DNA of 64,000 nt from Alistipes sp. (GTDB lineage: Bacteria > Bacteroidota > Bacteroidia > Bacteroidales > Rikenellaceae): positions 17,862 to 81,861 of the forward strand of contig JAGBXR010000023.1 in assembly GCA_017629145.1 (NCBI GenBank), read 5' to 3'. Under the pieces are notes generated by a model, which searched no databases, was not told the DNA's origin, and was given only the letters and a program-made list of their open reading frames with translations. A program made the position numbers and the translations under genes. Shown in pieces: positions 1 through 64,000 of the stretch (position 1 is its first letter; each line of letters starts with the position of its first letter).

Positions 1-501
1 GGTAGCCAGCGCTTGTACGACTACTTGGATGGCAACCGCGATGTCGTTATCCGCGACGTTGCGTGGACCAACGATCCACAGAATATTCGCCAGAATCCAA
101 AGGTTATGGCCGTTAACTCGGCTATCGAGATAGACCTTACGGGTCAGATTTGTGCCGACTCCATCGGTGAGCGTATATTCTCGGGTGTTGGTGGCCAGCA
201 CGACTTTATGTATGGCGGTGCATTGTCAGAGGGTGGTAAGTGCTTTATTGCTCTTCCTTCAATCACATCGAAGGGTCAGTCGAAGATTGTGCCCACACTT
301 ACCAAGGGTGCAGGTGTGGTTACGACACGCTTCCAGGCGCAGTATATCGCTACGGAGCACGGTATTGTCTACTTGCGTAATAAGTCATTGGCGCAGCGTG
401 CGAAGTTGCTTATCTCGATTGCTGATCCATCAGTTCGCGAGGATTTGGAGCGCGCAGCAGTTGAGCGCTTCGGCATCGGTTTCTTGCGCTGCCGCGTATA
501 G
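1..501 (+). CDS. Acetyl-CoA hydrolase/transferase family protein, C-terminal part
   Basis: The reading frame is open from the first base of the window, so the N-terminal part of the gene lies outside. The visible 166 or so residues match the C-terminal domain of the acetyl-CoA hydrolase / 4-hydroxybutyrate CoA-transferase family. A GVGGQHDF stretch is followed by GGK-FIALPS, then GAGVVTTR, a TEHGIVYLR block and a KSLAQRAKLLISIADP block, in the usual family order. These enzymes move CoA between short-chain acyl groups such as acetate, succinate, propionate or butyrate in the cytoplasm. The catalytic glutamate normally lies upstream and cannot be checked here, so the substrate is not assignable. 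A terminator hairpin follows within 30 bases of the stop. Confidence 0.88.
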   Translation, partial: GSQRLYDYLDGNRDVVIRDVAWTNDPQNIRQNPKVMAVNSAIEIDLTGQICADSIGERIFSGVGGQHDFMYGGALSEGGKCFIALPSITSKGQSKIVPTLTKGAGVVTTRFQAQYIATEHGIVYLRNKSLAQRAKLLISIADPSVREDLERAAVERFGIGFLRCRV

Positions 502-529
502 GTCGAATAATCTATACCAATATTTATAT

Positions 530-563
530 GGGGCTCTCCACGCTGTCGGGGAGCCCTATTTTT
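530..563 (+). terminator. Intrinsic terminator after the CoA-transferase gene
   Basis: GGGGCTCTCC pairs with GGGGAGCCCT across a short loop, followed by ATTTTTG. It lies 29 bases after the stop codon. Confidence 0.75.
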
Positions 564-608
564 GCGCTAATTTTGAAAGCGTAACCCACATTCTCTCTCT
601 ATTATTTT

Positions 609-639
609 TTTGCACAAATAAAAATTATTTGTATATTTG
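609..639 (+). promoter_or_regulatory. Bacteroidetes-type promoter for the small lipoprotein gene
   Basis: TTTG at 609-612, a 19-base spacer and TATATTTG at 632-639 match the Bacteroidetes TTTG/TAnnTTTG promoter. The untranslated leader to the lipoprotein start at 817 would be about 170 bases, which is long. It contains a possible broken small reading frame (see findings). Confidence 0.65.
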
Positions 640-816
640 TGACTATAAAAGGTGTGTTTAGATGTATGTGATTATTTCACAATGTGAGAATTAAAACGTG
701 TATTACTAATTAACGATAGTAGCATCTTAAATATTAGTGTTAGTGATATCAACTCGTTATTTGAGTTATATTTAGATATTGAGGAAGATTAATTTATAAT
801 TTAATACGATTATCTT

Positions 817-1308
817 ATGAAACAGTTATTGTTATGTATAATTGCTGTATCACTCACCTTGGTTGGCTGCGAACAAGAGAATTGGTATGTAGATCAGAGT
901 AGAGAATGGGAAAGAGGTGATGGTTACCATTTGTATCATATAGTAGAAAATAAGAGTGATGTCCTTATTGGCTTTGAGTATAAAGATAATCATGGTTATC
1001 CTATTTGGGTTATTGAGCCTAATAGCTATTCATATGTGGAATACTCTTTTTCTGAGTCTCCCGAATTCCCCGGCGGAGCAGAGAAGAACCTATCCGATAA
1101 AATAAGGGTTTGGTTTGATATAACTACAGATGGTAATCAAGATAGTTGGCCAATGATTGAATATACTCCCGAGAATATCGATGTGTATTACCACACTCCA
1201 TATAGAGATGATTTATGGAGTGAGGAGTGGTTAGACTCAGACTCTGTTGTAAGGGTATATACCGTTACCAATGAGGATTACGAATATGCCAAGAGTATTT
1301 ATAAATAG
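817..1308 (+). CDS. Small hypothetical lipoprotein
   Basis: This encodes 163 residues. I do not recognise the family. The first 18 residues form a short signal peptide (MKQLL, a hydrophobic stretch, then LVGC), with Cys18 as the likely lipidated residue. The mature part starts EQENWY and is rich in aromatic and acidic residues, with no further membrane segment, suggesting an envelope lipoprotein. The gene and its surroundings (about 570-1500) are clearly richer in A+T than the neighbouring genes, which hints at acquisition by transfer or at fast evolution. It has its own promoter and long leader, and a hairpin follows the stop, so it appears to be a single-gene unit. The function is unknown. 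Confidence 0.8.
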   Translation: MKQLLLCIIAVSLTLVGCEQENWYVDQSREWERGDGYHLYHIVENKSDVLIGFEYKDNHGYPIWVIEPNSYSYVEYSFSESPEFPGGAEKNLSDKIRVWFDITTDGNQDSWPMIEYTPENIDVYYHTPYRDDLWSEEWLDSDSVVRVYTVTNEDYEYAKSIYK

Positions 1309-1349
1309 AGGTTAGCATCTGCTGACATTTACCCTCTAAATTAACAGCG

Positions 1350-1394
1350 AGAGCGGGTCTATCGGTCACAATCGATGTGTCGAGGACTCGCTCT
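1350..1394 (+). terminator. Long hairpin after the small lipoprotein gene, possible terminator
   Basis: AGAGCGGGTC at 1350-1359 pairs with GACTCGCTCT at 1385-1394 with one mismatch. A small inner inverted repeat (ATCGG...CGAT) lies in the loop. There is no strong T-run after it, only TTATTATAA. It may be a weak terminator or a structured 3' end. Confidence 0.4.
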
Positions 1395-1496
1395 GCGTTA
1401 TTATAACATATATGTATATGGAATGGTGTTTTAGAGCTTTCGATAAATTATTCATATTTATGGCTCTCAGGCACTCTCTTTTTTGGAGTTTTTTTG

Positions 1497-1504
1497 TACA
1501 TTTG
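1497..1504 (+). promoter_or_regulatory. -7 box for the aspartate kinase gene
   Basis: TACATTTG matches TAnnTTTG and lies about 30 bases before the start codon at 1536. A clear -33 TTTG at the usual distance was not seen. Confidence 0.5.
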
Positions 1505-1535
1505 TAGCCATAAATAAATTGATTAACCTAAACAT

Positions 1536-2789
1536 ATGAAAGTATATAAGTTTGGTGGTGCCTCGGTGAAGGATGCCGCAGGTGTGAAAAACCTCCTAAA
1601 TATCGTGCAGGGCGAGAGCGACCTCTTCATCATCGTATCGGCGATGGGCAAGACAACTAATGCTTTAGAGGGTGTCTTTTCGGCTATGCAACAGGGCGAT
1701 GAGAAGTTGGCTTTGGAGCGTATCGACCAGAGCTACGCCTACCACCGCTCGATTATCGACGACCTTATGGGTGCCGATATCACTATCGATCAGGTGAATA
1801 TCCTCTTCGCACAGTTGCGTAATACGGTGAAAAACACCATCTATCGTCCATCCGATGCCGAGCTTTGGTACGATACCATCGTGGCCTTCGGTGAACTTCT
1901 ATCTACAACTATTGTCTCGAACTACCTCAATGGCTTCGGCGTGAAGAACCGCTGGGTGGATATGCGTCGCGCTTTCCTTACGGAGCAGCGTCATAAGGAT
2001 GCCAATGTAAATCTCGAGGCTACGGCCGTGCGTCTAAAGCGCGAGATTGAGGGCAGCGATGTCTCGGTATTTGTTGGTCAGGGCTTCATTGGTGGTGCAC
2101 CCGATGGAACGACGACGACCCTCGGTCGTGAGGGCTCGGACTACTCGGCAGCAATCGTTGCAAACGTCCTCGATGCGGAGTCGATGAGCGTATGGAAGGA
2201 TGTGGACGGTATCTTGAATGCTGACCCAAAGATCTTCCCCGATGCACGCAAGATTGAGCGTCTTAACTATATGGATACCATAGAGATGGCCTACAGCGGT
2301 GCGCAGATTATCCACCCCAAGACCATCAAGCCTTTGCAGCAGAAAAATATTCCGCTCTATGTTCGCCCATTCGGCAACAAGGAGGCAAAGGGTTCGGTGA
2401 TTACGGGCGATGTGGAGCGTGCCTACGAGCCAATTATGATTCAGAAGAACAACCAGGTGCTTCTCAACCTCCACTCGCGCGACCTTTCGTTTGTCCTCGA
2501 GGAGAAGTTCGCAAAACTCTTTGCAACGCTTGACAGCCACCGTATTCGCATTAACCTTGTGCACAATTCGGCTGTGAACCTCTACCTCGCCGTCGATTCG
2601 TCTTGGCATATCGATGAGGCGGTATCGGAGCTTGAGGCCGAGGGCTTCGATGTCGAGAAGACCGAGGATGTGGAGATGGTTACCATCCGCTACTACAACG
2701 AAGAGCTTTATCGTCGCTACGCCTTCGATGAGCGCATTATTATTAAGCAGAGTACTCCACACTCATTGCGCTTCGTCCGCACAAGATAA
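1536..2789 (+). CDS. lysC: Aspartate kinase
   Basis: This cytoplasmic enzyme phosphorylates L-aspartate, the first step towards lysine/diaminopimelate, threonine and methionine. The 417-residue protein begins with the family signature VYKFGGASVKDA. It also has FIIVSAMGKTTN near residue 40, the FVGQGFIGG-TTTLGREGSDYSA block around residues 180-205, and WKDVDGILNADPKI after it. The last 120 or so residues look like paired ACT regulatory domains, which in this family bind end-product amino acids. It is a stand-alone kinase, not fused to homoserine dehydrogenase. The start follows a TACATTTG promoter box. An intergenic hairpin repeat begins exactly at its TAA stop codon. Confidence 0.93.
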   Translation: MKVYKFGGASVKDAAGVKNLLNIVQGESDLFIIVSAMGKTTNALEGVFSAMQQGDEKLALERIDQSYAYHRSIIDDLMGADITIDQVNILFAQLRNTVKNTIYRPSDAELWYDTIVAFGELLSTTIVSNYLNGFGVKNRWVDMRRAFLTEQRHKDANVNLEATAVRLKREIEGSDVSVFVGQGFIGGAPDGTTTTLGREGSDYSAAIVANVLDAESMSVWKDVDGILNADPKIFPDARKIERLNYMDTIEMAYSGAQIIHPKTIKPLQQKNIPLYVRPFGNKEAKGSVITGDVERAYEPIMIQKNNQVLLNLHSRDLSFVLEEKFAKLFATLDSHRIRINLVHNSAVNLYLAVDSSWHIDEAVSELEAEGFDVEKTEDVEMVTIRYYNEELYRRYAFDERIIIKQSTPHSLRFVRTR

Positions 2790-2910
2790 ACGCGCATAGC
2801 TGGGTGCTTTTCTCGTTATACAAGGAGCGCGAGTTCCTCACATACGTCAAAGTATGCTGCGGTCTCGCGCTTCTTGTGTGCCTAAAAATCCCCTCAGCTC
2901 TGCGCGTTTA
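2787..2910. repeat. Intergenic hairpin repeat, copy R1
   Basis: This 124-base element has three nested inverted repeats. The outer arms are TAAACGCGCATAGCTG (from 2787) and CAGCTCTGCGCGTTTA (to 2910), with one mismatch. The middle stem is AGCGCGAG at 2826-2833 with CTCGCGCT at 2864-2871. The inner stem is CATAC at 2841-2845 with GTATG at 2852-2856. The left arm includes the stop codon of the aspartate kinase gene. It shares its layout with copies R2 to R5, but the stem sequences differ between copies. Confidence 0.7.
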
Positions 2911-2964
2911 CCGCGCCTTGCTTTTTTGTAGCTTGTTCGAGTTTGTGGTGCTGGGATATTTTGT

Positions 2965-3038
2965 CGTTATACATCGAGCGCGAGATCCTCACATACGTCA
3001 TAGTATGCTGCGGACTCGCGCTCTTCGTATGCCTAAAA
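2965..3038. repeat. Intergenic hairpin repeat, copy R2 (core)
   Basis: This copy of the R1 core starts 152 bases after that of R1. The middle stem GAGCGCGAG at 2976-2984 pairs perfectly with CTCGCGCTC at 3015-3023. The inner stem is CATAC at 2992-2996 with GTATG at 3003-3007. Both copies start with CGTTATAC and end with GCCTAAAA. The outer arms seem decayed in this copy. Confidence 0.65.
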
Positions 3039-3116
3039 CTATCAGGAAAGTGACAAGACCTTCATAGCGCGTTGTCGCGTAGGAGATCCCTCGATGCACT
3101 CGGGATGACACTCTGA

Positions 3117-3156
3117 CTATAAAAAAGTAAGTGGTATCCCACATAAGGGATACCAC
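3117..3156 (-). terminator. Terminator for the DksA/TraR-like gene
   Basis: On the minus strand AGTGGTATCCC pairs perfectly with GGGATACCACT (3130-3156) and is followed by TTACTTTTTT. It lies about 80 bases past the stop codon at 3236. Confidence 0.75.
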
Positions 3157-3235
3157 TCCTATATAATATATGGCGCAGCGCAACGTGCCCACATCGCAGG
3201 GCGATACGTGCGCGAGTGTGCCGAGCCTATCGGCT

Positions 3236-3610
3236 CTACTTGCGTGCCTCCTTGGCCTCGATACATTCCGTAGCGTGAGGTACACGCAACAGGCGCTCGC
3301 GTGGAATGAGTCGACCTGTGGTCTTGCAGATACCGTAGGTCTTGTTCTTAATGCGCACAAGAGCCATCTCGAGATTGCGGATGAACTTCGCCTGACGCTG
3401 TGCCAAGCGGCCATACTCCTCTTTCGAGAGTGTCGTTGCGCCCTCCTCCATTACCTTGAATGTTGGCGACGAATCCTCGGTGTCGTTCTCGTTGCTGGTT
3501 GCCGAACGCAACATCTCATAGTCCGAACGTGCCGACGCTAACTTCTGTTCTATCAACAAGCGGAACTCCTCAAGCTCCGAATCGTTATATCTGGTCTTCT
3601 CCTCTGCCAT
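3236..3610 (-). CDS. DksA/TraR-family protein with an incomplete zinc finger
   Basis: This is a 124-residue protein. Residues 10-90 are charged and helical, like the coiled coil by which DksA-type proteins reach into the RNA polymerase secondary channel. The C-terminus keeps the family frame (YGIC, GRLIPRERLLRVPHATEC). Only two of the four zinc-binding cysteines remain, Cys95 and Cys116; their partner positions are Thr98 and Ala119. By analogy with DksA/TraR it probably adjusts transcription initiation, but zinc-free folding would be needed. It has its own promoter (3651-3682) and terminator, so it is monocistronic. Identification of the family is good; the exact role is inferred. Confidence 0.85.
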   Translation of the reverse strand: MAEEKTRYNDSELEEFRLLIEQKLASARSDYEMLRSATSNENDTEDSSPTFKVMEEGATTLSKEEYGRLAQRQAKFIRNLEMALVRIKNKTYGICKTTGRLIPRERLLRVPHATECIEAKEARK

Positions 3611-3650
3611 AATCGTATCGTTTTAGTACGGTTATACATCGTTTAATAAA

Positions 3651-3682
3651 CAAAATTAAGCAAAAAATATGAAACTTGCAAA
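3651..3682 (-). promoter_or_regulatory. Promoter of the DksA/TraR-like gene
   Basis: On the minus strand TTTG (3679-3682), a 20-base spacer and TAATTTTG (3651-3658) match the Bacteroidetes promoter pattern. It lies about 40 bases before the start at 3610. Confidence 0.6.
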
Positions 3683-3734
3683 TATATTTCAATAAATAGC
3701 ATAAATTTATTTCGAGGAGCGGCTCGAAATCATC

Positions 3735-3770
3735 AAAAAAATGGGCTATCCAGCATACTGGACAGCCCAT
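3735..3770 (-). terminator. Terminator after ileS
   Basis: On the minus strand ATGGGCTGTCCAG pairs with CTGGATAGCCCAT around a TATG loop and is followed by a run of T. It lies 32 bases after the ileS stop. Confidence 0.85.
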
Positions 3771-3801
3771 TGTCAACTTATGTAATATAAGTATTAGCTG
3801 A

Positions 3802-6800
3802 TTAGATACGCGATACGGCGATCTTGAGTGTTGCCTCGTCAAGCTCCGAATCAACGACCTTCTCGCCCTGTGGCTCGGCTACAGCCTTAACCTCGACAGC
3901 GAGAGTCTGCTGTGCGATATACTCTGCGAAGCTCTCGACAGCAGCAGCTGTTGCGTCGTTAAGCTCGATCTCAACGCGGATCTTATCCGTAACCTCGAAG
4001 CCAGAATCCTTGCGGATGTTCTGGATACGGTTTACCAACTCACGAGCTACACCCTCACGGCGCAACTCCTCGGTGATTGTAATATCCAAAGCTACGGTAA
4101 GCTTACCCTCCGAAGCAACCAACCATCCTGGCATATCCTCCGATGTGATATCGAAGTCGGCAGCCGTAGTTACGAACTTCTGGTCCTCAACCTCGAGGAT
4201 AGTCTCGGCATTGTTCTCAACAGCGGCAATCTGCTCCTGCGAGAATGTTGCAACGAGTGCTGCAACCTGCTTCATATACTTACCACACTTTGCGCCCAAA
4301 GTCTTGAAGTTAGGCTTGATGCGCTTTGTGATGATACCTGTAGTATCCGAGATAAGCTCGATATCCTTGATGTTAACCTCGTTCATAATGAGCTGACGTA
4401 CAGCCTCGATGCGTGTTGCCATCTCCTTGTCCAAAACTGGGATGATGATCTTCTGCAAAGGCTTACGAACATTGATGTTAACCTTACGACGCAATGCCAA
4501 TACCATTGACGATACCTGCTGTGAGAGTGCTGTGCGTGCCTCCAACTCTGGGCAGATAAGCGACTCGTCAACCTTTGGATATGTCGAGAGGTGAACGCTC
4601 TCCTCCATATGGCGACCGCTCATAGCGTTGAGGTCGCGGAAAATACGGTCTGTGATGAATGGTGCGATAGGTGCAGCAAGCTTCACGACAGTCTCCAAAC
4701 AAGTGTAGAGTGTCTGGTATGCAGCCAACTTATCCTCTGTCATCTCGCCACCCCAGAAACGCTTACGGTTAAGACGTACGTACCAGTTCGAGAGGTTCTC
4801 GTTCACGAAGGCGTCGATGCGACGTGCTGCAGGTGTTGGGTCGTACTCCTCCAACGATGTGGTGACATCGCGGATAAGAGTGTTGAGCTCCGAGAGAATC
4901 CAGCGGTCGATCTCTGGACGCTGTGCAACAGGTACCTCTGCCTCCTGGCCTGTGAAACCATCGATATTTGCGTAGAGCGCGAAGAACGAGTAGGTGTTGT
5001 AGAGTGTGCCGAAGAACTTACGGCGGCACTCGTCAACGCCATCAACGTCGAACTTGAGGTTATCCCAAGGCTGCGAGTTAGAGATCATATACCAACGTGT
5101 AGCGTCGGCACCATACTTCCTTAATACCTCGAATGGGTCTACGGCGTTACCCAGACGCTTCGACATCTTATTGCCGTTCTTGTCGAGTACCAAGCCGTTA
5201 GAGATGATATTCTTGAATGCTACCGAGTCGAACAACATCACAGCGATTGCGTGGAGCGTATAGAACCAGCCGCGTGTCTGGTCAACACCCTCGGCGATGA
5301 AGTCGGCAGGGTAGATCTGATCGAAGCCCTCTTTTGCCTCGAATGGGTAGTGTACCTGTGCATAAGGCATAGCGCCAGAGTCGAACCATACGTCGATGAG
5401 ATCTGGCTCGCGGTGCATAGGCTCACCCTTTGACGAGAGAAGCACGATATTGTCTACATATGGACGGTGAAGGTCGATAACATCCGTCGAGTAGTTCTCC
5501 TTGGACATATCGCCAACCTTGAAGTTCTTGTATGGGTTCTCGGTCATCACGCCAGCAGCAACTGCCTTCTCGATCTCCGTAACGAGCTCCTCGATAGAGC
5601 CGATGCACTTGAGCTCCGAGCGATCCTCCGTAGCCCAGATTGGCAATGGAGTGCCCCAGAAACGTGAACGTGAGAGGTTCCAGTCGTTGATATTCTCCAA
5701 CCACTTACCGAAACGACCAGTACCTGTTGACTCTGGCTTCCAGTAGATGGTCTTGTTGAGCTCCATCATACGCTCACGAAGAGCTGTTGTGCGGATAAAC
5801 CAAGAGTCGAGAGGGTAGTACAACACTGGCTTATCGGTACGCCAGCAGTGTGGGTAGTTGTGCGTATGCTTCTCGATCTTGAATACCTTACCCGCCTCCT
5901 TAAGCTTGAGTGAGATGTAGATGTCGAGGTTCTCGGCAGCCGATGCAGCCTTCTCGTCGTAGCGACCATCTACGGTGTACTGTGGATCGTAGGCGTTCTT
6001 CACGAAGCGACCCTCGTACTCGTTGTACTCCTCGGTTACGCACTGCTTTGCGAACTCTTCGTCGAGCTCCTCCGTAAGGTAGAACTTACCTGTGAAGTCA
6101 ACCATTGGACGAGTCTCGCCGCGCTTATTGATCATAAAGAGCGATGGGATGCCTGCCTGACGTGCTACAAAGGCATCATCAGCACCGAACGTAGGTGCGA
6201 TATGTACGATACCGGTACCATCCTCGGTAGTCACGTAGTCACCCAAGATCACGCGGAATGCCTCTGCTGAAGCCTCTGTCCAGTTACCCTTCTCGTCGGC
6301 CTTAACAGGCTTAACCCAAGGCAAGAGCTGCTCGTAGTGCATACCGCAAAGCTCCGTACCTCTCCACTTGCCAACAACCTCAAATGGAATGAGCTTGTCG
6401 CCTGCCTTGTAATCCTCGAGCTTGAGCTCCTCGGCCTTCTTGTTGAAGATCGAGTATAGCAAAGGCTCGGCAACTACGGCTGTCATCTTCTCGCCGTTGT
6501 ATGGATTGTAGGTGCGTACTGCGAGGTAGTCAATCTTAGGACCAACGCAGAGCGCAGTGTTTGAAGGCAATGTCCAAGGTGTTGTTGTCCACGCAAGGAA
6601 GTATGGTGTACCCCAGCCCTCCATCTCGGCCTTTGGGTCGAGGATGCGGAACTGTGCTGTACAGGTTGTATCCTTCACGTCGCGGTAGCAACCAGGCTGG
6701 TTGAGCTCGTGTGTCGAAAGACCGGTACCTGCAGCTGGCGAGTAGGGCTGGATTGTGTAACCCTTATAGAGTAAACCCTTCTCGTAGAGCTGCTTCAAGA

Positions 6801-7293
6801 GCCACCACAATGTCTCGATGAACTTGTTATCGTAGGTGATATATGGGTCGTCCATATTTACCCAGTAGCCCATACGGCGTGTCAAGTCCTCCCAGATGTC
6901 GGTGAACTCCATAACTGCCTCACGGCACTCCTTGTTGTACTGCTCGATGGTGATCTTCTTGCCGATATCCTCCTTTGTGATGCCGAGCTTCTTCTCTACG
7001 CCAAGCTCTACTGGAAGACCGTGTGTATCCCAGCCAGCCTTACGGTGTACGAGGTAACCCTGCTGTGTCTTGTAACGGCAGAATACGTCCTTGATAGTAC
7101 GTGCCATCACGTGGTGGATACCTGGAGTACCGTTTGCTGAAGGGGGACCCTCATAGAACACGAATGTGGGGTGACCCTCGCGTGTTGTGATGCTCTTATG
7201 GAAGGTATCCTCCTCGGTCCAGCGCGCCAACACCTCGTCGGCTACGCCTGCCAAGTCGAGACCCTTATACTCTGTAAACTTTTTCATAGTCAT
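3802..7293 (-). CDS. ileS: Isoleucyl-tRNA synthetase
   Basis: This cytoplasmic class I aminoacyl-tRNA synthetase charges tRNA-Ile. The protein has 1163 residues, in the range of the long IleRS form. The HIGH-type motif is GIHH at residues 58-61, within PPSANGTPGIHH. The KMSKR motif appears as NKMSKRLGNAVDPFEVL. Between them lie the Trp-rich WTTTPWTLPSN start of the editing domain and WFDSGAMPYAQ. The C-terminal part carries the anticodon-binding domain. No T-box or other leader was seen. The start could be MTMKKF or MKKF two codons later. The gene lies 38 bases after the yebC-like gene and is probably cotranscribed with it; a strong terminator follows. Confidence 0.97.
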   Translation of the reverse strand: MTMKKFTEYKGLDLAGVADEVLARWTEEDTFHKSITTREGHPTFVFYEGPPSANGTPGIHHVMARTIKDVFCRYKTQQGYLVHRKAGWDTHGLPVELGVEKKLGITKEDIGKKITIEQYNKECREAVMEFTDIWEDLTRRMGYWVNMDDPYITYDNKFIETLWWLLKQLYEKGLLYKGYTIQPYSPAAGTGLSTHELNQPGCYRDVKDTTCTAQFRILDPKAEMEGWGTPYFLAWTTTPWTLPSNTALCVGPKIDYLAVRTYNPYNGEKMTAVVAEPLLYSIFNKKAEELKLEDYKAGDKLIPFEVVGKWRGTELCGMHYEQLLPWVKPVKADEKGNWTEASAEAFRVILGDYVTTEDGTGIVHIAPTFGADDAFVARQAGIPSLFMINKRGETRPMVDFTGKFYLTEELDEEFAKQCVTEEYNEYEGRFVKNAYDPQYTVDGRYDEKAASAAENLDIYISLKLKEAGKVFKIEKHTHNYPHCWRTDKPVLYYPLDSWFIRTTALRERMMELNKTIYWKPESTGTGRFGKWLENINDWNLSRSRFWGTPLPIWATEDRSELKCIGSIEELVTEIEKAVAAGVMTENPYKNFKVGDMSKENYSTDVIDLHRPYVDNIVLLSSKGEPMHREPDLIDVWFDSGAMPYAQVHYPFEAKEGFDQIYPADFIAEGVDQTRGWFYTLHAIAVMLFDSVAFKNIISNGLVLDKNGNKMSKRLGNAVDPFEVLRKYGADATRWYMISNSQPWDNLKFDVDGVDECRRKFFGTLYNTYSFFALYANIDGFTGQEAEVPVAQRPEIDRWILSELNTLIRDVTTSLEEYDPTPAARRIDAFVNENLSNWYVRLNRKRFWGGEMTEDKLAAYQTLYTCLETVVKLAAPIAPFITDRIFRDLNAMSGRHMEESVHLSTYPKVDESLICPELEARTALSQQVSSMVLALRRKVNINVRKPLQKIIIPVLDKEMATRIEAVRQLIMNEVNIKDIELISDTTGIITKRIKPNFKTLGAKCGKYMKQVAALVATFSQEQIAAVENNAETILEVEDQKFVTTAADFDITSEDMPGWLVASEGKLTVALDITITEELRREGVARELVNRIQNIRKDSGFEVTDKIRVEIELNDATAAAVESFAEYIAQQTLAVEVKAVAEPQGEKVVDSELDEATLKIAVSRI

Positions 7294-7331
7294 AATAGTT
7301 GTTATGATGTAGGCTTTGTGCAGGATGGGGA

Positions 7332-8063
7332 TTACTCCTCGTCCTCCTCCGACTCGGCCATTGTAGTGTATACGTTGGTAACGTCGTCATCCTCCTCGAG
7401 GTGCTCGATAAGCTTATTGACAGCCTCGCGCTGCTCCGCTGTAAGCTCCTTCTGGTCTGTTGGGATGCGTACACTCTCACCCGATACGAGCTCGTAGCCC
7501 TTATCCTCAATCCAGGTCTGAATCTGACCGAACGACTCGTAAGCAGCGTATACTGTTACCTCGCCCTCCTCTGCGTAGAACTCATCTACACCGAAGTCGA
7601 TCATCTCAAGCTCCATCTCCTCGAAGTCTACGCCCTCGGTAGGCTTGAACTTAAATACGCACTTGTGCTCGAACATAAAGCCTACTGAACCAGATGTACC
7701 GAGTGCGCCACCATACTTGTTGAAGTACATACGTACAGATGCTACAGTACGGTTAGTGTTATCGGTTGCGGTCTCAACCAAAACGGCGATACCGTGAGGG
7801 CCGTAACCCTCGTAGATCATCTCCTTATAGTCTGCAGAGTCCTTGTCTGTAGCGCGCTTGATAGCACGCTCCACGTTCTCCTTTGGCATATTCTCTGCTT
7901 TGGCGTTCTGCAACAAAAGGCGGAGACGCAAGTTTGATGATGGATCTGGACCTGATGCCTTAACTGCCATCTCGATCTCCTTACCAATCTTGGTAAATAC
8001 ACGCGCCATATGACCCCAGCGCTTCATTTTTCTCGCCTTGCGATACTCAAATGCTCTTCCCAT
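7332..8063 (-). CDS. YebC/PmpR-family protein
   Basis: This 243-residue protein belongs to the YebC/PmpR family. Its signature pieces are GHMARVFTKIGKEI near residue 17, GPDPSSNLRLRLLLQNAKAENMPKENVERAIKRA at about residues 39-70, and YEGYGPHGIAVLVE-TDNTNRT around residue 90. Members act in the cytoplasm and have been described both as transcription regulators and as ribosome-associated factors that relieve stalling. The sequence alone does not decide between these. The acidic tail (EDDDVTNVYTTMAESEEDEE) is typical. A TATCTTTG promoter box lies about 50 bases upstream, and ileS follows in the same direction. Confidence 0.93.
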   Translation of the reverse strand: MGRAFEYRKARKMKRWGHMARVFTKIGKEIEMAVKASGPDPSSNLRLRLLLQNAKAENMPKENVERAIKRATDKDSADYKEMIYEGYGPHGIAVLVETATDNTNRTVASVRMYFNKYGGALGTSGSVGFMFEHKCVFKFKPTEGVDFEEMELEMIDFGVDEFYAEEGEVTVYAAYESFGQIQTWIEDKGYELVSGESVRIPTDQKELTAEQREAVNKLIEHLEEDDDVTNVYTTMAESEEDEE

Positions 8064-8113
8064 AATTTATCGTTTTTATTGTTTGTTTTTACTTATACAT
8101 ATATATAATGGCG

Positions 8114-8121
8114 CAAAGATA
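8114..8121 (-). promoter_or_regulatory. -7 box for the yebC-like/ileS unit
   Basis: The minus strand reads TATCTTTG, matching TAnnTTTG, about 50 bases upstream of the start at 8063. No clear -33 TTTG was found; the area is a run of A and T. Confidence 0.5.
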
Positions 8122-8145
8122 GTAAAAAAAGTTAAAAATTAAAAA

Positions 8146-8267
8146 GGAAATTGCAGAACAAGGCTACTTTGGTGTTGCGCTTGCTCTCAAAATGCTCATT
8201 TACGCATAGTAAACTCCGCTTTTTCGAGCTGCGTGCGCCTAAAATTAGCTCTTGTTCTGCAATTTCC
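8146..8267. repeat. Intergenic hairpin repeat, copy R3 (full length)
   Basis: This 122-base element has perfect 17-base outer arms: GGAAATTGCAGAACAAG at 8146-8162 and its complement at 8251-8267. The middle stem is GCTCtcAAAA at 8183-8192 with TTTTcGAGC at 8221-8229. The inner stem is TTTAC at 8199-8203 with GTAAA at 8209-8213. It has the same layout as R1, R2 and R5 with different stem sequences. Confidence 0.75.
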
Positions 8268-8298
8268 CTACGGCAGACTGTGTCCAAAACGAAATATT

Positions 8299-8397
8299 TT
8301 GGTGTTGCGCTTGCTCTCAAAATGCTCATTTACGCATAGTAAACTCCGCTTTTTCGAGCTGCGTGCGCCTAAAATTAGCTCTTGTTCTGCAACTTCC
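8299..8397. repeat. Intergenic hairpin repeat, copy R4 (left arm missing)
   Basis: This is a direct repeat of R3 (8169-8267) at an offset of 130 bases, with a single mismatch over 99 bases as far as I can count. The left outer arm is absent, so the right arm has no partner here. It looks like a recent partial duplication of R3. Confidence 0.75.
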
Positions 8398-8403
8398 TGA
8401 CGA

Positions 8404-8441
8404 AAGAGGGTGCCCATACTACACTACGCTGGACACCCTTT
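8404..8441 (-). terminator. Possible terminator after the transglutaminase-like gene
   Basis: The stem AAGGGTGTCC...GGGCACCCT on the minus strand (about 8406-8440) lies just past the stop at 8464. It is followed by CTTTCG, so the T-tract is short. Confidence 0.5.
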
Positions 8442-8463
8442 GAATACTCTTCTTTGCAACTCC

Positions 8464-9672
8464 CTACTTGAGCGAAACGGCTACTGTTAAAGGCTCCTCA
8501 CCGAGGTGAACGCTTTGGCGCTGAAGCTCGCCAGCGGCATTGTAGTAGCGCAACTCGTAGTCCGCATTCTTGGGCAACAATACCGAGAACATATCGTTCA
8601 TATCGCGCAATGGGCCAGCCGTTAGGCCACCACCCATCTGCTCCGTGCCGCAGAATACGTCGACACCCATAGCCACGCGGTCGCCCGAGTGCTCCTGCTT
8701 CGTAATGTCGGCATAGCCAGCGATGCGAAGGAAGGTGTGTGTGCCAGCCTCGAGGTGACGAGTATACTGCTCGTAAGCGAGGCTGATATAGCGCTCGGTA
8801 ACGTTCTCAGCACCGATAGTCTGTGGCAAAAGCTCTACGGGAGTGTTCTCCTCCTCGCCACACCAAACCATTGGAAACCAATCATCTGCGTTACCAAAGT
8901 GTGTCGCATAAATTGCGTAGTTGCGATCTTCGGCATTTGCCTTCGATGCGTCGGGCATAAACCACAGATGGTCGAATTTCGAGGGCATATAGTACTCCGT
9001 AACTCGCCATTCGCCATCGATCCACACCTCGGTCCAGCTATGGTTGCCGCGGTTGTCGTGCCACGAAGCGGTGCCGGCAAAACGTGCAGGGATACCCACA
9101 GCGCGGAGTGCGTCGACAAGCAGAATGGCAAGACCCGTACACGAAGCCATACCCTGACGGATAGACTCGCGAGGGCTCTGGTTGGTCTTCTCGCGGAGGG
9201 TGTTGTAGTCGACACCCGTAAGGCGTGGGATGTTGCCGTTCACGACCTTCACGGCCTCCTCCATCGTTGTGCACGCGGCTACCTCTGGAGCGTAGAGTTC
9301 GTATAGCTCCTTGCGCCACGAGTCGCGCACCTCGTCGACCACGAAGTAGGGCAATACGTCGCTAAGGTATATCTCTTCGGGGAGTGTTGCGCACCACGCA
9401 AACTCCTCGCGTGCACGCGCCGCATATTCGACATTCTCGGCGAGCAAATCGAGCGACATAGTGTCGCGATCGGCTGCAGGCATATTGACCAAAAGGTGCT
9501 CCATATCGCGCTTCGACTTGCGAGGTGTTGCGTCGTACAAAGCCTTGAGTTCGGCACTACGCGACGAGCTGTTTATTGCCGTCTCGAGCTCTGTGCTGAA
9601 GCTGCTTTTAGGCCAAAAGCAGTAGGCAAGGACTGCTACTAAAGTGAGAAAGAGTGGTAGTAGTTTCTTCAT
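8464..9672 (-). CDS. Transglutaminase-like domain protein, exported
   Basis: This is a 402-residue protein with an N-terminal hydrophobic segment (residues 4-20) that looks like a signal peptide or membrane anchor. The sequence before Cys18 (LAYC) is a poor lipobox. The middle carries a transglutaminase-like (papain-fold) core. The catalytic Cys178 lies in RQGMASCTGLAILLVDALR, which is followed by GIPAR; His211 lies in GNHSWTEVW; an acidic residue follows in the next block. This fold usually acts as a cysteine protease or amidase in bacteria. The remaining 160 residues look like a beta-rich domain. It is the last gene of a minus-strand operon, 21 bases after cutC. The substrate is unknown. 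Confidence 0.82.
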   Translation of the reverse strand: MKKLLPLFLTLVAVLAYCFWPKSSFSTELETAINSSSRSAELKALYDATPRKSKRDMEHLLVNMPAADRDTMSLDLLAENVEYAARAREEFAWCATLPEEIYLSDVLPYFVVDEVRDSWRKELYELYAPEVAACTTMEEAVKVVNGNIPRLTGVDYNTLREKTNQSPRESIRQGMASCTGLAILLVDALRAVGIPARFAGTASWHDNRGNHSWTEVWIDGEWRVTEYYMPSKFDHLWFMPDASKANAEDRNYAIYATHFGNADDWFPMVWCGEEENTPVELLPQTIGAENVTERYISLAYEQYTRHLEAGTHTFLRIAGYADITKQEHSGDRVAMGVDVFCGTEQMGGGLTAGPLRDMNDMFSVLLPKNADYELRYYNAAGELQRQSVHLGEEPLTVAVSLK

Positions 9673-9693
9673 AATATCAGTTGGTTAAATCGT

Positions 9694-10425
9694 TTATCTA
9701 CAAAGGTTTAGAATCTCGGTTACCTCCGTTTCGTCGACTACGCGCAAGGCGAACTCATCGACAGCTGACGAGCCACCCATCGAGATTCGTGGGTTGCGAT
9801 ACTCCATACCGCCAACGACCATCTTCTTCGCGCTGAAGTGAAGAGCATCGACGCCTGCGGCTTTTAGCGCTTCTGCATTTTTTGCTACCACGCCACTACC
9901 TGCCATAATCTCTATGCGACCGCGCGACAGCTCCACTGCTCGGCGTATGTTGTCGATGCCGTCGATAGCCTTGTCGTAACCTCCCGATGTTAGTATGCGC
10001 GTGCATCCCGCAGCGATGACATCCTCTACAGCCTGGGCGTAATCCTCGGTCATATCCACAGCGCGGTGGAACGTGGTCTCCATACCCTCCGATGCCTCGA
10101 CAAGGGCGCGTGTGCGCTCTACGTCTACCTTGCCGTCGGCTGTGAGTATGCCAAATACAACGCCCGTTGCGCCAGCCTTGCGTGCGTGGGTAATGTCCTG
10201 GAGCATCGTTTGAAACTCTTCATCCGAATAGAGGAAGTCGCCACCACGTGGGCGAATCATAACGCTGAGGTCGAGATTGGAAATTGCTGCCACGCGCTCG
10301 ATAGTTGCAAGCGAAGGTGTCACACCACCCTCGGCTGGCGAGGCGCACAATTCTACACGGTCGACACCGAGGCGCGCGGCTACGTGACACGCATCTACGG
10401 AGTAGGCACAAAGTTCAAATTTCAT
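9694..10425 (-). CDS. cutC: CutC-family protein
   Basis: This 243-residue protein is a TIM-barrel member of the CutC family. It shows the N-terminal signature FELCAYSVDACHVAARLGVDRVELC, an EGGVTPS stretch, VMIRPRGGDFLYS, GATGVVFGILTADGKVD, TFHRAVDM, ILTSGGY and IMAGSGV in order. The family is named after copper homeostasis, but its biochemical role is not firmly settled. It is cytoplasmic. It lies five bases after the LuxR-type regulator and 21 bases before the transglutaminase-like gene, so it is cotranscribed with both. Confidence 0.93.
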   Translation of the reverse strand: MKFELCAYSVDACHVAARLGVDRVELCASPAEGGVTPSLATIERVAAISNLDLSVMIRPRGGDFLYSDEEFQTMLQDITHARKAGATGVVFGILTADGKVDVERTRALVEASEGMETTFHRAVDMTEDYAQAVEDVIAAGCTRILTSGGYDKAIDGIDNIRRAVELSRGRIEIMAGSGVVAKNAEALKAAGVDALHFSAKKMVVGGMEYRNPRISMGGSSAVDEFALRVVDETEVTEILNLCR

Positions 10426-10430
10426 AATCT

Positions 10431-11006
10431 TTATAGTTGTTCGTTAGTTATCAGTTTGTTAAGTACTGCATATACCGTAAGACCGGCCACCGAGCGGATG
10501 CCCGTCTTGTGCACTATATTCTTGCGGTGCGAGATTACCGTATGTGGCGAGATGTTGAGCTCCGAGGCTATCTCCTTGTTGGTATATCCGCGCGCTACGA
10601 GTACCAGTACGTCGCGCTCACGCTCCGAGAGTTCGTGGCTCTCGTTGTAGCCTGGCTCGGCTGCGCGGTCGAGGGTCTCGTGGAGTGTGCGGAGTAGCTC
10701 CTCGGTGGTCGAGAATGTGGTTACCACTGCGGCAAAGCGGCGTAGCACCTCGCTCTCGACAAGGGTGCTTTGTATAGCTATCATAGGCACGTTGTCGAAG
10801 AGTGGCATACCGTTGAGCTGTGGGGCGAGCGATGCAGCAACGAAGAGCAGCTCCACCTCGTCGTGGCTTCGTATGTAGGCCTTGGCCTCGGCAACGGAAC
10901 GGCAGCAGAAGAGTATCTCGACCTCGCCACTTGCAGAGAGCATCGAGGCTATACCCTCGCCGATTACCGATGCAGGCTCGATGATTGCTGTGCGGTAACG
11001 TCTCAT
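10431..11006 (-). CDS. LuxR/NarL-type transcription regulator with a degenerate receiver
   Basis: This is a 191-residue protein. The C-terminal 65 residues form a LuxR-type helix-turn-helix (ELSERERDVLVLVARGYTNKEIASELNISPHTVISHRKNI). The N-terminal 120 residues have the length and strand/helix rhythm of a response-regulator receiver. The phospho-accepting Asp is not evident: the expected site is around VELLFVAAS, with no Asp. It is therefore probably not switched by a histidine kinase. Its start overlaps the stop of the hemerythrin-domain gene (ATGA), so the two are translationally coupled. The regulator may respond to a signal sensed by the hemerythrin protein; this is inference. Confidence 0.88.
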   Translation of the reverse strand: MRRYRTAIIEPASVIGEGIASMLSASGEVEILFCCRSVAEAKAYIRSHDEVELLFVAASLAPQLNGMPLFDNVPMIAIQSTLVESEVLRRFAAVVTTFSTTEELLRTLHETLDRAAEPGYNESHELSERERDVLVLVARGYTNKEIASELNISPHTVISHRKNIVHKTGIRSVAGLTVYAVLNKLITNEQL

Positions 11007-11710
11007 TGCTTTGGTGTGTTAAGAGTTTGTGCAATCAGAGGGCGTAGTAGCGCAACCTCTACGTTGTAGTGGCGGCGCAGGTCGTCTCGGAGTGCGTATA
11101 TGTGGCTGAGCATCGCGCAGCGCAGATGCGTAGGTGCCGCCTCGGGCAGACACTTGATGATGAGCGATGCTATATCGTTTGTTCGGTCGTCGATATCGCT
11201 GTGGGGAACTTCGAGCGATGCGAGATTGATGCGTGAGCCAGCTGCGGCACTCTCCACATTCGCGAAGATGGTCTGCTCCTCCTCCTCGAGGTGCTGCTCG
11301 ATGTAGCGCACATAGTCGCTGTAGAACTTGGTAAGCATACTTCGCGACAGCTCATCGCAGTACTCCAGAATCTCGTCGAGGTGCTCGCCAGCGTGTGGGA
11401 GCATATACTCGGTGTAGTAGCGGTGCGTAGCGCGCAGATATCCGACCACAGAGAGGAGCATATCTTCGCGTAGCTCCGAGGGTCGTGGACGGAACGAGGT
11501 GTCGATGTGCATACGGCACAATATCAGGAACAGCTCAGGCGAGTGGCCTCCGCGTCGGCACATCTGCTCTACGGATATGTCGCCAAAGGGCAGCGTGATG
11601 CCCAGGCGCGAGAATACCGACAATAATACGGGGTGTGCGTCGATGAGCTCAAATATTTTCATTTCGGGCGACAATAGGCTTGTTGCACCGCGATAGTTTA
11701 TCTTATTCAC
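11003..11710 (-). CDS. Hemerythrin HHE-domain protein, RIC/YtfE-like
   Basis: This is a 235-residue protein. The N-terminal section (FELIDAHPVLLSVFSRLGITLPFGDISVEQMCRRGG) resembles the small DUF542-type domain of iron-sulfur repair proteins (RIC/YtfE/ScdA), but the usual cysteine pair is absent. The rest is a four-helix hemerythrin-like domain. Candidate di-iron ligands are the His and Glu residues of THRYYTEYMLPHAGEHLDEI, YIEQHLEEEE and the late HIYALRDDLRRHY. Such proteins bind oxygen or nitric oxide or repair damaged iron-sulfur centres in the cytoplasm. It is first in the operon hemerythrin-LuxR-cutC-transglutaminase, with a TATCTTTG promoter box 54 bases upstream. Confidence 0.87.
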   Translation of the reverse strand: MNKINYRGATSLLSPEMKIFELIDAHPVLLSVFSRLGITLPFGDISVEQMCRRGGHSPELFLILCRMHIDTSFRPRPSELREDMLLSVVGYLRATHRYYTEYMLPHAGEHLDEILEYCDELSRSMLTKFYSDYVRYIEQHLEEEEQTIFANVESAAAGSRINLASLEVPHSDIDDRTNDIASLIIKCLPEAAPTHLRCAMLSHIYALRDDLRRHYNVEVALLRPLIAQTLNTPKQ

Positions 11711-11763
11711 TTGTAAATCAAATATTTATGTCAATATATAGCCGTCGTCGGATAACCGATAGG

Positions 11764-11771
11764 CAAAGATA
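11764..11771 (-). promoter_or_regulatory. -7 box of the hemerythrin/LuxR/cutC operon
   Basis: The minus strand reads TATCTTTG, 54 bases upstream of the start at 11710. It is back to back with the plus-strand promoter at 11844-11874. Confidence 0.55.
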
Positions 11772-11843
11772 CGAATAATTCTTCAAATCGACAATCCCAA
11801 CAATAGGGGATAGCGGCACACGCAATTTCCCAAAATCAGGCGA

Positions 11844-11874
11844 TTGTGAGCTTGAAAATAATGCGCCATCTTTG
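11844..11874 (+). promoter_or_regulatory. Promoter candidate for a non-coding RNA
   Basis: TTG at 11844-11846, a 20-base spacer and CATCTTTG at 11867-11874 are one base off the TAnnTTTG box. No reading frame of note starts downstream before the terminator near 12105. Confidence 0.45.
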
Positions 11875-11879
11875 CACTG

Positions 11880-12145
11880 TGAAAATAGACAAGTTACGCA
11901 ACACTGTTGCTGAGGCTCGAAAAACCATATGTCGGGCGAGGTTTCAGCCACTTGATGTGGTTCGGTTTTAGGTATTTAAAGGCTGAAAAAAATCGATGCG
12001 TAACGCGCTTGTCGGACTCAAATCGGAGCAATGTCTATTCACCATAAGATTGATCTTTTTAGTTTTTATTGGGTGTTTGCTCTGCCATAATTTAGGCGAG
12101 TGCGGAGGGTTGCTCGAGCGATTTTCGAGCGACCCTCTTTGTTTA
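11880..12145 (+). ncRNA. Structured small-RNA candidate
   Basis: These roughly 265 bases lie between a promoter-like sequence and a strong terminator, with no credible reading frame. GACAAGTTACGCA at 11888-11900 pairs over 13 positions with TGCGTAAC (11997-12004) plus TTGTC (12009-12013), with a GCGC bulge. Inside, GGCT/AGCC (11914-11917 with 11946-11949) together with AAACC/GGTTT (11922-11926 with 11940-11944) forms one hairpin. The segment TTTCAGCC (11942-11949) can instead pair perfectly with GGCTGAAA (11981-11988). I cannot match it to RNase P RNA, tmRNA, SRP RNA or a common riboswitch; a 6S-type RNA is not excluded. Confidence 0.42.
12105..12145 (+). terminator. Terminator of the small-RNA candidate
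   Basis: GAGGGTTGCTCG pairs with CGAGCGACCCTC (one mismatch) around a 9-base loop and is followed by TTTGTTT. Confidence 0.75.
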
Positions 12146-12173
12146 TAACACTTTTTATATTTTAGATGCTAAT

Positions 12174-12217
12174 AAGCAGGACTCTCCTTCGTAATTGTTG
12201 GAGAGTCTTGCTTTTAT
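12174..12217 (+). terminator. Second terminator hairpin
   Basis: AAGCAGGACTCTCC at 12174-12187 pairs with GGAGAGTCTTGCTT around a 12-base loop, then TTATTG. It lies about 30 bases past the previous terminator, with no gene between them. It may be a back-up terminator or the end of a very short transcript. Confidence 0.6.
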
Positions 12218-12283
12218 TGTGGTCTAAAGGTGGAAACTTTGCAATCATACAATAGCGTTGCGCGATTTTATGCGTGGCAATTC

Positions 12284-12323
12284 TTTGTTTCGTCGGAAAA
12301 TTTGTATATTTGTAATACCTTTG
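12284..12323 (+). promoter_or_regulatory. Promoter of the first peptide/lipoprotein cassette
   Basis: TTTG at 12284-12287 and TATATTTG at 12305-12312 lie 17 bases apart. A second box, TACCTTTG, is at 12316-12323. The peptide gene starts about 60 bases downstream. Confidence 0.6.
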
Positions 12324-12384
12324 GGTGGTGTATGTTGCGACGCAGAGGTTTCGTTTGAAATATTAACTTAAAAACTTTACTGAT

Positions 12385-12516
12385 ATGGAGACAAAATTCT
12401 ATGATTTCTATCTCGCACCCTCTGTAGAGGTTGTCGAGGCGCAGGTTGAGGCAGGCTTTGCCGAGTCGGAGAATCTCGAGGATCCTGTGGAGGATGAGAC
12501 TCAGGGCTGGTATTAA
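12385..12516 (+). CDS. 43-residue peptide, copy 1, upstream of a fimbrillin-like lipoprotein
   Basis: This short gene encodes METKFYDFYLAPSVEVVEAQ followed by 23 more residues, ending in an acidic stretch and GWY. There is no signal peptide, membrane segment or cysteine. The net charge is strongly negative. It lies about 60 bases after a promoter and 36 bases before a large lipoprotein gene. A second copy at 15775-15906 has only three base differences in 132 and a single Thr-to-Ile change, and stands in the same position before a paralogous lipoprotein. That conservation, compared with the diverged lipoproteins, supports a real product. From memory, short acidic peptides of this kind precede fimbrillin-like genes in other Bacteroidales. 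The function is unknown. Confidence 0.75.
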   Translation: METKFYDFYLAPSVEVVEAQVEAGFAESENLEDPVEDETQGWY

Positions 12517-12552
12517 TCCGCGCTAACTACTAACTTAAATACTTGTAAACGT

Positions 12553-15500
12553 ATGAAAAAAGTTATATTTTCGCTACTTGCCGCTCTCTGTTTCGCGGCT
12601 TGTACACAAAACGACGTCGAGGAGCTATCTTCCAATCGAGTATATCTTCCCGACCAGATTAGTGTCGGTTTCGAGAATGACGACACTCGTATCCAGCTTT
12701 CGAATGGTAAGACCGTATGGAACGAGGCTGACCGCATTTCGGTATTCTATCAGAGCTTCGACAACCTTATGTGGGAGTTCCAGGGCGTGGATGGTGACCG
12801 TACCGGCACATTCGAGCTTATCGATGGCAAGGTCGGCGAGAAGATGATGGATGATGTTATTGTTGTATATCCATACAATGCTGACTACCTTGTAAATGTC
12901 AACACCAAGAGTGTCGAGGCATCTATCCCTGCTTTGCAGAACTACTACCCCGAGAGCTACGATCCCGAGAGCAACCTTATGATATCTCTCGGTGATGACA
13001 GCAACTTCGTGCTCAAGAACGTGTCTGGCTGGGTTAAGATTCAGCTTACGGGTAATGGCGAGGAGGTGCAGTATATCACATTGCGCGGCAACAACGACGA
13101 GTTGCTGGCTGGCGATGTATACCTCTCGGCGAGCGATGCTTCATTGAGTTTTGCTTCGGGCAACGACTCATCTGCCGATGATGACCTCGAGGTAGGTGGT
13201 GACCTGGTATTCGACAGTGCGGAGCAGAAGAGCATCACACTTGAGTGCTACAATACAACGCTTTCGTCGGAGCCAAAGGCTTTCTATATTGCACTTGCGC
13301 CACAGAACTTCGAGAATGGTTTCACCGTAGAGGTTAAGTGCAAGGGTTATGCCCCTATGGTTCTCAACAACACCGCAACAACAACCATCGAGCGCAACCA
13401 CATCAAGCCTATGGAGGCTGTCGCATTTGAGAGTGAAAGCGTGGCAGAGTACGATGTGCTTTTCGAGGCACAATACATTTCAGGTCTTTACTATGACAAA
13501 CAATATGGTAACGGATACAACTATTATGCTTACCTCTCTGATGCGAATATTGGTGAACCCGGCGGCTTAAGTGGGGATTATGTTATATATGCGCTTGACA
13601 TCTATTCTGACACTCCCGCTGATGAGATTGCAACTCTACCACAAGGCGAGTACATTTTAGATACAGACAATACTGCAGAGCCTGGCACTTTCGGCTATGA
13701 GTACAGTCATTATGAGCAAAAACTCATCGACTCAGAATTGAATGTAGTAAAGTTTAAGGAAGGCACACTTGTTATTACCGAAAACTATATTGAGGCTGTT
13801 TTACTTTTGGAGAATGGCGAGTGGCATAAGGTGATCTACTCAGGTAATCTTGCACTCATTCCTGAAATATCTACTTATGAGCAAATAGGCATCGTTGGAT
13901 CTTTCAACGAGTGGCGCGACGATCTCTTTATGCAATATGACGAGGTGCTAGCTCTTTACTATGCTCATAACTTGTGGTTTGATGAGGGTTGTGAGTTCAA
14001 ACTTCGCAAGGATGCCGACTGGGAGGTATACTGGGGTGCTGAAGGTCAGTCATATATCAATACTAACTCATATATGTATCTCACACAGGGCGGCAACAAT
14101 AATATCGTTGTTCGCGAGAGCGGTTATTACGACATCTACTTCTCGCTACAGCTTGGCGTAATCTTCTTTATGGAGCCTGGCGTCGACATTAACAATGCAG
14201 TCGAGGATACGGGTGATGATGATGTTAACAATGGCGACGAATATCCTCTACTCGATATGCCTAACATCTACACCTTCGAACCAGGCTTGACATCTGCCTA
14301 TATGGCTTGGGAGCCTGTTGAGAATGCAGCGGGATATGAGGTATATCTATATCCTTATGCATATCCCGAATATTCATACCAAACTCTACTTGACGCCGAT
14401 ACTACCGAGTACACATTCGAGGATCTAACTGCTGGCTATTACAACTTTGGAGTATATGCTGTTGCAGCTGATGACTCAGGCTATAATGATTCAGATTCAT
14501 CTGCATTTGGCTATATCTGGATTGAGGGTAATCCCCAGCCAGAGGTAGATTGGTTCAGTGTCGAGGTCTATAGCAAGACAGATGAGGAGCTAGGTATTTA
14601 CCCATCTAACTCTATGTACTTCACTTGGAATGGCGCAAATGTAAAGACATTGAGGTATGGTATATTTGAATACACCGCGAATGAGCTTAAGGAGTTTGGT
14701 TGGCATACTATATATGACAACTTAAATTATATTTCTACTGATGAAATCAATCATTTTGTTAATGGATCCGAATATTATTTCGAAGGTTTAGCAGCTAATA
14801 CAACCTGGACATTCGTAACATACGCTGTAAACTACGATGGCGAGGAGTTCTTGTCGTATGTAGAGTACACAACTGAGGATATCGTGCTTAGCGAAAATAC
14901 AGCAAAGTGGCTTGGCGAGTGGCGAGTAACTACATATAAGACATTTATTCTATATGGGGATGGCAGCAATGAAGTCGTAGATGGAGGCGATGAATTTACA
15001 TTGAATATCACAGCGTCAAGCAATGATCCCAACGAACTATATGTCGATGGTCTTAGCGTCTTGGGTGAGGGTTGGCCAGTTCCAGCCTATGTTGACAACA
15101 ATGGCGATCTTTACATCTTCGGCGGCACAGCTGCAGACATATATGAAGATAATATCTACTATTACTGGGTAACATGCTACCAATATGATGACACAAGCAA
15201 CGATTCATACTTCAGTATTGATGTTGCTCCTGTCTACAAATTCAGTATGAGTAGTACTAATACTGCTCACGGTGATCCTGTTCCAACATATAGTGGAGTA
15301 AACGACTTGGGAGAGGAGACCTATGCAACACCTCTATCAATGGAGGTCTATCTTCTAAATTTGGATACTGGTGGCCTTTCCTTCTTGACCGAGTCACTCC
15401 CAGTAAATTACCGTTCAGGTGCTATGGATATGGTTAAGATTGAGGAGCCAGCGCAGCAGAGCGTAGCACCTAAGGGCTTACAGAGCTACAAGATCGCAAC

Positions 15501-15567
15501 CGAGAAGAAGCAGCGCCGAATGCCTTCAGGAATGATTAGTACTAACTCTGTTGTATTCAAGATGTAA
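12553..15567 (+). CDS. Large surface-type lipoprotein: fimbrillin-like, SusE/F-like and fibronectin III modules
   Basis: This 1004-residue protein has a lipoprotein signal (MKKVIFSLLAALCFAAC, Cys17), followed by QNDVEE, an acidic start typical of surface-exported Bacteroidetes lipoproteins. Residues 20-300 form a fimbrillin-like module: DDTRIQL, TVWNEADRISVFY, VVYPYN, SNLMISLG, LRGN, FYIALAPQ and ERNHIKPM. A module near residues 440-540 (IGIVGSFNEW, FKLRKDADWEVYWG) resembles SusE/SusF glycan-binding domains. Next comes a fibronectin type III-like module (about 570-660: AYMAWEPVENAAGYEVYLYPY). The last 340 residues are not recognised. It probably sits on the cell surface and may bind glycans; the role is inferred. 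It is paired with the upstream peptide gene. Confidence 0.82.
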   Translation: MKKVIFSLLAALCFAACTQNDVEELSSNRVYLPDQISVGFENDDTRIQLSNGKTVWNEADRISVFYQSFDNLMWEFQGVDGDRTGTFELIDGKVGEKMMDDVIVVYPYNADYLVNVNTKSVEASIPALQNYYPESYDPESNLMISLGDDSNFVLKNVSGWVKIQLTGNGEEVQYITLRGNNDELLAGDVYLSASDASLSFASGNDSSADDDLEVGGDLVFDSAEQKSITLECYNTTLSSEPKAFYIALAPQNFENGFTVEVKCKGYAPMVLNNTATTTIERNHIKPMEAVAFESESVAEYDVLFEAQYISGLYYDKQYGNGYNYYAYLSDANIGEPGGLSGDYVIYALDIYSDTPADEIATLPQGEYILDTDNTAEPGTFGYEYSHYEQKLIDSELNVVKFKEGTLVITENYIEAVLLLENGEWHKVIYSGNLALIPEISTYEQIGIVGSFNEWRDDLFMQYDEVLALYYAHNLWFDEGCEFKLRKDADWEVYWGAEGQSYINTNSYMYLTQGGNNNIVVRESGYYDIYFSLQLGVIFFMEPGVDINNAVEDTGDDDVNNGDEYPLLDMPNIYTFEPGLTSAYMAWEPVENAAGYEVYLYPYAYPEYSYQTLLDADTTEYTFEDLTAGYYNFGVYAVAADDSGYNDSDSSAFGYIWIEGNPQPEVDWFSVEVYSKTDEELGIYPSNSMYFTWNGANVKTLRYGIFEYTANELKEFGWHTIYDNLNYISTDEINHFVNGSEYYFEGLAANTTWTFVTYAVNYDGEEFLSYVEYTTEDIVLSENTAKWLGEWRVTTYKTFILYGDGSNEVVDGGDEFTLNITASSNDPNELYVDGLSVLGEGWPVPAYVDNNGDLYIFGGTAADIYEDNIYYYWVTCYQYDDTSNDSYFSIDVAPVYKFSMSSTNTAHGDPVPTYSGVNDLGEETYATPLSMEVYLLNLDTGGLSFLTESLPVNYRSGAMDMVKIEEPAQQSVAPKGLQSYKIATEKKQRRMPSGMISTNSVVFKM

Positions 15568-15610
15568 ACAGAGGGTCTCCATTTCCCTAAAATGGAGTAT
15601 GATTTATGCC

Positions 15611-15645
15611 GGGCTGTCTGATTCAGGCAGCCCTTTTTGTTTTTA
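15611..15645 (+). terminator. Terminator after the first cassette
   Basis: GGGCTGTCTG pairs with CAGGCAGCCC around ATT, followed by TTTTTGTTTTT. Confidence 0.88.
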
Positions 15646-15668
15646 TAGTAGATTAGATAGCGTAAAAC

Positions 15669-15699
15669 TTTGAGTTAATAGAAAAAATTTGTATATTTG
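15669..15699 (+). promoter_or_regulatory. Promoter of the second peptide/lipoprotein cassette
   Basis: TTTG at 15669-15672, a 19-base spacer and TATATTTG at 15692-15699 match the Bacteroidetes consensus exactly. The peptide gene starts about 75 bases later. Confidence 0.7.
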
Positions 15700-15774
15700 T
15701 AGTGACTATATGCCCATCACACTTGGGCAAGAGCTACGATCACCAAGGAATAAAAACAAAAAAAATAAAAGCTT

Positions 15775-15906
15775 ATGGAGACAAAATTCTATGATTTCTA
15801 TCTCGCACCCTCTGTAGAGGTTGTCGAGGCGCAGGTTGAGGCAGGCTTTGCCGAGTCGGAGAATCTCGAGGATCCCGTGGAGGATGAGATTCAGGGCTGG
15901 TACTAA
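15775..15906 (+). CDS. 43-residue peptide, copy 2, upstream of a fimbrillin-like lipoprotein
   Basis: This is a near-exact duplicate of the peptide gene at 12385-12516. Three of 132 bases differ, and one residue differs (Ile instead of Thr near the C-terminal GWY). It lies 37 bases before the second large lipoprotein gene and 75 bases after a consensus promoter, so the whole arrangement is repeated. The flanking lipoprotein genes are much more diverged. The peptide gene is therefore either held by strong selection or kept alike by gene conversion. Protein export signals are absent. A regulatory or chaperone-like role for the following lipoprotein is possible but unproven. Confidence 0.75.
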   Translation: METKFYDFYLAPSVEVVEAQVEAGFAESENLEDPVEDEIQGWY

Positions 15907-15943
15907 TCCCAGAACACTACTAATTTTAATACCTAACACACCT

Positions 15944-18900
15944 ATGAAACGCATATTATTTTCGCTGCTTGCCTTGTTCGCTTTAGCAGCTTGTTCGCAG
16001 AACGATGTCGAGGAGGTATCGTCGGACAGACATTTCAAGGCCGACCCTATCACCGTAGGCTTTGAGAATGAAGATACACGTATTCAGCTCTACAACGGCA
16101 AGAGCGCGTGGAACGCAGGCGACCGCGTATCGGTCTTCTATCGTAGCTTCGATAACCTCAAGTGGGTATTTACGGGCGAGGATGGCGACCGCAATGGTCA
16201 GCTTGAGCTGGAGGAGGGTAGCATCGGCAAGCAGGTGATGAACGACATCGTTGTCGTATATCCCTACAACGAGAACTATCTTTTGAGCCTCTCGACAAGA
16301 ACTGTCGAGGCGCAGGTCTCTGCACAGCAGAACTATCTCCTCGATAGCTACGACCCTGCGTCAAACCTTATGATTGCTTGCAATGAGGATCGCAACTTCG
16401 TGCTTAAGAATGCATTCGGATGGCTCAAGGTCGAACTTACGGGTGAGGGTCAGAATGTCCAAAATCTAACTCTTCGTGGCAACGATGGTGAGATTCTGGC
16501 TGGCTACGTCGCTGTGGCGTTTGATGATGCTGCGGCAGAGTTCATCGGTACATCATTCGTCGAGCCAGATAACGACGAGGAGGTTGGCGGTAGCCTCGAT
16601 TTCAATAGTTCGTCGGACAGCATTACGCTTCGATGCTCGGGCGTGGAACTCTCGTCAGAGGCGTGCGCATTCTACTTCGCGCTTGTTCCACAGACCTTCG
16701 AGAAGGGTATCACCGTAGAGGTTAAGTGTCGCGGTTATGAGCCTATGGTGCTCTCGACTGACGATGCGGTGGAGATTAAGCGTAACCACATCAAGCCTAT
16801 GGCAGTGGTTGAGTTCGAGGCCGAGGAGGTTGAGGGCAGCGAGATTCCAAATAACGAGATTTGGTATACTGCAACCGAGCAGATATGGCCAAATTACGAG
16901 GGGGACTTTGGCGCAACGCTTATTAACAACTACTATGACGAAAGTACGGGTGAGGGTATCCTAGAGTTCGATGGCGAGCTTACAAGGATTCCAAATGATG
17001 CATTCTATGAGTGCGACAGCCTTACAAGTGTCACTATCCCCGATAGCGTAACTACGATTGGATATAGAGCATTCTATATTTGCTGGAACCTTACAAGCAT
17101 TACTATCCCCGATAGCGTAACGACGATTGGAGATGATGCATTCGCTGATTGCTGGAGCCTTACAAGCATTACTATCCCCGATAGCGTAACGACGATTGGA
17201 AAGAGGGCATTCGCTCATTGCGAAAGCCTTACAGAGTTTAACGGCAAGTTTGCATCTGAGGATGGCAGATGCTTGATTGTTGATAGTACGCTCAACTCAT
17301 TTGCACCTGCAGGTCTTACAGCATACACTATCCCTGATAGCGTAACGACGATTGGACGTTTTGCATTCTATTCTTGCTGGAGCCTTACAAGCATTACTAT
17401 TCCCGATAGCGTAACGACGATTGGAGAGGCTGCATTCTTTGAGTGCGAGAGCCTTATAAGTGTCACTATCCCCGATAGCGTAACGACGATTGAAGAGGCT
17501 GCATTCGCTTATTGCGAAAGCCTTACAGAGTTTAATGGCAAGTTTGCATCTGAGGATGGCAGATGCTTGATTGTTGATGGTACACTCAACTCATTTGCTC
17601 CTGCAGGTCTTACATCGTACACTATCCCTGATAGCGTAACGACGATTGGACAGGAGGCATTCGCTTATTGCTGGAGCCTTACAAGTGTAACAATTGGCGA
17701 TAGCGTAACGACGATTGGAGATTATGCATTCTATTGGAGCATCAGCCTTACAAGCATTACTATCTCCGATAGCGTAACGACAATTAGAGCTAATGCATTC
17801 CGTGAATGCTACAGCCTTACAAGTGTCTATTGCAAGGCTACGACACCGCCAAGTTTGGGTAGCAATGTATTTGATTTCAACGCCTCAGATCGCTTGATAT
17901 ATGTTCCTGATGAGTCGTTGGATGCATACCTCAATGCCGATGGCTGGCGCGACTATGCAGACGCTATCTTAGGCTACGACTTCGAGACGGGCGAGATCAC
18001 AAAGCCAAGCATTAACCTTGGTGTTTGTGGTACATTCACAAACTGGGGTCAGGATGGCGAGCTCGATATCGCTATGGAGTACCTCGATGATCGCAATTTA
18101 TATGTTGCATACGGCATCGAGCTAACAACCGACGATCGCTTCAAGCTACGCTCTAACAACGATTGGTACGGTCGTTACAACATCGGATCAAGCTACAATG
18201 GCTATGTAGCATATCCTAACTTCTTGACAGAGGTAATCAACGGCCTAGACTCTCAGGATATCTTTGTAGCGGAGAGTGGCACCTACGATATATATATCAA
18301 CCTCGACACTATGGAGCTCTACGTTATGGTCGAGGGCACAGATCCCGATACAGCATCCGATATGGAAAATGTTGAGTGGATCAGTATGGGCTACGGCACA
18401 TATGTCGATGACTTCTTCTGGGTTATAGTAGGTGATAGCTCATTAGTCGGAGCTATGGCTGAGATTGAGTTCCAGCAACATCCTTACAATCCTAATCGCA
18501 TTCGTGTTGTTAATCCATTCTCGGAAGATGTCATCTACCAAATGTATGGTGTAGTTCCATCTTGGTATTCTTGGAATGGTGTTGATACCTATCTTGAGTT
18601 TAATATATCGGATCCAAACAATGTCCGATTAGAGAGTGATCAAGTGCCTCTCGGATTCCAATTGGATTTTGATGGCTGGCGTGATGTCTATCTTACATCT
18701 TTTGACTCCTACAATATTAAACTTGAGAACGGTATAATTAGCTATACTCCACTATCTATTGGTCTTACCTACTTTTATGACAATGAGCTTAATGGTTGGT
18801 ACGCAAATATGTATGCTTGTATGCAGTATGCTCTTCCAGGATATGAGCCTAAAGACTACAGATTCAAGGCAGAATACACGGGCAGTGACGAAAATAACAT

Positions 18901-19702
18901 TGCTTACTTCGATATGAAAGTAGGCAAGGATATCGATAAGTATGCTGTAGCTGTCGTAAAAGGTGATGCCAATGTAGATATTGTAGCACAGGCAATCATA
19001 GATGGTACTGCAGAGAATATTATTGAATACTCTGGAGATCAGACAAATGTAGATATTGAACTTACCCCTGGTCTCTACACTTTTGTTGCTGTTCCATATA
19101 GTAACGGAGAACCACTAAGTCCATTAAGAATTGCCTATATTAACTTCTTCCACGAAGGCGATGGCTCATTTGGTGCTCAAGAGTTAGAGATTGGGTTCAC
19201 GGTGGATATCGTAGCCAATTTCTTCCCGGAAGATTGGGCGGCTATGAATGAGCAGTACCCAGGATGGTATTGTTACGGCTTTAGCGTTACAGCAGATAAA
19301 CCAGAGTATGTAGAGTATGTACGCGTAGGAAATTGCGCATACGAGGAAGCACATATCGATGGTGAGGAGATCTCTGATCAAAGAATTGAGGAAATATTGG
19401 CTCAGTATGGCACCAGATATTTGGGCAGTATAGTTAATGGAGGTATATATGCAAACACTTTTAGATCAACCACTCGCGAGTGTATTGTTATGGCTGTAGA
19501 TACATACTACAACACAACACAGTACTACCACGTCGACTACGATGTACCCGCTAAAACAGAAGAGGTTAGAAGTGCAGCTACATTCGCAACACTAAAGAGC
19601 GTTGTCTATAATGCCGAGGCAGAAAAGGCTGCGAAAAATCAGTCCAAGTCTAACGTCGTTCAGTTCTCAAAACCAAACTTGAGCAACGTCATACGCTTCT
19701 AA
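15944..19702 (+). CDS. Large surface-type lipoprotein: fimbrillin-like module, BspA-type leucine-rich repeats, SusE/F-like module
   Basis: I place the start at 15944 because it gives a clear lipoprotein signal (MKRILFSLLALFALAAC) followed by SQNDVEE. The longer open frame from 15821 overlaps the peptide gene. The protein has 1252 residues. Residues 20-300 are the fimbrillin-like module shared with the preceding lipoprotein. From about 340 to 640 there are about ten BspA/LRR_5-type repeats built on LTSITIPDSVTTIG-AF, two of them carrying a 29-residue insert. After them comes a SusE/SusF-like module (CGTFTNWGQDGELDIAMEYL, FKLRSNNDWYGRYNIG). The last 400 residues are unrecognised. Such repeats usually mediate adhesion or host-protein binding; that is inference here. 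Confidence 0.85.
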   Translation: MKRILFSLLALFALAACSQNDVEEVSSDRHFKADPITVGFENEDTRIQLYNGKSAWNAGDRVSVFYRSFDNLKWVFTGEDGDRNGQLELEEGSIGKQVMNDIVVVYPYNENYLLSLSTRTVEAQVSAQQNYLLDSYDPASNLMIACNEDRNFVLKNAFGWLKVELTGEGQNVQNLTLRGNDGEILAGYVAVAFDDAAAEFIGTSFVEPDNDEEVGGSLDFNSSSDSITLRCSGVELSSEACAFYFALVPQTFEKGITVEVKCRGYEPMVLSTDDAVEIKRNHIKPMAVVEFEAEEVEGSEIPNNEIWYTATEQIWPNYEGDFGATLINNYYDESTGEGILEFDGELTRIPNDAFYECDSLTSVTIPDSVTTIGYRAFYICWNLTSITIPDSVTTIGDDAFADCWSLTSITIPDSVTTIGKRAFAHCESLTEFNGKFASEDGRCLIVDSTLNSFAPAGLTAYTIPDSVTTIGRFAFYSCWSLTSITIPDSVTTIGEAAFFECESLISVTIPDSVTTIEEAAFAYCESLTEFNGKFASEDGRCLIVDGTLNSFAPAGLTSYTIPDSVTTIGQEAFAYCWSLTSVTIGDSVTTIGDYAFYWSISLTSITISDSVTTIRANAFRECYSLTSVYCKATTPPSLGSNVFDFNASDRLIYVPDESLDAYLNADGWRDYADAILGYDFETGEITKPSINLGVCGTFTNWGQDGELDIAMEYLDDRNLYVAYGIELTTDDRFKLRSNNDWYGRYNIGSSYNGYVAYPNFLTEVINGLDSQDIFVAESGTYDIYINLDTMELYVMVEGTDPDTASDMENVEWISMGYGTYVDDFFWVIVGDSSLVGAMAEIEFQQHPYNPNRIRVVNPFSEDVIYQMYGVVPSWYSWNGVDTYLEFNISDPNNVRLESDQVPLGFQLDFDGWRDVYLTSFDSYNIKLENGIISYTPLSIGLTYFYDNELNGWYANMYACMQYALPGYEPKDYRFKAEYTGSDENNIAYFDMKVGKDIDKYAVAVVKGDANVDIVAQAIIDGTAENIIEYSGDQTNVDIELTPGLYTFVAVPYSNGEPLSPLRIAYINFFHEGDGSFGAQELEIGFTVDIVANFFPEDWAAMNEQYPGWYCYGFSVTADKPEYVEYVRVGNCAYEEAHIDGEEISDQRIEEILAQYGTRYLGSIVNGGIYANTFRSTTRECIVMAVDTYYNTTQYYHVDYDVPAKTEEVRSAATFATLKSVVYNAEAEKAAKNQSKSNVVQFSKPNLSNVIRF
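17019..17820 (+). repeat. Near-identical tandem repeats inside the lipoprotein gene
   Basis: A 69-base unit containing GATAGCGTAACGACGATTGG recurs about nine times with few changes. A longer block, beginning TTGCGAAAGCCTTACAGAGT at 17218, recurs at 17512, giving a 294-base super-repeat. This is coding sequence for the leucine-rich repeats and a likely place for repeat-number change by recombination. Confidence 0.85.
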
Positions 19703-19729
19703 CTATTCGCGAAGCGTAGATTAACAGCA

Positions 19730-19767
19730 GAGGCTGTCCAACATTGGTTGGGCAGTCTCTTTTTTAG
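19730..19767 (+). terminator. Terminator after the second cassette
   Basis: GAGGCTGTCCAAC pairs with GTTGGGCAGTCTC around ATTG, followed by TTTTTT. Confidence 0.85.
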
Positions 19768-19871
19768 TGCTTGTGAGAGATGAGGTTGAATGGGATTGGA
19801 TGAGGTGGGATATGATATGATGGGCTCTCTTCTTGGTGCAGATAGTCGGTTGTGGGGTGGTGGCGATGCGT

Positions 19872-19905
19872 AAAAAAAGTAGGTTGCCCACACGGGTAAC
19901 CTACT
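19872..19905 (-). terminator. Terminator after the cytochrome c peroxidase gene
   Basis: On the minus strand GTAGGTTACCCG pairs with GGGCAACCTAC, followed by TTTTTTT. It lies 27 bases past the stop codon. Confidence 0.85.
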
Positions 19906-19931
19906 CTCTGCGTTGTAGTTTTCGTCGAACA

Positions 19932-21377
19932 CTACTCGTTGTCGTGAGTGTGGTTCATATCGTGATACATAGCGTCATCCTCGTGGTGGTGAATTTTGCC
20001 GTACTCGTTAGGATTAGTTAGCTTAACACCCTTATACTCGCCTGTCAATGTACGGAGGAATGCAACGATTGCAGCTGTCTCCTCGTCGTTGATGTCGACA
20101 TCCGACTGGTAGCGTGCCATATCGCGCACAGCCTCATCCATTGTCAGACGTGTACCGTCGTGGTAGTATGGCCAGGTGAGCTCTACGTTGCGAAGACCAG
20201 GCACCTTGAAGCGGTGACGGTCGCGCTCGTTCTGGGTCTCCTTGAAGCGGCCGTTATCCTCTACGGTAAGCTCCAGACCGCGATCTGCGAAGTAGTGGCG
20301 GCGCAAGCCCATAAGCTCGTAGCTCTCGCCACCGAGGTTAGCGCCTACGTGGCACGTAGCGCAGTTGTACTCCTTGAAGAGTTCGTAGCCACGAAGCTCC
20401 TCGGCCGTGAGTGCCTCGTTGTCGCCCATAAGCCACTTGTCGAATGCCGAGTTAGGGGTAACAAGCGTGCGCTCGAACTCCTCGATAGCATTTGTGATAT
20501 TCGCCTCGGTGATGCCGTCGCTGTACAACTCGTCGAATGCAGCTACCATAGCCTTGTCCTGTGCGAGCTTTGCGATAATCTCGTCGAACGATGTCGAAGC
20601 CATCTCAACTGGGTTGAGTGGAGGACCAGCAGCCTGCTCTGCGAGGGTGCGTGCACGGCCATCCCAGAACTGCACGAAGTTGTAAACAGCGTTGTAAACC
20701 GTAGGAGCATTCACGCCACCCATACGACCCTCAACACCATCCGAATACTGGTGGTTGTCCACACCGCCTGTGTCGAGGCCGTGACACGTAGCGCACGATA
20801 CGGTATTGTCTACCGAGAGGCGTGTGTCGTGGTAGAGTTTGAAACCGAGTGCAGCCTTCTGCTCATCAATGTTTGTAGCTGGCTGGATAGGGCGTACAGG
20901 CTCACCGGCACGCTCCTCTGTAAGACCATCGGCATAGTAGTTGGTGCGGTAGTCGATAGCCCACGCAGCGATGATGTCGCGCTTGTCGTTGGTCATCTGG
21001 CTACCCCAGTGCATAAGATAGTACTTGGCCATAGGCATACGCTTGTCCAACGCAACCTTCTCGACCTTGGCAACATCTACCGGACGAGGTGTCTCGCCAT
21101 TACGCAGCGCCTCCATCAAAGGCTCGATGTCGTAGGCACGATAACCCTCCTCGATATCCTTCATCACAACCTTGCCAGCAACGGGAAGATTTGCGTAGAA
21201 GGGCAACACTGGGTTAGCCGAGTGGCAGCTGAGACATCCGCCCTCCTCCAGAACTGCCAGTACGCGTGCCTCCTGTGGCATATCCTCCGAAGGTGCATTG
21301 TTGGCAAGACGGTAGGCTACGAACAAGGAAACGGCAACGATAAGTGCCATAACCAGAAATAGTCTAAACTTCTTCAT
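19932..21377 (-). CDS. Tri-heme cytochrome c peroxidase, MauG/CCP family
   Basis: This 481-residue periplasmic enzyme probably reduces hydrogen peroxide with electrons from a quinol or cytochrome. Residues 5-22 form a signal anchor. There are three heme c sites: CLSCH at 48-52, CATCH at 195-199 and CATCH at 339-343. The last two belong to the di-heme peroxidase/MauG core. The first lies in an extra N-terminal heme-binding domain (residues 35-145). That form resembles tri-heme, quinol-linked peroxidases. The last 25 residues are His- and Asp-rich, a possible metal-binding tail. The gene is third in the unit resB-ccsA-peroxidase, so the cytochrome is made beside its own maturation factors. A strong terminator follows. 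Confidence 0.9.
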   Translation of the reverse strand: MKKFRLFLVMALIVAVSLFVAYRLANNAPSEDMPQEARVLAVLEEGGCLSCHSANPVLPFYANLPVAGKVVMKDIEEGYRAYDIEPLMEALRNGETPRPVDVAKVEKVALDKRMPMAKYYLMHWGSQMTNDKRDIIAAWAIDYRTNYYADGLTEERAGEPVRPIQPATNIDEQKAALGFKLYHDTRLSVDNTVSCATCHGLDTGGVDNHQYSDGVEGRMGGVNAPTVYNAVYNFVQFWDGRARTLAEQAAGPPLNPVEMASTSFDEIIAKLAQDKAMVAAFDELYSDGITEANITNAIEEFERTLVTPNSAFDKWLMGDNEALTAEELRGYELFKEYNCATCHVGANLGGESYELMGLRRHYFADRGLELTVEDNGRFKETQNERDRHRFKVPGLRNVELTWPYYHDGTRLTMDEAVRDMARYQSDVDINDEETAAIVAFLRTLTGEYKGVKLTNPNEYGKIHHHEDDAMYHDMNHTHDNE

Positions 21378-21422
21378 ACTTACTTTTTATTAGGTTATTA
21401 ATTGCTAGTTGTCTTCGGTATG

Positions 21423-22205
21423 TTAGCGCTGCATAGTGTAGGTGTGCTCGCTGCGCTCGGCATTGGGCAGATAGTTCACGCCCCACCAGCACATTTGCAA
21501 TGAGAGGAAGGCAGCGATGACTATCGCATAGTATATTCTGCGACGTTGGGGTGCGATGTGCAACGCGAGGAGATACAGCCCCCACGTGGCTGCTGCCCAC
21601 GCCTCCTTTGGGTCCCAGTTCCAATAGGTGCCCCACGCCTCCTTGGCCCATAGTGCACCCGAGAGCATACCTATTGTGAAGAATGCGATGCCCGAGCTCA
21701 TCACGCGGTTGATGGCCTTGTCCAGTTCCGCAGATGGTCGCCATAGACCATATACCGAGAGTAGTGTAGCGCAACCGAGCAGAGCGTAGGAGAACATATA
21801 TACCGATACGTGCGGCACAAACCAAGGGCTCTGCAACGCAGGCATCAGCGTGTGGTCGTGGAGTTCTGGCTTCGCGATATTTATAATCATAAATACCGTT
21901 GCCAGCATTGTAGAGAAGCCCATAATCCAGCGGTAGCGCCAACGTACATAGGTGACAAGACCCGAGAGTAGCAGAAATAGTGAGTACCACAGGCGTGTCT
22001 CGCCCATAGTACGCAATGGAGGGCGCTCGAGTGTGAGCCACAGCATTGCGACAAAGGCTGCCAAAATAGCTATGCCACCAATTGCCGATGCGATAGCTAT
22101 ACGGCGGCCACGCTCCTTGTCAAGCGACGCGAAGATGGCTGCCACCACCGAGAGAAGTACGGCAACAGCCGCTACAAAGGGAAATATGTTCCAGCCAAGT
22201 ACCAT
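21423..22205 (-). CDS. ccsA: Cytochrome c maturation protein CcsA/CcmC-like
   Basis: This is a 260-residue inner-membrane protein with about eight hydrophobic segments. The tryptophan-rich heme-handling motif is WAKEAWGTYWNWDPKEAWA, near residues 182-200. Conserved histidines flank it (PHVSVYMFSY upstream, LALHIAP downstream). With the ResB-like partner it would form a System II heme-transport and attachment unit that matures c-type cytochromes such as the adjacent peroxidase. It begins three bases after the resB-like stop and ends 45 bases before the peroxidase start, so the three genes form one operon. Confidence 0.9.
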   Translation of the reverse strand: MVLGWNIFPFVAAVAVLLSVVAAIFASLDKERGRRIAIASAIGGIAILAAFVAMLWLTLERPPLRTMGETRLWYSLFLLLSGLVTYVRWRYRWIMGFSTMLATVFMIINIAKPELHDHTLMPALQSPWFVPHVSVYMFSYALLGCATLLSVYGLWRPSAELDKAINRVMSSGIAFFTIGMLSGALWAKEAWGTYWNWDPKEAWAAATWGLYLLALHIAPQRRRIYYAIVIAAFLSLQMCWWGVNYLPNAERSEHTYTMQR

Positions 22206-22208
22206 ATG

Positions 22209-23045
22209 CTATCCTCTTTTACCCTGAACAAACATTAATACCGCGCCAACTATGAGCATAACTATGCCCGCCACAGTGAGCCAGCGCCACGGCTCGCGCA
22301 CGATCTCTACGATGCAGTAGCGTGCCTCGTTCGAGTGCTCCGCGTCGTAGCTCATAAGGTAGAGTGTCTCGCTCAACGTGCGGTTGTAGGGGTGGTTTAC
22401 GCGTAGTGACACCTCCTCGCCGTCCACTATGACCTTCGCCTCGAATGAAGAAGGTGTACCCGTTTCGAAATACTCTATCGAGAAGTCGGTCATTGTCATC
22501 TCGTAGTCGAGAATACTCTTGTTGTGATTGTGTGTGTATGCCACGTTTGTAGCCACGTCGCGCTCGACAATTGCACGCAGCTCCTCTCTGTCGGCTGCGC
22601 CCCAGAAGCCGGCTCCGAGTGCGAGAATCAGACCCAGGTGGTTGAGTATAAATCGTGTTCGGAGCTTGCCGCGACTATCACGCAGACCGCGCAGTGTGAC
22701 GAGCACAAGGTGCGATAGTATGAAGAGCAGTGCAGCGGCTGCAGGCCACGATGTCGTCTGTGGGGAGTGTTGTATGCCAAACAGCACGCCGAGCACAACC
22801 ATAAGCGCCAGCGACAGAATCGTTGCGCGCATCGAGAGCAGCGACTGCGCATATTGCGATCTTTGCCTTGAGCGGTAGAGCCATCCCAGGATCACAAGCC
22901 ATAAAGCTATGGTGAGGATGTTGAGCGGAAAGCTGAAAAGCTCGACAGGGATATCGCCTGCGAGGTGCTGAATGACAAATGAGGCAATCGCTAAAATGCT
23001 GATTACCAATAGTTCGTATATTATGATTTTTCTCTCTCCTAACAC
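22209..23045 (-). CDS. ResB/CcsB-like cytochrome c maturation protein
   Basis: This is a membrane protein of about 278 residues with hydrophobic segments near residues 10-25, 37-55, 75-95, 105-120 and 135-150 and a last one near the C-terminus. Before that last segment lies a soluble loop of about 110 residues (ADREELRAI to VREPWRW). This shape matches the ResB/CcsB half of the System II heme attachment machinery, in a short form. The frame is open to 23075 with a TTG codon. A TATCTTTA promoter-like box overlaps that region, so I prefer the GTG at 23045 (MLGERKIIIYELL). The pairing with CcsA supports the call more than sequence motifs do. Confidence 0.8.
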   Translation of the reverse strand: MLGERKIIIYELLVISILAIASFVIQHLAGDIPVELFSFPLNILTIALWLVILGWLYRSRQRSQYAQSLLSMRATILSLALMVVLGVLFGIQHSPQTTSWPAAAALLFILSHLVLVTLRGLRDSRGKLRTRFILNHLGLILALGAGFWGAADREELRAIVERDVATNVAYTHNHNKSILDYEMTMTDFSIEYFETGTPSSFEAKVIVDGEEVSLRVNHPYNRTLSETLYLMSYDAEHSNEARYCIVEIVREPWRWLTVAGIVMLIVGAVLMFVQGKRG

Positions 23046-23063
23046 GTAGTTACAATTTTGTGG

Positions 23064-23071
23064 TAAAGATA
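23064..23071 (-). promoter_or_regulatory. -7-like box of the resB-ccsA-peroxidase unit
   Basis: The minus strand reads TATCTTTA, one base off TAnnTTTG, about 19 bases before the GTG start at 23045. It decides against the upstream TTG start. Confidence 0.4.
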
Positions 23072-23161
23072 ACAAAAATTTTCAAATACATTTATTATTT
23101 TACCATAATTTTCTGCCAATATTATTTTTTTTCGTGTGGGCGGAGTATATGGCGGAGTAAA

Positions 23162-23198
23162 CAAAAAAGGCGACTGCAAGATTTTGCAATCGCCTTTT
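23162..23198 (-). terminator. Terminator after the tRNA gene
   Basis: On the minus strand AAGGCGATTGCAA pairs with TTGCAGTCGCCTT around AATC and is followed by a run of T. It begins two bases past the tRNA end. Confidence 0.88.
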
Positions 23199-23199
23199 G

Positions 23200-23273
<74 letters not shown>

Positions 23274-23434
23274 AACGTTTTCACGTTTTGTGGGTGCAAA
23301 GATAATACAAATTTTGCAATGCGCAATAGTGGGCACTCTTTTTTTTATTTATTCTGTGGAGGTTAAGGACTTTTCGCAAAATCTCTTTTTGCAACTTTTT
23401 GGCCTCGGATGCATCACATTTCGAATTGTTTTCG

Positions 23435-23442
23435 TATCTTTG
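23435..23442 (+). promoter_or_regulatory. -7 box for the porin gene
   Basis: TATCTTTG lies 36 bases before the chosen start at 23479. It leaves a leader of about 30 bases. Confidence 0.5.
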
Positions 23443-23478
23443 TTCGATTATTAGGAGATGATACTAAAACTTAATACA

Positions 23479-24600
23479 ATGAAGACAAATCACAATCTCT
23501 TTAGCAGCCTCGGCAAAGTGCTGCTGCTTAATGTGTTAGCTGTTGCAGTTATGCTCTTTGCAGCTGCTCCGGCATCGGCCCAAGCTGGCTCGAATGATGG
23601 CTTTGGCGACGAGAACGACATCTTCCGTATTGGCGTTGAGGCGCGTTTTGACTATCTCAACGAGGCTCTCGAAGGCAATCAGATTGATGCTGCTTCGGGC
23701 TTTAAGGCGCGTTACATAAATTTCCGCCTCGATGGTCAGATTCTTCCGAACTTCACCTACTCTTGGCGTCAGCGCCTTAACAAGGTGAACTCTGCAAGCG
23801 ATTTTGTGAACAATATGGACTGGTTTCACCTCACCTACAAGCCTATCAAGAACCTCGCAATCTCGGCAGGTAAGCAGGTTGTGATGATTGGTGGCTTTGA
23901 GTATGACCGCGCTCCTATTGACATCTACTTCTGCTCGGAGTTCTGGAACAATGTAAACTGCTTCCAGCTCGGTGCAAGCATCTCGTTCATTACCACTGAC
24001 AATGAGGATGCGATTACCTTCCAGGTATGTCAGAGCCCATACGATACAGCCTCTACTGACTACTATGCATACAACCTTTACTGGTCGGGTACGCACGAGT
24101 GGTACACAGCTTTGCACTCGGTGAACTTGTTGCAGTATGCTCCTGGTAAGTACGACTTGTACTTCGCTCTCGGTAACCAGTTTAAGTTTGGCGATGCAAC
24201 CATCCAGCTCGACTTGATGGATCGTGGTACAACCTTCGATGAGTTTATGTTCAACAACTTCTCGATTATGGGTGAGGTTGCATACCTTATTGCTGACCGC
24301 GTAAATGTCTTTGCAAAGTATACCTACGACACTGCTGGTGAGGAGTATGCAACAGGTCTTTTCGTATATCCCGATACTCGCATCTCTCGCGTAGGTGGTG
24401 GTGTGGAGTACTACCCATTTGGCCATAAGGGCAACCGCGATGTACGTCTTCACGCTGCCTATGTCTACAGCTTTGGCGATAACACCAACCCTAACGGTAC
24501 GGCACTCAACAAGGGTTCGTTCTTCACAGCAGGTCTTACTTGGAAAATCGACCTTATGAAGGCTGCACGCACAATTATCAACAAGGCAAAGAAGCAGTAG
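23479..24600 (+). CDS. Outer-membrane porin, phosphate-selective porin O/P-like
   Basis: I chose the ATG at 23479 (MKTNHNLFSSLGKV), which gives a normal signal peptide ending near APASAQA. An ATG seven codons upstream is also possible. The mature protein of about 335 residues is rich in alternating hydrophobic and aromatic strands, with segments such as ARYINFRLDGQILPNFTYSW, WFHLTYKP, AISAGKQ and GVEYYPFG. That agrees with the OprO/OprP-like porin family (PF07396 type). It would form an outer-membrane channel; the solute is not determinable. It lies 32 bases before the Gate-family membrane protein and is probably cotranscribed with it, suggesting that both handle the same solute. Confidence 0.8.
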   Translation: MKTNHNLFSSLGKVLLLNVLAVAVMLFAAAPASAQAGSNDGFGDENDIFRIGVEARFDYLNEALEGNQIDAASGFKARYINFRLDGQILPNFTYSWRQRLNKVNSASDFVNNMDWFHLTYKPIKNLAISAGKQVVMIGGFEYDRAPIDIYFCSEFWNNVNCFQLGASISFITTDNEDAITFQVCQSPYDTASTDYYAYNLYWSGTHEWYTALHSVNLLQYAPGKYDLYFALGNQFKFGDATIQLDLMDRGTTFDEFMFNNFSIMGEVAYLIADRVNVFAKYTYDTAGEEYATGLFVYPDTRISRVGGGVEYYPFGHKGNRDVRLHAAYVYSFGDNTNPNGTALNKGSFFTAGLTWKIDLMKAARTIINKAKKQ

Positions 24601-24632
24601 TCGAAAAAGAAACAAAAACCTAAAATTAAGAT

Positions 24633-26246
24633 ATGGAGAATCAGTCAAAAGGTATTAAGAAGTACCTCGGCGGTATTATCTGCCTCGTTATCGTTATCGG
24701 CATTTTTGGCGGTATTGGCTCGGTTATGGGTCTCCCAAATATGCTTAACACAATTATGAAGACGGCGCACGACTTGTTGCTCAACACCGTTTTCTACCTT
24801 ATGGCAATCTGTGTTATCACAGGTGCGTTGGGTCGCATTTTCGTGGAGTTTGGTGTCGTAGGCCTCTTGGAGCGTATCTTGCGCCCATTGATGAAGCCTT
24901 TGTTCAACCTCCCGGGTGTAGCATCTCTCGGTGCGGTTATGACATTCTTGTCGGATAACCCAGCTATCATCTCACTTGCAAAGGATAAGCGTTTCAGCAC
25001 CTACTTCCGCAAGTATCAGTTTATCTCGCTCACCAACTTCGGTACAGCATTCGGTATGGGTCTGCTCGTTATCGTATTTATGGTGTCGCAGGGCTTCTTT
25101 GTAGAGCCATTCATCGGTTTGGCAGGTGCGGTTATTGGCTGTATCACCTCTACACGCCTTATGCAGCGTTTCATCGTTAAGCAGTATCCCGATTTCAAGG
25201 AGGAGTTCGCTGCTGTTCTCGATGAGAACGATATGCAGGAGCAGGAGTCAGTTAAGGAGACCTCGATGTTCACACGTATCCTCAACTCGTTGCTCGATGG
25301 TGGTAAGACAGGTGTTGACGTAGGTCTCTCAATCATCCCTGGTGTATTGATCATCTCTACGTTGGTTATGATCCTTACATTCACAACTGGTGACAACGGC
25401 GTATACGATGGTGCTGCATACGAGGGTGTAGGCTTCTTGCCTTGGCTCTTCGGTAAGATTAACATTATCTTCGAGTGGTTGTTCGGCTTCGAGCATCCAG
25501 CGCTTATGGCCTTCCCTATCACAGCTCTCGGTGCTGTTGGTGCTGCTTTGGGTCTTATCCCTGGCTTCATTCAGGAGGGTTGGGTTGATGGCAACGCTAT
25601 CGCCGTGTTCACAGCTATCGGTATGTGCTGGAGCGGTTACCTCAGCACTCACACCGCTATGCTCGATGCTCTCGGCTACCGTAAGCTCACCTCTAAGGCT
25701 ATCCTCGCTCATACGGTAGGTGGTCTTGTGGCAGCTATCTCGGCACATTGGATGTTCGTGCTCTACGCATTGGTGTTTGGCACTCCTTCGACATTTGAGG
25801 GTGGCGCTGACCGCTATGAGCCTGCAAACAAGGTTATCGCCTTCGAGATGGTTGGTGACAATCAGATTCGTGTTGGCGACCGCGTATTTACGGACAATCC
25901 TGAGGATAAGTCTACCGACGACCGTTCTTTGGCTAACTACATCTTCGACTACCTCAAGTCTAATTCTGAGGTTATCACTGCTGATAACGAGGAGGGTACG
26001 AAGCTTAACGTTGCAGAGTTTATCTTCGATAAGGATCTTCCAGAGGATATGTACGAGAGCCTCTACCGCGAGGTGCGTGTAGGTTTCAGCTGGTATATGG
26101 ACGAGGTTGCTATGAAGTACTTCAAGCGTCCGGTAAGCGAGCTTACAGCCGAGGAGAAGGCGGAGCTCGATGAGCTTATTCCATTCCGCTTCGACAGAGA
26201 GGACGTAGAGCCTCTTGCAGTTGAGGAGAACGGCTCGGAGGAGTAA
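24633..26246 (+). CDS. Nucleoside-recognition (Gate) domain inner-membrane protein
   Basis: This is a 537-residue protein with roughly ten membrane segments in the first 385 residues. Two Gate-type halves are visible. One lies around residues 45-130 (TAHDLLLNTVFYLMAICVITGALG, then LSDNPAIISLA). The other lies around residues 210-370 (GGKTGVDVGLSIIPGVLIISTLV, MCWSGYLSTHTAMLDALGYR). The family is related to nucleoside transporters and spore-maturation A/B proteins, but the substrate is usually unknown. The C-terminal 150 residues form a charged soluble domain (VIAFEMVGDNQIRVGDRVF to the end) that I do not recognise. It follows the porin gene and is closed by a strong terminator hairpin. Confidence 0.78.
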   Translation: MENQSKGIKKYLGGIICLVIVIGIFGGIGSVMGLPNMLNTIMKTAHDLLLNTVFYLMAICVITGALGRIFVEFGVVGLLERILRPLMKPLFNLPGVASLGAVMTFLSDNPAIISLAKDKRFSTYFRKYQFISLTNFGTAFGMGLLVIVFMVSQGFFVEPFIGLAGAVIGCITSTRLMQRFIVKQYPDFKEEFAAVLDENDMQEQESVKETSMFTRILNSLLDGGKTGVDVGLSIIPGVLIISTLVMILTFTTGDNGVYDGAAYEGVGFLPWLFGKINIIFEWLFGFEHPALMAFPITALGAVGAALGLIPGFIQEGWVDGNAIAVFTAIGMCWSGYLSTHTAMLDALGYRKLTSKAILAHTVGGLVAAISAHWMFVLYALVFGTPSTFEGGADRYEPANKVIAFEMVGDNQIRVGDRVFTDNPEDKSTDDRSLANYIFDYLKSNSEVITADNEEGTKLNVAEFIFDKDLPEDMYESLYREVRVGFSWYMDEVAMKYFKRPVSELTAEEKAELDELIPFRFDREDVEPLAVEENGSEE

Positions 26247-26255
26247 CAATATTGT

Positions 26256-26294
26256 ATGGAGAGCGCCGAGTTTTGTGGTGCTCTCCATTTTTTT
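26256..26294 (+). terminator. Terminator between the Gate protein and the next lipoprotein gene
   Basis: ATGGAGAGCGCC pairs with GGTGCTCTCCAT, followed by TTTTTTT. The next gene starts only 22 bases later with no visible promoter box between, so partial read-through may feed it. Confidence 0.8.
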
Positions 26295-26315
26295 AGACTA
26301 ACTACTTAACATTAG

Positions 26316-28559
26316 ATGGGTTTTATGAGATTCTTAAAGTATTTGTCGCTCTGCACTGCACTCCTTGGTGTTGCTTGTGCGCAGGACGACATTATTGGTT
26401 CAGGTGCCGCTGAGCACTGCTCATCACGTGAACTTGTCGTAGCATTCGAGGCTGACGACACACGTGTTCAGCTTAACGACGATCGCAAGACGGTGTGGAC
26501 AAATGATGACCGTGTGGCTGTATACTATGCTTCGGGTAGTGTCGAGGAGTGGATGTACAACGGTGCAACAGGTGAGCGCTATGCGTCGCTTGTGCCTGTG
26601 TCAAACTCGACAGTGAGCGATAGCGACACGATGATGGCTATGGCATATCCCTATAGCTCGGATTTCAAGTTCGATGTTGCAGGCTCTTCTCTCAAGGCTA
26701 TGCTCCCAGCTACGCAGAAATATCTGGCAGGCAGCTATGGTGTAGGTGCAAACCTTATGGTTGGCAATGTGGGTAACCCCACAACTATGCGTAACGTATG
26801 CGGTTGGTTGCGTCTCGAGGTTACGGGTAATGGCGAGAAGGTGATGAGCATCGCGCTTCGTGGTAATCGCAATGAGCAGGTGTCGGGCGAGATTATCGTT
26901 GACACGGAGGATGCATCGTCGAAGCTTACCGAGGATAGTAGCAAGGCCTATGGTGTGGTTGTTCTCGATTGCGGTGATGGTGTGACACTCTCGGCGAAGG
27001 CTACAATATTCTACATTGCGTTGCCTCCACAGAAGTTCTCAAAGGGCCTTAACGTAGAGCTGTTGTGTAGCAATGCCGAGGTTATGACCCAGACGACCGA
27101 GAATAGCATCACTATTTCGCGCAATGTGATCACTCCTATGGAGTCATTCGCATTCAAGGCCGATAGCCAGGAGCTATCAGAGGGCTTCTACCCTTCAGGC
27201 AAGGAGGTGTGGTACAAGACATATTCAGGAGGTTTGATGGCGATTAACGGCTCACCATTCAACGCAACTGTAAAGTCGAACAAGACCGTAGAATTGTGTG
27301 TCAACGATATGTGCCGTATTATCAACTGCATCACTTGCGATAAGACGGTTACAAGCGTTGAGGCTATGTCGTTCCTCTACAGCGAGTTGGAGTCTATCTA
27401 TCTTCCACACAGCGTAACCAGCATCGGTGCATCATCGTTCCTTGAGAGCTTAGACCTCTACGAGGTACACTTTGGTAAGGGTCTCAAGAGCATCGGTCAG
27501 GGTGCTTTTGCCAACTGCTCATACCTCCGATATATCTACTGTCGTGCTGCGGTGCCTCCAACCATCGGCGAGTATGCCTTCTTGAGCGATGCTGAATCGA
27601 GCTACAACTATGTAGGTGCACGAATCTATGTTCCTGCGCAGTCGGTAGCCCTCTATAAGAGTGCCCCAGGCTGGAGTAAGTTTGCAAACTACATCGTAGG
27701 TTACGACTTTGTTAAGGGTGAGGAGAGCAGCGTAGTCATCGGTGGCGATAGCGATGAGGATGATGAGTATGTTGACGATGGCACATTCACCGGCAGCAAC
27801 TTCAACCACCGTTTGCTACTTATCGACCATACAGGTATGGATTGCGGTTATTGCCCCGAGATGACCGATCGTCTGCACGCACTTTCAGAGTCGAAGTATG
27901 CAAACTACTACTACGAGGTGCAGTGCCACGGTGGTGGTTATGCTACAGGTGGCGACCCGGGATACTCGGCAGCAGCTGCTGTTGTAGATGCTTTCCATCG
28001 CGGTAAGAGATTTATTACGGGTTACCCAACAGCTTGTGTTAACTTCCTCTATGGCTCGGTTAGCCGTGGTAATACAGACGATGCGTTTGTTAGAAATATG
28101 GGTAACGTCTTCAACGCTGTACGCAACAACTTTGGTGCGGAGGCTGGTATCGCCATTAGCTCAAAGATAGAGTCCAACAAGGTTAAGGTTGATATCGAGG
28201 TGACATCGGCCAAGAGCCAGAACTACAAGGTGACTGCGTGGGTGCTCGAAAACGATATCTACTCGCCAAATCAGAGTGGTGCTAGTTCGGTGCTTCACCG
28301 CACCTACAACCACGTGCTTCGTGCTATCGGTGGCGCATATAGCTCAAGCGATATCTCGGGTGATGCACTCGGTCGAATCGCTGCTGGCGAGAAGGCAACC
28401 AAGAGCTTCACAATCGATCTCAACAGCAGTTGGGTTAAGAGTAACCTCGAGGTGCTTGTTATTGTCAGCGCACCTAACGCTAATAACGAGTACGAGGTTG
28501 TGAATACAGCTCTCTGCCCTGCAAATGGCAGCTGCGACTACGAGCCTGTACAGAACTAA
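26316..28559 (+). CDS. Lipoprotein: fimbrillin-like module, BspA-type repeats and Omp28/thioredoxin-like domain
   Basis: This 747-residue protein has a lipoprotein signal ending LGVAC followed by AQDD, which fits surface export. The start could also be the ATG three codons in. Residues 25-280 are the fimbrillin-like module (DDTRVQL, TVWTNDDRVAVYY, YPYSS, NLMVG, LRGN, FYIALPPQ, SRNVITPM). Residues 300-480 hold a few BspA/LRR_5-type repeats (YLPHSVTSIGASSF, GKGLKSIGQGAF). The C-terminal 240 residues begin LLLIDHTGMDCGYCPEM, a CxxC motif in a thioredoxin-like setting, and resemble the Omp28 family. A redox or adhesion role outside the cell is possible. No 43-residue peptide gene precedes it. Confidence 0.8.
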   Translation: MGFMRFLKYLSLCTALLGVACAQDDIIGSGAAEHCSSRELVVAFEADDTRVQLNDDRKTVWTNDDRVAVYYASGSVEEWMYNGATGERYASLVPVSNSTVSDSDTMMAMAYPYSSDFKFDVAGSSLKAMLPATQKYLAGSYGVGANLMVGNVGNPTTMRNVCGWLRLEVTGNGEKVMSIALRGNRNEQVSGEIIVDTEDASSKLTEDSSKAYGVVVLDCGDGVTLSAKATIFYIALPPQKFSKGLNVELLCSNAEVMTQTTENSITISRNVITPMESFAFKADSQELSEGFYPSGKEVWYKTYSGGLMAINGSPFNATVKSNKTVELCVNDMCRIINCITCDKTVTSVEAMSFLYSELESIYLPHSVTSIGASSFLESLDLYEVHFGKGLKSIGQGAFANCSYLRYIYCRAAVPPTIGEYAFLSDAESSYNYVGARIYVPAQSVALYKSAPGWSKFANYIVGYDFVKGEESSVVIGGDSDEDDEYVDDGTFTGSNFNHRLLLIDHTGMDCGYCPEMTDRLHALSESKYANYYYEVQCHGGGYATGGDPGYSAAAAVVDAFHRGKRFITGYPTACVNFLYGSVSRGNTDDAFVRNMGNVFNAVRNNFGAEAGIAISSKIESNKVKVDIEVTSAKSQNYKVTAWVLENDIYSPNQSGASSVLHRTYNHVLRAIGGAYSSSDISGDALGRIAAGEKATKSFTIDLNSSWVKSNLEVLVIVSAPNANNEYEVVNTALCPANGSCDYEPVQN

Positions 28560-28574
28560 TAACTATTGCCGTAT

Positions 28575-29474
28575 ATGATAGCTCTATGTTTCGCTCTCCT
28601 TGTGGCAATCACGTTTGCATCCTGCACAACGGCTGGGTGTGACGATATAGTGCCACAGCGCGTGGGCGAGGCTATGCCTCTTGAACAGCTCTATCTGGAG
28701 TTCGATTGCAGCGACCTATCGCGCGTTGAACTTCGTGAAGGTCGAAGCGTGTGGAGCGAGGGCGATTGTGTCTCGGTATACAACTTCTCGAACGTAAATC
28801 AACGTTGGATGTTCGATGGGCAGAGTGGCGACCGTTGTGGTAGCTTCTCGCCTATCGATATAGGCGGCGAGGGTCGTGCTACGGAGTATCTCGTGGTGCT
28901 CTACCCCTATAGCAGCAACTATTGGCTCAACAGCCGCAATGGTAACGTCGATGTGATGTTTGCCGAGGTACAGCACTACAAAGAGGATAGCTTCGGTGTA
29001 GGCTCTTCGATAATGGTTGCAATGGGCGATGCAAATGATGTACTCGAGGGCCTGAAGCTGCGCAACGTGTGTGGCTGGTTGCGTCTGCACCTCGTGGGTA
29101 GCGACAAATCTGTCGCATCGATACGATTGTGGGGCAACGATGGCGAGCAACTTGCAGGACGCGCTTATCTCAACGCGGCAGATGCTACGCTGCAACTTGT
29201 CTCACAGCCACAACTCGGCGAGGGGGGCGATGTGGGCGGAACGCTCATCTTTCCTGGAGATATTGTCGAGGTTGTGACGTTGGAGTGTGGCGGTGTCGAG
29301 CTTGGTGTCGAGGCAAAGAGTTTCTACTTCGCGCTGCCACCAATCAGCCTTGCGAAGGGTTTTACGGTTGAGATATGTTGCGCAGATGGCACTACAATGA
29401 CACGTAGCACAACCAAGCGTATAGATATTGTGCGCAACCACGTACATCCTATGCGCGAAATAGTTGTCGAGTAG
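28575..29474 (+). CDS. Lipoprotein consisting of a single fimbrillin-like module
   Basis: The ATG at 28575 gives a lipoprotein signal, MIALCFALLVAITFASC; a TTG three codons upstream is possible but unlikely. The 299-residue protein contains only the module that starts the three larger lipoproteins of this window: SVWSEGDCVSVY, LVVLYPYSS, SSIMVAMG, NVCGWLRL, LWGNDGEQLAG, FYFALPP and VRNHVHPM. It lies 15 bases after the preceding lipoprotein gene, so the two are cotranscribed and may form a complex. By analogy with fimbrillin-like proteins it may act as an anchor or minor subunit; this is inference. Confidence 0.8.
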   Translation: MIALCFALLVAITFASCTTAGCDDIVPQRVGEAMPLEQLYLEFDCSDLSRVELREGRSVWSEGDCVSVYNFSNVNQRWMFDGQSGDRCGSFSPIDIGGEGRATEYLVVLYPYSSNYWLNSRNGNVDVMFAEVQHYKEDSFGVGSSIMVAMGDANDVLEGLKLRNVCGWLRLHLVGSDKSVASIRLWGNDGEQLAGRAYLNAADATLQLVSQPQLGEGGDVGGTLIFPGDIVEVVTLECGGVELGVEAKSFYFALPPISLAKGFTVEICCADGTTMTRSTTKRIDIVRNHVHPMREIVVE

Positions 29475-29491
29475 CAGGCGCTGTGCACACA

Positions 29492-29540
29492 ACAAACAAC
29501 GAGGAGATGTCCGACATATGGGGACATCTCCTCGTTTGTT
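29492..29540. terminator. Bidirectional terminator between lipoprotein and xusC genes
   Basis: ACAAAC-ACGAGGAGATGTCC pairs with GGACATCTCCTCGTTTGT around an 8-base loop. It serves the convergent genes ending at 29474 and 29544. Confidence 0.8.
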
Positions 29541-29543
29541 ATA

Positions 29544-30680
29544 TCAGCCGCGGATCTTGGCTTTGGCTCGTCGCTTTACTACCATACGGCGTATCCACAG
29601 GTAGTAGCCCGTAAGCGGTAGTGTTGCACCGAGCATTGCTGCCAGAAACCACATAATGCGTGTTACCATACCACCGAAGTTACCTACGTGCAGCGAGTAT
29701 ATCCAGCCACGCGCCTTGTTGGCCTTCGTCGAGTCGCTGTATAGCTCAACGCCCACAATCTCACCTGTGGCGTTGTCGAAGGTGTAGCGGTCTGCGGCGC
29801 GCTGATTGCCCCAACCCCCGCTCTTTACCGTTGCCGCACCCTTCGATATGGTTATCTGCTCGGCCTCAGTATTCGCGCTCGCAATCTGCTCATAGGCCTC
29901 CTGCCAATATGCGTAGGGCGTAGTATCTGTCGTGCGACTATCTCTTCTCGCCTTTGAATCTGTAGGACTATTTGTTGGCTTGCTACTCTTTGTCTGCTCG
30001 ATGCCAAGCACCGAGTAGAGACCATCGCGATACCAACTGAACGACCACGTAAGACCTGTAAGAGCCATCACTAATAGCAGAGCTGTGGCGTAGAAGCCAC
30101 CTGCAACGTGTAGGTCGTAGAGCAGACGGTGGCGGCCACTACGCACCTTAATCTTGAGGCGTGCGCCGAGCGACTTTAGGTGCTTGGGTAGCCATATCAC
30201 AACTCCCGTAAGGATGATGATAACCATCAGTAGGGTGCTTATACCGACTATCATCTTACCCCAAAATATCGAGCCATCGCCAGGGTTTGAGTCCATCAGC
30301 CAGCGGTGTAGACGGAACATAGTGCGGAAAAATCCAAGTCGCTCGGGCTGTCCGAGTACCTCGCCGCTATATTGGTCAACGTACGTTGCGCCGTGCTTCG
30401 GTTGCGAGAGGTTTACCTTGTAGCTGCGTTCTGCGTCGTCGAAGATGGTTATGCCACGAATCTCCTGACCCTCGGCAAGCGTAGGCTCGACACGAGCTAA
30501 AAGCTCGTCGATGGGTAGGGCCTCTGCGCCAACCTCCGCGACATATAGATAGTCGCGGTGTGCGCGCTCCGAGATTTCGGGCTCAAATATTAGTACCGCA
30601 CCCGTAAAGCAGGTTACGGATACCACCATTCCGATAGGTATCGACAACCAGAGGTGTAGCTGCTTGAATATCTTTTTCAT
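29544..30680 (-). CDS. xusC: PepSY-type inner-membrane protein, XusC-like
   Basis: This is a 378-residue protein with four membrane segments: residues 12-33 (LSIPIGMVVSVTCFTGAVLIF), 140-165, 195-215 and 340-362. Between them lie PepSY-like periplasmic regions. Conserved histidines include the KQLHLWLSIP start, the LHRWLM pair, DLHVAGGF and YSLHVGNFGG, as in PepSY_TM reductase-type proteins that bind heme. In XusABC systems the third protein of this kind is thought to reduce or release iron from an imported siderophore. It ends the operon xusA-xusB-xusC with the known gene order. A bidirectional terminator follows. Confidence 0.78.
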   Translation of the reverse strand: MKKIFKQLHLWLSIPIGMVVSVTCFTGAVLIFEPEISERAHRDYLYVAEVGAEALPIDELLARVEPTLAEGQEIRGITIFDDAERSYKVNLSQPKHGATYVDQYSGEVLGQPERLGFFRTMFRLHRWLMDSNPGDGSIFWGKMIVGISTLLMVIIILTGVVIWLPKHLKSLGARLKIKVRSGRHRLLYDLHVAGGFYATALLLVMALTGLTWSFSWYRDGLYSVLGIEQTKSSKPTNSPTDSKARRDSRTTDTTPYAYWQEAYEQIASANTEAEQITISKGAATVKSGGWGNQRAADRYTFDNATGEIVGVELYSDSTKANKARGWIYSLHVGNFGGMVTRIMWFLAAMLGATLPLTGYYLWIRRMVVKRRAKAKIRG

Positions 30681-30703
30681 ATATTGTGTGCGTCGAATTA
30701 TAG

Positions 30704-32101
30704 TTATAGCGGAAAGAGACGGCCTACACCGCTAATCTGTGTTGCCTCAACAGTTATGCCCTTTGTGGCTACTGCCGATACGTTGTCGATGACATATATT
30801 GCAGGGTAGTCGTTGGTGGTTGTTACTGTTATGTAGCACTTGTCACCCTCGCTATATGGCGCGCTGCCAAAGCCTGAGATATTCTCGGCCGCAGGAAGCC
30901 CCGTAACATACTTAAGCGTGCCGGCCTCAGCGTCGAATATTGCGAGCTTGTTGGCTGTCATACTCTTTTCGGGGGTGATAGGCGCGTTGTACATAAGCAT
31001 TAGGAACTTAGTGCCACCAATAGGCCAGGTGCGCAGGAATGAGCAACCATCGGCCAATGCCTCGATGTTGTAGTAGTAGCCGGGGTCGAACTCCTCAGCA
31101 CCGCTCTTTATGCGCATTACACCAGCTGGAAGTGTGGTGCGCTGGCGGACATCGTCCATAGCCTTGGCATACGAGGGCGAGAATACGTATATGTCGCCAT
31201 TATCCACGCTCCATATCATCTGGTAGTATTGCGACTTGTTGCGGCCACAAGCATAGCTTAGCTTGTCGGTCTTGATTAGGCGTTTCGAAGTGAGCGTCTC
31301 GTCATCAAATATTGCTACCCAGCACTCGTCGGGATATTGTGTCCACTGCAACTCTCCCTCCTTATATGCACCCGAGCCCGAGCCTCCCGCCTCGCTCTTT
31401 ACGAGGTCGGAGTAGCCCTCGCGTATCCACTTGCCGCCCTCGACCTTCGCACCATATTGGCTAAGGCCCATAGGTACTGCTGCCGAGTATATCTTGTCGC
31501 CACTCTGCTCGATACCTGCAAGGGTAACATACTCGCCATTGCCCAAGAAGTTCTCGGCCAGATATGCCTCCTCGCGGGTGTCGTTCGTGGTGTAGGTCTC
31601 GGCTGCGACATCGAGGTAGGAGATGAGTAGCGACTTAGGGATAAAACCGTTCTCGTCGGCCCACTCCGCAGGGCCATCGCCTGTCGATGATGTCATTATA
31701 TATTTGTCGTAGATGCCATAGCTCGTAAAGCGACGCACGGCATACTCCGCAGGACGCGCCTCGAGAGTCATATCCTCACGGAGGATGTAGGAGCGTGTTG
31801 TACCGGCATTACCCTGGTTGTATGTAAGGCCATAGAGATACTTGTCGCCATAGAAAATCCAGTACGACGCGCCATCGTTTACTAAACCATTCTCCATACC
31901 CACGCTACCCTCGCTGAGTGTAGAGGTTGTGAGTAGAGCATTTGTCGTAGTGTTGGAGAATACGCCTTGCGAGGCGATAACATAGGCGTAGTCCGTGCTT
32001 ATTGCAGGCTTATCCTCGTTGTTGTGGTTGTTGCTCTCGCACGCTGCACCAAGAGTGGCTGCAGCAAGTAGCATTGTTCGAAAAATTGTCTTGAAGTTCA
32101 T
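30704..32101 (-). CDS. xusB: DUF4374 surface lipoprotein, XusB-like siderophore-binding protein
   Basis: This is a 465-residue protein with a lipoprotein signal ending TLGAAC (Cys21) and a polar tether ([10 protein letters not shown]). The body is a repeated beta-blade sequence typical of DUF4374 propellers, with [13 protein letters not shown] at the start, [25 protein letters not shown] and SGFGSAPY near the end. In Bacteroides the DUF4374 protein XusB binds catecholate siderophores made by other bacteria and passes them to XusA. The gene lies 29 bases after xusA and 23 bases before xusC. I therefore infer use of a foreign siderophore by this organism. Confidence 0.8.
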
Positions 32102-32130
32102 AATCTATCGTTTATTATTATTATCATACT

Positions 32131-34548
32131 CTATCTGCCTCCGAAAGCTACGCGCAGCTTGGCGTAGAAGGCACGACCTGCCTTCTGTAGCGAGAAGTTG
32201 TCGTAGAGCCTCTCATTTGTTATGTTGCGACACTCCACCGAGATGTTGTATCGACCGCCCTGTAGCGTATAGCTTATCGAGATGTTATGCGAAAATTGGC
32301 TTGGTACCATATACTCATCGCGGTTTGTTCCGATGCGCGACGAGTAGTAGTAGAAGTTGTGCAGATACTGGTTGTCGTACGTAAGTGAGAGTGTGTTGTC
32401 CTTGTGCAGGAAATCTCGCCACGTGAAGGTCACATCGCTATCGGCAAAGAGGTAGGGTATATTGGGCATACGGTCGCCATAGCCGAGGTTGGGCATCGTC
32501 GTACCGAGTGCGAGCTTCATATTGTCGCGCACGTCCATATATGTGAGGTTGCCACCTACCGAGAGCCATTCGGCGAAGGTGTAGCGTGCCGAGAGGTTAG
32601 CGCCGAGGGTCTGCACCTTGCCATAGTTGATATACGAGGCTGCCGACTTACCACCGCTTAGATCCACGATGTTGCGCTGTATGTAGTCCGTAGTGTTGCG
32701 CCAGATGAAACCGGCCTCGACAAATATGCCGTGACGCTCGTCGCTGCCGAGTGCGGTATTGTACGAGAGGCTGAAGTTGAGGTTGTCGCTCTTCTCGGGG
32801 CGTATGCCTACATCGCCCATTTCGAGATCCTCGTCACCAAAAAGCTCCTCGATAGTTGGCAGACGCACAGCCTTCTCGTAGGATAGCTTCGCCTGAAGCT
32901 CCTTAACGATGAAGTATGTTGCCGCAGCACCATAGCCAAAGGCATCCTCGCTGCGTGTATCACGCACAAACTCTGTCTGCTTGTCGTTTGTGGCTATTGG
33001 CCCTGAGGTGTAGAGCGCATAATACTTGGCAAATGCCGAGGCGCTCCACCTCTTCGATGGCGAGAAGCGATACTGCAGGCCGGTGATATTCTTGCGCGTC
33101 TGCTTATCGATAGCATCCGTTGCTACCTCCTTGGCTAACAGTGAGCTATTCTCGCGGCGGAAGGCGTTGAATACGTGGTTGAGCGTTATATGGTGCTTGC
33201 GGCCGATGCGGTAGTTGAGTGTTGCCGTAGCGTTCCAGTTGTCGTTGTCGGCTGCTGAGTGCTGATACGACTGCTCACCAGGCGAGTTGAGACGCTTAGT
33301 CTCGCCACGCCAATTATACTTATACTGCGCTGTATCGACATTTACCGTATGATTACGGTTGTAGTTTGCCGTAAGCGTAAGGTCGAGGCCCTCGACCAGA
33401 AGGTTGCGCTTCTGATACTCTAACGATGGGAGAAGCGAGTAGCCGTAGCGAAACTTCTCGCCATAGACAATCTCCTGACGTACGCCAGTCTGTATATCCT
33501 TATGCATATGCGAGTAGGTCATACCAACCACCAGACGGTCTGCCCAGCGCTTGCCCACCACGCCGAGCTTTGCGACGATAGCCTCGTTGTGGTAGGTGTC
33601 GTGGAAACGCTCAACCCTCTCGAGCTTGTTGCGCTCGATGCGGCCTGTAGCGAAATCCTCGACAGGCACGTCGATCTTATAGTTATTATTCGAGTAGTTC
33701 TGAAAGGCGTTTATCTCCCACATAAATCCGTTGTCGAGTGTCTGCCCAGCATTCACCGACGAGCGGTGGGTGTTGAACGAACCATAGGAGTAGGATGCGT
33801 CGGCAAACCAGCGACGACGCGCCTTGTTAGTGACGATGTTCACAACGCCACCAATGGCATCCGAGCCGAAGCCTACGGGTACCACGCCACGATATACCTC
33901 TATGCGCTCGGCAAAGCCTGCAGGTATGTTGTTCAGCGAGAAGGAGCTACCCACACCCTCTTGCGGTACGCCGTCGATAAATATCTTGACGTGCTTGCCC
34001 GTGAAGCCATCTACCGATAGCGACATATCCGAGCCTACACCTCCCGCCTCGCGGAGCTTGAGACCAGGTGCGCGTGAGAGAGCGTCGCTTAGATTCTTCG
34101 TGGTATTGCGCAAAGGGGCTGTATCTACCGCCACAGCATTAAATGCCGAGCGTCGCAGACCTCCTACGCCTGAGGCTGTTACGACCACTTCGTCTATAGC
34201 TGTGCTCTGCTCTTCGAGAGCGAAGTTTACGCTTGTAATTGTGCTCTGCGATGCGTCGATATCCATCTTGCTCTCCTCATATCCGAGTACCGATGCAACT
34301 ATAGTGTGCTTTCCACGCTCCACACGCAGGCTATAGTGTCCCGTAGCATCGGTTGTCGTACCTCGTGTGCTGCCCTCAATAAATATTGTGGCATAGGGCA
34401 CAGCATCGCCCGAGCTATCCGTCACGCAGCCCTCTATGACGACACCCCCAGGAGGTTGGGTAGAGGCTGTAGAAGCGTATGCCACGCTGTGCAAAAAGAG
34501 TATACCTATAATTATTATAGTGCGTATGTGTGTCGAAACTCTCTCCAT
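32131..34548 (-). CDS. xusA: TonB-dependent siderophore receptor, XusA-like
   Basis: This is an 805-residue outer-membrane receptor. After a signal peptide (residues 1-26) comes a carboxypeptidase-regulatory-like domain (VVIEGCVTDSSGDAVPYATIFIEGSTRGTTTDA). A TonB-box-like stretch, AIDEVVVTAS, follows near residue 117. Then come a plug domain (residues 130-240, with DGVPQEGVGSSFSLNNIP and GSDAIGGVVNIVT) and a beta-barrel ending in an aromatic residue pattern (YAKLRVAFGGR). With XusB and XusC downstream it forms the outer-membrane part of a xenosiderophore uptake system. A TACCTTTG promoter box lies about 20 bases before the start. Iron control is expected, but I could not define a Fur box by eye. 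Confidence 0.88.
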   Translation of the reverse strand: MERVSTHIRTIIIIGILFLHSVAYASTASTQPPGGVVIEGCVTDSSGDAVPYATIFIEGSTRGTTTDATGHYSLRVERGKHTIVASVLGYEESKMDIDASQSTITSVNFALEEQSTAIDEVVVTASGVGGLRRSAFNAVAVDTAPLRNTTKNLSDALSRAPGLKLREAGGVGSDMSLSVDGFTGKHVKIFIDGVPQEGVGSSFSLNNIPAGFAERIEVYRGVVPVGFGSDAIGGVVNIVTNKARRRWFADASYSYGSFNTHRSSVNAGQTLDNGFMWEINAFQNYSNNNYKIDVPVEDFATGRIERNKLERVERFHDTYHNEAIVAKLGVVGKRWADRLVVGMTYSHMHKDIQTGVRQEIVYGEKFRYGYSLLPSLEYQKRNLLVEGLDLTLTANYNRNHTVNVDTAQYKYNWRGETKRLNSPGEQSYQHSAADNDNWNATATLNYRIGRKHHITLNHVFNAFRRENSSLLAKEVATDAIDKQTRKNITGLQYRFSPSKRWSASAFAKYYALYTSGPIATNDKQTEFVRDTRSEDAFGYGAAATYFIVKELQAKLSYEKAVRLPTIEELFGDEDLEMGDVGIRPEKSDNLNFSLSYNTALGSDERHGIFVEAGFIWRNTTDYIQRNIVDLSGGKSAASYINYGKVQTLGANLSARYTFAEWLSVGGNLTYMDVRDNMKLALGTTMPNLGYGDRMPNIPYLFADSDVTFTWRDFLHKDNTLSLTYDNQYLHNFYYYSSRIGTNRDEYMVPSQFSHNISISYTLQGGRYNISVECRNITNERLYDNFSLQKAGRAFYAKLRVAFGGR

Positions 34549-34568
34549 ATCTTCATATTTTCACACTG

Positions 34569-34599
34569 CAAAGGTATAGCATCGCGCAGAGCTGGACAA
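34569..34599 (-). promoter_or_regulatory. Promoter of xusABC
   Basis: On the minus strand TTG (34597-34599), a 20-base spacer and TACCTTTG (34569-34576) lie 20 bases before the xusA start. Confidence 0.55.
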
Positions 34600-34708
34600 T
34601 CGCCAAATGTGGGTAAATTTGTGTCGTGCAGATACCATATTTGGGGATATGCCGACGAAAAAGTGGGGGTTGGAAGGGATTTTGTGTGCAAAAAAGTGGA
34701 TTTATATT

Positions 34709-34738
34709 TTTGATAATTAGAAAATAGACGTATATTTG
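34709..34738 (+). promoter_or_regulatory. Promoter of gcvH
   Basis: TTTG at 34709-34712, an 18-base spacer and TATATTTG at 34731-34738. The leader to the gcvH start at 34824 is about 80 bases. Confidence 0.6.
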
Positions 34739-34823
34739 TAGTTGCGGAAGTGTGAGTAACACGAGGCGCAAACGATGAAAATAAAACATTATCAAACTAT
34801 AACTACTTAATAATTCGTTTATT

Positions 34824-35204
34824 ATGGCTAATGTACCTGCAAATTTGAAGTATTCTAACGACCACGAGTGGTGTCGTGTAGAGGGCGATGTAGCTGTTAT
34901 CGGTATTACAGACTACGCTCAGTCACAGCTTGGTGATATCGTATTCGTTGACGTTCCTACTGTTGGCGAGACTATCGAGGCTAACGAGGTATTCGGCTCT
35001 ATCGAGGCTGTTAAGACTGTATCTGATGCTTTCTCACCTGTAGGTGGCGAGGTATTGGAGTTCAACGAGGCAGTTGAGGCTGACTCTTCACTCGTAAACA
35101 AGGATCCATACGGTGAGGGTTGGTTGGTAAAGATCAAGATGTCTAATCCTGCTGAGGTTGAGGGTTTGCTTGATGCAGCAGCTTATGAGGCTCTTATCGG
35201 CTAA
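34824..35204 (+). CDS. gcvH: Glycine cleavage system H protein
   Basis: This 126-residue lipoyl carrier shuttles the aminomethyl group between the P, T and L proteins of the glycine cleavage system. The lipoyl-lysine is Lys64 in [11 protein letters not shown]. The flanking blocks [38 protein letters not shown] and [14 protein letters not shown] are typical. The length is normal. The gene stands alone here with its own promoter and terminator; gcvP, gcvT and lpd are not in the window. Confidence 0.96.
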
Positions 35205-35222
35205 TTACATCGAAAAAAAATG

Positions 35223-35261
35223 TTCCCCGAGAGTCATATGACTTTCGGGGAATTTTTTTTT
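35223..35261. terminator. Terminator after gcvH
   Basis: TTCCCCGAGAGTC pairs with GACTTTCGGGGAA around ATAT and is followed by nine T. A run of A on the other side could make it work in both directions. Confidence 0.9.
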
Positions 35262-35264
35262 ACT

Positions 35265-35383
35265 GAATGTGTATAATAATGCTCTTTTGTCGTTACGCTT
35301 GGTAGCAAAATCCTCATTTACGCCGAGTAAACTGCGGTTTTGCTACCTTCGCAAGCCTATAAATAGCATTATTCTACACATTC
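35265..35383. repeat. Intergenic hairpin repeat, copy R5 (full length)
   Basis: The 19-base outer arms (35265-35283 and 35365-35383) have one mismatch. The middle stem GGTAGCAAAA at 35301-35310 pairs perfectly with TTTTGCTACC at 35338-35347. The inner stem is TTTAC at 35317-35321 with GTAAA at 35327-35331. The conserved linkers match R1 to R4, while the stems have different sequences. Confidence 0.75.
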
Positions 35384-35410
35384 ATTTTTTTTGCTAGAAG
35401 GTGTACAAAG

Positions 35411-35440
35411 CAATGCTCTTTTGTCGTTACGCTTGGTACT
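35411..35440. repeat. Intergenic hairpin repeat, fragment R6
   Basis: AATGCTCTTTTGTCGTTACG followed by CTTGGTA repeats the left part of R5 and then stops. The purine-rich hairpin at 35453-35508 follows about ten bases on, possibly having interrupted or replaced the rest. Confidence 0.55.
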
Positions 35441-35452
35441 TTCGTAATGAAT

Positions 35453-35508
35453 TTAGGGAATATAAGGAGTTTAGTGAGTTTAATGTCACTCTTCCTTATA
35501 TTCCCTAA
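35453..35508. repeat. Purine-rich hairpin repeat (TTAGGGAA type), copy 1
   Basis: TTAGGGAATATAAGGA at 35453-35468 pairs perfectly with its complement at 35493-35508. The arms are built of TTARGGA-like units. A related copy lies at 52449-52529. It sits between the convergent gcvH and formate/nitrite-transporter genes and could act as a terminator for the minus-strand run. Confidence 0.6.
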
Positions 35509-35551
35509 TTTCAATGGTATATCTTCCTAAAAGACTACGTCTATGCTTCTG

Positions 35552-36154
35552 CTACTGATTAAACTGCTTGCCCATAAACCAACGTGGGAGATTGCAGCCG
35601 ATGTAGTTGCCTACAACCGAGTACAACCACGCCATAACCATCCACGGTGCAAAGTCGCCGTGCAAGATTGCTACGCAGTAGTAGAAGGCGTCGGCGATAC
35701 TATGTGGAAGGCCGCACATAATAAACACTGGAACACCATAGAGCAGTGGTAGGTATGTACCACTGCGCACACCATACAGTGCAAGTGTCACGATAACGCC
35801 CGTGCCCACAGAGGTAATTGCGATATTCCACGATGCCGCCTCGCGTGCCGCCATAATGGTCTGGAGCGTGGCTAAAGCGTTGTCGCTAACCTCCACAGTA
35901 GAGTATGCTATGCCAGCCATAAGAAGGCAACCCAGAGCATTAAGCACAACCATAGGCAGCAGCTGTAGCGACTCCTTATATGGAAGATAGCCGGCCTTGC
36001 CTGTGAAGAGCAGCGACTTGCTGATGCTTACCGACATAAGACCAAAGGCGAAGAGCACAGCTCCGCCCAGGCCTCCGACGTGCAGGAATACGAGGCCGGC
36101 AATGCCGATCAGAAGACCGGCAAATACCGACATCGAAATAAACTGCCTCACCAT
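35552..36154 (-). CDS. Formate/nitrite-transporter-family-like membrane protein
   Basis: This is a 200-residue, strongly hydrophobic protein with about six membrane segments. Family-like pieces are GLLIGIAGLVFLHVGGLGGAVLFAFGL, KSLLFTGKAGYLPY and the late WLYSVVGNYIGCNLPRWF. These resemble the short formate/nitrite transporter (FNT) family proteins of anaerobes; full FNT channels are longer, about 260-280 residues. It is in the inner membrane and the transported ion is unknown. Its ATG overlaps the leuS stop by one base (TAATG), so translation is probably coupled to leuS. There is no obvious functional link to it. Confidence 0.7.
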   Translation of the reverse strand: MVRQFISMSVFAGLLIGIAGLVFLHVGGLGGAVLFAFGLMSVSISKSLLFTGKAGYLPYKESLQLLPMVVLNALGCLLMAGIAYSTVEVSDNALATLQTIMAAREAASWNIAITSVGTGVIVTLALYGVRSGTYLPLLYGVPVFIMCGLPHSIADAFYYCVAILHGDFAPWMVMAWLYSVVGNYIGCNLPRWFMGKQFNQ

Positions 36155-38910
36155 TACATTACGATATTGATGATCTTGCCCTTGACAACGATAATCTTCT
36201 TGGGCTGCTTACCTTCAAGCCACTTCTGAGCACCCTCGGTAGTGACGATATCCGCAACGATAGCCTCCTGTGATAGGTCGAGAGCATACTCCTGCTTGAA
36301 GCGGAGCTTGCCGTTGATCATCACTGGATACTCGAACGAGTTCTCAACGAGATACTCTGGACAGAACTTTGGGAACGCAGCATCGCATACCGATGTCTCG
36401 TGGCCCAAAGTGTGCCACAACTCCTCGGCGATGTGTGGTGCGAATGGTGCGATAAGAGCTGTCAATGGCTCCAAAATTTCGCGCTTCGAGCAGTCGCCAA
36501 GCTCGTTGAGACAGATCATAAAGGCTGCAACCGATGTGTTGAACGAGAAGTTCTCGATATCCTCGCTAACCTTCTTGATAGTCTTGTGCAGAGTCTTAAG
36601 CTCGGCAGGTGTAGCCTTCTCGTCGTTTACGAGCATCACGCCATCGCGTGAGTAGAACTTCGACCACAAGCGGCGCAAGAACTTATGCACACCGTCGATA
36701 CCGTTGGTATCCCAAGGCTTCGACTGCTCCAATGGGCCGAGGAACATCTCGTACATACGCAATGTGTCGGCGCCATATGTGTCGACGATATAGTCGGGAT
36801 TTACGACGTTGAACATCGACTTCGACATCTTCTCGATAGCCCATCCGCATATGTACTTGCCATCCTCGAGGATGAACTCTGCATCTACGAACTCGGGGCG
36901 CCAAGCGCGGAATGCCTCGAGGTCGAGAACATCGTTCTTCACGATATTCACATCAACGTGAATCTCCTGGGTCTCATACTCGCCCTTAAGACCGAGCGAC
37001 ACGAACTTGTTGGTGCCCACAACACGGTATACGAAGTTCGAACGACCCTGGATCATACCCTGGTTAACGAGCTTCTTGAATGGCTCGGCCTCGCATACGT
37101 AGCCCAAGTCGTAGAGGAACATATTCCAGAAGCGTGAGTACATCAGGTGACCAGTAGCGTGCTCGATACCACCTACATACAGGTCGACATTTCGCCAGTA
37201 TTCGTTAGCCTCGCGGCTTACAAGTTCCTCATTGTTGCGTGGATCCATATATCGGAGGAAGTATGCCGATGAGCCTGCGAAGCCTGGCATTGTTGAGAGC
37301 TCATATGGATGACCCTCGGCAGTGTGCCACTCTGCAACGCGTGCCAATGGTGGCTCACCCTCGGCAGTAGGACCGAAGTTCTGGATTGCAGGGAGTGTCA
37401 ATGGCAGCTGCTCATCGCCAAGGCGGTAGGCAACGTCGTTCTTATAGTAGATAGGGAATGGCTCGCCCCAGTATCTCTGGCGTGAGAAGATAGCATCGCG
37501 AAGACGATAGTTAACCAAACGCTTACCGATACCGCGCTTCTCTACCTCGGCAAACATAAAGCCGATCGCCTCCTTAACATCCATACCGTTGATAAGCTCC
37601 GAGTTGATGAGCTTGCCCTCCTTGGCATCGTACGACTCCTTTTCGATATTACCACCCTCAACAACTGGAATGATATCGAGGCCGAAGTGACGTGCGAAGG
37701 CATAATCTCGCGAGTCGTGTGCTGGTACGGCCATAATAGCACCAGTACCATAGCCCGAGAGAACGTAGTCAGAGATGTAGATAGGAATCTGCTGACCAGT
37801 GAATGGGTTGATAGCATACGAGCCAGTCTTCACACCGCTCACACGCTTGGTGTCGGCGATACGCTCGCGCTCCGAACGACGCTTCGTCTCGGTGATATAT
37901 GCCTCGACAGCCTCGCGGTTATCCTCTGTAGTAAGCTCCGCAACCCACTCGTGCTCGGGTGCGATAACCATAAACGTAACGCCATAGATCGTGTCGGGAC
38001 GTGTGGTGAAGATCTCGAGCTTGCGCTCCGAGTCAGCAACGTCGAAGAATACCTGGGCACCTACCGAGCGACCGATCCAGTTGCGCTGAATCTCCTTGAG
38101 CGACTCGCTCCACTCCAGCTCCTCGAGACCATCGAGCATTCGCTGTGCATAGGCCGTAACGCGCAACAACCACTGCTTCATACGCTTCTGCTCTACGGGG
38201 TGGCCTCCACGCACCGAGAGACCCTCCTTAACCTCGTCGTTAGCGAGTACGGTGCCGAGTGCTGGACACCAGTTCACCATAGTGTCGGCACGGAAGGCGA
38301 GGCGGTAGTTCTGTAGCGTCTGCTCCTTCTCGGCCTCCGACATTGCGCACCACTGCTCGGCCGTGAAGTTCAGGCTTGCAGTCTCGGCTGCGTCGAGGCC
38401 TTTGGTACCATTAGCCTCGAAATGTGCTACAAGCGCGCTGATAGGCTCGGCCTTGCGTGTGAGGTTGTTGTACCAGTGGTCGAACATCTTGAGGAATGCC
38501 CACTGTGTCCAATGGTAGTACTCTGGCTCGCAGGTGCGCACCTCGCGCGACCAGTCGAACGAGAAACCAATCTTATCGAGCTGTGAGCGGTAACGTGCGA
38601 TGTTCTCCTCGGTAGTTACTGCTGGGTGCTGACCTGTCTGGATAGCATACTGCTCGGCTGGAAGACCGAAGGCGTCGTAGCCCATAGGGTGCAATACGTT
38701 GAAACCCGACTGACGCTTGTAGCGCGAGTAGATATCCGATGCGATATATCCGAGAGGGTGACCAACGTGAAGACCTGCTCCCGATGGGTAGGGGAACATA
38801 TCCAAAACATAGAACTTGGGGCGTGAGGCGTCAACCTCAACCTTGTAGGTTCCCTCCTCCTTCCATCTCTTTTGCCATTTCGATTCTATGGCTCTAAAAT
38901 CGTATTCCAT
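36154..38910 (-). CDS. leuS: Leucyl-tRNA synthetase
   Basis: This 918-residue class I enzyme charges tRNA-Leu in the cytoplasm. The HIGH motif is HVGH at residues 48-51, within [16 protein letters not shown]. The KMSKS motif is [17 protein letters not shown]. The editing domain lies between them ([20 protein letters not shown], and [19 protein letters not shown] further on). The C-terminal anticodon-binding region has [20 protein letters not shown]. The length is normal. It lies 50 bases after the S4-domain gene in the long minus-strand run. Confidence 0.97.
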
Positions 38911-38960
38911 AACTCTTTGTGTTTTATATTGTTTTGTTATTTTGTTTGCTTCCTGTAAAT

Positions 38961-39380
38961 CTAATCTTCATCCTCATCGTCGAAGGCTCCGTCATCGAAG
39001 TAGAAGCCGTCCATCAGCGCGTCGATATCTCGGCGCTCCTTCTTTGTTGGGCGGCCCGTACCGCGGTCGCGGAAGACGAAGATAGTCTCGTGTGGTACGT
39101 TGAGTTTATCCAGCTCCTCCTGTGGTGTGCAGTTCAGGCAGAACATAGGCACGTTCTTCGCAGGCTGGCGGCTCGATACCAGATCGAGAACCTTATAGCT
39201 GTAGGTTATACGCTCGCGGCGTACGGTGATTATGTCACCTGTCTTAACCTCGCGCGATGGCTTGGCATAGGCGTCGTTTACCATAACGCGGTTTTGGCGT
39301 ATGGCATCTGCGGCATCGCTGCGCGTCTTGAAGATGCGCACAGCCCACAGATACTTATCCAGTCTTATATCGTTACTCAT
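38961..39380 (-). CDS. S4-domain RNA-binding protein, Hsp15-like
   Basis: The start at 39380 ([23 protein letters not shown]) is chosen because the S4 domain begins there. A longer frame to 39437 would run further into ftsW. The 139-residue protein has an S4 RNA-binding domain in residues 5-65 ([35 protein letters not shown]) and a strongly acidic tail. Hsp15-like proteins bind stalled large ribosomal subunits carrying a nascent chain. The start overlaps the ftsW stop by eight bases, so the gene belongs to the cell-wall operon by position. Confidence 0.88.
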
Positions 39381-40659
39381 TGTTGTTACTCTTTGCGGTT
39401 TGTCGTTTTTCGGCCTCTCGTTTTTCGGCGAGAGCATTCGTGCGGCTGATGCTGATGATTATGCCTATGGCGATGCTCGTGAACAACATCGATGTGCCAC
39501 CTCGCGATATCAGCGGCAGGGTCTGTCCTGTCTCGGGGATGATGTTTATCTGCACAAGGATGTGGAGCAGAGCCTGTATCGTGATAAGTAGTCCGAGACC
39601 TGCCGTAGCAAGCATCGAGAATGCCGTATGACATCGTCGGCATATCTCTATCGAGCGGAAGAATATCCACAAGTAGAGCAGCATAAGCAGCAGGGCGGTG
39701 ATGATGCCATACTCCGAGACGAAGAAGGCGTAGGCATAGTCGCTCTCGGGGTGGACGACAACTACGCGCGAGGTGCTGTGTCCTGCGCCCTCGCCGAAGA
39801 GTCCTCCGTTGCGTATTGCTACCATTGCACGTTGCGTATCCGACATATCGGTCATCGACTGGCACTTGCCATCCGTAGTCCACTCCTTGGTCCACGCCTT
39901 GAGTCGACCTCCTGCCGTATCGCCACGACCAAGTCCCAGCACACCGAGGCATAAACCTCCAACTGCGCACATCACAACGATAAACTTCGTGATCTCCTTG
40001 ATGCTCACGCGGCCTATGTAGAGCATAATGATCGATGCTCCCATAATGATTATCGCCGACGAGGTATGAGCCGGAAGAATCACTCCGCACGAGAGCATAA
40101 CAGGACCGAGCAGAGGTATTGTATTCTCGCGTATAATGCGCTTCTGGGCTGGATCACCGAGTTTGAACGATGTGGGCAGCAGATGTATCTTGTTGATGTC
40201 GAGCTGTCGGGGCTCCATACATTTCGCAAGCATAAGGATGGTCATAATCTTCAGACCCTCCGATGGCTGAAACTGGAATGGACCGATAGGCAGCCAGCGC
40301 GCTGCACCGTTAGTGGTCGAGCCAAAGAGGTAGGCTGCAACAGTAAGTGCTACGAAGAGATAGTATAGCACAGGCGTGTAGCGACGGAAGGTGTGAAAAT
40401 CCATCTTATGTATGAAGTAGATGAGCGGTATGGACATAAGCACGAACATAAGCTGCGTGCGCAGAGCATCCGTTGTGCTCATCTTCGAGGTGATATCATA
40501 CGCCATCTTGGCCGTCGAGGAGTATACCACAAGGATCGAGAGGATGATCAGCACGGCGTAGATAATCCACATCGTGCGATCTCCCTCGAATATGCGGCTG
40601 GCATCATCGAAGATGCTTCTGCTCCTCTGGGCTGATGGGTTGTTTTTAGGTCTGGTCAT
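39373..40659 (-). CDS. ftsW: FtsW-type peptidoglycan polymerase
   Basis: This 428-residue protein of the SEDS family has about ten membrane segments. The characteristic pieces are STTNGAARWLPIGPFQFQPSEGLKIMTILMLA, the extracellular loop with GGLFGEGAGHS and HPESDYAYAFFVSEYG, and the late TGQTLPLISRGGTSMLFTSIAIGIII. FtsW polymerises lipid-linked disaccharide into septal peptidoglycan together with the FtsI-type transpeptidase encoded upstream in the same operon. Its position after murD is usual for ftsW rather than rodA. It starts eight bases after the murD stop. Confidence 0.94.
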   Translation of the reverse strand: MTRPKNNPSAQRSRSIFDDASRIFEGDRTMWIIYAVLIILSILVVYSSTAKMAYDITSKMSTTDALRTQLMFVLMSIPLIYFIHKMDFHTFRRYTPVLYYLFVALTVAAYLFGSTTNGAARWLPIGPFQFQPSEGLKIMTILMLAKCMEPRQLDINKIHLLPTSFKLGDPAQKRIIRENTIPLLGPVMLSCGVILPAHTSSAIIIMGASIIMLYIGRVSIKEITKFIVVMCAVGGLCLGVLGLGRGDTAGGRLKAWTKEWTTDGKCQSMTDMSDTQRAMVAIRNGGLFGEGAGHSTSRVVVVHPESDYAYAFFVSEYGIITALLLMLLYLWIFFRSIEICRRCHTAFSMLATAGLGLLITIQALLHILVQINIIPETGQTLPLISRGGTSMLFTSIAIGIIISISRTNALAEKREAEKRQTAKSNNNE

Positions 40660-40667
40660 AATGGGGG

Positions 40668-42035
40668 TTAGTCGTTAAGTACATTCTCCTTGACCCACTC
40701 CTTGAACATACGGCCACGCTCCTCGTAGTTGCGGAACAGATCGAAGCTTGCACACGCTGGCGAGAGCAATACCGTATCGCCACTGCGTGCTTCGTTGCGT
40801 GCTGCACGCATAGCCTCGTCGAGCGACTTGCAGTCGTAGATCTTTGGCACAATGCCATCGAACTCGCGGCGGAGCTTGCTGTTGTCCACACCCATACAGA
40901 TGAGCGCCTTCACCTTGCGGCGTGCGAACTCCTTGAGTGGGGTGTAGTCGTTACCCTTGTCCGTGCCGCCGGCAATCCACACCGTTGGGCGCTTCATACT
41001 CTCGAGGGCGTACCATACCGAGTCGACGTTCGTAGCCTTCGAGTCATTCACCCACTCGATGTCGTCGCGCTTGCCAGCAGGCTCGAGACGGTGCTCTACG
41101 GGCGAGAAATCGTATATCGAACGCTTGATGTTGCGAGGCTCGATGCCTGCGGCGAGTGTTGCGAGTGCTGCCGCCATAGCGTTGTAGACGTTGTGCATAC
41201 CCTCGATCTTCATCTTGCGTGTGTCGATCGTAACCGACTTCTTGCCTACCGTAGCTGTGAAGCTGTGACCCTCGAGTACAGCATCGCCATCACCACTCGC
41301 AATGGCAGTGTTGATGGCAAACGGGAGCTGTCGTGCGCGTAGTGTAGCGTCCATATTGTCGAGCATATGCTGTGTCTCGGCATCGTCGGCCGAGTAGATG
41401 AAGGCATCGCTTGCAGTCTGATTCTGCGTGATGCGCATCTTCGAGCGTGCGTAGTTCTCGAGCTTATAGTCGTAGCGGTCGAGGTGGTCGGGCGTGATGT
41501 TTGTGAGCACGCCGATGTCGGCCTTGAACTTATAGCAGCCATCGAGCTGAAACGAGCTGAGCTCCAGCACGTGCCAGAAGTAGCGGTCGGTGGCTACCGA
41601 GTAGGCGAAGCTCTCGCCGATGTTTCCGCCGAGTGCCACCTTGCGGCCAGCATCCGACATAATCTTGTAGATGAGCGACGTTGTCGTAGTCTTGCCATTC
41701 GAACCAGTGATGCATATGGTCTTGGCTACGCCCTTGTAGCGACCTGCGAACTCTATCTCCGAGATGATGGGTGTGCCCTTCTCGCGGAGCTTCACGACGA
41801 TAGGTGCTGTGTCGGGGATGCCTGGCGATTTGATTACCTCGTGAGCATCGAGGATTCGCTCCTCGGTGTGCTGTCCCTCTTCGTACTCCACGCCCCACTC
41901 GTCAAGTCGCTCCTTGAACTTTGGCGCGATTTTACCCATATCCGAGAGGAAGGTGTCGAAACCCTTCTTCTTGGCGAGGATTGCAGAGCCGTAGCCCGAG
42001 ATACCTCCGCCGAGTACTACTATCTTACGTTTCAT
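40668..42035 (-). CDS. murD: UDP-N-acetylmuramoyl-L-alanine--D-glutamate ligase
   Basis: This 455-residue cytoplasmic Mur ligase adds D-glutamate to UDP-MurNAc-L-Ala. The N-terminus carries a Rossmann-type glycine motif (VVLGGGISGYGSAILAKKKG). The ATP-binding P-loop is GSNGKTTTTSLIYKI. The Mur ligase blocks LSSFQLDG and NITPDHLDRY follow. The C-terminal domain has VEHRLEPAG, NDSKATNVDS, GGTDKGNDY and LLSPACASFDLFRNYEERG. It lies between mraY and ftsW in the usual order. Confidence 0.96.
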   Translation of the reverse strand: MKRKIVVLGGGISGYGSAILAKKKGFDTFLSDMGKIAPKFKERLDEWGVEYEEGQHTEERILDAHEVIKSPGIPDTAPIVVKLREKGTPIISEIEFAGRYKGVAKTICITGSNGKTTTTSLIYKIMSDAGRKVALGGNIGESFAYSVATDRYFWHVLELSSFQLDGCYKFKADIGVLTNITPDHLDRYDYKLENYARSKMRITQNQTASDAFIYSADDAETQHMLDNMDATLRARQLPFAINTAIASGDGDAVLEGHSFTATVGKKSVTIDTRKMKIEGMHNVYNAMAAALATLAAGIEPRNIKRSIYDFSPVEHRLEPAGKRDDIEWVNDSKATNVDSVWYALESMKRPTVWIAGGTDKGNDYTPLKEFARRKVKALICMGVDNSKLRREFDGIVPKIYDCKSLDEAMRAARNEARSGDTVLLSPACASFDLFRNYEERGRMFKEWVKENVLND

Positions 42036-42078
42036 ACTATATCTTGCGTTTTATTGTTTCGTTCTATGAATGTTGGCT

Positions 42079-43326
42079 TTACTGTAGCTTGAGTGTTGCG
42101 AGTGTGAGTGCCGAGAGCAGCAACGAGATGATGAAGAAGCGCATCATAATCTTTGTCTCGAACATACCTCGCTTCTGGTAGTGGTGGTGCAGAGGCGACA
42201 TCAGGAATATGCGTCGACCCTCGCCATACTTCTTCTTCGTATACTTGAAGTATCCCACCTGTAACATTACCGACAACGACTCTACGAGGAAGATGCCGCA
42301 GAGAAGTGGCAGCAGGAGTTCCTTGCGCAGACATAGTGCAAGTACGGCAATAAGACCGCCAATGGTGAGCGAACCGGTGTCGCCCATAAATATCTGCGCG
42401 GGGAAGGAGTTATACCACAAAAAGCCGATGAGCGCACCTGCAAATGCCGCAGCAAAGATGATAAGCTCGCCACTATCGGGTATGTACATAATGTTGAGGT
42501 AGTCCGAGTAGATGACGTGTCCCGAGAGGTAGGAGAGCATACCGAGCACTAGGACTATTGGAACCGAGACACCCGTAAGCAGACCATCGATACCATCTGT
42601 GAGGTTTGCACCATTCGAAACGGCTGTGATGACGAATATCGCAACAACGATATAGAGCAGCCACGCCATCGTCTCGTTGCCCATAGTGAGAACTGCGTAG
42701 TCGAGTTCCGTATCCTTGAGGAACGGAATTGATGTCTTGGTGCTCTTCTCCGCTACGGTGCTCACCAGACGGCGCTCGGTGTAGTTGCCCAGAGTCTCGC
42801 CCGACTGGTCATCGGTGACGGTGTACGACGATACCTCGTAGCTTTTTTCGCGGATGACGATATCCTCCGAGAGCCACATCGTTGTGCCCACGATGATGCC
42901 GAGGCCCACCTGCCCCACAACCTTGAAGCGACCCTTGAGACCCTCCTTCTTGTGGCGGAATACCTTGATGTAGTCATCCAGACCACCGATAAAGCCAAGC
43001 CATATGGTCGAGATGAGCATCAGTTGCACATATACGTTCCCGAGGTCGCCAAAGAGCAACACAGGAACAATGATGGCGAGCAGAATGATGATACCACCCA
43101 TCGTTGGCGTACCCTTCTTCTGGAGTTGTCCCTCGAGACCGAGGTCGCGGATATCCTCGCCAATCTGCTTGCGGCGCAGAAGACGGATGATATACTTACC
43201 AAAGAAGATGGTGATAAGCAACGAAAGTACGATTGCGGCTACGGCACGGAACGAGATATACTCGCCGATACGCATTCCCGGGAGGTCGGTGTGCTGGTTT
43301 AGATATTCGAAAAGACGATATAACAT
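42079..43326 (-). CDS. mraY: Phospho-N-acetylmuramoyl-pentapeptide transferase
   Basis: This inner-membrane enzyme transfers phospho-MurNAc-pentapeptide to undecaprenyl phosphate, making lipid I. It has 415 residues and about ten membrane segments. Key motifs are [25 protein letters not shown] (the Asp-rich site), [12 protein letters not shown] and [12 protein letters not shown], plus the final [11 protein letters not shown]. It is longer than the usual 320-360 residues because of a soluble insertion of about 60 residues ([20 protein letters not shown] to TELDYAVL), which I recall as common in Bacteroidetes MraY. Confidence 0.96.
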
Positions 43327-43373
43327 AGTTGTAGTCTACTCTTAAAATTGTGCTCGTTAGGTTTAAATAAATA

Positions 43374-44837
43374 TTAGTTTGCGTTGTGTGTCGAGGTGAA
43401 TGCCTCGCGGATTTGCTCTCGGTCGTCGAAGTGGTGCTTCTCGGTGCCGATAATCTGGTAATCCTCGTGGCCCTTGCCTGCGATAAGTATGATGTCACCC
43501 TTGTGGGCCATCATTGCCGCTGTGCGTATAGCCTCGCGACGGTCGCTGATGCGAAGATAGTTGTGCTTATCCTTGACGCCTGCAACCATATCGTCGAGTA
43601 TCGCCTCGGGATTCTCGGTGCGTGGGTTGTCCGATGTGAAGATTGCCGTTGTGGCATACTTCGCAGCGATAGATGCCATCTCGGGGCGCTTCGTGCGGTC
43701 GCGGTCACCACCACAGCCACATACTACAAAGAGTCGCTGGTTGTCGCGGCGTAGCTCCTCGATAGTCTCGAGAACATTCTCCAGAGCATCGGGCGTATGG
43801 GCATAGTCGACAATAGCCATCGTGCCGTCGTTGGCTACGATAGTCTCGAAGCGACCACTTACGGGGCGGAGCTGCGAGAGTATGGTCAAAGCCTCCATCT
43901 TATCGACACCGAGCAGGCGCGCTGCGGCATATACGGTCGTGAGGTTGTAGGCGTTGAACTTTCCCGAGAACTTTACCCACGTCTCCACACCATCGAGGTT
44001 GAGAAGCATACCATCTGGCAGCATCTCGATAACCTTGCAGCGGTAGTCGGCCATCGAGCGCAGCGACAGACGGTAGATGTGTGCCTTGCAATTCTGAACC
44101 ATTACCTCGCCGTTGCGGTCATCGATATTTGTGACTGCCCAGGCATCCTCTGACAGAGCATCGAAGAACGAGCGCTTGGCGCGGATGTACTCCTTGTAGG
44201 TGCCGTGGTAGTCGAGGTGGTCGTGTGTGAGGTTGCTAAATAGTGCGCCCTCGAAGTGCAGACCTGCGATGCGGTGCTGTGCTGCGGCGTGCGACGATAC
44301 CTCCATAAAGCAGTAGTCGCAACCAGCCTCCACCATACGACGCATCATCGCGTTGAGGCGTATGGCATCGGGTGTGGTGTGCGTCGAATCGATACGCTCC
44401 TCGCCAATGCGGTAGACAACCGTCGAGATGAGTCCTGCGCGGTAGCCAAGTGCTGTGAACATATCGTAGAGTAGGGTGGCTGTCGTAGTTTTGCCGTTGG
44501 TGCCCGTAACACCCACCAGGTGGAGCTCGTGTGAGGGGTGGTCGTAGAACGAGGCTGCCATAGCTGCCATCGCCACGTTGCTATCCTTGACCACGATGTA
44601 GCTCACCTCGTCGTTGCGCTCTTCGGGGAGCTGCTGGCATACGACAGCTACTGCACCGCGCTCGATAGCCGAGGATATGTAGTTGTGTCCGTCGCTTGCT
44701 ACGCCCGTTACGGCGAAGAAGCAGGCGCCAGCCTCGATGCGGCGCGAGTCATACTCCAGAGCTGTAATCTCGGGGTTTTTGGGGTTGTATATCTCTATCG
44801 CCTCAACATCGGCGATAATATCTTCAAATCGTTTCAT
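43374..44837 (-). CDS. murE: UDP-MurNAc-tripeptide synthetase (meso-diaminopimelate-adding)
   Basis: This is a 487-residue cytoplasmic Mur ligase. The P-loop is GVTGTNGKTTTATLLYDM. Other motifs are HTTPDAIRLNAMMRRMVEAG, the LTHDHLDYHGT block and VDYAHTPDALENVL. The specificity motif reads SDNPRTENP (DNPR), which in this family indicates meso-diaminopimelate rather than lysine. The gene sits between the FtsI-type PBP and mraY, the standard order. Confidence 0.96.
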   Translation of the reverse strand: MKRFEDIIADVEAIEIYNPKNPEITALEYDSRRIEAGACFFAVTGVASDGHNYISSAIERGAVAVVCQQLPEERNDEVSYIVVKDSNVAMAAMAASFYDHPSHELHLVGVTGTNGKTTTATLLYDMFTALGYRAGLISTVVYRIGEERIDSTHTTPDAIRLNAMMRRMVEAGCDYCFMEVSSHAAAQHRIAGLHFEGALFSNLTHDHLDYHGTYKEYIRAKRSFFDALSEDAWAVTNIDDRNGEVMVQNCKAHIYRLSLRSMADYRCKVIEMLPDGMLLNLDGVETWVKFSGKFNAYNLTTVYAAARLLGVDKMEALTILSQLRPVSGRFETIVANDGTMAIVDYAHTPDALENVLETIEELRRDNQRLFVVCGCGGDRDRTKRPEMASIAAKYATTAIFTSDNPRTENPEAILDDMVAGVKDKHNYLRISDRREAIRTAAMMAHKGDIILIAGKGHEDYQIIGTEKHHFDDREQIREAFTSTHNAN

Positions 44838-44880
44838 CTGCTTTTGGTAGCTCTATTTTTGTTTCCTGTTTTCTTCGTGT

Positions 44881-47220
44881 TTATCTCTCGAGGGTTAGGT
44901 TTATCGACGTTCCTCGCTTCGATATTGTCGTTCCTGGGCGGAGGCTCTGTCCTACCACACGGCCACTACCCGAGTGGGTTACGTTCAGACCGCTGCTCTC
45001 CAACAGATACAATGCATCCGAAAGTCCCATACCTACCACGTTGGGTACCTTGCCGTCGGTGGTGTTTATTGCGTTGAGGGTCGTTATGCCATCCTCACCC
45101 ACCGAGGCTTTGCACCACGCTGCGGAGCTTGCTCGGTTGCCATCCTCGCCCTTCTGGTCGATTACCTCTCGTGAGTGGCGCTCGGCACACATCACCAGCG
45201 CATCGCTGCTGCCAGCCTTAATGCTACGTGCGGCATATGGCACCTCGGGAACCTCGACAGGTGCGTGCAGCGTTGGGTCGTTGGCGTAGATATACTCCAT
45301 AATCGAACGTGCCGTAGGGCCTGTAAGGCTGATGCCGTAGTAGTTGGAATGCGACGGAGTGCTCTGCTTGGCTACGCACACCATCACCGTATACTTGGGT
45401 TTGTCGATAGGGAACATCGTGACTACCGAGCCAAGGTAGTAGTTGTCCTTGTGCGACATACCGTCGCTCATACTCTTCTTGTCGGCATCGCTGTTCGATA
45501 CGAAGCTACCCCAGATCTGTGCAGTACCGGTCTTGCAGCCAAACTCTATGGGCATACCGCGGAACTTATACTGCGTGAGGTTGTCGGCCGAAGCGGCGTG
45601 GAGACAATCCTTGAGAGCCTCGATTGTCTTCGACGAACACATCTTCTCGCGGAGCGTGATTATCGGCGTGCGCTCCACAACCTCGCCATCGCGCTCTACG
45701 CGGTCGATAAAGCGTGGCGCGACCATACGGCCGTTGTTCGCCACACCATTGAAGAAGGTGAGCGTGTGTATAGGCGGCAACTCGAGGATATAGCCATAGG
45801 CGAGCTGTGGCAGGGTAAGCGCCGTGCTGCCGAAACGCTTCCACTCGGGAGTTCCGGGTTGGGGGAGTTTCGATTTCACCTCGCCGTAGCTTTGTAAGCC
45901 GACATTGTCGTTGAAGAGCAGACCCTCGAGGAAGCGAGTGTAGCGCTCGGGCTCATCCTTGAAGCGATCGTAGACCGCTTTGGCGAAATAGATGTTTGAT
46001 GAGTGGGCAAAACCATTGCGCATATTGACGCTGTCGAGAGCCTTGCCGTTCTCGCCCGTAATCGTGTGCGTGTCGCGCACCAACTTCTCGCCGACCTTCT
46101 GGCTCGATGTCGGGATGTTGACAATGGTGTTTATGTCGCAATCGCCAATCTCGAGCAGTGCCATTGCCGAGGCGAGCTTGAATGTCGAACCAGGGCACAT
46201 CGCGGTACGGAGTGCGTGGTTGATATCCTCGCTATAGTTTGTTCCGCGCTCCTTACCCGAGCTGAGGTTAACCATACAAAGGATATTTCCCGTAGCCACC
46301 TCCATAACCATAGCAACACCAAACGAGGCGTGCTCCTTCTCCAGCTCCTCGCGGAGTCGCTCGGTGGCGAGCTTCTGCAGACCGCCGTCGAGGGTGGTGA
46401 TGACGTTGCATCCATCCTCGGCAACGCGGTTGCGGCTGTCGTCGATACGTGTCCAGAAGCCGTGGGCTATGCGCTGCTCGACCGATACGCCGTGTCTGCC
46501 GGCAAGCACCTCGTTGTATACACGCTCGATACCCGTACCGTAGCGAATCTTGTCGGCCTTGGTTGAGTCGGGGAGTACGCCGATAAGCTGCTTGGCAAGA
46601 TCTCCCGATGGGTAGATACGCTCGTCGGTGCGATTCTCGCCACAAGCGATACCCAGGTTGTTGTTCAGGATGGGAAACTTGCGGCGTATCATATTCCACT
46701 CGTCGGTAGTCACCGCACGTGGGAAGATGTGTCGTGAGCGGTCGCGGCGTGCGCTGTGCTGACGCATAAACTCCTTTTTGTACTCCTCTGCCGAGATATA
46801 TTTGTAGCCGTGGCGCGATGCGTCGTTAGGGTTGAAGTGTGCGGCGAGCATTCGCGACATAGAGTCGACATTGCGCACAAGCACATCCTTGTCACCATCA
46901 TCGTGCAGTGCCTCGGCGGCGTAGTCTATGGCGGCGTGGTAGCGGAAACTCGATAGGGCTAGCGGCTCGCCCTCTCGCGTGAGAATCGTACCGCGGTGGG
47001 CAGGGATCGACAATACGCGCACGATGCCGTTGTTGAGTACCTGGGCGTTGTGACGCACCGAGGGGCTGATGACCTGCACCCACACAAGGCGTACGGCGAT
47101 GCCTATGCCGATGAATATGAAGAGGGTGTAGAGAAACCTTACGCGACTGATGATATCGCGGCGCGTCTGCTTTATCTGTGTACCTCTGTCGGTTGTTGTA
47201 TTCGTACTCTTCTGTGCCAT
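44881..47220 (-). CDS. ftsI: FtsI-type penicillin-binding protein with a C-terminal PASTA domain
   Basis: This is a 779-residue class B PBP that cross-links septal peptidoglycan. One membrane segment lies near residues 29-50. The dimerisation domain follows (HRGTILTREGEPLALS). The transpeptidase domain has Ser345 in STFK, SSN at 407-409 and KTGTA at 563-567. A single PASTA domain (about residues 718-779, KVPNVVGMGLSDALYLLESS) ends the protein, as in many PBP2x/SpoVD-like forms. It lies two bases after the ftsL-like gene and 43 bases before murE. It would be the partner of FtsW encoded downstream. Confidence 0.95.
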   Translation of the reverse strand: MAQKSTNTTTDRGTQIKQTRRDIISRVRFLYTLFIFIGIGIAVRLVWVQVISPSVRHNAQVLNNGIVRVLSIPAHRGTILTREGEPLALSSFRYHAAIDYAAEALHDDGDKDVLVRNVDSMSRMLAAHFNPNDASRHGYKYISAEEYKKEFMRQHSARRDRSRHIFPRAVTTDEWNMIRRKFPILNNNLGIACGENRTDERIYPSGDLAKQLIGVLPDSTKADKIRYGTGIERVYNEVLAGRHGVSVEQRIAHGFWTRIDDSRNRVAEDGCNVITTLDGGLQKLATERLREELEKEHASFGVAMVMEVATGNILCMVNLSSGKERGTNYSEDINHALRTAMCPGSTFKLASAMALLEIGDCDINTIVNIPTSSQKVGEKLVRDTHTITGENGKALDSVNMRNGFAHSSNIYFAKAVYDRFKDEPERYTRFLEGLLFNDNVGLQSYGEVKSKLPQPGTPEWKRFGSTALTLPQLAYGYILELPPIHTLTFFNGVANNGRMVAPRFIDRVERDGEVVERTPIITLREKMCSSKTIEALKDCLHAASADNLTQYKFRGMPIEFGCKTGTAQIWGSFVSNSDADKKSMSDGMSHKDNYYLGSVVTMFPIDKPKYTVMVCVAKQSTPSHSNYYGISLTGPTARSIMEYIYANDPTLHAPVEVPEVPYAARSIKAGSSDALVMCAERHSREVIDQKGEDGNRASSAAWCKASVGEDGITTLNAINTTDGKVPNVVGMGLSDALYLLESSGLNVTHSGSGRVVGQSLRPGTTISKRGTSINLTLER

Positions 47221-47222
47221 TG

Positions 47223-47765
47223 TTACTTCTCAATTAGGCGGCTGTGCTTTGATAGGTCGATAAGGTCGATGCCATAGCTCTTCAGACGCTCCTCGACATA
47301 ACTCTTTGATGACAACGAGAAGCGCTCCTCCTCCTTCAGTACGGCGCGCTCGTTGAGCACCGTGGCATAGTTTTGCAGATTGCGGTACTCGCGGTCGCTG
47401 TTGAGCTGCACGAAGTTTAGGAAGATGCTCAAAAAGTACATCGCCGCGATGATGAGCAGTGAACGATAGTAGCTCGCAGCACCATCCGTGAGGAACGTAC
47501 CTGTGGTGATGTGTTGCCATAGCGACTTCGAGCGCTGGGACTGCATCTCGCCACTCTCTCGTGCCTCCTCCTCTTCTGCCTCGATGAAGGGGTTGCTATA
47601 GGCCTCCTCCTGTGCTTTATCGTCGACATCGTCGTAGTGGTGGTAGCGCTCAACGGGTGTGATGCGCACAACCTCACGCTGAATGCGTCTCTCGCGTTCA
47701 GCATCGATGTCGATGATAACCTCCTCAAGTTCGGTTCTGTCGTTGTTGTTTCTATCCTGATGCAT
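47223..47765 (-). CDS. ftsL: FtsL-like cell-division protein
   Basis: This is a 180-residue protein with a long acidic cytoplasmic N-terminus (residues 1-98). It has one membrane segment (YYRSLLIIAAMYFLSIFLNFV) and a periplasmic tail of about 60 residues with heptad character (YRNLQNYATVLNERAVLKEEERF). This topology and the location between rsmH and ftsI fit FtsL, a small bitopic divisome protein whose sequence is poorly conserved. The cytoplasmic extension is longer than in enterobacterial FtsL. The call rests on context and topology rather than motifs. Confidence 0.78.
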   Translation of the reverse strand: MHQDRNNNDRTELEEVIIDIDAERERRIQREVVRITPVERYHHYDDVDDKAQEEAYSNPFIEAEEEEARESGEMQSQRSKSLWQHITTGTFLTDGAASYYRSLLIIAAMYFLSIFLNFVQLNSDREYRNLQNYATVLNERAVLKEEERFSLSSKSYVEERLKSYGIDLIDLSKHSRLIEK

Positions 47766-47798
47766 TCTCTTTTCGGTGTTTTGGTGTTGCTCGGGTCT

Positions 47799-48707
47799 CT
47801 ATAGCTTCTCGGCTACACGTAGCTTGGCACTGCGCGAACGTGGGTTGCGCTCTACCTCCTCGGCCGATGGGGCGATAGCCTTGCGTGTGATGACCTTGAG
47901 AGGTGTTGTGCTGCGACCGAAGAAGTCCTTTTCGACCTCGCCATTGCAGTTGCCGCTACGCATAAAGTTCTTGACCATTCGGTCCTCGAGCGAGTGGTAC
48001 GACATAATCACCAGTCGACCCTCGGGGTTGAGCACCTTGAGGCTCTGCTCAAGGGCCATCTTCAGTGCCTCCATCTCGCCATTAAGCTCGATGCGCAGCG
48101 CCTGGAATAGCTTTGTGAGGAACTTCGACTCATCCTTGGCTGGTGTGCAGGGCTCTACGGCCTTCACCAAGTCGGCAGTTGTCACGATGGGTGCATTTGC
48201 GCGAGTGCGCTCGATGCAGTTGGCAATCTTCCACGTTGTGTCCAGCTCACCATACTGTGCGAAAATCTCGGAGAGTGCCTCCTTCGAGTAGTTGTTGACG
48301 ATGTCGGCTGCGGTGCGTCCTGCGCGACTGTTCATACGCATATCGAGCGGAGCCTCGCCACGGAACGAAAAACCGCGATGCTTGGCGTCGAAGTGGTGCG
48401 AAGATACGCCCAGGTCGGCAAGGATGCCGTCTACACCCTCCACACCTCGCAGGCGCAGTGCACCACGCAGGAAGCGGAAGTTGCTTGCCACGAATGTGTG
48501 GCGTGGGTCGTTGGGGGCGTTGGCCTCGGCATCGGGGTCCTGGTCGAAAGAGTAGAGATGACCCTTCTTGCCTAAGTGCTCGAGTATGGCGCGCGTATGT
48601 CCACCGCCACCCATTGTCAAATCTACGTAGATGCCATCGGGCTTGATATTGAGGGCGTCGATGCACTCCTCCAAAAGTACGGGAATATGGTATGTTTCAG
48701 CACTCAT
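47799..48707 (-). CDS. rsmH: 16S rRNA (cytosine1402-N4)-methyltransferase
   Basis: I start the protein at 48707 (MSAETYHIPVLLEECIDAL), the normal N-terminus for this family. The open frame to 48779 adds 24 atypical residues. The 302-residue enzyme has the SAM-binding motif YVDLTMGGGGHTRAILEHL, DQDPDAEA, GILADLGVSSHH, RGFSFRGEAPLDMRM and VIMSYHSLEDRMVKNFM. It methylates C1402 of 16S rRNA. It is the first gene of the cell-wall cluster here; mraZ, which often precedes it, is absent. Confidence 0.95.
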   Translation of the reverse strand: MSAETYHIPVLLEECIDALNIKPDGIYVDLTMGGGGHTRAILEHLGKKGHLYSFDQDPDAEANAPNDPRHTFVASNFRFLRGALRLRGVEGVDGILADLGVSSHHFDAKHRGFSFRGEAPLDMRMNSRAGRTAADIVNNYSKEALSEIFAQYGELDTTWKIANCIERTRANAPIVTTADLVKAVEPCTPAKDESKFLTKLFQALRIELNGEMEALKMALEQSLKVLNPEGRLVIMSYHSLEDRMVKNFMRSGNCNGEVEKDFFGRSTTPLKVITRKAIAPSAEEVERNPRSRSAKLRVAEKL

Positions 48708-48745
48708 CTTTTTTGGCTTTTTACTTAAAGTAAAAAATAACGGCG

Positions 48746-48753
48746 TAAAGGTA
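48746..48753 (-). promoter_or_regulatory. -7-like box for the rsmH/cell-wall operon
   Basis: The minus strand reads TACCTTTA, one base off TAnnTTTG, 39 bases before the rsmH start. It is a weak match, but it is the only candidate seen upstream of the long operon. Confidence 0.35.
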
Positions 48754-48893
48754 CAAAAAAAATCCTTTTTATGGGTCAATACCTACAAGATATTTTCTCG
48801 AAGCCAAAAAAGGCGAAAATATGCGGTGCGCAAGGAGTGCCCGAGGAGTGCTAAATGGGGCTGTTGGAGTGTCGGAGAAGAAGGATATATTCG

Positions 48894-48931
48894 AAAAAAA
48901 AGAGGAGTCTGGCAATGCTCTGCCAGACTCC
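48894..48931 (-). terminator. Terminator after the ROK kinase gene
   Basis: On the minus strand GGAGTCTGGCA pairs perfectly with TGCCAGACTCC around a 6-base loop and is followed by TCTTTTTTTT. Confidence 0.9.
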
Positions 48932-48955
48932 GGTATCGTTATACTAATATGTTGA

Positions 48956-49984
48956 TTAATAGTTCTCGATAACTGCCTCAAGGTGCTGTTTCCAGATGAG
49001 GGCCGCACCGCCCAAAATAGCAACATTCTTATCCTGAATGCCGCTCATCATAAGCTTTACCTTGCCCTTGAAAACCGAGAGCTGATTCTCCTCCATATAC
49101 TTGTACGTCGGACGCATAATGTAGTCACCAGCGTTAGCTAAGCCACCAAAGAGGATGATAGCCTCGGGAGATGTGATAGACGTGAGGTCGGCGAGTGCCA
49201 AACCAAGAATCTTACCAGTCTGCTCGAAGGCCTCCAAAGCGATAGGATCGTTCTTTGCAGCGGCATCCGAGAGCATCTTTGCCTCGAACTTGTCGTAAGG
49301 TATGCTGCGAAGCTCGCTATCGCAAGTCATCGATGCCATAAGGTCGAACGCTGTACGCTTGATACCCGTAGCCGATACGTATGCCTCGAGACAGCCGCGG
49401 CGACCGCAACCACACTGACGACCAGTCTCGCGCGATGCTACAGCAATGTGGCCAAACTCGCCAGCGAAGCCGTCGTGACCATATACCATCTCGTCGTTGC
49501 ATACGATACCCGAGCCAAGACCTGTGCCGAGTGTAATCATTGCGAAGTCCTTCATACCGCGTGCGTTACCGAAGACCATCTCGCCAATAGCCGCAGCATT
49601 TGCGTCGTTGGTGATCATTACCTTAACGCCACCAAAGTGCTTGCCGAGATCCTCCACAAAGTTGAACGTGCGGATAGAGTTTGGGCGTGGATCTGATGGG
49701 TCTTCGAACTTCCAGAGGTTGGCTGGAGTCTCGATACGACCAGTGTGGATGTTGGCATTAGGAGCACCTACACCAATACCAATGAGGTCGCACTCGGGCT
49801 GCGATGCGATAATCTCCTTCATCGCTGCTGCCAATGTCTCAACATAGGGCTTATAGTCGTCGTAATACTTGAACTTATCTGTAGAAATCTTGCCTTCAGC
49901 AATCACGTTACCATCCTCGTCAACAAGGCCGAAAGCTGTGTTGGTACCGCCAATGTCGATACCCATTGCGTATTTTTTCATCAT
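48956..49984 (-). CDS. ROK-family sugar kinase, glucokinase-like
   Basis: This is a 342-residue protein of the ROK family. The phosphate-binding start is GIDIGGTNTAFGLVD. ANAAAIGE and GTGLGSGIV follow. The sugar-binding block GHDGFAGEFGH carries the catalytic region. The zinc motif CGCGRRGCLEAY lies near residue 190. Such enzymes phosphorylate glucose or N-acetyl sugars in the cytoplasm; the family layout and length fit glucokinase, but specificity is inferred. It is monocistronic, with its own promoter (50015-50047) and terminator, and lies divergent from the polyprenyl synthase gene. Confidence 0.9.
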   Translation of the reverse strand: MMKKYAMGIDIGGTNTAFGLVDEDGNVIAEGKISTDKFKYYDDYKPYVETLAAAMKEIIASQPECDLIGIGVGAPNANIHTGRIETPANLWKFEDPSDPRPNSIRTFNFVEDLGKHFGGVKVMITNDANAAAIGEMVFGNARGMKDFAMITLGTGLGSGIVCNDEMVYGHDGFAGEFGHIAVASRETGRQCGCGRRGCLEAYVSATGIKRTAFDLMASMTCDSELRSIPYDKFEAKMLSDAAAKNDPIALEAFEQTGKILGLALADLTSITSPEAIILFGGLANAGDYIMRPTYKYMEENQLSVFKGKVKLMMSGIQDKNVAILGGAALIWKQHLEAVIENY

Positions 49985-50014
49985 AGTGTGTTATGTTTTT
50001 TGAAATTAATTGGT

Positions 50015-50047
50015 CAAAGTTACCAAAATTATTTTAATCTCTGCAAA
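50015..50047 (-). promoter_or_regulatory. Promoter of the ROK kinase gene
   Basis: On the minus strand TTTG (50044-50047), a 21-base spacer and TAACTTTG (50015-50022), about 30 bases before the start at 49984. Confidence 0.55.
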
Positions 50048-50055
50048 AAAAATAC

Positions 50056-50063
50056 TATTTTTG
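50056..50063 (+). promoter_or_regulatory. -7 box for the polyprenyl synthase gene
   Basis: TATTTTTG matches TAnnTTTG. It lies about 100 bases before the start at 50167 and is divergent from the ROK promoter. Confidence 0.4.
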
Positions 50064-50166
50064 GGACGTAATAGTGTTTAATTGTGTATTTGGCTTTTGT
50101 GTAACGAGGGTCAGAATGCACCTGAATGGGTAACAAAACAAAAATAATAGAGATACTTTTAAGGTT

Positions 50167-51141
50167 ATGTGTCACACAAACGATGAGATGTTGGAGATGT
50201 TCGAGGCTACGCTTCGACAGATGCAGACTCCCGAAGAGCCCAAGTTGCTCTATACACCGATAATCTACTCGATGTCGGGTGGCGGTAAGCGCCTTCGTCC
50301 GGTGTTGCTCCTTTTGGCTAACGAGGCCTTTGGTGGCGAGGCGGCAGATGCTATGCCTGCGGCTATGGCTGTGGAGGTGTTCCACAACTTCACACTGCTG
50401 CACGACGATATTATGGACAACGCGGCGGTGCGTCGCGGTAAACCTTCGGTATATGCCAAGTGGGGTGGTAATGTGGCTATCCTCTCGGGCGATGCTATGC
50501 TCATTACGGCCTACAAGCTCCTTGCGGGTTTGGGTGGCGAGAGACTCGCTCGCGTTATTAACATCTTCAACGATATGGCGCTGAAGGTGTGCGAGGGTCA
50601 GCAGTACGATATGGACTTCGAGCAGATGGAGCGTGTGTCGGTCGAGGACTACATCCTTATGATTGAGCATAAGACCTCGGCTCTGCTGTCGGGCTCGGCA
50701 ATGATTGGTGCTACGTTGGCAGGTGCTTCGGATGAGGATATCAAGAAGCTCTATCGTTTTGCTACGGAGCTTGGCCTTGCCTTCCAGCTTCAGGACGATA
50801 TGCTCGACAGCTACGGTGATGAGGCTCTGGGTAAGAAGATTGGTGGCGACATCCTCGAGGGTAAGCAGACATACCTTATGGTGCAGGCTATGAGCCGCGC
50901 AACCGAGGAGCAGCGCGAGGTGTTGCGCAATACGCACCTTCGCGAGGATCTTGCAGATAGCGAGAAGATTTCGCGCGTCAAGGCCCTGTACGATACACTC
51001 GACGTAAAGCACGCAACCGAGCAACAGATCGAGCTTCGCTTCGACCGCGCCCTGACCGTGCTCGACAGCCTTTCGGTAGAGGAGGCACGTAAGCTACACC
51101 TTCGAGAGTTTGCACGCAACCTTATGGGACGTAAAAAGTAG
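50167..51141 (+). CDS. Polyprenyl diphosphate synthase
   Basis: This 324-residue trans-isoprenyl diphosphate synthase condenses isopentenyl diphosphate with an allylic diphosphate. GGGKRLRPVLLLLA is followed by the first Asp-rich motif LHDDIMDNA with downstream RRGKPS. The second Asp-rich motif is FQLQDDMLDSYGD, with GKKIGGDILEGKQTYL after it. Residues before the first motif decide chain length, which I cannot settle; a menaquinone side chain or a C15-C20 product are options. It lies six bases before the U32 gene and is probably cotranscribed with it. Confidence 0.93.
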   Translation: MCHTNDEMLEMFEATLRQMQTPEEPKLLYTPIIYSMSGGGKRLRPVLLLLANEAFGGEAADAMPAAMAVEVFHNFTLLHDDIMDNAAVRRGKPSVYAKWGGNVAILSGDAMLITAYKLLAGLGGERLARVINIFNDMALKVCEGQQYDMDFEQMERVSVEDYILMIEHKTSALLSGSAMIGATLAGASDEDIKKLYRFATELGLAFQLQDDMLDSYGDEALGKKIGGDILEGKQTYLMVQAMSRATEEQREVLRNTHLREDLADSEKISRVKALYDTLDVKHATEQQIELRFDRALTVLDSLSVEEARKLHLREFARNLMGRKK

Positions 51142-51147
51142 TAGATA

Positions 51148-52389
51148 ATGATACACAGAAAAGATATAGAGATTATGGCCCCTGTGGGCTCGTACGAGTC
51201 GTTGCACGCAGCAATCAATGCTGGTGCCGATTCGGTATATTTTGGTGTCGAGCAGCTCAATATGCGTGCTGCCTCGTCTGTAAATTTCACACTCGATGAC
51301 CTCGCAGAGATTGTGCGTACGGCACGTGCGGCAGGTGTTAAGACCTACCTTACGGTGAATATCGTGATTTACGACGACGAGATGGAGGTTATGCGCAGCA
51401 TCATCGACCGCGCAAAGGCCGAGGGTGTCGATGCTATCATCGCAACAGACCTTGCAGCAATCCTCTACGCCCGTCAGGTGGGTATGGAGGTGCATATCTC
51501 AACGCAGAGCAACATATCGAATATAGAGGCTGTGCGCTTCTTCGCGCAGTGGGCCGATGTTGTGGTGTTGGCTCGCGAGTTGTCACTGGAGCAGATTGAG
51601 CGCATATCGAAGCAGATCGAGGAGCAGAATATCTGCGGTCCTGCAGGTGAACTGGTACGTATCGAGATGTTTGCTCACGGTGCGATGTGTATGTCGATGT
51701 CGGGTAAGTGCTACCTTTCGGAGCACGAGACTCACCACTCGGCAAATCGTGGTGCTTGCCGTCAGATATGTCGCCGCAAATATACGATTACGGATAAGGA
51801 TTCGGGTCAGGCGTTGGATGTCGACGGACAGTATATCCTCTCGCCAAAGGATTTGTGTACGGTAGACTTCCTCGATAAGTTTATCGGCGCTGGTGTGCGT
51901 GTGCTCAAGATTGAAGGTCGTGCGCGAGGTGGCGAGTATGTAAAGCGCGTTGTGGAGAACTACAACGAGGCACTCAACCTTCTGGAGCGTGGCGAGTATA
52001 CCTCCGAGAGCGTAGCACCGCTCAAGGAGCGTCTTCGTACGGTCTTTAACCGCGACTTCTGGGGTGGCTACTACGCAGCCAAAACTATGGTCGAGCACAG
52101 CCAGCACTACGGCTCATCGGCAACGCTCAAGAAGGTATATATGGGTAAGGTTACCAACTACTTCAAGCGTATCGGTGTTGCCGAGGTTTTGGTCGAGGCT
52201 TGCGAGGTTGCCGAGGGCGATGCACTCCTCTTTATGGGTGAGAAGACAGGTGTCGTGGAGCAGAAGGCCGAGGGTATTATGCTCAACGAGCAGCCTGCCG
52301 TGAGTGCAAAGCAGGGTGATTATATTTCGCTTAAGACCGTCGAGGAGGTGCGTCGAGGGGATAAGGTATACAAAGAGGTTGCCCGCTAA
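51148..52389 (+). CDS. U32-family protein, TrhP/YegQ-like
   Basis: This is a 413-residue protein. The N-terminal half has a TIM-barrel look (IMAPVGSYESLHAAINAGADSVYFGV, MEVHISTQSNISN). The U32 signature follows as EMFAHGAMCMSMSGKCYLS, then SANRGACRQICRRKY and LSPKDLC, giving a set of conserved cysteines that could hold an iron-sulfur cluster. The C-terminal domain is beta-rich. The family was named after a collagenase. Its better-supported members, TrhP (YegQ) and RlhA, act with prephenate in hydroxylation of tRNA or 23S rRNA. A tRNA-modifying role is my preferred reading, with moderate confidence. Confidence 0.87.
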   Translation: MIHRKDIEIMAPVGSYESLHAAINAGADSVYFGVEQLNMRAASSVNFTLDDLAEIVRTARAAGVKTYLTVNIVIYDDEMEVMRSIIDRAKAEGVDAIIATDLAAILYARQVGMEVHISTQSNISNIEAVRFFAQWADVVVLARELSLEQIERISKQIEEQNICGPAGELVRIEMFAHGAMCMSMSGKCYLSEHETHHSANRGACRQICRRKYTITDKDSGQALDVDGQYILSPKDLCTVDFLDKFIGAGVRVLKIEGRARGGEYVKRVVENYNEALNLLERGEYTSESVAPLKERLRTVFNRDFWGGYYAAKTMVEHSQHYGSSATLKKVYMGKVTNYFKRIGVAEVLVEACEVAEGDALLFMGEKTGVVEQKAEGIMLNEQPAVSAKQGDYISLKTVEEVRRGDKVYKEVAR

Positions 52390-52448
52390 GGTTATTTGTT
52401 GTGATAAGGGCGCATCTGCGGTATCGGGCTTGTCTGCCAAATTAAAGA

Positions 52449-52529
52449 TTAGGGAAATTAAGGAAGTTAGGGAAATTAGAGATGATGTATAAAATTCCTT
52501 AAACTCTCTAAACTCCCTAAATTCACTAA
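52449..52529. repeat. Purine-rich hairpin repeat (TTAGGGAA type), copy 2
   Basis: The left half is built of TTAGGGAAA, TTAAGGAAG, TTAGGGAAA and TTAGAGA units. The right half carries pyrimidine counterparts (TCCTTAAACTCTCTAAACTC and on), so the two halves can pair imperfectly. It is related to 35453-35508 and lies between the U32 and aminopeptidase genes. Confidence 0.55.
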
Positions 52530-52563
52530 AATAAAAAACTAACAAACTAAAACTATTATAACT

Positions 52564-53964
52564 ATGTTCAGCAAAGAGACTTATGTGGCGCGACGCGCCG
52601 AATTGTGTCGCCGTGTGGGTAAGGGACTTATTCTGCTTCCTGCAAACCCCGAGGTGCCAAACAACTATCCTAACAACACATACTACTATCGTCAGGACTC
52701 TACATTCCGCTACTACTTTGGCTTGGACATCCCATCGTTGATGGGTGTGCTCGACGCGGAGTCGGGCGAGGCAATGCTCTTTGGTGACGACTTCACCGTT
52801 GAGGATATCATCTGGACAGGCCCTATGCCTACGCTCTCGGAGCTTGGAGCAGGTGTCGGTGTCGAGAAGTGCTTTCCAAAGGCCGATGTTCGCGACGTGT
52901 TGAAGCGCGCTATCGAGCAGAATCGTCCTGTGCACTACTTGCCTCCATACCGTGCAGAGCTTAAGATCGAACTTGCCGACCTACTCGGCATCCGTCTTGC
53001 GATGTTGCACGAGCGCAAGTCGTTGGATTTGATGTTTGCCGTAGCCGAGATGCGTGAGAAGAAGTCGGCCGAGGAGATCGAGGCTTTGGAGCGTGCGTTC
53101 AAGATTGGCTACCAGATGCATATGACAGCAATGAAGATGTGCCGACCAGGTGTTGTCGAGCGCGAGATTGCTGGTCGTGTTGAGGGCATCGCCAAGTCGT
53201 ATGGTCAGGGTGTATCGTTCCCAACTATCGTTACACAGCACGGCGAGATCCTGCATAACCACAACCACGATGGTGTGTTGGAGGCTGGTCGTCTATTGTT
53301 GGTTGATGGTGGTGGCGAGTCTGTTGAGGGCTACTGCTCGGATCACACACGTACATATCCTGTCAGCGGTAAGTTTACCGACTTGCAGCGCGACATATAT
53401 AATATAGTGCTCCGTGCACACTCGGAGGTTAAGGATATGATTAAGCCAGGTACGATGTATCCCGAGATTCATCGTGCAGCATACCTCTCGTTGGCTGATG
53501 GCTTGAAGGGTATGGGTCTTATCAAGTCTACTCCAGAGGTTGCAGTTGAGGCAGGAGCTATGTATCTCTTTATGCCTCACGGCTTGGGTCACGGTATGGG
53601 TATGGATGTTCACGACCTGGAGAATGTTGGCGAGCGTTCGTTCGACTTCTCGACAGTTGCCGAGCGTGCTGCTAAGTCGGCAACCTGCATCCACCGCGCA
53701 ACTTGGCGTGTGGAGCCAGGCACGGTGATGTCTGACGAGCCAGGTATCTACTTCATCCCTGCGCTTATCGACAAGATGCGCTCGGAGGGTAAGTTTACCG
53801 ATATCGTAGATTACAACGCATTGGACAACTATCGCACATTTGGCGGTATCCGTATCGAGGACGATGTGCTTGTAACAGAGACTGGCAGCCGCTTTATTGG
53901 CGATAAGCTCCTTCCTCTCACTGTCGAGGAGTTGGAGGCTGTTGTAGGCTCGGACTATAGATAA
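52564..53964 (+). CDS. pepP: Xaa-Pro aminopeptidase (M24B)
   Basis: This 466-residue cytoplasmic metalloenzyme removes N-terminal residues before proline. The N-terminal domain (residues 1-170) contains YYYRQDSTFRYYFGLD, typical for AMP_N. The pita-bread catalytic domain provides metal ligands in LLLVDGGGESVEGYCSDHTRTYPVSG (two Asp), HGLGHGMGMDVHD (His), VMSDEPGIYF (Glu) and GIRIEDDVLVTE (Glu). The length is normal. It lies 11 bases before mqnB and so may share a transcript with the menaquinone genes, without an evident functional link. Confidence 0.93.
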   Translation: MFSKETYVARRAELCRRVGKGLILLPANPEVPNNYPNNTYYYRQDSTFRYYFGLDIPSLMGVLDAESGEAMLFGDDFTVEDIIWTGPMPTLSELGAGVGVEKCFPKADVRDVLKRAIEQNRPVHYLPPYRAELKIELADLLGIRLAMLHERKSLDLMFAVAEMREKKSAEEIEALERAFKIGYQMHMTAMKMCRPGVVEREIAGRVEGIAKSYGQGVSFPTIVTQHGEILHNHNHDGVLEAGRLLLVDGGGESVEGYCSDHTRTYPVSGKFTDLQRDIYNIVLRAHSEVKDMIKPGTMYPEIHRAAYLSLADGLKGMGLIKSTPEVAVEAGAMYLFMPHGLGHGMGMDVHDLENVGERSFDFSTVAERAAKSATCIHRATWRVEPGTVMSDEPGIYFIPALIDKMRSEGKFTDIVDYNALDNYRTFGGIRIEDDVLVTETGSRFIGDKLLPLTVEELEAVVGSDYR

Positions 53965-53974
53965 TAGGCGGAGT

Positions 53975-54505
53975 ATGCACCGCAGAGTGATATATCTCTT
54001 CCCTACGGAGCTGGAGGCTGCACCTTTCCGAAGGCTATGCCCCAATGCGGAGGTTGTTATATCGGGTGTAGGTATGGCGGCAACATCTGCCGCCATCGCC
54101 TCACTCTATGCTGCCGACAGTGCGTTGTGCGATGCACGTATACTGCTCGCAGGTCTTGCTGGCAGCTATGGCGATTGTTGTGCGAAGGGAGAGGTCGTCG
54201 AGGTGCGCAGCGAGATATGCTCGGAGCTTCCCGAGCGTTTCCGTAGAGCCTATCACAACAGATGCTGCACCACGCTGCGCAGCGTAAGTTCCAATACGGT
54301 GCATTGTGGTTGCGAGAGCCTTGGTGCCGAGATTGAGAATATGGAGGGCGCAGCACTCTTTGCCGCTGCCGAGAGTCTTGGGCTACGTGTTGCCGAGATT
54401 AGAGCTATATCCAACCGCGTGGGCGAGCCATTCGCTGAGTGGCGCGTAGAGGAGGCGTTGGAGGCATTAGCCGAGGTACTATCAAATATAGAAAAGGAGT
54501 TATGA
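53975..54505 (+). CDS. mqnB: Futalosine hydrolase-like nucleoside phosphorylase-fold protein, short form
   Basis: This 176-residue protein has the purine nucleoside phosphorylase-like fold: FPTELEAAPFRRL at the start, VVISGVGMAAT, ILLAGLAGSYGD, then EIENMEGAALFAAAESLGLRVAEIRAISNRVGEP, the family's signature. Futalosine hydrolase splits futalosine (or 6-amino-6-deoxyfutalosine in variants) in the futalosine route to menaquinone. The neighbouring mqnD supports this over 5'-methylthioadenosine nucleosidase. At 176 residues it is shorter than typical members, with a shrunken middle region (residues 75-115). Its stop overlaps the next start (ATGA). Confidence 0.83.
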   Translation: MHRRVIYLFPTELEAAPFRRLCPNAEVVISGVGMAATSAAIASLYAADSALCDARILLAGLAGSYGDCCAKGEVVEVRSEICSELPERFRRAYHNRCCTTLRSVSSNTVHCGCESLGAEIENMEGAALFAAAESLGLRVAEIRAISNRVGEPFAEWRVEEALEALAEVLSNIEKEL

Positions 54506-54687
54506 ACAATACAAGACAGATTCTTTTGTACGTACTGATATTCATTATAATATGTGTATGTGTAGGTACTGTGTGGCACTTCTTCCGTAACGAGATTATT
54601 GTTGGCTTGGGATGGGTGTCGCTCTTTGTTGTTGTATATGGCGTAGGTTGGCTTATGGGTCGCTATGGCCGTAATAAAAAACAGTAG
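54502..54687 (+). CDS. Small two-span membrane protein between mqnB and mqnD
   Basis: This is a 61-residue protein, MNNTRQILLYVLIFIIICVC and on. There are two hydrophobic segments, about residues 7-25 and 32-52, and a basic end (GRYGRNKKQ). The ATG overlaps the mqnB stop (ATGA) with an AAAGGAG sequence just before, and the stop lies one base before the mqnD start. The coupling indicates a translated gene. I do not recognise the family and see no motif. A role linked to menaquinone synthesis at the membrane is possible only by context. Confidence 0.72.
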   Translation: MNNTRQILLYVLIFIIICVCVGTVWHFFRNEIIVGLGWVSLFVVVYGVGWLMGRYGRNKKQ

Positions 54688-54688
54688 T

Positions 54689-55462
54689 ATGTCACGACCT
54701 TTGCGACTATTCATCTCTCCCTGTCCCAACGATACATTTATGTTCGATGCGATTGTCAATCGACGCATCGATCTTGAGGGGTTGGAGTTCGATGTGGAGT
54801 ACCACGATATTGAGCAGCTTAACGAGCAGGCATTTGTGCGTTGTGCCGATGTCTCGAAGTGTAGCACAGCGATACTTCCCGCCATTGGCGATGCCTATGC
54901 ATTGCTCGATAGTGGCTCGGCGTTGGGTCGAGGCAACGGACCTCTATTAGTGCGTCGCAAGGGCGAGACAACACCGCTTAAACATATCGCCATACCTGGC
55001 GAGCATACAACGGCTAATGCGTTGGTTGGCAGATTGTTTCCCGAGATAGAGTGTCGCACACCACGCCTCTTTAGCGAGATTGCCGAGGCTGTCGAGCGCG
55101 GCGAGTTCGATGGCGGTGTACTCATCCACGAGGGCAGGTTTGTATATGCCGAGCGCAACCTGGAGCTTGTCGCTGACTTGGGTCTGGAGTGGGAGCGACG
55201 TATGTCGTTGCCATTGCCGTTGGGCTCTATCGTCGTGGCGCGCGATTTGGGCGAGGAGCTGGCGGTGCGTGTCGATAGGGTATTGCGTCGAAGCATAGAG
55301 TATGCGTTTGCACATCCCGGGGTCTCAAGAGAGTATATAAAGCAGCACGCACGCGAACTCGACGATGGAGTGATATCGAAGCATATTGCGCTGTTTGTCA
55401 ACGACTTCTCGCTGTCGTTAGGCGACGAGGGACGCAGGGCTGTCGAGGCCCTCGTAGGCTAA
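54689..55462 (+). CDS. mqnD: 1,4-dihydroxy-6-naphthoate synthase
   Basis: I start at 54689 (MSRPLRLFISPCPNDTFMF); a longer frame overlaps the preceding small gene. The 257-residue protein matches MqnD. SPCPNDTFMFDAIV is followed by DIEQLNEQAF, ADVSKCSTAILP, GRGNGPLL, the HIAIPGEHTTANAL block and DGGVLIHEGRFVY. MqnD converts cyclic de-hypoxanthine futalosine to 1,4-dihydroxy-6-naphthoate in menaquinone synthesis. It has a periplasmic-binding-protein fold but no signal peptide. mqnA, mqnC and mqnE are not in the window. Confidence 0.93.
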   Translation: MSRPLRLFISPCPNDTFMFDAIVNRRIDLEGLEFDVEYHDIEQLNEQAFVRCADVSKCSTAILPAIGDAYALLDSGSALGRGNGPLLVRRKGETTPLKHIAIPGEHTTANALVGRLFPEIECRTPRLFSEIAEAVERGEFDGGVLIHEGRFVYAERNLELVADLGLEWERRMSLPLPLGSIVVARDLGEELAVRVDRVLRRSIEYAFAHPGVSREYIKQHARELDDGVISKHIALFVNDFSLSLGDEGRRAVEALVG

Positions 55463-55542
55463 TTCTGCACCGAACGGCAGTGTCGCCGATTTTGCGTACG
55501 CAGGAAATAGAGTCTTGTTATTCCAAATCTCACTTTTTTTAC

Positions 55543-55550
55543 TACCTTTG
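55543..55550 (+). promoter_or_regulatory. -7 box for the Ca/Na exchanger gene
   Basis: TACCTTTG lies 25 bases before the start at 55575. Confidence 0.5.
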
Positions 55551-55574
55551 CACAATTATTAAATAATTGTGTAA

Positions 55575-56522
55575 ATGGAGTACGTATATCTTGTATTAAG
55601 CCTTGCGGCAATCATCTTTGGTGCAACATTGCTCACCGATGGCTCGGTAGCATTGGCAGCACGCTTCAAAGTCTCGGAATTTGTGGTGGGTCTCACCATC
55701 GTCGCTGTAGGCACATCGATGCCCGAATTTGTTGTTAGCTTCCTCTCTGCCCTGTCGGGTAGCGGCGAGATGGCTATCGGCAATATTGTTGGCTCGAATA
55801 TCTTTAATGTCTATGCTATATTGGGCGTATGTGCAGTTGTTGCACCTGTGCTCTTCACTCGCTCGAATCTTCGTAGCGATATTCCAGTGTGTATCCTTGC
55901 CTCTGTTGCACTCTTCGGTGTAACCGTCTGCGACAACGTCATTGCGCGTTGGGAGGGTGCTTTATTGCTTCTGTTCTATGTGCTGATGCTTATCTACTCG
56001 ATTCGTCAGGGTAAGGAGCAGGGTGCGGATGTGGCACAGCAGGATGGCGCGGAAGAGGCACAGGGTGCTAAACCTATGCCCTTATGGCGTATTCCAGTAT
56101 GGATATTGGGCGGTCTTGCGCTGCTTATCTACGGCGGTCAGCTCTGTGTCGATAGCGCAACGCAGATTGCACGCAGTCTGGGCGTATCGGAGGCGACTAT
56201 CGCTATCACGCTTGTAGCTGGTGGTACGTCACTCCCCGAGTTGGCTGCAAGCTTGGTGTCGCTTATCAAGGGTCGTGGAGGCTTGGCGTTGGGTAATGTT
56301 CTTGGCTCGAATATCGCAAACATATTGCTTATCCTCGGAACGTGCTCGCTGATTACGCCGCTGTCGATGGGTAACGTAAGTATGTTAGATATCGCAATAG
56401 CAGTATCGGCACCTATCGCGGTGTTTATCGCTGGTTATATCATTGGTGACAAGCGTATTACACGCCCCGAGGGTGTTGCCTTCCTGCTTATCTATGCGGT
56501 TTATGTCTATACGCTAATCTAA
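55575..56522 (+). CDS. Calcium/sodium antiporter family protein
   Basis: This is a 315-residue inner-membrane protein of the CaCA/YrbG family, with two homologous halves of about five segments each. The alpha repeats are GLTIVAVGTSMPEFVVSFLSAL with IGNIVGSNIFN (residues 35-80), and AITLVAGGTSLPELAASLVSLI with LGNVLGSNIANILLILG (residues 212-260). A short charged loop (SIRQGKEQGADVAQQDGAEE) links the halves. It would exchange Na+ or H+ for Ca2+. It is followed eight bases later by the YugP-like gene. Confidence 0.93.
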   Translation: MEYVYLVLSLAAIIFGATLLTDGSVALAARFKVSEFVVGLTIVAVGTSMPEFVVSFLSALSGSGEMAIGNIVGSNIFNVYAILGVCAVVAPVLFTRSNLRSDIPVCILASVALFGVTVCDNVIARWEGALLLLFYVLMLIYSIRQGKEQGADVAQQDGAEEAQGAKPMPLWRIPVWILGGLALLIYGGQLCVDSATQIARSLGVSEATIAITLVAGGTSLPELAASLVSLIKGRGGLALGNVLGSNIANILLILGTCSLITPLSMGNVSMLDIAIAVSAPIAVFIAGYIIGDKRITRPEGVAFLLIYAVYVYTLI

Positions 56523-56530
56523 ACTACGTT

Positions 56531-57280
56531 ATGACAATCCTACAGATCGATTCGGTTGCTGTAGCCTCTTCGGTTGCTATTGCTGGCGAGAGCTCTATGA
56601 CCTTGTCTATAGTGCTTATGGTGCTTATCGCCATCGTTGGTTACTGCGTGCAGTCGCGCCTTAACAGCGTTATGCGCAGATGTTCGCAGATACCATCGCC
56701 CAATGGTATGACCGGTGCAGAGGTGGCGCTTAAGATGCTCCACGCTCACGGCATCTACAACGTGCAGGTTACGCGAGTAAGAGGTCATCTTACCGATCAC
56801 TTCAACCCAGAGACCCTTACAATCAATCTCAGCGACAGCGTCTACTCCGAGCGCACGATTACAGCTATGGCTGTGGCGTGCCACGAGTGTGGCCACGCAG
56901 TGCAGTATGTTACGGGCTACAACGCTCTGCGTCTGCGCTCAAGCCTTGTGCCTGTGGTCAACTTCTCGGCGCGTATCTCCTCGTGGGTGATTATGCTTGG
57001 TCTGGTGTTGCTGGCTACGACCAACAATGCTTCGTTGTGCTGGGTGGGAATATTGCTTGTGTCGCTTGCGGCTATCTTCGCTATTGTCACGCTGCCTGTC
57101 GAGTACAATGCATCGGCACGTGCTCTGGAGTGGCTCGAGCGAAGCAATATGCTCGTAGGTAAGGATTTGGAGGGTGCTCGTGTATCGTTGCGCTGGGCAG
57201 CGCGCACCTATCTCGTAGCGGCGTTGAGTGCTATTGCTACGGTAATATACTATGTCGTGCTTGTCACACGACGCAAATAG
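56531..57280 (+). CDS. YugP-type membrane zinc metallopeptidase
   Basis: This is a 249-residue membrane protein. The zinc-binding motif HECGH (in AVACHECGHAVQYVTGYNALRLRS) lies near residues 118-122. The family pieces GMTGAEVALKMLHAHGI, HFNPETLTINLSDSVYSERTITA and LPVEYNASARALEWLE are present. Hydrophobic segments are near residues 22-40, 150-170, 175-195 and 225-245. The physiological substrate of YugP-like proteins is unknown. It is in a probable unit with the Ca/Na exchanger upstream and the SGNH gene 16 bases downstream. Confidence 0.9.
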   Translation: MTILQIDSVAVASSVAIAGESSMTLSIVLMVLIAIVGYCVQSRLNSVMRRCSQIPSPNGMTGAEVALKMLHAHGIYNVQVTRVRGHLTDHFNPETLTINLSDSVYSERTITAMAVACHECGHAVQYVTGYNALRLRSSLVPVVNFSARISSWVIMLGLVLLATTNNASLCWVGILLVSLAAIFAIVTLPVEYNASARALEWLERSNMLVGKDLEGARVSLRWAARTYLVAALSAIATVIYYVVLVTRRK

Positions 57281-57295
57281 TTCGTAATTTGATAG

Positions 57296-58927
57296 ATGAA
57301 GGATAAGGATTATACCTTTAGGGGCTTCTTGCTGACACTCACCGTGGTGGTGGGTGTGGCTCTGTTGGCCCTTGTGCCACCATTCGAACTCTTCGGTATG
57401 CAGCTCTCGAGGGTCAATATCTTCGACTCGATTCTCGGTGAGGAGCAGGTAGTGGAGTATTCGGCAGATATCGAGCGTCTGGAGCAGGAGCTTGCTACGC
57501 TCGAGCCGCAGGTCGAGGTTGTCGAGGCCGAGGAGGTGGTGACACTCCCCTCGGTGCGCAAGGAGTGGATATACAAGGCCGAGAGCGCCCATTCGCGCCG
57601 TGTGCCACGTAGCTCGGAGGTGCTCCCCGATACGTCGCGTCGTGTGGTGGCTATCGAGGATTTCGATACGCTGGACTTCTCGCGCTTCGACCGCTTTGTC
57701 GATAAGCTGGCCACAGGCGAGGGTGTGCGTGTTGCGTTCCTGGGCGACTCGTTTGTAGAGGGAGATATCCTCACATCGGATCTTCGTGCCGAGCTACAGC
57801 AGATATTTGGTGGTAGGGGTGTAGGCTTTGTAGCCTGTGATATACCGTTTGCTACGGTGCGCCGTACGGTGCGCCGCACATCGTCGGGGTGGTCGGCATA
57901 TAGTGTAATGAAGCCAAAGGCGGCTCCCGAGGAGCTACGCGATAAGTTCTTCGTGTCGGGATATATGGCTCGCGGTAGCGTGGGTGCAACTACACGCTGG
58001 GAGGTTACGGATGCCTTCGAGACACTCGACTCGTTATCGCGTGCGAGGGTGTTGCTCTTCAGTGATAAGGGTAGTAGCGTAGAGGTGGCACTGAATGACT
58101 CGTTGAGCTACGTTGTTGAGCTTGAAGCTGATAACCGTCTGCGCGAGATATATGTCGAGGCACCTGTCGATGAGCTCACTGTCAAGGTTGTTGGTGGCGA
58201 GGTGTTGTGCTATGGTGTGTCGCTTGAGGGTGACAAGGGTGTTATGATCGATAACTTCTCGGTGCGCAGCAACAATGGTCACGCAATATTTGGTACGGGA
58301 GCACATATCAATCGCCAGATGGACGAGTTGTTGGGCTACGACCTTGTTGTGTTGCAGTATGGTCTCAATATTATGCAGGCCGAGCGTCGCAACTATTCGA
58401 AGTATCGTGATCAGTTGCGCGATATGATAGCCTATGCCGAGAGATGCTTTCCGCAGGCGGCAATTCTTGTTCTGGGTGTCAGTGACCGCTGGGTGAAGGA
58501 TGCCGAGGGCGAGGGTTACAAGCCTATCGGTACGGTGGATGCTCTTGCCGAGTACCAGCGTGCTGCGGCAGATAGCTGCGGTGCGGCGTTCTGGAATACG
58601 GCCGAGGCTATGGCCGAGCTGGGCGGTATGCCTATGTTTGTGGAGCGTGGCTGGGCGGCTAACGACTATACACACATCAACTTCCGAGGTGGCCGAGCTG
58701 TGGCCGAGGCATTGGCTGCGGCAATACGTATGCCTGTCTATGAACTCCTTGCCGAGCGCGAGGAGGCAGCACGTCTTGAGGCGGAGCGCAAGGCGCGCGA
58801 AGCGTGGGAGAGGGAGCAGGCTCGTCTGGCACAGATTGAGGCGCAGGTCGAGGCAATGTCGGCAATTATCGACTCGCTTGATATCGATACGTGGAGCAGA
58901 ACTCCACAAAATAACGAGGAGGAGTAA
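57296..58927 (+). CDS. Membrane-anchored SGNH-hydrolase-like protein
   Basis: This is a 543-residue protein with one N-terminal membrane segment (residues 9-27) and a short coiled-coil-like region (about 57-80). The SGNH/GDSL core has FLGDSFVEGDIL near residue 155 (catalytic Ser), LQYGLNIMQ (the Asn block) and NDYTHINFRGG near residue 460 (the Asp-His pair). A long charged coiled coil (about 485-525) ends the protein. The following MBOAT gene overlaps it (TAATG). Such pairs add or move acyl groups on extracytoplasmic polysaccharide or peptidoglycan, the MBOAT carrying the acyl group across and the SGNH protein transferring it. The target is unknown. Confidence 0.83.
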   Translation: MKDKDYTFRGFLLTLTVVVGVALLALVPPFELFGMQLSRVNIFDSILGEEQVVEYSADIERLEQELATLEPQVEVVEAEEVVTLPSVRKEWIYKAESAHSRRVPRSSEVLPDTSRRVVAIEDFDTLDFSRFDRFVDKLATGEGVRVAFLGDSFVEGDILTSDLRAELQQIFGGRGVGFVACDIPFATVRRTVRRTSSGWSAYSVMKPKAAPEELRDKFFVSGYMARGSVGATTRWEVTDAFETLDSLSRARVLLFSDKGSSVEVALNDSLSYVVELEADNRLREIYVEAPVDELTVKVVGGEVLCYGVSLEGDKGVMIDNFSVRSNNGHAIFGTGAHINRQMDELLGYDLVVLQYGLNIMQAERRNYSKYRDQLRDMIAYAERCFPQAAILVLGVSDRWVKDAEGEGYKPIGTVDALAEYQRAAADSCGAAFWNTAEAMAELGGMPMFVERGWAANDYTHINFRGGRAVAEALAAAIRMPVYELLAEREEAARLEAERKAREAWEREQARLAQIEAQVEAMSAIIDSLDIDTWSRTPQNNEEE

Positions 58928-60492
58928 TGGAGCAGCTATGGAACTATATCAGGGGCGTTGTTGCTTCGCTGCCCACTTCCGAGGAGCTTGCCTCGCAGTT
59001 GTCTGCTGCGCTGGAGTATGATGCGCAGTCGCCAATGACACTGGCTGGAGGATTGTTTCTCGTGATGTTCCTCATCTTCGGTGTCGGATATCTTGCCGTT
59101 CGCCGTGTGGCGTGGTTGCGCACCATCTACGTTACGCTCTTCTCGCTCTATTTCTACTACAAACTCTCGGGTGTATATCTGTTGTTGCTCATCGCTGTGG
59201 CATTGAGTGACTATATCATAGGATTGCTCGTTGCGCGCTGTCGCCGCAAGGGTCAGAGTGGCTCGTCGTGGGTGGCTACGAGTGTGGTTATAAACCTTGC
59301 TATCCTATGCTATTTCAAGGCCGGTACGGTGGTTGCCGAGTTGTTGCAGAGCATCTATGAGGGTGGCGTGCTGGATATCGGCGCGGTGGTCATCCCTGCA
59401 GGTGTATCGTTCTTTGTGTTTCAGTCGATAGCCTATGTTGTTGATATCTCGCGCGGTAAGATCGAGCCTCTGCGTCGCTTTATTGACTATCTCTTCCTGT
59501 TGTCGTTCTTCCCGAAGATGTTCCTCGGTCCGTTGGTCAAGGCTTCGGAGTTTATACCTCAAATACAATCGCCTCGCCTTTGTGTCAGTCGCGAGGATAT
59601 GGGACGCGCTGTGATGCTCATCGTGGGCGGTCTCTTCAAGTATGCCGTTATTGCCAAGTCGCTTGGCGTGTTGTTCGTTGCTCCTGCCTTTGCTGGCGAG
59701 ATGGGCGATGGCGGTGGGGTAGCAATTATGGCTATCTTGGGATTCACGCTTCAGATATATTGCGACTTCTCGGGATATTCCGACTTGGCTGTCGGCGTAG
59801 CCCTTATGTTGGGTTTCCGTCTGCCCGACAACTTCAATGCACCCTATAAGTCGGCAACGATTACGGAGTTCTGGCGCAGATGGCACATCTCGCTTTCGAC
59901 GTGGTTGCGCGACTACCTGTATATCAGCCTCGGTGGTAACCGCCGTGGCGCTGTGCGTACATACCTCAACCTTATCATTACGATGCTTCTCGGTGGCTTG
60001 TGGCACGGTGTGGGCATATGCTTCTTGGCGTGGGGCGCGCTTCACGGCGTAGCTTTGGCGCTGCACAAGCTGTGGATGCGTTTTGTGCCGTGGGCCAAGG
60101 CTACGGGCGAGGAGATGCATCTGCTGCTGCGTATGCCTTCGACGCTCTTTACCTTCGTTGTCGTAGCCTTCGGATGGCTGCTCTTCACAGCTAAAGATAT
60201 GGCTATGGTCGAGAGTGTGTTACGCAGCATTGCCTTCAATACCTCGCTGGCGGACTTTGCAAGCATTGCGGATAAGTCGATGACTGCACTTGTGATTATG
60301 GCAGTAGGCTACGTTATGCACTTTCTGCCTCGTAGTGTAAATGCGGCGGTGCAGGGTGTTGTGACGCGCGCTGGTTTCGTGGGTCAGTGGCTGATGGTTG
60401 TTGTGATGATATGGGGCGTTATGCAGTGTGGAGCTATGCTCGAGGCAGTTGCTGCCGAGGGCGCATCGCTGCCAATGTATGCAGCATTCTAA
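58927..60492 (+). CDS. MBOAT-family O-acyltransferase (AlgI/DltB-like)
   Basis: This is a 521-residue membrane protein with about ten to twelve segments. The MBOAT region includes ISLGGNRRGAVRTYLNLIITMLLGGLWHGVGICFLAWGALHGVALALHKLW, with the presumed catalytic His in GGLWHG and the second conserved His in GALHG. IYCDFSGYSDLAVG, FRLPDNFNAPYKSATITEFWRRWHISLSTWLRDYLY and PAGVSFFVFQS are the other typical pieces. These place it with AlgI-like O-acetyltransferases. It overlaps the SGNH gene by one base and precedes the PAP2 gene by six bases. Confidence 0.92.
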   Translation: MEQLWNYIRGVVASLPTSEELASQLSAALEYDAQSPMTLAGGLFLVMFLIFGVGYLAVRRVAWLRTIYVTLFSLYFYYKLSGVYLLLLIAVALSDYIIGLLVARCRRKGQSGSSWVATSVVINLAILCYFKAGTVVAELLQSIYEGGVLDIGAVVIPAGVSFFVFQSIAYVVDISRGKIEPLRRFIDYLFLLSFFPKMFLGPLVKASEFIPQIQSPRLCVSREDMGRAVMLIVGGLFKYAVIAKSLGVLFVAPAFAGEMGDGGGVAIMAILGFTLQIYCDFSGYSDLAVGVALMLGFRLPDNFNAPYKSATITEFWRRWHISLSTWLRDYLYISLGGNRRGAVRTYLNLIITMLLGGLWHGVGICFLAWGALHGVALALHKLWMRFVPWAKATGEEMHLLLRMPSTLFTFVVVAFGWLLFTAKDMAMVESVLRSIAFNTSLADFASIADKSMTALVIMAVGYVMHFLPRSVNAAVQGVVTRAGFVGQWLMVVVMIWGVMQCGAMLEAVAAEGASLPMYAAF

Positions 60493-60498
60493 ATTGTT

Positions 60499-61086
60499 AT
60501 GGCTATGGAGAACAGAGTATGGGACATTGCGCTATTCGAGGCGCTTAACTTCGACGGTGGTACGGTTGTAGACTGGCTTATGTCTGCGATCTCGGGTGTG
60601 GTTATGTGGCTGCCGCTCTATGCCCTAATTATATATATGGTATGGCGTCGCTACCACTGGCGCGGTATTGTGGCTCTGCTTTTGGCCGTCGCGTTGTCTA
60701 TGGGTGTCGCCGATATGATTGCTGGAATCTTTAAGCACACAGGCCCTTTGGCTAACCTATGGGAGTCGTTCCCCGCACGCCCCCGACCAATGTTTACCGA
60801 GGGGCTAAACGCAGTGCACGTGCCATCGTACGATCACGGCCAGTATGGTACGGTCTCGGCACACGCTGCAACCATAATCTCGTTAGCTGTAATCAGCTCG
60901 GTGGTCATTGCGCGCCGCTGGTTTACGCTACTGATGCTCTTCGTGGCGCTCTTGGTGAGCTATTCGCGCATATATCTGGCGTGCCATTTTCCGCAAGATA
61001 TAGTGCTCGGAGCAGTAGTAGGAGTGGTAGCAGCGATGGGTGGAATAGCCCTTTTTGGCTATATTTGTCCAATACGTAGAGAGTAA
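60499..61086 (+). CDS. PAP2-family phosphatase
   Basis: This is a 195-residue membrane protein with about five segments. The phosphatase signature appears as KHTGPLANLWESFPARPRP (motif 1), TVSAHAATIISLA (motif 2, with its His) and SRIYLACHFPQDIVLGAVVG (motif 3, with the catalytic His). These enzymes hydrolyse lipid phosphates such as undecaprenyl diphosphate. As the third gene after SGNH and MBOAT, it may recycle the lipid carrier for the same glycan. A strong terminator follows. Confidence 0.9.
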   Translation: MAMENRVWDIALFEALNFDGGTVVDWLMSAISGVVMWLPLYALIIYMVWRRYHWRGIVALLLAVALSMGVADMIAGIFKHTGPLANLWESFPARPRPMFTEGLNAVHVPSYDHGQYGTVSAHAATIISLAVISSVVIARRWFTLLMLFVALLVSYSRIYLACHFPQDIVLGAVVGVVAAMGGIALFGYICPIRRE

Positions 61087-61108
61087 AAAAGTTGTTCTCA
61101 TACGAAAG

Positions 61109-61140
61109 ATGCGCTACACTATGCTGTGGCGCATTTTTTT
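61109..61140 (+). terminator. Terminator after the PAP2 gene
   Basis: ATGCGCTACA pairs with TGTGGCGCAT around CTATGC, followed by TTTTTTT. Confidence 0.9.
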
Positions 61141-61327
61141 GTCTTCAAGATTGGTGTTTGTGAATAAAGTGTCGAAAAAATAAACCCTCAGAAATTTTTT
61201 TTATCCGACTAAAATCACGAATTTTGTATGCCTGAATTATGCCGTTGATTTGGAAATATGTGGTATATTCAGATAAGTTGCTGATATATAGCGAATAATA
61301 AAGAAAATATAATATAAAAGAGAAACT

Positions 61328-63877
61328 ATGACTAACAAAACCAAAAATGCCCAGCTTCCAACGGTTAAGTACGACGATGCCGTAGCCGCAAGTAAGGTCT
61401 ATTTTGCAGGTGACGATCTTGCTGCCCAGGTGTGGGTGAGCAAGTATGCCCTCAAGGACTCTTTCGGCAACATCTACGAGACTACGCCAGAGGATATGCA
61501 CAACCGTATCGCTGCGGAGTTGGCGCGCATCGAGGCTAACTATCCAAACGGCCTTAACCACGCCGAGATTTTCGAGCTTCTCGACCATTTCCGCTATGTC
61601 ATTCCACAGGGTGGCCCAATGACAGGTATCGGCAACAACCTTCAGGTTGCCTCGCTCTCTAACTGCTTCGTTATCGGCCACAAGAATCCAGCCGACTCTT
61701 ATGGTGGTATCTTCCGTATGGACGAGGAGCAGGTGCAGCTTATGAAGCGTCGCGGTGGTGTAGGTCACGACCTTTCACATATCCGTCCTACAGGTAGCCC
61801 AGTGCTCAACTCGGCGCTCACCTCAACAGGTATCGTTCCATTTATGGAGCGCTACTCAAACTCAACGCGTGAGGTTGCGCAGGATGGTCGTCGTGGTGCT
61901 CTTATGCTCTCGTTGCTTATCAAGCACCCAGATGCAGAGCGTTTCATCGATGCAAAGGTCGACACAGGCAAGGTTACAGGTGCTAACGTATCTATCAAGA
62001 TCGACGATGAGTTTATGCGTGCTGCACTCGCTGGCAAGAGCTACACCCAGCAGTTCCCAATCGGTGCTGCGGAGCCAAGCGTAAAGCAGGATATCGATGC
62101 TAAGAAGCTTTGGGATAAGATCATTCACAACGCTTGGAAGTCGGCAGAGCCTGGCGTCCTCTTCTGGGATACAATCATCCGCGAGAGTGTGCCCGACTGC
62201 TATACTGACGAGGGCTTCCGCACAGTATCGACAAACCCTTGTGGCGAGATTCCTCTCTGTCCATACGATAGCTGCCGTCTCTTGGCGCTCAACCTTCTCA
62301 GCTATGTAGAGAAGCCATTTACCAAGGAGGCATCGTTCAACTTCGACCTCTTCAAGCAGCACGTTGCCAAGGCTATGCGCCTTATGGACGATATCATCGA
62401 CCTGGAGCTTGAGAAGGTTGAACTCATCATCAATAAGATTGCTTCGGATCCCGAGGACGATGATGTACGCCGCGTAGAGCTCGAGCTCTGGCGCAAGATC
62501 AAGGATATGGCACTCAAGGGTCGCCGTACAGGTCTTGGCATCACCGCTGAGGGCGATATGCTCGCAGCTCTCGGTATGCGCTATGGCTCTGACGAGGCTA
62601 TTGACTTCGCAGTTAGCGTACACCGCACCCTTGCTGTTGAGGCATACCGTGCATCTGTAGGCTTGGCTAAGGAGCGTGGTGCCTTTGGTGTCTTCAACTT
62701 CGAGAAGGAGCAGGGTAACCCAATGATTGCTCGTATCTTGGAGGCTGCTCCCGAGCTTCGCGAGGAGATGCAGAAGTATGGCCGTCGTAATATCGCTATG
62801 CTCACCATCGCGCCTACGGGTACTACATCGCTTATGTCGCAGACAACATCGGGTATCGAGCCTGTGTTCCGCCCTGTATACAAGCGTCGTCGTAAGATCA
62901 ACCCATCGGACAAGGATCAGGTAGCGTCATTTGTTGACGAGACTGGCGAGAAGTTCGTTGAGTACTACGTATATCACCACCAGTTTGTGAAGTGGCTCGA
63001 GATTAATGGCTACGACACCACAAACCTCCAGAACATCAGCGAGGAGGAGCTCGACAAGATGCTCAAGGCATCGCCTTACTACCACGCTACAGCCAACGAT
63101 ATCGACTGGGTGGCAAAGGTTAAGATGCAGGGTGCTATCCAGAAGTGGGTAGACCACTCTATTTCGGTTACCGTAAACCTTCCTAACGATGTCTCTGAGG
63201 AGCTCGTTGCCGATGTATATCGCACAGCGTGGGAGTGTGGCTGTAAGGGTATCACCGTATATCGTGATGGCTGCCGTACCGGCGTACTTCTCGATGTTAA
63301 GTCTAAGGACAATGGCTCAAAGTGCAAGAGCGAGCAGTCTATGCGTCGCCCAGAGTCTATCCCCGCTGATATCGTGCGTTTCAAGAACGGCCCCGAGGAT
63401 TGGATTGCCTTTGTAGGTAAGCAGGATGACCGTCCATACGAGATCTTCACAGGTAAGATTGAGGAGGATGCAATGTACATCCCTAAGACTATCACTCGTG
63501 GTAACATCCTCAAGGTCAGCGAGGCAGATGGTTCAAAGCGCTACGACTTCCAGTATCAGGATCGCTACGGCTATATCAACACCATCGGTGGTATCTCTCG
63601 ACTCTTCGACGAGGAGTTCTGGAACTATGCGAAGCTCATCTCTGGTGTATTGCGCTACGGTATGCCTATCGACAAGGTTGTGCAGCTCGTAGATGGTCTC
63701 CACCTCGATAGCGAGACAATCAACACTTGGAAGAATGGTGTAGAGCGCGCCCTCAAGCAGTACATCAAGGATGGTACACGCGGTAAGGGTCGTTGTCCAC
63801 AGTGCGGCCAGGAGAATATGGCATACCAGAATGGATGTCTTACTTGTATGGCGTGTGGATATTCTAAGTGCGGTTAA
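61328..63877 (+). CDS. nrdJ: Adenosylcobalamin-dependent (class II) ribonucleotide reductase
   Basis: This 849-residue cytoplasmic enzyme reduces ribonucleotides to deoxyribonucleotides with a cobalamin-derived radical. The active-site blocks are SLSNCFVIGHKNPADSYGGI, RRGGVGHDLSHIRPTGSPVLN, STNPCGEIPLCPYDSCRLLALNL and APTGTTSLMSQTTSGIEPVFRPVYKRRRK. The C-terminus has a zinc-ribbon-like cysteine set (CPQCGQENMAYQNGCLTCMACGYSKCG, about residues 823-849) following the longer C-terminal extension of this subclass. No intein is present. The upstream 240 bases are AT-rich; I found neither a cobalamin riboswitch nor an NrdR box there. Confidence 0.94.
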   Translation: MTNKTKNAQLPTVKYDDAVAASKVYFAGDDLAAQVWVSKYALKDSFGNIYETTPEDMHNRIAAELARIEANYPNGLNHAEIFELLDHFRYVIPQGGPMTGIGNNLQVASLSNCFVIGHKNPADSYGGIFRMDEEQVQLMKRRGGVGHDLSHIRPTGSPVLNSALTSTGIVPFMERYSNSTREVAQDGRRGALMLSLLIKHPDAERFIDAKVDTGKVTGANVSIKIDDEFMRAALAGKSYTQQFPIGAAEPSVKQDIDAKKLWDKIIHNAWKSAEPGVLFWDTIIRESVPDCYTDEGFRTVSTNPCGEIPLCPYDSCRLLALNLLSYVEKPFTKEASFNFDLFKQHVAKAMRLMDDIIDLELEKVELIINKIASDPEDDDVRRVELELWRKIKDMALKGRRTGLGITAEGDMLAALGMRYGSDEAIDFAVSVHRTLAVEAYRASVGLAKERGAFGVFNFEKEQGNPMIARILEAAPELREEMQKYGRRNIAMLTIAPTGTTSLMSQTTSGIEPVFRPVYKRRRKINPSDKDQVASFVDETGEKFVEYYVYHHQFVKWLEINGYDTTNLQNISEEELDKMLKASPYYHATANDIDWVAKVKMQGAIQKWVDHSISVTVNLPNDVSEELVADVYRTAWECGCKGITVYRDGCRTGVLLDVKSKDNGSKCKSEQSMRRPESIPADIVRFKNGPEDWIAFVGKQDDRPYEIFTGKIEEDAMYIPKTITRGNILKVSEADGSKRYDFQYQDRYGYINTIGGISRLFDEEFWNYAKLISGVLRYGMPIDKVVQLVDGLHLDSETINTWKNGVERALKQYIKDGTRGKGRCPQCGQENMAYQNGCLTCMACGYSKCG

Positions 63878-63914
63878 TTTGTTGTGATAGTGGCGCTCCT
63901 TCGCCACCTCAATC

Positions 63915-63970
63915 CAAAGAGCGAATGGGAAATACCTCAAGTATGTCCCATCCGCTCTTTCTCTTTATCG
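63915..63970 (+). terminator. Terminator after nrdJ
   Basis: AAAGAGCGAATGGGA pairs with TCCCATCCGCTCTTT (one mismatch) and is followed by CTCTTTAT. Confidence 0.75.
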
Positions 63971-64000
63971 GTGGTAAATTAGCGCCACTCTGACAACAAA

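Follow-up and report, generated by a model that had tools for sequence, protein, structure and literature searches.

Duplicated 43-residue peptides of Alistipes: a lipoprotein-paired peptide family that is probably processed by a PqqD- and HprK-like kinase-linked pathway

Related peptide-processing and lipoprotein systems

The closest described counterparts of the peptide genes reported here are the lasso peptide pathways that contain a B1 protein, an HprK-like kinase and a nucleotidyltransferase (the paeninodin, pseudomycoidin and BsfA types). According to PMC10368454, the lasso leader is read by PqqD-type B1 proteins through a Tyr-17/Pro-14/Leu-12 spacing, and the HprK-like kinase BsfK, stimulated by the RRE, phosphorylates Ser3 of the core. 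The peptide loci are alike in a candidate YxxP[LVI]-like leader motif, a PqqD chaperone, the kinase catalytic residues and an ABC exporter; a PF14907 nucleotidyltransferase is likewise present in some of them. In contrast to lasso pathways, the peptide loci read contain an S24/S26-type peptidase instead of a recognised B2 or C gene, and their precursors are dispersed and paired with lipoproteins. A PqqD chaperone and an HprK-related kinase also form a pair in the HPr-rel-A system (TIGR04353 and TIGR04352, respectively), to which there are weak matches (E 6e-4 and 4e-4); export-like neighbours, named by eye, are found in loci L291 and L292 as well. However, the kinase and PqqD protein of the source genome score 19.1 of 200 and 21.1 of 35 bits; both values fall far short of the curated cut-offs, which places the proteins outside that system.

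The lipoproteins encoded next to the peptides resemble the type V (FimA/Mfa1) fimbrillins in their lipobox and a putative Arg processing site, and Mfa1 is cut at Arg49 by gingipains, as stated in PMC5954841. They differ, in a comparison by sequence alone, in giving no Pfam, NCBIfam or PDB sequence match of this kind and in carrying variable modules. The peptidase shares the G.SM.P, HR and GDGN motifs and weak TIGR02228 and TIGR02754 matches with S24/S26-type enzymes such as the archaeal-type signal peptidase I and the Ni-SOD maturation protease, but has no clear transmembrane segment (21 alignment rows) and is linked to PqqD and a kinase.

A two-part peptide family next to modular lipoproteins

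The window analysed here comprises 64,000 nucleotides of an Alistipes sp. genome. The first-pass annotation had described two near-identical 43-residue ORFs in it, free of an export signal, each with its own promoter and lying 36–37 bases ahead of diverged lipoprotein genes with different domains, and these observations hold, with the promoters read here as promoter-like elements (Table 1). The two ORFs differ at 3 of 132 bases and one residue, namely at base 102 (CCT/CCC), base 116 (ACT/ATT, Thr to Ile) and base 129 (TAT/TAC); their first 101 nt show no difference and the flanks have diverged, with 38% identity over the 60 nt upstream and 67% between the peptide–lipoprotein spacers of 36 and 37 nt. 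No signal peptide is seen in either copy. The element AAAATTTGTATATTTGTA is present upstream of both, and the TATATTTG inside it is what we take to be a Bacteroidetes-type promoter motif. Among 107 family loci, TAnnTTTG is found at most 150 nt upstream in 44, whereas shuffling the sequences 300 times in blocks of 2 bases gave a mean of 11.8 loci and never more than 20.

Table 1. Features of the window and gene order at peptide-linked loci in other genomes
Feature	Position	Strand	Basis
Peptide gene copy 1, 43 aa	12385..12516	+	ORF reading; profile match E 3.9e-18
Peptide gene copy 2, 43 aa (T39I)	15775..15906	+	ORF reading and copy comparison
Leader part, copy 1 residues 1-28 (Y9..P12, E22.G24F25A26.S28)	12385..12468	+	motif conservation in family
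Variable acidic tail, proposed core, copy 1 residues 29-43, ENLEDPVEDETQGWY	12469..12513	+	net charge, Trp enrichment, covariation
Promoter-like element of copy 1	12297..12314, TATATTTG at 12305-12312	+	read from sequence
Promoter-like element of copy 2	15684..15701, TATATTTG at 15692-15699	+	read from sequence
Lipoprotein 1 (1004 aa) with Cys17 in the lipobox, Arg46, the shared N-domain and a weak fn3 match	12553..15567	+	domain and alignment searches
Lipoprotein 2, 1252 aa: same N-domain as lipoprotein 1, LRR_5 repeats	15944..19702	+	domain searches
Further N-domain lipoprotein, LRR_5 and Omp28, no recognised peptide	26316..28559	+	domain and profile searches
Further N-domain lipoprotein of 302 aa that starts with TTG, no recognised peptide	28566..29474	+	domain and profile searches
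L293: peptide-lipoprotein-ABC-S26-PqqD-kinase		one strand	
L290: peptide-kinase-S26-PqqD-nucleotidyltransferase-ABC	contiguous		
L291: PqqD-nucleotidyltransferase-kinase-two export-like genes-peptide-lipoprotein-OmpA-like-S24-ABC			
L292: gene order as L291 as far as lipoprotein			
L239: peptide-lipoprotein and PqqD-ABC-kinase-S26 in head-to-head arrangement			

Homologues have been found in 36 of 61 Alistipes genomes, including the source genome (sequence search, E<=1). A profile search (E<=0.001) detects the family in 117 of the 175 Rikenellaceae genomes, with up to 24 copies per genome; the window ORFs are therefore far beyond chance. All 106 distinct peptides, a set chosen by the profile, share Y..P-x9-E.G, with fixed spacing in the leader and a variable tail of 6–23 aa that is net negative in every case, and residue 28 is Ser in 100 and Thr in 6. 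Trp occurs within the last four residues of 76 of them (shuffled mean 26, maximum 40, 1000 shuffles), and the strongest conservation falls in the middle of the peptide and not at its C-terminal end. Constraint at the protein level is indicated by a pN/pS of 0.245, pooled over 98 close pairs that are not independent and in which pS is near saturation. Two loci were left out, L081 (one of 100 peptide regions), which has no ATG-started peptide ORF, and L088, a 108th match inside a lipoprotein (E 0.69); the gene reading misses genes overlapped by longer ORFs.

No covering Pfam or NCBIfam model was found for 30 scanned peptides, bar one lasso NCBIfam match of a single member (E 0.06), which is at chance level by itself and a lead at most, and no PHROGs model matches the window peptide. 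The searched passages of the relevant literature contain no description of the family. The family is unnamed, and its peptides consist of a leader that all members share and a tail that is matched to the partner. A resemblance to the lipoprotein's own N-terminus was set aside (profile comparison probability 1%), as was the idea that other proteins end in the tail motif: L181, the one clear case, reads as a fusion, and a second match looked like chance.

The proposed check of how often a lipoprotein follows the peptide in relatives has given 103 of 107 loci, with a median spacer of 21 nt; 95 of these lipoproteins satisfy the lipobox rule and eight were assigned by eye, and in the other four loci the next gene does not encode one. 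All partners have one N-terminal domain (N-domain) in common, behind which variable LRR, fn3 and Big_2 modules follow. The lipid Cys (C17) and, 29 residues after it, an Arg (R46) are invariant in 52 alignment rows. The two window lipoproteins are 65% identical over their first 930 nt; LRR_5 is certain in the second, and fn3 lies under the cut-off in the first. The second frame has an extra upstream TTG start at 15821, overlapping the peptide ORF, and its signal peptide results from the ATG at 15944. The earlier label 'fimbrillin-like' could not be corroborated by sequence: no Pfam or NCBIfam fimbrillin model matched, and PDB sequence searches with the lipoproteins returned only signal-peptide or short WD-40 and nanobody matches. 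N-domain lipoproteins also occur without a peptide, in 10 of 30 loci, and 800 kb of four peptide-negative genomes contain five N-domain matches, one of them strong.

Co-occurrence and linkage with PqqD, kinase, peptidase and exporter genes

A PqqD protein is encoded in 46 of 61 Alistipes genomes and an HprK-like kinase in the same 46, the two lists having been matched by eye; all 46 are peptide-positive (E<=0.001), and in the other 15 no peptide, PqqD or kinase was found. PqqD is also present in 14 of 14 further peptide-positive Rikenellaceae and in none of nine Alistipes genomes listed without the peptide. Mostly one PqqD and one kinase are encoded per genome, despite the multiple peptides. 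A RecQ tree built from 30 of these Alistipes genomes requires the PqqD state to change at least six times, three of the changes being forced by well-supported branches. PqqD adjoins recQ in 14 of 15 positives on this tree, the exception being G030, whereas in eight negatives (G423, G450, G362, G446, G445, G357, G448 and G380) the recQ locus keeps the next gene and PqqD is missing. In the source genome, PqqD lies divergent to recQ on contig C30, and contig C6 has the order ABC-kinase-peptidase.

The genes are also physically linked. Loci were read jointly in 19 genomes, at places chosen partly for the closeness of matches. Five of these genomes have the peptide close to PqqD and kinase genes, and in four of the five an S24/S26-type peptidase and an ABC exporter are close by as well (Table 1). 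In the Alistipes kinase loci fetched, the peptidase is alongside in 14 of 14 and an ABC gene was detected in 11. The neighbourhoods of the peptides contain no recognised rSAM, lanthipeptide or macrocyclase gene, and no B2 transglutaminase-like or C Asn-synthetase-like gene was seen by eye in the loci read or among the Pfam-scanned genes of L290, L291, L239 and L340. Matches of kinase, peptidase and PqqD all fall under the NCBIfam cut-offs, lasso_PqqD being among the best for the PqqD protein, and Pfam S24 is just above its cut-off for the Alistipes peptidases scanned; the three peptidase motifs are conserved in at least 90% of the 21 rows. Of the residues given in PMC10368454, the kinase alignment keeps H, G, G, G, K, S, D and D, with one Gly nearly invariant and the DD two residues further on.

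A proposed pathway and its alternatives

RiPP systems are characterised by short precursors with a conserved leader and a variable core, by an RRE/PqqD protein and enzymes linked to them, and by a modified mature peptide; the first two are found here, and the third is predicted. We consider it probable that the product of the 43-residue ORF is a RiPP-type precursor: PqqD would read its leader, and phosphorylation, cleavage and export would leave a short acidic tail matched to the adjoining lipoprotein. Residues 1–28, common to the paralogues, would be read by one trans-encoded PqqD (RRE) protein, which would hand the leader to the HprK-like kinase, with Ser/Thr28 probably phosphorylated, and to the S24/S26-type peptidase, by which the leader would be removed. 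Y9, P12 and V14 (a hydrophobic position) match the -17/-14/-12 lasso spacing only if the cut is at F25|A26; S28 would then be core Ser3, the residue phosphorylated by BsfK. The ABC exporter of the kinase-peptidase locus would carry the tail out, where it most likely acts on or with the N-domain of the adjoining lipoprotein in the periplasm or at the surface. Given the absence of recognised rSAM, lanthipeptide or macrocyclase genes, the product may be only phosphorylated and trimmed, which stretches the term RiPP. Also counting against the reading are the N-domain lipoproteins that lack a peptide, the four peptides that lack an adjoining lipoprotein, the kinase, peptidase and PqqD matches under the NCBIfam cut-offs, and the genomes outside the Rikenellaceae in which PqqD and peptide do not go together. 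If the reading holds, the standalone PqqD and HprK-like genes in these Bacteroidales would gain a substrate family, and RiPP-type maturation would be tied to the modular lipoproteins that common gut commensals carry; a genome with as many as 24 precursors but mostly one PqqD and one kinase is unusual. More tentatively, and with rather less than even confidence, we hypothesize that a single RRE-guided kinase-peptidase-exporter pathway makes many short acidic peptides that carry phosphate, each dedicated to one surface lipoprotein as its plug, cap or co-factor, so that a natural-product pathway has been turned into a surface-assembly system in Bacteroidales.

Tail identity covaries with the identity of the lipoprotein N-domain (Spearman 0.40, Pearson 0.59, 0/200 permutations, 103 pairs). 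The corresponding values are -0.04 for the leader (165/200) and 0.02 for the 60 nt upstream (51/200), with 0.09 for the spacer (10/200) and 0.06 for the signal peptide (7/200), both near the permutation limit; over all pairs, leader similarity is independent of tail and lipoprotein. Within genomes (116 pairs), the contrast shrinks, with 0.44 for the tail, 0.27 for the spacer, 0.24 for the leader and 0.23 for the signal peptide, and co-inheritance may explain part of the covariation. The match between tail and partner weighs against an antimicrobial or signalling RiPP made by the same processing steps, with the lipoprotein as receptor, immunity protein or mere neighbour. PqqD, HprK-like kinase, PF14907 nucleotidyltransferase and ABC genes accompany lasso peptides too, and the precursors are multi-copy with variable tails, but we regard such a product as unlikely, since there are up to 24 copies per genome, nearly all beside a lipoprotein with a common domain and varied modules, and no LasC/B2-like gene was recognised in the loci read.

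The earlier suggestion of a translated partner (chaperone, regulator or leader) stands in so far as the peptide is conserved as a protein and precedes a lipoprotein; its division into a shared leader and a tail that matches the partner, and its presence in the same genomes as trans-encoded PqqD and kinase, argue for a processed, exported precursor and not for a cytoplasmic chaperone or cis regulator. A cis-acting leader whose translation regulates or couples that of the lipoprotein would fit the short spacer and the promoter-like element ahead of 44 of the 107 peptides, yet it is improbable, because the peptide shares its 46 of 61 genomes with two trans genes, is conserved most strongly in its middle, has no lipoprotein next to it in four loci and, in the G055 operon, is paired with enzymes and no adjoining lipoprotein. 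An unprocessed cytoplasmic chaperone or escort for the lipoprotein precursor agrees with the adjoining lipoproteins and the missing signal peptide, but is very improbable, as it does not account for the association with the PqqD, kinase, peptidase and exporter genes. The suggested gene conversion is borne out, in that conversion or mosaic exchange is real: L048 and L051 share 0.91 identity upstream, 0.85 in the ORF and 0.53 in the lipoprotein, and L048 and L055 share 0.57, 0.80 and 0.92, respectively. Such mosaics and the identical first 101 nt between diverged flanks could point to an ORF kept mainly as a crossover site for swapping promoters and lipoprotein modules. That function is scarcely credible, however, as the constraint is on protein and not on DNA and follows the trans genes, and recombination at the ORF is likely a consequence.

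Occurrence beyond the Rikenellaceae

A class-level search with the first profile found peptides in 5 of 296 genomes. At order level, 16 of 392 genomes gave a match, and relaxing both profile and cut-off gave 23 of 296. Outside the Rikenellaceae, 28 genomes that lack a peptide match were examined for PqqD, and 16 have it, one of them below cut-off. Among the 12 non-Rikenellaceae genomes with a peptide match in the order-level search of 392, G622 has no PqqD, and G711, G215, G239 and G829 are weak cases. The peptide frame of G622 has no ATG, GTG or TTG ahead of the motif. The weak matches of G215 and G239 are members of a looser YxxP superfamily.

Peptide family and window copies

The 43-residue ORF belongs to a large peptide family that is without a name. 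A search with the peptide sequence gave a match at E≤1 in 36 of 61 genomes (own genome counted), and a 30-row peptide profile matched 117 of 175 Rikenellaceae genomes at E≤0.001, a single genome carrying as many as 24 copies. The peptide is sparse beyond this family: across 392 genomes of the order the profile found it in 16, four of them Rikenellaceae. None of 30 scanned members matched Pfam, one of the 30 matched an NCBIfam lasso-peptide model (E 0.06, not significant) and the window peptide had no match in PHROG.

The anatomy was read from 107 ORFs (106 distinct), collected from 100 places among the best-scoring matches listed, which is not an unbiased sample, and eight places in the window's own genome, one fetched place without an ORF being left out. 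All 106 distinct peptides carry Y..P-x9-E.G, a conservation partly built in by the profile-based choice of members. At residue 28, the last of the leader, 100 peptides have Ser and six have Thr, and 96 have A, S, T or G at residue 26. The variable tail beyond residue 28, the proposed core, is 6–23 residues long and net negative in all 106 peptides; Trp lies among its final four residues in 76, against a mean of 26 and a maximum of 40 after shuffling. A dN/dS-type comparison, as proposed by the first-pass annotation, gave a pooled pN/pS of 0.245 (98 overlapping close pairs, pS 0.64), and the constraint on the peptide therefore acts at the protein level. Other Bacteroidales have small YxxP peptides that form a looser superfamily (L042 in genome G215 and L161 in G239), for example MNKNYIKPSITVVEMEIESLL.

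The two window ORFs are located as first annotated and differ by three bases and one residue. Identity falls at the ORF ends, to 38% in the 60 nt upstream and 67% in the spacer, and the first 930 nt of the two lipoprotein genes are 65% identical. Promoter-peptide, N-domain and distal parts are found in mosaic combinations, which agrees with the small ORF having been converted or duplicated recently to give the near-identical window copies. The window is part of contig C18 (assembly 1.62 Mb, 76% complete).

Neighbouring lipoproteins

How often a lipoprotein follows the peptide had been left as a check, and it does so at 103 of 107 loci (95 by rule, eight by eye), with a median spacer of 21 nt; a similar rule picks 95 of 103 partners versus 42 of 309 background genes. 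Across 52 lipoprotein N-termini no residue is invariant other than the lipobox Cys and an Arg, a Trp being nearly so, and a profile of this N-domain matches 51 of 51 out-of-sample partners. The modules behind it are unrelated among the scanned proteins (LRR_5, fn3, Big_2, Lcl_C, DUF4465). The four loci without an adjacent lipoprotein are L061, L065, L035 and L039, the last two in the window's own genome (G000), where the peptide directly precedes a HAD-phosphatase-like gene (L035, contig C7) and a purine-nucleoside-phosphorylase-like gene (L039, contig C46), both named by eye.

Viewed in reverse, in nine genomes picked partly for carrying peptides, 20 of the 30 N-domain lipoproteins that have a locus show a peptide just upstream, and 800 kb taken from four peptide-negative genomes gave five N-domain lipoprotein matches, one of them strong, with none in one of the four. 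Since N-domain lipoproteins thus occur without the peptide, it is an accessory to some of them and not a requirement of all. At L181 (G015, contig C8), a 234-residue ORF ending in the peptide-tail-like HRIQDPIEAPKIEW stands 2 nt ahead of an N-domain lipoprotein and has the appearance of a fusion to what was once the tail of a peptide gene.

Across 103 pairs, tail identity follows N-domain identity (Spearman 0.40, Pearson 0.59; none of 200 permutations as high), versus −0.04 for the leader and 0.02 for the 60 nt upstream. Despite lying between tail and N-domain, spacer DNA (0.09, 10 of 200 permutations) and signal peptide (0.06, 7 of 200) track the N-domain weakly or not at all. A score-based version gave 0.71 for the tail and 0.02 for the leader. 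Within genomes the contrast is smaller (116 pairs: tail 0.44, spacer 0.27, leader 0.24, signal peptide 0.23). The covariation is evidence for, though not proof of, a functional match of tail and N-domain, since part of the pattern could also arise if spacer and signal peptide diverge faster.

Association with PqqD and a kinase

The lasso-peptide match was the reason for testing PqqD (PF05402), which was detected in 46 of 61 Alistipes genomes. All 46 carry the peptide (profile, E≤0.001) and none of the 15 PqqD-less genomes does. In a second set, PqqD was found in 14 of 14 peptide-positive Rikenellaceae, in none of nine peptide-negative Alistipes genomes and in neither of two genus g205 genomes lacking a peptide-profile match. 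An HprK-like kinase profile, built on 18 loci of which two are from Alistipes (G373, G027), matches the same 46 of 61 genomes (compared by eye). A RecQ tree covering 30 of the 61 genomes requires at least six changes of PqqD state, three of these on well-supported branches; recQ adjoins PqqD in 14 of 15 positives on the tree, and eight negatives retain the next gene of the recQ locus and lack PqqD. The peptide–PqqD association is therefore repeated and not confined to one clade.

Beyond Rikenellaceae, PqqD is present in 11 of 12 peptide-matching genomes, four of them with weak peptide matches (G711, G215, G239, G829; E 0.002–0.005), and in G829 and G711 a lipoprotein does lie behind the peptide. 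In the one genome without PqqD, G622, the peptide frame lacks a start codon. PqqD without a peptide match is common there (16 of 28 genomes, one below cut-off).

Proposed processing

A cut at F25|A26 would place Y9, P12 and V14 at the lasso-leader positions Tyr-17, Pro-14 and Leu-12, which are bound by PqqD-type B1 proteins, and would make Ser/Thr28 core residue 3. Alternatively, a cut after Ser28 would match the small-x-small rule, a signal-peptidase-like cleavage rule, and an S24/S26 peptidase. The putative label RiPP rests on the anatomy of the peptide and on co-occurrence.

PMC7533575 describes HPr kinases, PqqD and nucleotidyltransferases as lasso co-genes. The HprK-like kinase family retains the H, G, G, G, K, S, D and D of the lasso-precursor kinases in PMC10368454, with one Gly nearly invariant and the DD shifted two residues further on. 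No macrocyclase was recognised in the loci examined. Alistipes and fimbri- are absent from the text of a Bacteroidales RiPP cluster survey (PMC10352776); none of the terms sought occurs in PMC12710340 or PMC7470986, and PMC10885120 has one of them, in its references.

Gene linkage

The peptide is linked to PqqD and kinase genes in five of 19 genomes surveyed, whose loci were fetched partly owing to the closeness of matches. In the remaining Alistipes loci examined the set is split, with PqqD beside recQ and the kinase elsewhere, and in the window genome it is split between contigs C30 (PqqD) and C6 (kinase). A peptidase lies alongside in 14 of 14 fetched Alistipes kinase loci, and an ABC gene was detected in 11.

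Features of the window and loci linking the peptide to other genes
Feature	Position in window	Content
Direct repeat	about 8130-8440	roughly 95 bp, two copies, seen by eye
Peptide, first copy	12385-12516	precedes a lipoprotein
Peptide, second copy	15775-15906	precedes a lipoprotein
Tandem N-domain lipoproteins	26316-29474	two, no recognised peptide; first with LRR_5 and Omp28
L293		single strand: peptide, N-domain lipoprotein, ABC, S26-type peptidase, PqqD, kinase
L290		contiguous: peptide, kinase, S26, PqqD, PF14907 nucleotidyltransferase, ABC
L291 and L292		PqqD, nucleotidyltransferase, kinase, two polysaccharide-export-like genes (by eye), peptide, lipoprotein; S24 and ABC in addition in L291
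L239 (Alistipes)		peptide and lipoprotein facing PqqD, ABC, kinase, S26

At L234, L235 and L236, the Alistipes PqqD gene sits in a conserved locus with genes for a His/Cys-rich protein of about 140 residues, a TonB-receptor-like protein and an HMA-type protein, and a metal link of this locus is possible.
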